Shown piece after piece: positions 1-20,439 of a stretch of 20,439 nt of DNA (its first letter is position 1; each line of letters begins with the position of its first letter). The notes beneath the pieces were generated by a model. That model made no database searches. It worked only from the letters and a program-made list of their open reading frames with translations, and had not been told where the DNA came from. Both the position numbers and the translations under genes were made by a program. Where the stretch lies: positions 1 through 20,439 of IMG/VR virus record IMGVR_UViG_3300044960_000614. One strand, given 5' to 3'. The stretch is from a virus.

Positions 1-2
1 CC

Positions 3-311
3 GCCTTCGACGCTCTCGCCGAGGTCGAGGGCGCCGACCCTCGCCAGCTCACCAGACCCCACGCTCGCGCCATCGCCGTCGCCTTGGCCGCCATCCGCGA
101 GGTCTCGCCGGACGTCACCCCCGACGAGATCCGGGCCCGCGCCGCGGCCTACCGGCGCCGGCATCCGCGCTGGGACCTCACGGCGCCGGCGCTGGCCAAG
201 CACTGGGCGACCCTCGGCGCGCCGGTCGAGCGGCCGCGGCCGACGCTGAGGGACGTGCTGTCGGGCCACGCGAGCGTGGACGAGCTGCTCGGTAGCGCGG
301 AGGCGCCGTGA
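3..311 (+). CDS. Phage replication protein, C-terminal part (5' truncated by window)
   Basis: The reading frame is open from base 3 with no stop, so the gene begins left of the window; the in-frame TTG at 84 is probably internal. The visible part is helical and carries the segment DEIRARAAAYRRRHPRWDLT followed by APALAKHWATL. From memory this pattern is typical of the C-terminal region of phage replisome organiser or helix-turn-helix replication proteins, which recruit helicase at the phage origin. The end reads TLRDVLSGHASVDELLGSAEAP. It ends in a GTGA overlap with the next gene, indicating translational coupling. The replication assignment is inference from this short motif only; the N-terminal DNA-binding domain is outside the window. 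Confidence 0.55.
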   Translation, partial: AFDALAEVEGADPRQLTRPHARAIAVALAAIREVSPDVTPDEIRARAAAYRRRHPRWDLTAPALAKHWATLGAPVERPRPTLRDVLSGHASVDELLGSAEAP

Positions 312-610
312 GTGACTGGCTGGAGGCCGAGCTGGAGCGCTACGCCGCGTTCCGCCGGCGGCTCGGCGAGGACTTCGACTTCGCCGACGCACTGCTCGGT
401 CACCGCGAGCAGTGCCTGGTGAATCTGCTCGACGACGAGGACGACGGCTGGGTGCAGCGGGTGCGCCACCTCGACGAGATCGCGCAGCGCAGGGGGGTGT
501 GGCTGGGTGAGGCGCGGCCGCTGCGCGCCGTGCTGGACGAGCTGTCGGAGCGGGAGCGTCGGAGGAGGGCGCAGAGGGTGAGGGAGCACCGCGGTGGCGC
601 AGGCAGCTGA
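308..610 (+). CDS. Small charged helical protein of unknown function
   Basis: This encodes 100 aa and starts at GTG 308, overlapping the upstream stop (GTGA), with GGAGG at 299-303 four bases ahead. The protein is mostly charged helix: an acidic middle (LLDDEDDGWVQ) and a strongly basic end (SERERRRRAQRVREHRGG). I do not recognise a family. Its place directly after a replication-type gene, in a tight + strand operon, suggests an early accessory role such as replication or regulation, but nothing in the sequence proves it. The end overlaps the next gene by 17 bases. Confidence 0.6.
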   Translation: MSDWLEAELERYAAFRRRLGEDFDFADALLGHREQCLVNLLDDEDDGWVQRVRHLDEIAQRRGVWLGEARPLRAVLDELSERERRRRAQRVREHRGGAGS

Positions 611-1016
611 GTCTCGCTGGTGCATCCGTGGTCACGACACGTGGGAGGTCGGGCGGGACCGCTACCACTACTGCCGGGAGTGCAAGCGGGAGGCCTGCCG
701 GCGCTCGCGCGAGCGCCGGCGTGAGGGGGGGCCTGCCTACGTCCCGGTGGAGCCGATCCTGCGGCTCATCGAGCGCCTGGCGGTCGCGGGTTGTCCCGCG
801 TGCGGCATCGGTGCCGTGGGCCGGTGTCCCCACACCGTGAGGCTGGCCGCGAGGCGCTACGCCGCGCGCTGGGGCGGGGACTGGCAGTTCCACGCACGCC
901 GCATCTACCGGTGGCGCACCGGCCAGGTGCAGCGTACGACGGTCATGGACGCGGACCAGTGGTGCCTGGTGCTCGGGTCGCACCTGGCGCTGGTATATCC
1001 AGAGCTCTACCGCTGA
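594..1016 (+). CDS. Zinc-finger protein with HTH-like C-terminus
   Basis: This encodes 140 aa from GTG 594, with AGGGAG at 581-586 and a 7-base spacer. Two cysteine clusters are visible: C10-x3-H14 with C27-x2-C30, the usual C-x-G-H ... C-x2-C finger of phage proteins, followed by a very arginine-rich run (CRRSRERRRE), and then C67-x2-C70 with C78 and H80. The C-terminal part (ARRIYRWRTGQVQ then MDADQWCLVLGSHLALVYPE) resembles the phage HTH-like pattern in which a basic helix is followed by ADRwA.alGlHP..vWp. Together these suggest a nucleic-acid-binding regulator or accessory replication factor. Zinc and DNA binding are inferred from motifs, not shown. Confidence 0.65.
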   Translation: MAQAAESRWCIRGHDTWEVGRDRYHYCRECKREACRRSRERRREGGPAYVPVEPILRLIERLAVAGCPACGIGAVGRCPHTVRLAARRYAARWGGDWQFHARRIYRWRTGQVQRTTVMDADQWCLVLGSHLALVYPELYR

Positions 1017-1028
1017 AGGGAGGTCGAC

Positions 1029-1139
1029 GTGAACATCGGGAAGCAGACCGGGGAGCCGATGGAGATCCCCGACCCGTTCGAGGAGCCGGTCTACGTGCCG
1101 GAGGAGTGGGAGACCGAGCCGGTGGAGGTGCCGGCGTGA
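1029..1139 (+). CDS. 36-aa acidic, proline-rich microprotein (MNIGK type)
   Basis: The gene is short. It starts at GTG 1029 with a strong AAGGGAGG at 1016-1023 and a 5-base spacer, and stops at TGA 1137-1139. The product begins MNIGKQTGEPMEIPDP and continues as alternating Glu, Pro and Val (EEPVYVPEEWETEPVEVPA), so it is disordered and acidic. Short MNIGK-starting acidic proteins of this style recur, from memory, in actinobacterial phages and genomes, always with unknown function. The stop overlaps the GTG of the next gene (GTGA), which supports it being translated. No enzymatic role can be proposed. Confidence 0.7.
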   Translation: MNIGKQTGEPMEIPDPFEEPVYVPEEWETEPVEVPA

Positions 1140-1777
1140 GGGAGCCGATGTTGGCAGTGCTCCGGGTTGGACCCAACGGCTACGTCGGGACTCGGGGCTT
1201 TCAATGGGCCAGCGAGCTCGGCCTAGAGCTGCGCCTGGCCGTCAGCGGCGGAGCGGGCCTCGCGGTGGAGCCTGAGGCGGTCGCGCGTGGTCGGCGGCCC
1301 CGCGAAGGCTTCTGCGAGTTCACGGCCAGGCTGCCGGAGGCCTCTACCCTAGCGAGCCTGCGCGTCGCGGCGGCAGCGAGGGCCGCGCTGCGCTGGTCGA
1401 TGGAGAGCGGCGGGTGCGTCGGCGTGCGGATATGGACGCACAGGTATGGACGACTGCTCTCTGTCTATATCGGAGCGGGTATATCTGGCGACTCTTGGTC
1501 CGCACCGACGGCAACGGCGGTCTGCGTCGGGAACTTCATGCACCGAGCCCCACACCCGGACTGCGCATGCGGCATCTACGCCGCCCGGCCGGACAGCCCG
1601 CAGGCCGTGCCTGCCGTGGACGATTACTGGGTGGCTGGCGTGGTAGCGCTCTACGGCCGCGTCATCCCCCACGCGGGTGGCTGGCGGGCAGAGCGCGCCA
1701 GGATCCTCGAGCTGTGGGCACCGCCGGGTAGCGTGGACCCGTCCCGCTACCCCGGCGTGACGATCCACGAGCTCTAG
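1136..1777 (+). CDS. Conserved phage protein with CACGIYA motif, unknown function
   Basis: This encodes 213 aa from GTG 1136. The open frame extends further left, but GGAGGTG at 1124-1130 with a 5-base spacer and the GTGA overlap with the microprotein favour 1136; ATG 1148 is the alternative. The second half has the recognisable pattern HRAPHPDCACGIYAA, then VAGVVALYGRVIPHAGGWRAERARI, which I recall from uncharacterised actinobacterial and phage proteins. The clustered H, C and C residues could bind a metal. Four TATA-like islands (for example at 1430-1490) make local base use less GC-rich than neighbours. It is the last gene of the + strand unit and its TAG overlaps the stop of the opposing gene. 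Confidence 0.65.
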   Translation: MREPMLAVLRVGPNGYVGTRGFQWASELGLELRLAVSGGAGLAVEPEAVARGRRPREGFCEFTARLPEASTLASLRVAAAARAALRWSMESGGCVGVRIWTHRYGRLLSVYIGAGISGDSWSAPTATAVCVGNFMHRAPHPDCACGIYAARPDSPQAVPAVDDYWVAGVVALYGRVIPHAGGWRAERARILELWAPPGSVDPSRYPGVTIHEL

Positions 1778-2109
1778 CGCCCGTACTCCCGCCGAAGGCG
1801 GTGGCCCTCGGGGAGCTGCACGAGGATGCGATCCAGCGTCGGCAGGGGTCCCAGCGCGCGCTCGATGATTTCATCACGAGTGTCCCGTGCGGCCGCGACC
1901 CTCTCCCCGAGCTCCAGCCTCGCGGCCGAGCTCCGCGTCACGACCCGCGGCACCCAGTCCGAGCGGAGCTCGACCCCGACGCGGGAGAGCATCTGGGCCA
2001 GGATGCGGGGATCACACGCGCCTGATTCGGCCGCCGTCGACGCGCAGTCGCGAAACCGAGCCAACTGGGCCACTTGCGCGCCCGCGCGTCGCTCGTGCTC
2101 GCTAGGCAT
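1774..2109 (-). CDS. Small hypothetical protein
   Basis: This encodes 111 aa. I chose ATG 2109 because GAGG lies 9 bases upstream and the start overlaps the stop of the preceding fusion gene by 8 bases (ATGCCTAG); ATG 2118 is possible. The product is helical and charged, with two cysteines (C22, C30) and a C-terminal stretch ILVQLPEGHRLRREYGR. I do not recognise a family. It is the last gene of the minus block, and its TAG is the reverse complement of bases shared with the stop of the convergent gene. Confidence 0.55.
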   Translation of the reverse strand: MPSEHERRAGAQVAQLARFRDCASTAAESGACDPRILAQMLSRVGVELRSDWVPRVVTRSSAARLELGERVAAARDTRDEIIERALGPLPTLDRILVQLPEGHRLRREYGR

Positions 2110-2686
2110 TGCCGCCATCCTCGTAGAGCCTGTCCAAAGCCGCGGCATAACCAGCGATGTCCACGAGGTTGTCTCTCTTGTGCTGGTGAGACTCGCGAGA
2201 CAGCTTGACGCAGATCATGGCCAGCGGGACATCCTCCACACGGAACCGGCGACCGAACAGCGCCGACCACATCTGCGCCGTCCGAGCGAAATCCTCGCGG
2301 GGGTGGCCGTAGGCGCGCTCGCGGTCGCCGTAGACGCAGCGCCGAGCTTCATCGAGGACGGTCGGGTTCAGCACCTCGTCGAGCTCGTCGATGGAGTAGA
2401 CCACTGGGATCCCGGCCTCATGCGCCCAGGCGACCTCCATGCGTGTACCGGCGGACACCCCTGGGAGGCGCAGCACGGCGTCCGCGGCGAGCACCCAGGG
2501 CCGGTCGACCTCGAGCCAGGTGTCGTGGCCGAGCTCGTCCGTCGGGTCCACGTAATGCGTGAGGTGCGGGCAGAGCGGGGCGTACCCCCGGCGGATGAGC
2601 TCACGGGTGGCCTCGATCGCGCGGCGGACGTTCGCCTCACGGTCTCCGGTCGACAAAGGACCGGACACGTAGACGCGAGCCCTCAT
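2102..2686 (-). CDS. DUF4406 - DUF6378 fusion protein (deoxyribosyltransferase-like)
   Basis: This encodes 194 aa from ATG 2686, four bases after the upstream stop; the longer frame to 2734 only overlaps the previous gene. Residues 1-105 look like DUF4406, a nucleoside 2-deoxyribosyltransferase-like Rossmann fold: RARVYVSGPLSTGD at the start, LEVDRPWVLAADAVLRLPG in the middle, then GTRMEVAWAHEAGIPVVY. Residues 115-194 match the phage DUF6378 pattern: VYGDRERAYGHPREDFARTA, then ALFGRRF, then LAMICVKLSRES and KRDNLVDIAGYAA. Each domain is common alone in phages, the second of unknown function. A role in nucleotide salvage or base modification is inference from the first domain. Confidence 0.75.
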   Translation of the reverse strand: MRARVYVSGPLSTGDREANVRRAIEATRELIRRGYAPLCPHLTHYVDPTDELGHDTWLEVDRPWVLAADAVLRLPGVSAGTRMEVAWAHEAGIPVVYSIDELDEVLNPTVLDEARRCVYGDRERAYGHPREDFARTAQMWSALFGRRFRVEDVPLAMICVKLSRESHQHKRDNLVDIAGYAAALDRLYEDGGNA

Positions 2687-2690
2687 CCGG

Positions 2691-3734
2691 TCACCAACCC
2701 TCCCGCTTCCGGTCCGCGACGAACACGGGCGCATTGATGACGACTCCGTGCTCCGGCGAGACGACGAACAGCTCCTGGGACGCGGGCTCGGCGTCGTACC
2801 CCCGGCCGAGCGTGTATTCGTCGGGCCCCTTCAACGTGCCGCCGAGGATCAGCCCGGGCAACACGTGCCGCCGATGCCAATGGCCGAGCACCAGGAGGTC
2901 GAGCGGGCGGGACATCGCCTGGGCCTGCTTCAGACGGCGGTGCTGGAGCAGCGCGAGGGGTGCCAGCGCTGCCGAGATGCCCGTGCCGCCCCGCGCCTCG
3001 TCACCGTGCTCGAGCCGGATGTGTGTGCTGTAGACCTGCACCTCCGCGTGCAGGGCGGACGGGATGTGCCACGTGATGCGGTCGTCGCTCGCGAGCGTGC
3101 GTTGCACTGACCAGGAGAGCAGCCAGTCGAAGTTGTCCTGCGCTCGACGCTTGTACCGAGGCCGCCGCGATCTCCGGCCGTGGTTCCCCGGCACGCTCAC
3201 CACGTGCACTCGGCCGAACTCCTCGGCGAGCAGGCGGATGCCGGCGGCGAGCGGCTCGGTCCAGTAGAGCACCGTCTCGACGACGGTCCCCTCGTTGGTC
3301 GCGACGAGCTCCTCATGGATGTCTCCCGAGATCAGGTCGCCACCGAGGAGCACGACGGCACCGTCCCAGGTGAATCCCCCGATGTAGTCCTTGGCGACAC
3401 GCACCGCACCAGCGAAGGCACTCTCGAGACGCAGTTCGGCGATGCGGCGGTCGTAAGCGTTCACGCCGCCCACCTCATCCGCACGCACCACCTCATCGAA
3501 GTGCGTATCGGTCACGAGCAGGCAAGGTGTGGCGTGGTTACCGCCTGATGAGCGGCGCGCTAGCCACCTCGGTGGTCTCGGCGAGGCAGCCGCGACCCGT
3601 TCGAGGATGCCGAGGTGCCGCCTGAGGCGAGCGATGTCCTCCTCGAGCTGCTTCGTCCGCCGGCGTTCCTGGGCGAGCTGGCGGCGGAGCTCAGCCGCGG
3701 CGTGCTCGGAGACGAACTCCTCGAGGCCGCTCAT
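2691..3734 (-). CDS. Calcineurin-like metallophosphoesterase with coiled-coil N-terminus
   Basis: This encodes 347 aa from ATG 3734, which forms ATGA with the preceding stop and has GAGGAG 6 bases ahead. Residues 5-45 are a charged coiled coil (RRTKQLEEDIARLRRHL). The metallophosphoesterase motifs follow in order: D76-x-H78 (TDTHFDE), GGD133, PGN184-H185, LEH243-GD and G-H285-W-H287. These are the usual ligands of a two-metal centre. The domain is shared by Mre11/SbcD nucleases and many phosphatases; the phage location next to an HNH protein makes a DNA-processing role plausible, though SbcD-specific features are not evident. It ends four bases before the DUF4406 fusion gene. Confidence 0.85.
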   Translation of the reverse strand: MSGLEEFVSEHAAAELRRQLAQERRRTKQLEEDIARLRRHLGILERVAAASPRPPRWLARRSSGGNHATPCLLVTDTHFDEVVRADEVGGVNAYDRRIAELRLESAFAGAVRVAKDYIGGFTWDGAVVLLGGDLISGDIHEELVATNEGTVVETVLYWTEPLAAGIRLLAEEFGRVHVVSVPGNHGRRSRRPRYKRRAQDNFDWLLSWSVQRTLASDDRITWHIPSALHAEVQVYSTHIRLEHGDEARGGTGISAALAPLALLQHRRLKQAQAMSRPLDLLVLGHWHRRHVLPGLILGGTLKGPDEYTLGRGYDAEPASQELFVVSPEHGVVINAPVFVADRKREGW

Positions 3735-4024
3735 CCGAGGCTCCTCGGGTGGTTCGGGCTGTCGAAGTGGTACTGGAGCCGCGCCACCGTCGCGCCCTCG
3801 AGGCCTTGCTCGGTGAGCCAGGCGACGATGGCCTTCCATCGCGGCGGGATGCCCTGCTCGCGGCAACGCCGCACGTAGGCCTCCACCTGGTCCATCAGGG
3901 CCACGGGGATCTGCGTGCAGCACCAGGCTGTCCCCGCGCCCCCCTTCCACGGCTGGCGACGGACGAACTCCTCGAGGTCGACCTCAGGATAGAGCTCGAC
4001 CTTACGGGTCTGCTTCCCCGGCAT
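3731..4024 (-). CDS. Small protein with possible helix-turn-helix, unknown function
   Basis: This encodes 97 aa from ATG 4024, preceded by GGGGGAGG four bases ahead; the longer frame to 4321 is the shadow of the HNH gene. The product starts MPGKQTRKVELYPEVDLEEF. Its second half is helical (VALMDQVEAYVRRCREQG, then PPRWKAIVAWLTEQGLEG, then ATVARLQYHF) with an aromatic-basic spacing that could be a winged or simple HTH. It overlaps the HNH gene by 23 bases and the phosphoesterase gene by ATGA, so the three are co-translated. DNA binding is a guess; no family is recognised. Confidence 0.6.
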   Translation of the reverse strand: MPGKQTRKVELYPEVDLEEFVRRQPWKGGAGTAWCCTQIPVALMDQVEAYVRRCREQGIPPRWKAIVAWLTEQGLEGATVARLQYHFDSPNHPRSLG

Positions 4025-4427
4025 CAGACCTCCCCCGGTAGGCGCGGATAACCTCCGCGATGTCGACGTGACCTCCCCGAGCCTCGCCCTCGGCCTGCCT
4101 GCGGGCGAGCTCGGAGAGGCGTCCCGGCCAGCGGGACTCCACCCACGCGGCCCACTCCCCTGGGCGCAGGGTGAACCGGTGGTGGCAGCGCGCGCACAGC
4201 GCGATGGAGTTCTCGGGATCCCAGCGGATGTAGGTGGCCTGGCGGGAGATGATGTGCGCCCATTGCAGACGCTCGGTGGCGCCGCACGAGAGGCAGCGGC
4301 GGTCCCGGGACTTGACGGCATCTGCGACGAGCTTGTCGGCGAGCGCCACGGCGTGGGTGCGGCAGAGCGCTGAGTCAGCGAGGTGCACGCTCGCGCGACG
4401 CTTGCACCGCGCTCGCGAGCACGTCAC
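4002..4427 (-). CDS. HNH / NinG-like endonuclease
   Basis: This encodes 141 aa from GTG 4427 (GTGA with the upstream stop; GAGGAGG five bases ahead). An N-terminal set C3, C8, C22, H25 may bind one zinc. The nuclease core is C45-x2-C48 (RCLSCGA), AH58-IISRQATYIRWD, PEN73-SIALC78-x2-C81-H82-H83. This combines a structural zinc site with the H, N and H positions of the betabetaalpha-metal fold. The phrase HIISRQ...RWDPEN...C..CH is typical of lambda NinG-like recombination proteins and related phage HNH nucleases. It may nick or resolve DNA during recombination. It lies next to a metallophosphoesterase, which supports a DNA-processing cluster. Confidence 0.8.
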   Translation of the reverse strand: MTCSRARCKRRASVHLADSALCRTHAVALADKLVADAVKSRDRRCLSCGATERLQWAHIISRQATYIRWDPENSIALCARCHHRFTLRPGEWAAWVESRWPGRLSELARRQAEGEARGGHVDIAEVIRAYRGRSDAGEADP

Positions 4428-4705
4428 CGCATCCTCCTCAGCACCCGCATCGTGCGCTCGAACTCGCTGAGCCGCCCGATGCGGAGCAGCGTGACGAAGC
4501 GTCCCCGCGCGCGCGGCTGAGTCATGATCCGGAGGTAGAGGCGGCGGCGGATGACGCGGATGAGGATGCGCGAGCGGCTGCAGAGCTCCCAGAGGTGGCC
4601 GTGGTCCTCGCCGGGATCATCGTGGTGGTGGTCGTCGTTATCCCCGTTCGGCAAGACGCAGGCGCGGAACGTGTAGAAGCGGCCCCACCAGCGGTACTCA
4701 GTCAT
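4424..4705 (-). CDS. Hypothetical protein with His/Asp-rich tract
   Basis: This encodes 93 aa from ATG 4705, overlapping the upstream stop by 8 bases (ATGACTGA). The N-terminus is aromatic (MTEYRWWGRFYTFRACVLP). Residues 21-37 form a tract of His, Asp and Glu (DNDDHHHDDPGEDHGH) that looks able to bind divalent metals. The rest is very basic (RILIRVIRRRLYLRIMTQPR, ending RTMRVLRRMR). I recognise no family. The split between an acidic/histidine patch and a cationic end is unusual for a protein this small; it could contact nucleic acid or membrane. Confidence 0.5.
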   Translation of the reverse strand: MTEYRWWGRFYTFRACVLPNGDNDDHHHDDPGEDHGHLWELCSRSRILIRVIRRRLYLRIMTQPRARGRFVTLLRIGRLSEFERTMRVLRRMR

Positions 4706-4841
4706 CCGTGTCCTCGTCGAACACGCATTCGCAAGCCTGGCACCGCAGGACGAGGGATGGTGGGTCGAGCCACAGGACGTGCGCGAGATCGCAGCCGCAC
4801 TTCGGACACGGGAAGCCAGCGGCCATGCGCCCTTCCCTCAT
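4698..4841 (-). CDS. Zinc-ribbon microprotein
   Basis: This encodes 47 aa from ATG 4841, which forms ATGA with the preceding stop; ATG 4826 (MAAGFPCPKCG), preceded by AGGGAAGGG, is an equally good start. Two knuckles C12-P-K-C15-G-C17 and C34-Q-A-C37-E-C39 form a classic four-cysteine zinc ribbon with a beta hairpin (LVLRCQACECVF) and an acidic tail (DEDTDD). Such ribbons occur in many small phage proteins and usually mediate nucleic-acid or protein contacts. No specific role is visible. Confidence 0.6.
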   Translation of the reverse strand: MREGRMAAGFPCPKCGCDLAHVLWLDPPSLVLRCQACECVFDEDTDD

Positions 4842-5212
4842 CTCTCCATCGCCTCGCCGTAGGCCAGGTCGAAGTGGCTCGTCAGCCAGCCGAGCAGCGC
4901 GAAGAGCGCACCGAGGTGCTCGGGGCGGGGGAATCCGAGCCAGTAGGCCGCCGCTGCGGCCCAGAGACCGTAGATCGCGGTGAAGCAAAGCCAGCGAGGG
5001 ACGTATCGCCGGACCACGTAGGTGAGCGGGGGCCACCTGTCGCCGTGCCGAAGGAGGCCTATGGCTTCAGGCACCCCGAAAAGCACGGCGACGAGCGCTG
5101 ACCAACGACGGAACGGTAGGACGAAGGCGGCCGGGATGAGCACGGCCACATCTAGGGCCCACATCGCCACCCAGGCGCGGGACCACGCGGACGGCTTCTC
5201 GCGGATGCTCAT
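4838..5212 (-). CDS. Multi-spanning membrane protein
   Basis: This encodes 124 aa from ATG 5212 (ATGA with the preceding stop). Three or four hydrophobic segments are visible: residues 14-33 (VAMWALDVAVLIPAAFVLPF), 38-54 (ALVAVLFGVPEAIGLL), 75-94 (CFTAIYGLWAAAAAYWLGF) and 101-113 (ALFALLGWLTSHF), separated by short basic loops. It would sit in the host inner membrane. In a module with an endolysin and a ClpP-like protease it could be a holin, antiholin or an exclusion protein. Size and topology allow a holin but no family is recognised, and the one-TM protein next to the endolysin is the better placed candidate. Confidence 0.65.
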   Translation of the reverse strand: MSIREKPSAWSRAWVAMWALDVAVLIPAAFVLPFRRWSALVAVLFGVPEAIGLLRHGDRWPPLTYVVRRYVPRWLCFTAIYGLWAAAAAYWLGFPRPEHLGALFALLGWLTSHFDLAYGEAMER

Positions 5213-5343
5213 CGTCTCGTCTCGGGACGCTCCCTGTCCCGCCTGAGCTCGTCCACCTCGGTGGCGAGCTCCGCGAGGCAGTCGTCACACACCTGGTCCC
5301 ACTCCCCGCGCATCTCGAAGAGGACGCAGAGTGCGTGCGTCAT
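5209..5343 (-). CDS. 44-aa CxxC microprotein
   Basis: The start is ATG 5343, sharing one base with the upstream stop (TGATG), with GAGGTG five bases ahead; the longer frame to 5415 only overlaps the ClpP-like gene. The product MTHALCVLFEMRGEW then VCDDCLAELATEVDEL has H3 and C6 plus C19-x2-C22, enough for a single zinc site, and a charged C-terminal helix ending RRDRERPETRR. It is too small for an enzyme. It could be a zinc-stabilised adaptor; no family recognised. Confidence 0.55.
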   Translation of the reverse strand: MTHALCVLFEMRGEWDQVCDDCLAELATEVDELRRDRERPETRR

Positions 5344-6047
5344 CAGCGCACCTCGTCGACGAGGCCGAACCGGAGGCACTCGTCCGACGAAAGCCACCAG
5401 TCCCGGCGGCGCCACCGGCGGCGGATCATGGCCTTCGTGAGCGGCTTGCTCGCCGTGCCGCGCTGCGCAGCCTCACGGCACCGGGAGGCGAAGATGTCGA
5501 GCACCCGCTCCTGGATGCGCTTCACGAACGCGACCTCGTCCTCGATCTCGCCGATCTTCCCCATCGCCAGCGTGGAGACTTCGTGGATGAGCACCCAGCA
5601 TTCGCGACCCATGACGCGGTGGTCGCCGGCCTGAAGCAGGATCCCGGCCATGCTGGCCGCCATCCCTCGCGCCGACGTGGTGATGCGATGGCCCTTGCGT
5701 CGGAGCTCCTGGATGAAGTCGAACAGGTCGAGGCCGTGGATGACCGAGCCGCCGGGCGAGTCGAAGACGATCTCCATGTCGCATCCTGGCTCCAGACGGG
5801 ACCAGGTGGTGAGCTGCTCGATGCACGCAGCGACGCTGGTGTCGCTCACCGGCTGGGTGAACTGGTAGACGCGGTGGTAGCGGTTCTTCGCGAGCTCCTC
5901 GAGGTGCTTGCGGCGCTCGGCCTCGAGACGTAGCGCTGCGACTTCGGCCTCGAGGGTTGCCCTGCGGGCCTCGGCCCGGAGCTTCTCGGCCTCTGCGAGC
6001 CGCCGCTCGCTCTCGGCCGCCAGCACGTCCGCGCGGGGGTCCTTCAT
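5343..6047 (-). CDS. ClpP-like serine protease
   Basis: This encodes 234 aa from ATG 6047, with GGAGGAG five bases ahead and ATGA coupling; the longer frame to 6224 is a shadow of the neighbour. Residues 8-55 are a Glu/Arg/Ala-rich coiled coil. The ClpP fold follows: IVFDSPGGSVIHGLDLFDFI (oxyanion region), then ARGMAAS132-MAGILLQAG with the nucleophile, VLIH155-EVST with the base, and RRRRD216-WWLSSDECLRFGLVDEV with the acid. All three triad residues are present, so it is probably active. In phages this family usually serves as capsid maturation protease beside the capsid gene, but here it is coded after the lysis genes, about 14 kb from the capsid gene, and has a coiled-coil extension. Confidence 0.88.
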   Translation of the reverse strand: MKDPRADVLAAESERRLAEAEKLRAEARRATLEAEVAALRLEAERRKHLEELAKNRYHRVYQFTQPVSDTSVAACIEQLTTWSRLEPGCDMEIVFDSPGGSVIHGLDLFDFIQELRRKGHRITTSARGMAASMAGILLQAGDHRVMGRECWVLIHEVSTLAMGKIGEIEDEVAFVKRIQERVLDIFASRCREAAQRGTASKPLTKAMIRRRWRRRDWWLSSDECLRFGLVDEVR

Positions 6048-6235
6048 GTCATCTCCTCCGGTCTCATCCGCGCCAGCCAGCGGCGCAGGCGGCGGGCTTC
6101 CCACCAGATGCGCACCCTCGACGGCCGCGGCGGCTCGGAGTGGCAGCACGGCTCCGGCGCGACGATGACGCCGTCCTCGAGGCGCAGGGTGCGTGGACGG
6201 TGGTGGGGACACCACGCGGTCCACGTCCAGGTCAT
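6044..6235 (-). CDS. Small Cys/His protein
   Basis: This encodes 63 aa from ATG 6235, with ATGA overlaps on both sides. The product starts MTWTWTAWCPHHRPRTLRL and has a second cluster PEPCCHSEPP, giving C9, H11, H12, C30, C31, H32 as a possible metal site. The C-terminal half is a basic amphipathic helix (RIWWEARRLRRWLARMRPEE). No family is recognised. It lies between the holin candidate and the ClpP-like protease, and could be a membrane-associated or metal-binding accessory protein. Confidence 0.55.
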   Translation of the reverse strand: MTWTWTAWCPHHRPRTLRLEDGVIVAPEPCCHSEPPRPSRVRIWWEARRLRRWLARMRPEEMT

Positions 6236-6480
6236 GCCGACTTCCCTCTCGGTCTCGGTGCGCGCTGCATCTCGCGGACGAGCGAGGTCAGGCGCTCGAC
6301 GGCGTCGGTGTGGCGCTCGGATGCGAGCTCGAGCTCGTGGACGACCTTCGTGAGCGCGCTCAGGTGGTTGCCGAGGAAGTCGAGGGTGTAGCGCTGCACC
6401 CGGACAAGGGTGCGCGCGACCAGGACCAGCCCAACGATGGCCGCGACCCCGACCGTGAGCTGCTCCCAGGCGACGCCCAC
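6232..6480 (-). CDS. Single-TM protein, holin candidate
   Basis: This encodes 82 aa from GTG 6480, one base after the endolysin stop, with GGAGG five bases ahead. A single hydrophobic helix covers about residues 8-26 (LTVGVAAIVGLVLVARTLV), followed by a long amphipathic helix (LSALTKVVHELELASERHTD) and a basic end (RAPRPRGKSA). One N-terminal TM with a charged cytoplasmic C-terminus resembles many small phage holins or holin-like proteins. Position immediately after the endolysin gene is the main argument. A spanin-like or scaffold role remains possible. Confidence 0.6.
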   Translation of the reverse strand: MGVAWEQLTVGVAAIVGLVLVARTLVRVQRYTLDFLGNHLSALTKVVHELELASERHTDAVERLTSLVREMQRAPRPRGKSA

Positions 6481-6481
6481 C

Positions 6482-6928
6482 TCATCCTCCAGCGCAGGGT
6501 GGCGTGCCGGTGCGAAGCGGCGCGCCGGAGACGTGCACGTGGTTCCCCGTGGTCCCGGTGTACGGGTGCCAGCCGCGCTCGGGGGTCCAGATGAGGCGGC
6601 CGTCGTGGTCGATGACCTGCGACACCTCGAGCTTGCGGCCGCGGTTCGCTTTCGTGCGCCGCGTCGCGTTGCGCACGATGGTCCGCGCGATGATCTGCCG
6701 CGCCTCCTCCGCGTCGACGTAGCCGCGCTTGCGGCTCGTCCCTGTCTTGGGGAACAGGTCGACCGCGTTCCCCCAGGCGTGCTGCGACCAGACGGTCGAG
6801 CCTGAGATGCGGCGGCAGTTGTAGACGCCGGCGTGGTCGACGAAGGCTGCGGCGGGCGTGCGCATCAGGACGCGGATGACGCGCTCGATCGCCTTCGTCT
6901 TCACGGACGTGCTGTAGACCGGGAACAT
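6482..6928 (-). CDS. Endolysin, M15-type D,D/L,D-peptidase
   Basis: This encodes 148 aa from ATG 6928 (TGATG with the preceding stop; GAGGAGG eight bases ahead). It carries the M15/VanX-like zinc motif S-x-H-x2-G-x-A-x-D as WSQH50-AWGNAVD57-LF, and a second ligand region TGNH130-VH132-VSG. These residues form the zinc centre of peptidoglycan D-Ala-D-Ala or L-Ala-D-Glu peptidases. It would cleave peptide crosslinks or stems in host peptidoglycan at lysis. There is no cell-wall-binding domain and no signal peptide, so it would depend on a holin. The compact size fits single-domain phage endolysins of this type. Confidence 0.82.
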   Translation of the reverse strand: MFPVYSTSVKTKAIERVIRVLMRTPAAAFVDHAGVYNCRRISGSTVWSQHAWGNAVDLFPKTGTSRKRGYVDAEEARQIIARTIVRNATRRTKANRGRKLEVSQVIDHDGRLIWTPERGWHPYTGTTGNHVHVSGAPLRTGTPPCAGG

Positions 6929-7140
6929 CAGGCGTGCCTCCTCGGGGTCATGACGTACAGCGGTGTGCGCAGGCGGTAGACCGGGCCGTCCTCGCACATG
7001 CCGATCCACTCGACCATCCGGCGGTCCTCGGCGCGCGCGAGGAGCTCGTCGGCGTCAGGCAGGTGCATCCCGGCGGCGACGAGCAGTCCGAGCAGCTCGC
7101 GCCGCGTCCTGACGACACCAGCCTCGAGGTGCGCCTCCAT
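6928..7140 (-). CDS. Winged-helix-like small protein, first gene of the lysis module
   Basis: This encodes 70 aa from ATG 7140. The start has no Shine-Dalgarno-like sequence ahead (CATGCTCAGAAC), unlike nearly all neighbours, so it may be translated leaderless or poorly. The segment TRRELLGLLVAAGMHLPDAD, then ELLARAEDRRMVEWI and GPVYRLRTP, reads as helix-turn-helix followed by two strands, as in a winged helix. It follows the only sizeable intergenic region of the block, which holds tandem 18-bp repeats. It may be a DNA-binding regulator, perhaps of its own module; this is inference. Confidence 0.5.
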   Translation of the reverse strand: MEAHLEAGVVRTRRELLGLLVAAGMHLPDADELLARAEDRRMVEWIGMCEDGPVYRLRTPLYVMTPRRHA

Positions 7141-7234
7141 GTTCTGAGCATGGGGTGCGCGTCAAGGGCAGAGATTCACGACATGAGTGAGATTCACGAC
7201 ATGAGTGAACGTCATCCGCAGGGTGGATGGACCG
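7141..7234 (-). promoter_or_regulatory. Intergenic control region with tandem 18-bp repeats
   Basis: This 94-bp stretch is the longest gap in the minus block, between the metallopeptidase stop and the lysis module. It contains two exact copies of GAGATTCACGACATGAGT (plus strand, 7171-7188 and 7189-7206). Each copy contains a dyad TCAC-N7-GTGA, extended to TTCAC-N7-GTGAA in the second. Between the repeats and the downstream ATG lies TTGACG on the minus strand (7165 to 7160), like a -35 box, but no convincing -10 follows before the start codon. The arrangement suggests operators beside a promoter; the promoter itself is weakly supported. Confidence 0.4.
7171..7206. repeat. Tandem direct repeat, 2 x 18 bp
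   Basis: Two perfect head-to-tail copies of GAGATTCACGACATGAGT, with the first two bases of a third copy following. The period of 18 bp is a multiple of three but the region is noncoding on the minus strand, and the plus-strand frame through it has no support. The sequence is noticeably less GC-rich than the surrounding genes, as expected for a protein-binding site. Confidence 0.85.
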
Positions 7235-7537
7235 TCACTCCAGCAGGGCGCGCACCAACTTCGGGTTGCTGCGCAGGACCTGGAGCAGGACGGGCGTGAG
7301 CGCCCTCACCACCTGCTCCTCTCGCCTCTCCCAGGAGCGGTCGGATGCCAGCGACGTCTGGGCGAAGCAGGCGTGTAGGACCTCGTGGAGCAGCGAGTCC
7401 CGCATGTTGGCCGGCGGCTGGTCGGCGGCGAGCTCGATGAGCTGGGCCCTCGCCGACGTGCGGCCGTAGGCGCCGTCCAGCCTCTCCGGCGGGACGATGC
7501 GCACCTTGAAGGGGATGCTGAGCACGCGGACGATCAT
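7235..7537 (-). CDS. Small zinc metallopeptidase (HExxH)
   Basis: This encodes 100 aa from ATG 7537 (ATGA with the preceding stop). The core is RDSLLH51-E52-VLH55-ACFAQ, the zincin HExxH motif in a helix. The N-terminus MIVRVLSIPFKVRIV is a beta strand region and the C-terminus is helical (EEQVVRALTPVLLQVLRSNP). Small HExxH proteins of about this length are frequent near phage tail or lysis genes, where their substrate is generally unknown. The third zinc ligand is not obvious. It is the last gene of the tail unit before the control region, so it may act in virion processing or on host proteins. Confidence 0.7.
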   Translation of the reverse strand: MIVRVLSIPFKVRIVPPERLDGAYGRTSARAQLIELAADQPPANMRDSLLHEVLHACFAQTSLASDRSWERREEQVVRALTPVLLQVLRSNPKLVRALLE

Positions 7538-8472
7538 GCCGTGAGCCTGCGCCACGCCTGCTTGGCCGGCTCGTCACCGACGATGCGCCAGTCGGCACCC
7601 GTGTCCTGGTCGACGTTCTCGAACCAGCACACGGCCTCGATCTCCTTGTTGGCTCGCACGAAGTGGCCAAGCTCCTCGAGCCACAGTCCCCTGCGGGAGG
7701 GGTCCGCCGGATCGGCGACGGAGCCGACCTCGGCGATGATGAGCGGCAGGCCGAGCTCGCGGGCGGTCGCAAGGGCGGGAGCGAAGATGTCGACGGGCGA
7801 GCGCCACCTCGCGCCCGGCTTCCAGTTGTAGCCGTCCGCGCCCACGATGTCGATGTTGGGGATGAGCCAGTCCTGCACCCTGCGCCCAGAGTCAGGCTGC
7901 CATGTCCACGTCATCAGGCACACCCCGATGCGCACATCGGAGCTCAGGCGCTCGCGGAGGATGCGAAGGACCCGGCTCGCCGCAGCGCGGAAGTCCGCCG
8001 CCGTGCCTTCGTCTTCCGGCTCCGGGTAGACGAACAGGTCCATCTTGCCCAGCTGAGCGAGGAAGTCCCCGACGGACGCGATGTAGGCATCACGCCGGCC
8101 AGCGATCACATCCGCCCACGGCCCCGGCTTGATCGAGACGACGGGGTGCTTGCCGAGCGAGACGATGGTCTTCACGGCGTTCCACGGCAGCTTCTGATCG
8201 CGCCGGTAGTACCGAACGACCTCATACGGCAGGCCCGCGCCATCCCAGGCAGCCCGGCCGCCGTCGTTCACCCCCCACAGCGGCTGGTTGGGGAGCTTGG
8301 CCGTCAGCTGGGAGATCTGAGCCTCCAGCGAGGCCGACTGCGACCTCAACCCCTCAACCTCGGCCTGGAGCGAGGACACCTGCGCAGCCAGCTCCTCGAT
8401 CGCAGCGGCCCGGATGCGCAGCTGCTCGGCCGCGCGGGTGGATACGTCGTTCAGCTCATCAGCGATGTCCAT
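7534..8472 (-). CDS. Coiled-coil glycoside-hydrolase-like protein (GH26-like TIM barrel)
   Basis: This encodes 312 aa from ATG 8472, preceded by GAGGGAGGAG; the GTG at 8490 lacks a ribosome site. Residues 5-62 form a heptad coiled coil (EELAAQVSSLQAEVEGLRSQ). The rest is a TIM-barrel-like hydrolase: LWGVNDGG at the first strand, HPVVSIKPG, DLFVYPEPEDEG where GH26 enzymes carry the acid/base Glu (often HEPED), IVGADGYNW, and LPLIIAEVGS with a candidate nucleophile Glu. Such proteins resemble mannanase-type hydrolases. Placed after the tail tip genes, it may be a tail-associated depolymerase that trimerises through the coiled coil. Substrate unknown; the usual His before the acid/base Glu is Pro here. 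Confidence 0.72.
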   Translation of the reverse strand: MDIADELNDVSTRAAEQLRIRAAAIEELAAQVSSLQAEVEGLRSQSASLEAQISQLTAKLPNQPLWGVNDGGRAAWDGAGLPYEVVRYYRRDQKLPWNAVKTIVSLGKHPVVSIKPGPWADVIAGRRDAYIASVGDFLAQLGKMDLFVYPEPEDEGTAADFRAAASRVLRILRERLSSDVRIGVCLMTWTWQPDSGRRVQDWLIPNIDIVGADGYNWKPGARWRSPVDIFAPALATARELGLPLIIAEVGSVADPADPSRRGLWLEELGHFVRANKEIEAVCWFENVDQDTGADWRIVGDEPAKQAWRRLTA

Positions 8473-8502
8473 GACTCCTCCCTCGTTCACAGCGGGAGAC
8501 CA

Positions 8503-10236
8503 TCACAGCCTCCGGCCGAGCGTGCGGCCCGACGACGGCGGCGACGAGGTGAACTGCGGAGCGCCGAGGTAGGTGATGGCCAAGCGCTTGCCGGCCGCGA
8601 GGAGCGTGAGCGCACCTCCCGAGTTCTGGAACGCGACGACCCGGAGCCCGGAGGTGTTCGGCACGATGTTGATGCGGCCGACCCAGGTCACCACCACGTC
8701 GGTCGGAGCGCCGCTGACCGGCGGCGTGCGGACCCTCGCCCCCTTGAGCTCCGACCACCCGCCGCCGTGGTTCACCTCCACCCGCACCTCCCTGCGACCC
8801 GCGCTGCTCGATCCGAATCTCACCGATGCGACGATGAGGTAGACCCCTGAGTTCGACGGGTCCCTGGCGTCGATCCGCACCGTGTCGGACGAGAGGTTCG
8901 GCGAGAAGTTCGGAGTGCTGTATTCGACGCTGTTGAACCCGACCACCGTGTCGGTGGCATCGGGGATGTTCTGGTCGTTGCTCGAGGTGACGGAGCACCC
9001 CTCGGCCAGGAGGACCAGCGAGGACACTCCGGCCCAGGCGATCTCCGTGTCCGTCAGCTGGTACAGACCGACATCGTCCCGTGCCCAAGTGACGCCCTCG
9101 GTCAGGGTGCCGGAGTCGGCGGAGCTGCCCTCCTCCAGGGACCCCTCGTAGAGCGCCCTGACGCGGACGGAGTGCACCTTGCCCCTGTCTGCGGCCGGGA
9201 CGGTGTAGCGGTAGCGCTGCGCCAGTCCCACGTCGGCCGTCTCGACCAACGTGCCGGTCGAGGGAGAGCCGTCGCGGTAGACCCGGACGCGGTAGCCGAC
9301 CACGCCATCGGCATCGTCGCCAGCAGGGGGATCCCAGCGCGCCACGTAGAGCCGGGGCCGGGGGTGCGTCCAGGAGAGGTTCGTCACAGGGGCGGTGATG
9401 GAGGGCGGCCGCGACCATCCGGTGAACGCCGACCACGCTCCCTTGCGGCCGTAGATGTCCACCGCGCGGACGGCCACACGGTACTCGCGCTTCCGCGTGA
9501 TGTTGTGCCAGACGTAGAAGGCGGTGGTGTCGTTATCCTGATCGCGCGCGAGCACCGAGACGCGGCGGACGTTCGTCGCGTTCGTCCCCCCGGCCGGACG
9601 GACCTCGAGCTTGAGGTCGTACCGGTGCGCACCGTCGACGGGGTCGCCGTCGGTCGGCGTCCAGGTGGGGACCTCGTTCCACTGCGCCTTGGCGATCCAG
9701 GGATTCCCACGCCGACTCTCGTCGCGGGTGAAGGAGAGTGAGAGGCCGGTCGGAGCGGGAGGACCGGGGAGCGCGCCAGTAGTGGGCTGGACGGGCGTGG
9801 TCCAGGCGGACCAGGCGGACCAGCACGTCTTGCCGCCGGCGATGCGGTTCCCGGCCCGGACTCGGACTTGGTAGTACCAGGTGCGCGGTCGTGCGAGCGG
9901 CGCGTGGACGGCCGCGAGCGGGGAGGCATCGGCCTCGACCCCCACGCGCCAGATCGCCGCGTCGCCGGAATCAAGCTCGACGGGGACGCCGGAGGCGTCC
10001 GTAGCGCGGAACTGCACCTGGTAGAGCTCGACGGTGATGTTTCGGCCGGCGACATCGGTCGTGACGGGATCCCACTTCGCGCGCGCTCGCCAGACCTCGC
10101 GGTGGTGGACCTCGCGCTTGCCGAAGGTGAGAGTGACGTTCGTCGGCGCGGCCGGTGCCGAACGACACGGCCGCTTCGGCCGCCGCTTGCTGCGCTTCAG
10201 GTCGGCCTGGACCCCCTGACGGTGGGTGCGCGGCAT
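8503..10236 (-). CDS. Tail tip / receptor-binding protein with FN3 repeats and C1q-like C-terminus
   Basis: This encodes 577 aa from ATG 10236 (TGATG with the preceding stop; GAGGGG eight bases ahead). A basic leader is followed by three fibronectin type III modules at roughly residues 31-150 (TWYYQVRVRAGNRIAGGKTC), 160-280 (KREYRVAVRAVDIYGRKGAW) and 285-380 (VVGYRVRVYRDG). The C-terminal part, about residues 415-560, reads like a C1q/TNF jelly roll: VVGFNSVEYSTPNF, GVYLIVASVRFG, then LRVVAFQNSGGALTLLAAG. This module trimerises and often forms the adhesive head of phage fibres. The protein probably projects from the tail tip and contacts the host surface. No enzymatic residues are seen. Confidence 0.75.
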   Translation of the reverse strand: MPRTHRQGVQADLKRSKRRPKRPCRSAPAAPTNVTLTFGKREVHHREVWRARAKWDPVTTDVAGRNITVELYQVQFRATDASGVPVELDSGDAAIWRVGVEADASPLAAVHAPLARPRTWYYQVRVRAGNRIAGGKTCWSAWSAWTTPVQPTTGALPGPPAPTGLSLSFTRDESRRGNPWIAKAQWNEVPTWTPTDGDPVDGAHRYDLKLEVRPAGGTNATNVRRVSVLARDQDNDTTAFYVWHNITRKREYRVAVRAVDIYGRKGAWSAFTGWSRPPSITAPVTNLSWTHPRPRLYVARWDPPAGDDADGVVGYRVRVYRDGSPSTGTLVETADVGLAQRYRYTVPAADRGKVHSVRVRALYEGSLEEGSSADSGTLTEGVTWARDDVGLYQLTDTEIAWAGVSSLVLLAEGCSVTSSNDQNIPDATDTVVGFNSVEYSTPNFSPNLSSDTVRIDARDPSNSGVYLIVASVRFGSSSAGRREVRVEVNHGGGWSELKGARVRTPPVSGAPTDVVVTWVGRINIVPNTSGLRVVAFQNSGGALTLLAAGKRLAITYLGAPQFTSSPPSSGRTLGRRL

Positions 10237-11711
10237 CAGGCATCCCCCTCGAACTGCAACGCCGCAAAGGCGAAGTCGGGCGGCTCCAGCGTGATGCTCT
10301 TCCGGACGAGCCTGACGACCTGGGGACCGCCCAACTCCGCGGCGAGCACCGCTGTGACCCGATCCCCGATGTCGAGCGCCGCCAGACCCTTGGGATCAGC
10401 ACGCGGCTCGACGACGACCTCCAGCTGCAGCCCTCCCCGCCGCCGGATGGCGAGCTCGTGGTCGGCGGCCTCCGTCAGCTCGCCGGAGTCGTTCGTTCCC
10501 ACGTCGATGGGGACCTCGCGGCGCTTGTAGCTGGCGGCGAGGGTCGAGTCCGAACGGGTGACGAGCGGCGGGCCACACGGGCCGTCGGGGTCGTCGCCGA
10601 GAGCGGTGACGTAGGAGGCGAGCTCGGAGACATCCTTCGAGGCCCGCATCTCCATGACGTCCGCGTCGGTGATCGTGATGGCGAGCTTGCCCTGCGCTCG
10701 CCGCGGCACCCACGCGTTGAACCGTCCCTGCGCGTCGATCTCCCAGTCGAACCCGCCTGGGTCCCGGGAGGCGAGGTCGTCGATGGCCTCGCGGATGTTG
10801 TCCCCGTCGCAGTAGGTCCTCGTCCGCGCGGGTGCCGTCCCGCTGATGGTGCCGAGCGTGAACCCGTGGTCCCCGTCCGTCTGCGACTGCGCGTGCTGGA
10901 TGAGTTGCCACGCGATGGTCGTTGCGACCACCTCGGTCTTGGTGAAGTCACCGTGCACGACCCGCTTGTCCAGGACGCTGGCGAGGCCGAGGCCGCGTGC
11001 GGTCCATGTCACCTCGCCGGGTTTGCCGTCGCGCTCCATGTCCAGGAGCCAGCCCTGCCACACCGGCGTGCCGTCCGCGAGCACCACCACGCGCCGCTGT
11101 CCGGGAAGCCAGAGGGAGCTGCCGAGGTTAGCTGGCGCGAGCGTGACCTCGATGGCGCCGGGTCCGTCGATGTCCCAGGTGACGGTCGCGCGGTGGAACG
11201 GCACGTCGCTCGCGACGGTCGTCCCATCGAGGTCGCGGAGCTCCAGGGCGTAGGTGACGGGCGGCGGCGGTGGCGGCTCCTGCCGGTCGACGGATGGCGC
11301 GAAGCTCGCACCAGGCGAGGAGATGCGCGCGAGCGAGCAGACCGCCGCCACGGCGATCGGCAGGGCCAGCCCTGCGTCCTCGAGCCGCGGCAGGTCGACC
11401 GTCACCTGCTGCGCATCGACCTGGATGGCGAACAGCACGCCGGACCGGTCGATGAGGGCTGGCGAGACGCCCGGGCGCACCTCGACGGCGGCGACCTGGC
11501 CGGCCGCGTCCAGCCGGACCAGGGTCACGAGCGAGACGACCGAGGGCTCCGCGGCCTCTCCGAGCTGCTCGATGAGTGGCGCATCGACCGCGGTCGAGGT
11601 CTGCTGCGAGACCTCGATGCCGAGGAGCTGGCCCGCGTGGTCGATGAGCTCCGGCGAGATCTCGACCGGACCGCCTGCCGCCTGGAGCAGCGGGCCGAAG
11701 CGTACCGGCAT
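10236..11711 (-). CDS. Minor tail protein, tail hub-like (ReqiPepy6 Gp37-like)
   Basis: This encodes 491 aa from ATG 11711 (TGATG). Residues 1-150 consist of degenerate short repeats of the type VSPALIDRSGVLFAIQV, ending in a proline run (RQEPPPPPPV) that acts as a linker. The remaining 340 residues look like a phage tail hub or distal tail protein: VWQGWLLDMERDG, VTWTARGLGLASVLDKRVV, a central domain FDWEIDAQGRFNAWVPRRAQ, and a final beta region (ALDIGDRVTAVL). This resembles Gp37-like proteins of actinophages and T4 gp27-like hubs. It probably forms the ring that joins tail tube and tip; assignment rests on remembered patterns and position. Confidence 0.72.
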   Translation of the reverse strand: MPVRFGPLLQAAGGPVEISPELIDHAGQLLGIEVSQQTSTAVDAPLIEQLGEAAEPSVVSLVTLVRLDAAGQVAAVEVRPGVSPALIDRSGVLFAIQVDAQQVTVDLPRLEDAGLALPIAVAAVCSLARISSPGASFAPSVDRQEPPPPPPVTYALELRDLDGTTVASDVPFHRATVTWDIDGPGAIEVTLAPANLGSSLWLPGQRRVVVLADGTPVWQGWLLDMERDGKPGEVTWTARGLGLASVLDKRVVHGDFTKTEVVATTIAWQLIQHAQSQTDGDHGFTLGTISGTAPARTRTYCDGDNIREAIDDLASRDPGGFDWEIDAQGRFNAWVPRRAQGKLAITITDADVMEMRASKDVSELASYVTALGDDPDGPCGPPLVTRSDSTLAASYKRREVPIDVGTNDSGELTEAADHELAIRRRGGLQLEVVVEPRADPKGLAALDIGDRVTAVLAAELGGPQVVRLVRKSITLEPPDFAFAALQFEGDA

Positions 11712-12043
11712 CAGCTCACCCTACGGATGGACCAGGGGAAGGACCGACCCGTCCCCGCCGTCTGAGTGAGCGTGAAGTCCCATCCGTGGAGGAGGAGGAA
11801 CGAGTCGGAGACGTAGAGGGTGTCGGTGGCAGGACCGAGCGCGGCACCGATGACGGTCCGACGCTTCGTGCCGGAGGAGGTGGCCTTCTCACGGAGCGCG
11901 AACTCGACTCGGTCACCTGCCTGAAGGGCCGAGACATCGACGACCAGCTGGTACACGCCGTCGGTGGCATCGTCGGCCGTGCCCAGCACGTGCTCGGTGC
12001 CGACCGTCGCGGTCAGGGTCCCGGAATCGTGCTCGATGATCAT
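11711..12043 (-). CDS. Small minor tail protein
   Basis: This encodes 110 aa from ATG 12043, with a strong GAGGAGGT three bases ahead. The sequence is beta-rich: MIIEHDSGTLTATVGTEHVL, then VYQLVVDVSALQAGDRVEFA, and FLLLHGWDFTLTQTAGTGRS. Proteins with this layout (GTEHVLG...GVYQLVVDVS.L..GD.vE) are common in phage tail tip regions and usually annotated as minor tail proteins of unknown role. It sits between two larger tail proteins and is likely a structural component or adaptor. Confidence 0.7.
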   Translation of the reverse strand: MIIEHDSGTLTATVGTEHVLGTADDATDGVYQLVVDVSALQAGDRVEFALREKATSSGTKRRTVIGAALGPATDTLYVSDSFLLLHGWDFTLTQTAGTGRSFPWSIRRVS

Positions 12044-12052
12044 GTGACCTCC

Positions 12053-12841
12053 TCACGCGAGCGCATGGACGCAGATCGAGCGGGTAGCCGGGCCAGTGGA
12101 CCAGCCGCGGACGGAGAGTCTGCTGCCCGAGGGAACCGGCGTGGACAGGGGCACGTAGGCGCTCAGGTACGTCGCCACGTAGGTGCCGGTCTCCGTGACC
12201 AGCAGGGGACCAGAGACGGGGGTCTCGCTGCCCGATGCGCCCACGCCGAACTGCCATGCGATCACCCTCTGTATGCCTGAGGGCAACATGGTCAGCGTCA
12301 GCGCTCTGATGATGCCCGTAGACGCGGCCACCTCCGTCCAGCTCCCCCATGTGTTCGCCCCAGGCGTCACGCTGAGGCCATCGGTCGTCGCCGTGTTAGC
12401 CCCGTAGGTCGTGCACGAGCTCGCCGCCCAAACGGGGGAGGCGGGAGCCTGGAAGAGCTGCACATACACGCCGACGCCCGCACTCCCGCTGTTGCTCTGC
12501 ACACGAGCAACGAGCCGTGAGCCGGCGGGGATGAGGATGGGCAGTTGGGCGAGCGGATACAACGGGGTGGCCTCCACGGTCCCCACCGCCCAGGCGAGGT
12601 TCGGCACGACGACCTGTTCCTGGCCGGAGGGGCCGACGCCGAGGTCGAGCAGGTACCGAGCGCTCACGGACGGGCCCCGCAGGGCAACCGACACGAGGTA
12701 CGCGTCCGCCTGCGTCGAGGCGATGAGCTGCGTCCATGAGCCCTTGACATTCGCGGAGCCCGCCGTGAGGGTCGTGCCGTTGGCCGGGTTGCTACCGTTT
12801 TTCTCGCTCGCCGTGAACTGCCCAGCAGGGGACCACAGCAT
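12053..12841 (-). CDS. Minor tail protein with tandem duplicated domain
   Basis: This encodes 262 aa from ATG 12841, two bases after the upstream stop; the longer frame to 13300 is a shadow of the neighbouring gene. The protein holds two copies of a beta-rich domain of about 110-120 residues. Copy one (about 20-131) has SWTQLIASTQADAYL, LLDLGVGPSGQEQVV and LPILIPAGSRLVARVQS. Copy two (about 145-262) has SWTEVAASTGIIRAL, WQFGVGASGSETPVS and LSTPVPSGSRLSVRG. The domain is familiar from actinophage structural proteins (pattern GVGxxGxE ... PxGSRLxxR), function unknown. It probably decorates the tail tip or a fibre. Confidence 0.72.
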   Translation of the reverse strand: MLWSPAGQFTASEKNGSNPANGTTLTAGSANVKGSWTQLIASTQADAYLVSVALRGPSVSARYLLDLGVGPSGQEQVVVPNLAWAVGTVEATPLYPLAQLPILIPAGSRLVARVQSNSGSAGVGVYVQLFQAPASPVWAASSCTTYGANTATTDGLSVTPGANTWGSWTEVAASTGIIRALTLTMLPSGIQRVIAWQFGVGASGSETPVSGPLLVTETGTYVATYLSAYVPLSTPVPSGSRLSVRGWSTGPATRSICVHALA

Positions 12842-12843
12842 GG

Positions 12844-13263
12844 CTAGAACCGGTAGATGCCCGAGGCGTCCCAGCGGACGATGACGTCGCCGCCGTTCGG
12901 CGTCAGCGGCAGGCCCGACGCGGTGTCCCAGACGGCCAGCAGGCGGGACGTGGAGGCGGTGCCGGTGTCCACGTACAGCACCAGCGACTCGACCTGATCG
13001 CCCGTGAGCGCGGCGAACGTGAGGTCGTCGGCATCGAAGACCCCGACGTCGACGGTGCCGAACGTCTTGCCCGTGAGCGCGGGAGCACCGGACGAGGGGA
13101 CACGCGCAGCGGCCGCGATGTCGCTGAGGAACTGGTCCGTGACGGGGTTGGGGATGTCGTCGGCGTGGTCGACGAAGATCCCGCGCACCGTGGAGGTCGA
13201 CAGGTTCGGTGCGGTGCCCTGCACCACCACGTTGCGGTATGCGTTGAACAGCGCGTTGGCCAT
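12844..13263 (-). CDS. Minor tail protein, conserved phage family
   Basis: This encodes 139 aa from ATG 13263 (TGATG with the preceding stop; AAAGGAG six bases ahead). The sequence follows a family seen in many siphophages: MANALFNAYRNVVVQG at the start, GIFVDHADDIPNPVTDQFLS, ALTGKTFGTVDVGVFDADDL, ESLVLYVDTG, and GLPLTPNGGDVIVRWDASGI. The family is structural, with no known enzyme activity, and is generally found among tail tip genes after the tape measure. Here it precedes the duplicated-domain protein and is probably assembled with it. Confidence 0.75.
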   Translation of the reverse strand: MANALFNAYRNVVVQGTAPNLSTSTVRGIFVDHADDIPNPVTDQFLSDIAAAARVPSSGAPALTGKTFGTVDVGVFDADDLTFAALTGDQVESLVLYVDTGTASTSRLLAVWDTASGLPLTPNGGDVIVRWDASGIYRF

Positions 13264-13562
13264 CAGCCGCTCCTTTCGTGCACGATAGGCGCGCGGTCAC
13301 GCGCGCCGCCGATGATGAGTGCGGGCGGGCGGCGCACCCCGTTCATGGCCCGCAGGCCCGTCTCCAGGTGCCGCAGCCGCTCCCACACGGTGGTGGACAC
13401 GATGACGGCTCCCTCGCCGTCGAGACGCAGGTGGTAGGTCTTGCACGGGTGCTCCACCGCGCAGAGGGGGCAGGTGTGTCGGCCCGCGAGCGGCCGCGAG
13501 GGGTCGGGCACCAGCAGCACGCAGCCGCGCAGGGTCGGGTGGACGAGCCGGACGCCGCTCAC
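13263..13562 (-). CDS. Small CxxC tail-region protein
   Basis: This encodes 99 aa from GTG 13562, overlapping the tape measure stop (GTGA), with GGAGG six bases ahead. A cysteine cluster HTC31-PLC34-AVEHPC40-KTYH lies in the middle, followed by LRLDGEGAVIVSTTVWERLR. The combination C-x2-C ... C-KTYHL ... G-VIVS recurs in small proteins next to phage tape measure genes. It probably binds zinc. Role unknown; location suggests a part of the tail tip or an assembly factor. Confidence 0.65.
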   Translation of the reverse strand: MSGVRLVHPTLRGCVLLVPDPSRPLAGRHTCPLCAVEHPCKTYHLRLDGEGAVIVSTTVWERLRHLETGLRAMNGVRRPPALIIGGARDRAPIVHERSG

Positions 13563-15736
13563 CAGCTGCCTCCGAACGAGTAGGCGACGTCCACCTGGTC
13601 GGTGAAGCGGCGGCGGTCGACGTGGAGGCGGACGTCGAGGCGCGAGGGAACAGGGGCCCGGCGACCGCGGAGCGGGACGACGGCCTCGGGTCCGCGCTCA
13701 CCGATGAGCGCGAGCGTCGGACGGGTGACGATGCCGCCCTCGGCCATCTCTGGGGTCTTGCCCGTCTGGGTGATGTTCATGCTGATCCCGACAGACGTCG
13801 GCAGGCGCGACAGCGCGGAGCTGATGCCGCCGATGGCGTTCTGGACCCCGCGCGCGGCGGACTGCGAGGCGCGCCACTTCGCCACGATCTTGTCGAACTT
13901 CTGGTCGTTGACCTTCGCGAGGCGATCGAGGATCGCTGCACCCTTGAGGCCCATCTCCGCGATCTGCTGCGCGAACTCCTCGGGCAGCCCTCGCGAGATG
14001 ACGGTCTCCCAGTTGGACTTGTAGTCGCGCAGCGCGTTCACCTGCTGCGTGAAGGACTTGATGAGCTCGCGCGCCGTGACCTTGCCGTCCTGCACGAGCT
14101 GGTCCAGCAGTCCGCTCACGTCGCGCAGGTCGTCGCCGATCTGCTTCCGCCAGGTGTCGAACTGCTCCTGCGTCATCCGCGCGAAGACGTGCAGGTCGCC
14201 CTTGGCGGCCTTGGCCTGGTCGCCGAGGCCCGAGAACGCGGCGGCCGCCTTGCCCGTGGCCGTGGTCGAGGCCTTCGCCGCCGCGATCCACCGGGCGGCC
14301 ATGAGCGCGTTCTCGCGCTGGATGTCGCGCGCACGGCCGGCCTCGCCCCGGTAGACCTCGGTGCCATCGGCGAGCGTGAGGATGGCCTGGTTCGTACTCG
14401 TTGCCTGCCACTTCAGGCCCGAGAGGCTCTCGTTGAGCTCGCTGACCTTGCGGTCGGCCTCGTCAGCCTTCAGCCCCCAGGCCGTCGCTGCGGCGACGAG
14501 CGCAACGAAGGCTCCGATGGGGCCGCCCATCGATCCAGCGAGCCCTCGCATCGCGACCGCGAGCCCGCCTGCCGAGATCTTGGCCGCCTCCATCGAGGCG
14601 GCGAGACCGAAGAAGAAGCTCTGCAGCTTGCGCCACGTCCAGATTATCGCGAAGGCCGCGGCGACCTCCATGAAGTGGTCCGAGACGACCCCGAGCACAT
14701 CGGCGAGGGCCGGCAGCACCGTCGCGCCGAGCTCCTGACCCTGGGTGCGGATGTCCTGCAGCGCCCTCGCGACCTGGAAGCTCGCCGACTGGGCCGTCTC
14801 CTTGAAGGCCTTGTCCAGCGAGCCGGTCGCGTCCTGCACCGCGCGGAACTGCTGCTCGACCTTCGCAGCCTCCTGCTGGGTGAGCCCGAAGGCACCCGTC
14901 AGCGCACGGATGTTCGGCACGATCTTGCGCATGACGTCGATGTTGCCGCCGGTGCGCTGCTCCAGGAGGCGGAGGGCGGCCAGGAGGCCCCGGTCGGCCA
15001 GGACGCGCCGCATCTCCTCCGCCGAGATGCCCACGGCCTCCATCGTCTTCGCCGCCTGCGTACCGGGCGCCTCGAGGGCCTGCAGCAATCCGCGCATGGC
15101 CGTGACGCCCTCGTTCACGTCCAGACCGATGTTCGACAGCGACGAGAGCGACGCGACGAGCTCGTCGAACTCGATACCGGCCTTGGACGCGATGGGCAGG
15201 ATGCGGCCGAGCGCGCTCGCGAACTCCTCCGGCTCGGCGGTGCCCTCCCGGACCGCAGCGACCAGGGTGTCGGTGACCTCGGTCGCCGTGAGACCCGAGT
15301 CGGCGTACGCGTTCAGGGCGTTGACGACGATCTTCGCGATGTCGGCGCTCTGGCCGAGCCCGACAGCCGCAGCGCGCGCCGTGCGGTCGAGCGCCTCGGT
15401 GACCTGCGCTGCCGACAGACCCGCCGAGCTGAGGAAGTAGAGCGCGTCGGCGAGCTCGGTCGGCGACTTCGCCGTCTCGCCCGAGAGCGCCAGCACCTGC
15501 TCGCGGAGCTGGCCGAGCGAGTCGGCCGAGGTGTTCGTCAGTGCACCGATGCGGGTGAAGGCCTGGTCGAACCGGAGCGCGGAGCGTACCGAGTCCACTG
15601 CGAACGCGGCGAAGGCCGCAGACGCGGCGCGCTTGAGCACCTCGAGCCGCTGCCCAAGGGTGCGCGAGGTCCGTTCGAACTCGCGGGTGTCACCGATGAT
15701 GCGGACGACGAGGGTACCGGCGATGGAAGACGGCAT
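13559..15736 (-). CDS. Tape measure protein (TP901-1-type)
   Basis: This encodes 725 aa from ATG 15736, GGGAG six bases ahead. The N-terminus is helical with a TP901-type core: RSALRFDQAFTRIGALTNTS, ELADALYFLSSAGLSAAQVT and IASKAGIEFDELVASLSSLS. Two hydrophobic stretches near residues 355-390 (AAAFAIIWTWRKLQSFFFGL) and 400-425 (GAFVALVAAATAWGL) could insert into the host membrane on DNA ejection. The C-terminus has the conserved AEGGIVTRPTLALIGERGPE motif. By the usual rule of about 0.15 nm per residue the tail would be near 110 nm. It follows the frameshifted chaperone gene, the canonical order. Confidence 0.93.
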   Translation of the reverse strand: MPSSIAGTLVVRIIGDTREFERTSRTLGQRLEVLKRAASAAFAAFAVDSVRSALRFDQAFTRIGALTNTSADSLGQLREQVLALSGETAKSPTELADALYFLSSAGLSAAQVTEALDRTARAAAVGLGQSADIAKIVVNALNAYADSGLTATEVTDTLVAAVREGTAEPEEFASALGRILPIASKAGIEFDELVASLSSLSNIGLDVNEGVTAMRGLLQALEAPGTQAAKTMEAVGISAEEMRRVLADRGLLAALRLLEQRTGGNIDVMRKIVPNIRALTGAFGLTQQEAAKVEQQFRAVQDATGSLDKAFKETAQSASFQVARALQDIRTQGQELGATVLPALADVLGVVSDHFMEVAAAFAIIWTWRKLQSFFFGLAASMEAAKISAGGLAVAMRGLAGSMGGPIGAFVALVAAATAWGLKADEADRKVSELNESLSGLKWQATSTNQAILTLADGTEVYRGEAGRARDIQRENALMAARWIAAAKASTTATGKAAAAFSGLGDQAKAAKGDLHVFARMTQEQFDTWRKQIGDDLRDVSGLLDQLVQDGKVTARELIKSFTQQVNALRDYKSNWETVISRGLPEEFAQQIAEMGLKGAAILDRLAKVNDQKFDKIVAKWRASQSAARGVQNAIGGISSALSRLPTSVGISMNITQTGKTPEMAEGGIVTRPTLALIGERGPEAVVPLRGRRAPVPSRLDVRLHVDRRRFTDQVDVAYSFGGSW

Positions 15737-15739
15737 GGA

Positions 15740-16122
15740 TCACTCCCGTGGCATGGCGCGCGCCAGGGCTTCGACCTCCCACATGCGCAGACGCCGGAGC
15801 TCGGAGACGGAGAGGTGGTAGAAACGGATGAGCGGGGCCAGCTCCTCTAGGAGCCGGCCCCGGTGGGGTTTGGGACGTCACCCCCTGGACGGATGACGGT
15901 GAGCTTCAGGCCGCGGACGTCCTCCACGGTCACCTCAGGGTACTTTCGCCGCAGGAGGACGTAGGCGATGGCCGTGAGCATCTTGGGCCGAAGCTCTCCT
16001 CGGCCGTACGCCTGATAGTCCTCCCAGCCGGCGATCGCGACGAGGTCCTCGTGGTCGCCGAAGGTCAGCTCCCCGAGCAGCTCCGGGCTCACCACGACCT
16101 CGACGTCCTCAGGAAGCGCCAT
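15740..16122 (-). CDS. G-T tail assembly chaperone fusion made by -1 frameshift
   Basis: The predicted product joins codons 1-85 of the zero frame (16122 to 15868) to a -1 frame starting again at 15868 and ending in TGA at 15742-15740, 127 aa in all. The T extension reads LLEELAPLIRFYHLSVSELR and then RLRMWEVEALARAM, the usual amphipathic pattern of T domains, and ends three bases before the tape measure ATG. The T part has no ribosome site of its own. By analogy with lambda gpG and gpGT, the fusion binds tail tube subunits through T and the tape measure through G during tail assembly and is absent from the finished tail. Confidence 0.88.
15834..15874 (-). promoter_or_regulatory. -1 programmed ribosomal frameshift signal
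   Basis: On the minus strand the heptamer C CCA AAC (15874 to 15868) has the canonical X XXY YYZ form and is in phase with the G reading frame. A 6-base spacer CCCACC follows (15867-15862). Then comes a 12-bp stem: GGGGCCGGCTCC (15861-15850) pairs with GGAGCTGGCCCC (15845-15834), with one G-U wobble and the loop TAGA. The zero-frame stop TAG (15849-15847) lies in that loop. Slippery site, spacer and stimulator are thus all present, supporting G-T fusion synthesis. Confidence 0.88.
15847..16122 (-). CDS. Tail assembly chaperone G
   Basis: The zero-frame product is 91 aa from ATG 16122, directly abutting the preceding TAG. It is a compact acidic-helical protein: LPEDVEVVVSPELLGELTF, then EDLVAIAGWEDYQAYGRGEL, then MLTAIAYVLLRRKYPEVTVE. 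The end (RPGGDVPNPTGAGS) is flexible and lies over the frameshift site. Length and position, just ahead of the tape measure gene, match gpG-type chaperones. It would coat the tape measure until tube polymerisation. Confidence 0.85.
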   Translation of the reverse strand: MALPEDVEVVVSPELLGELTFGDHEDLVAIAGWEDYQAYGRGELRPKMLTAIAYVLLRRKYPEVTVEDVRGLKLTVIRPGGDVPNPTGAGS

Positions 16123-16524
16123 CTACATCCCCCTCCTCACGGACAGACCAGACCGTGCCGCGATGCCGAGCAGCATCCGCAGGTAGTCCTCCTGCACACG
16201 CGGGATCTCGGCGGCGGCCGCCGCGGCGAGGAACGGGCGAGGCTGCGCGCGCGGCACGAACTTCGGGCCCCACTGCTGCACGCGCAGGCGACGGAACGAA
16301 CCTCCGGCCATGACCTTGACGACGTTCCGCGACGCCGATGGACGCGGCAGCGCGCCCCTGCCAGCCCCGACGTTGAGCGGCTTCGGCATCGCGGCGGCGA
16401 TGATGCGCTCGCCCAGCCTGCGGTTGTAGTCCTGGAGCTCGCGGATGAACTCGGGGTGGATACGAGCGACCGCGCGCGTGAGCTCGCGCACGCCGTCGAT
16501 GCGGACCTGCCAGGCCTCCGCCAT
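16123..16524 (-). CDS. HK97 gp10-like protein (neck/tail completion type)
   Basis: This encodes 133 aa from ATG 16524 (TGATG with the preceding stop). It has the layout of HK97 gp10-like proteins: an N-terminal helix pair (VRIDGVRELTRAVARIHPEF then IRELQDYNRRLGERIIAAA), a basic central region with GSFRRLRVQQWGPKFVP, and a PRPFLAAAAAAEI motif near the end, like the usual RPFLxPA. These proteins act at the head-tail interface. The order is unusual: most phages place this gene before the tail tube gene, while here it follows two tube genes. It could be a divergent relative with another role. Confidence 0.6.
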   Translation of the reverse strand: MAEAWQVRIDGVRELTRAVARIHPEFIRELQDYNRRLGERIIAAAMPKPLNVGAGRGALPRPSASRNVVKVMAGGSFRRLRVQQWGPKFVPRAQPRPFLAAAAAAEIPRVQEDYLRMLLGIAARSGLSVRRGM

Positions 16525-16934
16525 CAGAACGTGGTGCGCGTGATGGCGCCGTCGACCCGCAGCGTCGCCGAGAAGCCGACCGGCTCGCCGACCCCGCCGG
16601 AGGTCGTGTAGCTCGCCACGCGGCACTCGCCGGTGTACTTGACCTTGCCAGCGGTCCCGCCCTCGGGACCGTACTCGAAGGTCTGCGTCGCCGTCGAGCC
16701 GATGATGGCCGCGAAGTGCGCGTCCACCGTCGCGTCCCAGATGCCCTCGACGGAGATCTCGGCGTTGCGGATGCCCGGCAGCCACTTCTTGCCGGCCGAG
16801 CCGAACGTGGTCACGTCCTGCAGGTCGGCGTCGCCGGGCAGGCCGCTCACCGAGGTCACGTACTGCGACAGGTCGACGAGCGAGCCGCCGGAGTTGTCCA
16901 GCTTGAAGACGGCGTTGACACCAAGGGTAGGCAT
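16524..16934 (-). CDS. Tail tube protein paralogue B (short)
   Basis: This encodes 136 aa from ATG 16934, GGGAGGG three bases ahead. It is beta-rich and matches the tail tube fold pattern: DLSQYVTSVSGLPGDADLQD, VTTFGSAGKKWLPGIRNAEI, SVEGIWDATVDAHFAAIIGS, then GEPVGFSATLRVDGAIT. It is clearly related to the preceding gene product (shared DLQDxT, PGxxxxExxIEG, GExVGFSAT). It is shorter because the preceding protein has an additional C-terminal domain. One of the two, or both, form the tube; both lie between the tail terminator and the chaperone. Confidence 0.8.
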   Translation of the reverse strand: MPTLGVNAVFKLDNSGGSLVDLSQYVTSVSGLPGDADLQDVTTFGSAGKKWLPGIRNAEISVEGIWDATVDAHFAAIIGSTATQTFEYGPEGGTAGKVKYTGECRVASYTTSGGVGEPVGFSATLRVDGAITRTTF

Positions 16935-16958
16935 GGTCCCTCCCGGACAGCTAGGCGC

Positions 16959-17669
16959 TTAGCGCGCGAAGGTGATGGCGAAGGTGAACGACGGCGAGGT
17001 GCCGCCGATGGTCCACGCGGCGCGGACGTAGCGGTTCACGGTCCCGGTGACGGGCTTCGACTCGCTCCCGGTCCCGGTGAGGGCCGTGAACGTGATGAGG
17101 TCGGCCCAGGTCGAGCCGTCTGCCGAGTGCTGGACCTTGGCGGTGAGCGTCGGCGAGGTGCCCGAGGCGGCGGTGACGTGCAGGTTGGCGATGCCGCCGT
17201 TCAAGGTCGCCGCTCCGTTGTCCTGCGACGTTCCGTTACCGGAGGTCGTGCGTGCGACGAGGTCGGCGAGCACGATGCCGTGGCCGATGCGCTGCTCGCT
17301 CGTCCAGGTCGCCGAGAAGCCGACGATCTCGCCCGGCGACGGTGTGCGCACGTCGTAGGTCTGCAGCCTCCCGGCCATGACGTAGGCTCGGGAGCCGACC
17401 GAGCCTCCACCGGGCAGCACCGAGAGCGGAGTGGTGGCGCTCGCGCCGAGGTCACCCGAGAAGAGCGAGTCGATGGCGCCCGTGCCGCCGTTGTAGAAAC
17501 CCTCGATGGCGAGCTCGCTCCCGATGAGCCCGGGGATGAAGAAGCGCGCGGAGTCCGCCAGGTCCGTCGCGTCCTGCAGGTCCACGCTCGCGGACCACTG
17601 GATGCTCGTCAGGTCCGCCTGCAGCGAGGAGGCGCCGCGGAGGATGAGCCCGTTAGCCAGCACTGGCAT
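16959..17669 (-). CDS. Tail tube protein paralogue A with Ig-like C-terminal domain
   Basis: This encodes 236 aa from ATG 17669, with GGAGG nine bases ahead. Residues 1-140 carry the tube fold: SVDLQDATDLADSARFFIPG, SELAIEGFYNGG and PSPGEIVGFSATWTSEQRIG. Residues 150-236 are a separate beta domain: LHVTAASGTSPTLTAKVQHS, DGSTWADLITFTAL, RYVRAAWTIGGTSPSFTFAI. That domain occurs again in the head-region protein at 18974-19372, with exact DNA matches. C-terminal Ig-like extensions on tube proteins are known from other siphophages and project from the tail surface. The start overlaps the small upstream gene by 17 bases. Confidence 0.8.
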   Translation of the reverse strand: MPVLANGLILRGASSLQADLTSIQWSASVDLQDATDLADSARFFIPGLIGSELAIEGFYNGGTGAIDSLFSGDLGASATTPLSVLPGGGSVGSRAYVMAGRLQTYDVRTPSPGEIVGFSATWTSEQRIGHGIVLADLVARTTSGNGTSQDNGAATLNGGIANLHVTAASGTSPTLTAKVQHSADGSTWADLITFTALTGTGSESKPVTGTVNRYVRAAWTIGGTSPSFTFAITFAR

Positions 17670-17820
17670 CCTCGATCACCTCCTCGATGCAGCCCTGCTC
17701 GAGCAGCCAGGAGATGCTCTTGGCCGGGATGTCCTCACGCACCTCGCCCGGTTCGGCCCGCTCCTCATCCCAGGAGAGGCCGACGAGGACGCGGTACGCC
17801 TTCTTGGCGGCCTTAGCCAT
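17653..17820 (-). CDS. 55-aa conserved head-tail region protein
   Basis: The frame runs from ATG 17820 to TAA 17655-17653. It overlaps the preceding stop by 8 bases (ATGGCTAA), with AGAGGTG eight bases ahead. The product begins MAKAAKKAYRVLVGLSWDEE and continues RAEPGEVREDIPAKSISWLL, EQGCIEEVIEDASAG. The pattern YRVLxGLxY...RAEPGD...DIPAKSxxWLLEQGxIE is familiar from many actinophages at this position, so I take it as real although short. Function unknown; probably a small assembly or connector factor. Confidence 0.75.
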   Translation of the reverse strand: MAKAAKKAYRVLVGLSWDEERAEPGEVREDIPAKSISWLLEQGCIEEVIEDASAG

Positions 17821-18226
17821 GTGCGATCACCTCTAGGTCGATGTCTGCGCCGATGAACTCCTGGTTGCCCGCTGGGATCACGAGAGGCGCTGGCCCGATG
17901 CGCACCACCCGACACGTCGAGGCCACCCCGCCGAGCGTCTGGTCGGCCTCCAGCGCGGCCTTGACGCTGTTCGTCCCACTGGAGGCGCAGAACGAGTCCA
18001 GGAGCTCCTGCGAGGCGCGGTCGGAGACCGGCGCGACGAACAGGCGCACCGTGAAGCGGTACGTGTCGTAGCCGCGCGCGAGCGTCGTGTCGTACTCCGC
18101 CGTCCACTGTCCGACGGCCGCCATCGGCGGTGCTGGCGTGGCCGGCACGTACGGCAGGGCTCGGAGGCCAGGGATGGTCGCGAGCTTGTCGGCGATGGCT
18201 TCCCTGAGCTCGGTCGGCGTCGTCAT
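17813..18226 (-). CDS. Tail terminator-like protein
   Basis: This encodes 137 aa from ATG 18226 (ATGA with the preceding stop). The sequence fits the phage tail terminator/minor tail pattern: TELREAIADKLATIPGLRAL, PAPPMAAVGQWTAEYDTTLA, RGYDTYRFTVRLFVAPVSDR, NSVKAALEADQTLGGVASTC, and EFIGADIDLEVIAHG. Such proteins cap the tail tube at the end that docks to the head. Order (connector, terminator, tube) agrees with siphophages. Confidence 0.78.
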   Translation of the reverse strand: MTTPTELREAIADKLATIPGLRALPYVPATPAPPMAAVGQWTAEYDTTLARGYDTYRFTVRLFVAPVSDRASQELLDSFCASSGTNSVKAALEADQTLGGVASTCRVVRIGPAPLVIPAGNQEFIGADIDLEVIAHG

Positions 18227-18807
18227 CCGAACACCACCCGCCGGTACGGCGCGAGCAGGAGCACGGCCTGGCGGTCGAGGAAGCGCGACCGGGTCGTGAC
18301 GTCGGTGCCCATGAGCGACTCATCCGCCACGCCCCACGGCGCCTGCGTCCCCTGACGCCAGAGCACGGCAGCCTGGATCTCCGTGGCGAGCTTCACGGCC
18401 GACGGGACCGCCGGCCACCCCCACATGCCGGTCACCTGGACAGCACCGTCGCCGCCGGGGAAGGTGCCGGAGGCGGTGGCGAGGAGACGGAGCTCGGTGT
18501 ATGGGCGGCCGGAGGAGGCGGCGTCGTACGGCCAGAGCTCCCAGCCGGTGACGGTTTCCTCGAACGTCCCGTCGCCGTCGCGGTCGACCTTGACCTGAGT
18601 GACGCTCACCGCGTCATCGATGACGACGACGGTGGGAGACTGCGCCGTGAAGCGACGCGGGGCGGACCCGGTCTGGCCGAACGTGCGCCGGCACCAGCCG
18701 TCGATGATCTCCTCGGCGGCGTCGATGGCGGCCTGGAGGTTGGCATCATCCGCCGCATCCTCCAGGCGCAGCCGCGTCTTGAGGTCGGCGAGCGTCGTGT
18801 AGGCCAT
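18223..18807 (-). CDS. Head-tail connector, gp6-like
   Basis: This encodes 194 aa from ATG 18807, with AAGGAG five bases ahead. The N-terminus MAYTTLADLKTRLRLEDAAD, ANLQAAIDAAEEIIDGWCRR is the helical pattern of HK97 gp6-like connectors. The middle is beta-rich (DDAVSVTQVKVDRDGDGTFE, ELRLLATASG), with a GMWGWPAVPSAVKLATEIQA segment typical of the longer gp6-like family. The protein would form a ring below the portal and help join head and tail. Confidence 0.82.
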   Translation of the reverse strand: MAYTTLADLKTRLRLEDAADDANLQAAIDAAEEIIDGWCRRTFGQTGSAPRRFTAQSPTVVVIDDAVSVTQVKVDRDGDGTFEETVTGWELWPYDAASSGRPYTELRLLATASGTFPGGDGAVQVTGMWGWPAVPSAVKLATEIQAAVLWRQGTQAPWGVADESLMGTDVTTRSRFLDRQAVLLLAPYRRVVFG

Positions 18808-18809
18808 CC

Positions 18810-18977
18810 CTACTCCTTGCGCCTACGCGTGCGACGGGCCTCCGGCGCGAGGCCGAAGCGCTCGGCCTCCTCGTCGGAGATCTCCTCCCCGGCGAGACGC
18901 CAGAGGAACCCCGACTCGGTCCCCTCCGGCACGACGCGGCCGTCCCGCGTGATGACGAGGTTCGTCTCGGCCTTCAT
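18810..18977 (-). CDS. 55-aa head-region protein
   Basis: The start is ATG 18977 in an ATGA with the preceding stop; the longer frame to 19064 lies wholly inside the upstream gene. The product MKAETNLVITRDGRVVPEGT, ESGFLWRLAGEEISDEEAER, FGLAPEARRTRRRKE is part strand, part acidic helix with a strongly basic end. Small proteins with G-x-L-x-ISDEEAERFGL endings are frequent between capsid and connector genes of phages. Function unknown. Confidence 0.65.
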   Translation of the reverse strand: MKAETNLVITRDGRVVPEGTESGFLWRLAGEEISDEEAERFGLAPEARRTRRRKE

Positions 18978-19372
18978 GCCGCCGAGCCCGTGACGGAGTA
19001 GGTGAACGACGGCGAGGTGCCGCCGATCACGCTGCGGTACCGGACGTACCGCGCGGCCATGCACGTGCCCCTCACGGTGGCGGCGCCGGTGAAGTTCGAG
19101 GGCGCCGTCCCGACCGAACCGACCGCGTAGCCGTTGGAGCCCACTGTGGCCAGCGTGTGCCAGTTCGTGCCGTCGTCCGAACCCTCGATGACCACCGAGA
19201 GCGTCGGCGAGGTGCCCGAGGCGGCGGTGACGGCCACGACGAAGCTGAGCGCACGGGCGTCGCCGAGCTCCAGGGCCGACCCCGTGGTCGACGTGGTCTC
19301 GACGCCCGAGGCCTTGAGCGTGAGGGCCTCTCGCCGCAGGTGGCGACGCAGGCCGGAGCTGAAGACAGGCAT
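18974..19372 (-). CDS. Probable head decoration protein with Ig-like domain
   Basis: This encodes 132 aa from ATG 19372, with AAGGAGGG four bases ahead. Residues 1-40 form a linker (MPVFSSGLRRHLRREALTL). Residues 45-132 are a beta sandwich-like domain: VVAVTAASGTSPTLSVVIEG, SDDGTNWHTLATVGSN, AARYVRYRSVIGGTSPSFTY. This is the same domain as the C-terminal extension of the tail tube protein at 16959-17669. Being directly after the capsid gene, it is a good candidate for a capsid decoration protein. This function is inferred from position and fold type, not from a match to a known decoration protein. Confidence 0.6.
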   Translation of the reverse strand: MPVFSSGLRRHLRREALTLKASGVETTSTTGSALELGDARALSFVVAVTAASGTSPTLSVVIEGSDDGTNWHTLATVGSNGYAVGSVGTAPSNFTGAATVRGTCMAARYVRYRSVIGGTSPSFTYSVTGSAA

Positions 19373-19397
19373 GGTTCCCTCCTTGTGGTGCGGGGAG

Positions 19398-19425
19398 GGA
19401 GGGGCCGGGTTCGCCCGGCCCCTCC
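19398..19425 (-). terminator. Perfect 12-bp hairpin after the capsid gene
   Basis: On the minus strand GGAGGGGCCGGG, loop CGAA, CCCGGCCCCTCC forms an uninterrupted 12-bp stem 10 bases after the capsid stop. No T run follows, so it is not a classic intrinsic terminator; hairpins without T tracts are proposed to act in high-GC bacteria. It might partly stop transcription or protect the 3' end of the capsid message, giving more capsid than downstream mRNA. Confidence 0.7.
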
Positions 19426-19435
19426 GCTAACCGCC

Positions 19436-20439
19436 TCAGACGACCTTCGCGAAGGCCGCGGGCCGGAAGTGGACCAGCGCCACCCGCATGTCGGCGCGGA
19501 TGGCCACCTTGCCCTCGGTGAAGAACGTCGAGTGCGCGTTGGTGAGCTGCACGTCGATGCCGCGCCGCTCGAACAGCGCCGCGTGGGACGCGTAGTCACC
19601 GGTGATGGCCGTGACGCCCGCGGGCATCCGCGTGGTCTGCACGACCGGCACGCCCCAGACCCGCTCGGGCCCGGCGTCGGCCGGCGAGCCGTACAGGTAG
19701 ACGCCGTCCGCGGTCTTGGCCAGGCGGATGGTCTCCCAGTCCGCCGGCTTGAGGAACACCACGCCCGGCTCGGCGAAGCCGGTGTCCCTAACCTGCCGCA
19801 TGGCCTTGTAGATGGCGTCGAGCAGGGTGTCGCTGCCCTGCGTCTGCGAGATGATCCCCGACACGTTCGCGGTGCCGAGGAGGTTCGGCGCCGTCCCGTT
19901 CCCGCCGAGGATCTGGCCGTCGAGCCGGTTGGCGAGGAACAGGCGCAGCCGCGCGTCGACGTAGCTGCGGACCTGCGGCTCGTCCTCGAGCTGCTCGTCG
20001 GTCACCGGGATGAAGACCGCGATCTTGCGAACGCTCGAGGTCTGCTCGGTGAGCGACAGGGCCGCCTCGGGGTAGGAGCCCGCCTCCGCCGTCTCGGCCG
20101 CGGCCTGCGTCGGCGCACCCTCGGCCATGTACTTGATCGCGGCCTGCGCCGTCGGGAAGACCGGGAGGAAGTCCGCGACCCGCGGCGGCTGCAGCGGGTA
20201 CTCCGCGATGCGACCGATGCGCGTGGACTCCGGCGGCCAACCGGCGCTCGTCTGCATCAGGGTCGCCTGACGCAGGATGTCCCGGATGGACACGTCCAGC
20301 CGCGCCACCGGGCCCTCGCCGCCCTTGTAGCCCTTGTAGGCGGCCGAGCGCGTGAACATCTCGCCCAGGCTGACCGGCGCGGGCTGCGGGGTCTCGACCG
20401 GGGCCGACTCCAGCGCCTCGCTCGCGACCTTGAGGAGCT
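19436..20439 (-). CDS. Major capsid protein, HK97 fold (5' end outside window)
   Basis: The frame is open to the right edge, so the visible 334 codons are the C-terminal part; the ATG at 20359 is internal. Upstream of it the frame gives LLKVASEALESAPVETPQPA, PVSLGEMFTRSAAYKGY, which looks like the end of a delta/scaffold region and the usual SLGExFxxSxAYK cleavage area. The HK97 body follows: AAIKYMAEGAPTQAAAET, KIAVFIPVTDEQLEDEPQVR, LDGQILGGNGTAPNLLG, and ERVWGVPVVQTTRMPAGVTA, ending VALVHFRPAAFAKVV. This is the capsid shell subunit. The maturation protease, portal and terminase are expected beyond the window. Confidence 0.92.
   Translation of the reverse strand, partial: LLKVASEALESAPVETPQPAPVSLGEMFTRSAAYKGYKGGEGPVARLDVSIRDILRQATLMQTSAGWPPESTRIGRIAEYPLQPPRVADFLPVFPTAQAAIKYMAEGAPTQAAAETAEAGSYPEAALSLTEQTSSVRKIAVFIPVTDEQLEDEPQVRSYVDARLRLFLANRLDGQILGGNGTAPNLLGTANVSGIISQTQGSDTLLDAIYKAMRQVRDTGFAEPGVVFLKPADWETIRLAKTADGVYLYGSPADAGPERVWGVPVVQTTRMPAGVTAITGDYASHAALFERRGIDVQLTNAHSTFFTEGKVAIRADMRVALVHFRPAAFAKVV

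Follow-up and report, generated by a model that had tools for sequence, protein, structure and literature searches.

A probable −1 ribosomal frameshift in a distant phiC31-type G/GT tail chaperone locus, with the stop codon of G inside a predicted hairpin

The window, i.e. the whole 20,439-base IMG/VR virus fragment that was analysed, carries head and tail genes on its minus strand, with family matches to a major capsid protein, connectors, two major tail proteins and a tape measure protein. The major tail protein is followed by one gene (16126-16521), then by the short reading frame G with its −1-frame extension T, and then by the tape measure gene (Table 1). This is the phiC31-type gene order, and in phiC31 it is gp40 that takes the place between the major tail protein and G. 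The major tail protein families are matched by two neighbouring minus-strand genes, 17669-16959 (phrog_9522) and 16934-16524 (phrog_10528), and the phage may therefore assemble its tail from two related tube proteins. A gene for a ClpP-like serine protease (5346-6149, minus strand) lies downstream of the tail genes and not next to the capsid gene.

Table 1. Features of the chaperone locus, with positions given on the window.
Feature	Position	Strand	Remarks
G, putative short tail assembly chaperone, 91 aa	15847..16122	-	phrog_17335 'tail protein', E 3e-6
T, −1-frame extension, 42 codons plus stop	15740..15867	-	G+T fusion of 127 aa
Tape measure protein, expected partner of G/GT	13559..15736	-	phrog_991, E 5e-44; PF10145, E 8e-31
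SD-like sequence AGGGGGUGA, containing the −1-frame TGA 15880-15878	15878..15886	-	duplex energy with 16S tail −14.3 kcal/mol
In-phase heptamer C CCA AAC, slip site of the first-pass annotation	15868..15874	-	not kept in relatives
In-phase heptamer A AAC CCC, more likely slip site	15865..15871	-	position matches the heptamers of relatives
Predicted stimulatory hairpin, 13 bp, CGGGGCCGGCTCC / GGAGCTGGCCCCG, 4-nt loop TAGA	15833..15862	-	fold prediction
Stop TAG of G in the zero frame, within the hairpin loop and 15 nt past CCC	15847..15849	-	offset equal in 21 sites

The −1 frame ends at a TGA (15742-15740), which leaves a gap of 3 nt before the tape measure ATG at 15736. The first-pass annotation, made from the sequence of the window alone, had described a −1 frame open for 42 codons, ending three bases before the tape measure gene and giving a fusion of 127 aa, and this description was exact. 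It had however missed the upstream −1-frame TGA listed in Table 1, which shuts the −1 frame and therefore confines any −1 shift to the 28 nt between 15877 and 15850. GC contents at the three codon positions were 0.76/0.44/0.88 in the T region past the stop of G, read in the −1 frame, and 0.76/0.42/0.87 in G itself, i.e. the −1 frame beyond the stop has a coding-like composition that matches that of G.

The family matched by G, phrog_17335, also takes in the phiC31 gp41/42 fusion (E 3e-61). G is 35% identical to its phiC31 counterpart over 71 residues, and the GT fusion is ∼30% identical to the gp41/42 fusion over about 122 residues in an alignment that crosses the junction and scores 47.8 bits; G alone reaches 37.4 bits. 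The homology of T, as reached by a −1 shift, to phiC31 T comes from this alignment through the junction. T alone gave no PHROG match and no blastp match to phiC31, and its profile score is not independent because the T of the window was itself part of the profile. In the phiC31 database record gp42 is annotated with 'ribosomal slippage'. The proposal that a G-T frameshift operates at this locus is thus backed by fusion homology to phiC31 gp41/42, by synteny and by the coding-like −1 frame, and on these sequence comparisons the window carries a distant member of the phiC31-type G/GT chaperone family, which probably uses the known G-T frameshift trick.

Useful relatives came from searches with the major tail protein and with a six-sequence chaperone alignment. 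The fusion protein as query in viral contigs, the tape measure protein as query for relatives, a two-sequence alignment as query in viral plus genome contigs and the exact DNA pattern of the cassette all gave no match. The annotated phage collection held distant G/T relatives only, and a cassette of the type seen in locus L101 was not found among annotated phages. A heptamer survey of the relatives identified through the major tail or major capsid protein returned many chance matches; only sites whose T abuts a long ORF were kept, and most of these are from other families of chaperones, with GGGAAAA or different motifs. In one relative, L002, the major tail protein is 93% identical to that of the window whereas GT is about 31% identical; its cassette is the same, with A AAC CCT, a T ORF abutting the tape measure ATG and a predicted 17-bp hairpin.

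Two overlapping slippery heptamers, CCCAAAC and AAACCCC, lie in phase within the 28-nt shift window. The first of these had been annotated as the slip site, whereas the second had gone unmentioned; although CCCAAAC is present and in phase, the annotated slip is probably placed a codon too far upstream. At the AAACCCC position the heptamer is A AAC CCT in L002 and G GAC CCT in all of the phiC31-like phages examined, whereas the CCCAAAC position holds the non-canonical GCCAAAC in L002 and the heptamer is absent from the phiC31-like phages, so that the motif common to the relatives is R_RAC_CCY, one codon downstream of C_CCA_AAC. The annotation had regarded relatives without heptamer and stem as evidence against it; CCCAAAC shows this pattern, while AAACCCC and the complete cassette do not. 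By our own reading of the anticodons, a shift from GAC to GGA keeps the first pair with G:U at the second, a shift from AAC to AAA keeps the first two pairs, and CCY to CCC is cognate, so re-pairing at GGACCCT and AAACCCY would be similar. Since the relatives keep R_RAC_CCY and re-pairing appears similar, we place the slip one codon downstream, and A_AAC_CCC is the probable slip site rather than C_CCA_AAC. GGACCCT is non-canonical as an X_XXY_YYZ heptamer, and equating it with AAACCCC therefore rests on the position and re-pairing arguments.

GGACCCT was also seen in phase before chaperone-like −1 frames in distantly related phages (L101:12868, L103:10245, L064:8612, L171-L177 and L136-L170) and, judged from these occurrences, may be a non-canonical −1 slip motif that recurs among GC-rich phages. 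Searching the literature for frameshifting at GGACCCT returned nothing relevant. Transcriptional slippage is unlikely, as no homopolymer in the shift window is longer than CCCC.

RNA folding, a check that the first-pass annotation had proposed, predicted a structure downstream of the slip site more stable than all of 200 shuffled sequences (MFE z = −3.0). The annotated 12-bp stem with one G-U pair and a 6-nt spacer from CCCAAAC was right, and becomes 13 bp with a 5-nt spacer when the flanking C-G pair is counted; the stop codon of G does lie within the loop, UAGA (15849-15846), as had been claimed. The strongest 40-nt folds on the coding strand, seen in 11 of 10,200 sliding windows over the 20 kb, fall at two places, and this predicted hairpin is one of them. 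The other strong fold is a 12-bp hairpin (GGAGGGGCCGGG/CCCGGCCCCUCC, 19425-19398, minus strand) directly behind the stop codon of the major capsid gene (19436), and is possibly a terminator or an mRNA-stabilising element. A pseudoknot between the loop UAGA and a downstream UCUA was considered and rejected, because a 4-nt loop is too short for the H-type and the UCUA lies within conserved F-Y codons. The SD-like sequence upstream of the slip site is predicted to be paired within an upstream hairpin and serves no start codon in the T frame; it was weighed as a stimulator, but is not clearly kept at the same place in the relatives.

The relatives differ in how the stop codon is folded. In L002 the UGA straddles the top of the stem and the loop of its predicted hairpin, which is the strongest in its 4.5-kb locus (z −4.7). 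L101 and L171-L177 have GGACCCT and, 12 nt further on, a UAG that falls in the upper stem of a predicted 13-bp hairpin; the stem of this hairpin is kept while its loop varies. In L101 the predicted fold over the 101-nt region is only mildly unusual (z −1.9). For the phiC31-like phages the prediction is a weak 5-bp hairpin; in some members its 4-nt loop contains the stop, and in phiBT1 the hairpin is broken. The phiC31-like L136-L170 also have a long, strong predicted hairpin with a ∼20-bp stem, which starts ∼24 nt after CCT and beyond the stop of G. Because the stems of the window and L002 are in different registers, their hairpins are not homologous base by base. On fold prediction, a hairpin around the stop appears to recur in three lineages and is not universal. 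Conservation of the cassette, to which the annotation had pointed as a check, was partial: CCCAAAC is not kept, and a strong stop-spanning hairpin is predicted in L002 and, less exactly, in L101 and L171-L177.

The distance from RAC_CCY to the stop was exactly 15 nt in 21/21 distinct sites (the window, L002 and 19 phiC31-like phages), with TAA, TAG and TGA all in use. The phiC31-like sites come from close relatives and so are not independent cases; it is the distant pair, the window and L002, that is informative. A constant offset alone is not unusual, since in another chaperone family the stop lies 6 nt after GGGAAAA in four groups. On these alignments, it is the stop position that is constant across the group, and not the placement of the stop in a loop. 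The distance to the in-frame stop serves as a predictor in PRFect, whose authors give a mean of 26 nt for their phage set (PMC10885494). A zero-frame stop inside a predicted stimulatory structure near the slip site, as in the loop here, is a feature of the SARS-CoV-2 type. The SARS-CoV-2 zero-frame stop sits in stem 1, five codons downstream, and its removal halved frameshifting (PMC8168617); frameshifting falls if the stop is moved or removed, and lower initiation partly rescues it (PMC8168617). The explanation given is that without a near stop the trailing ribosomes meet unfolded RNA (PMC8168617). The earlier suggestion that termination at the nearby stop could alter the stimulator seen by following ribosomes thus has a precedent, by analogy, in that virus.

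Taken together, we give a probability of about 0.88 to programmed −1 ribosomal frameshifting at a G/GT tail assembly chaperone of the phiC31 type. What the sequence analysis shows is the open reading frames, the heptamers, the hairpin as a fold prediction, the homology of the fused reading and the constant stop position. At CCA.AAC.CCC, the Asn- and Pro-tRNAs would move back one base on A_AAC_CCC (AAC to AAA, CCC to CCC) as the ribosome presses on the 13-bp hairpin, if it forms in the cell, just ahead, with or without aid from the upstream SD-like sequence. A slipped minority would then read the hairpin in the T frame and produce the GT fusion, and the non-slipping majority would terminate at the TAG in the loop and produce G. 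We infer the chaperone function of the two products and the efficiency of the frameshift; by analogy with lambda, G and GT would bind the tape measure protein and T would recruit the major tail protein.

The same fusion protein would be made if the slip instead took place on C_CCA_AAC, a perfect in-phase X_XXY_YYZ heptamer with a near-ideal spacer of 5-6 nt to the full 12-13 bp stem. After AAACCCC the spacer to the predicted stem is 2 nt (0 in L002), shorter than usual, and the first few pairs of the stem would need to be opened by the ribosome. However, the relatives do not keep CCCAAAC but conserve the next codon, and AAC to AAA would here be a non-cognate re-pairing in the A site, which bacterial ribosomes disfavour (PMC4066793). 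We therefore regard a slip on C_CCA_AAC as the lesser possibility, one deserving only a minor share of belief. It is very improbable that T is made without any frameshift, as a separate protein by termination-reinitiation at the stop of G: although some phiC31-like phages have a GTGA overlap at this stop, and some records (Shawty, Euratis) annotate T there as its own gene, the window, L002 and phiC31 have no T-frame start codon at the stop, and the fusion alignment runs through the junction.

A different objection to the preferred reading, a frameshift at A_AAC_CCC ahead of a stimulatory hairpin, is that dual coding in GC-rich sequence could have given rise to the hairpin as a by-product, and that the stop would sit in its loop by accident. 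By our own estimate, given a hairpin of ∼30 nt and a stop nearby, about one in ten codon positions would fall wholly in the 4-nt loop; moreover, the right arm of the stem is constrained by T coding, and the non-homologous pairs of the window and L002 would fit such an origin. Against this, the two loci build strong hairpins around the same stop in spite of their different registers, the hairpins are among the strongest folds of their respective sequences, and the L171-L177 set retains the stem while the loop varies. An origin of the hairpin as a by-product is accordingly judged unlikely, although less so than reinitiation.

Comparison with relatives has thus corrected the slip site and yielded a natural set of sites in which the stop position is constant but the structures differ. 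With such a set one could ask in bacteria what is already established for coronaviruses, namely whether frameshift efficiency is set by where the zero-frame stop lies. A doubtful extension, which we put forward as a joint proposal, is that the stop is held 12-15 nt after R_RAC_CCY because termination at the hairpin apex would reset the hairpin, tuning G:GT to ribosome load, and that GGACCCU/AAACCCY would form an under-recognised class of sites acting via proline-tRNA re-pairing (CCY to CCC).

As in the window, lambda has a short chaperone G and a −1 fusion GT encoded upstream of the tape measure gene, and its slippery sequence, GGGAAAG, differs from that of the window. G/GT frameshifting is found in lambda, where the slip is low-level, and in most long-tailed phages (review PMC5009743). 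The likeness to SARS-CoV-2 ORF1a/1b is a zero-frame stop inside a stimulatory structure, five codons past the slip site; that system belongs to an unrelated eukaryotic virus and has a pseudoknot with the stop in a stem, whereas the window would have a simple predicted hairpin with the stop in the loop. The Streptomyces phages phiC31, phiBT1 and TG1 (gp41-gp42) differ from the window in their heptamer (G GAC CCT against A AAC CCC), in a fusion identity of only about 30%, and in having a predicted small stop-containing hairpin and/or a large one further on where the window has one 13-bp stop-centred hairpin. They share with it homologous G and T in the same gene order, a probable −1 shift at RAC.CCY, a zero-frame stop exactly 15 nt after CCY and a T that ends shortly before the tape measure gene.
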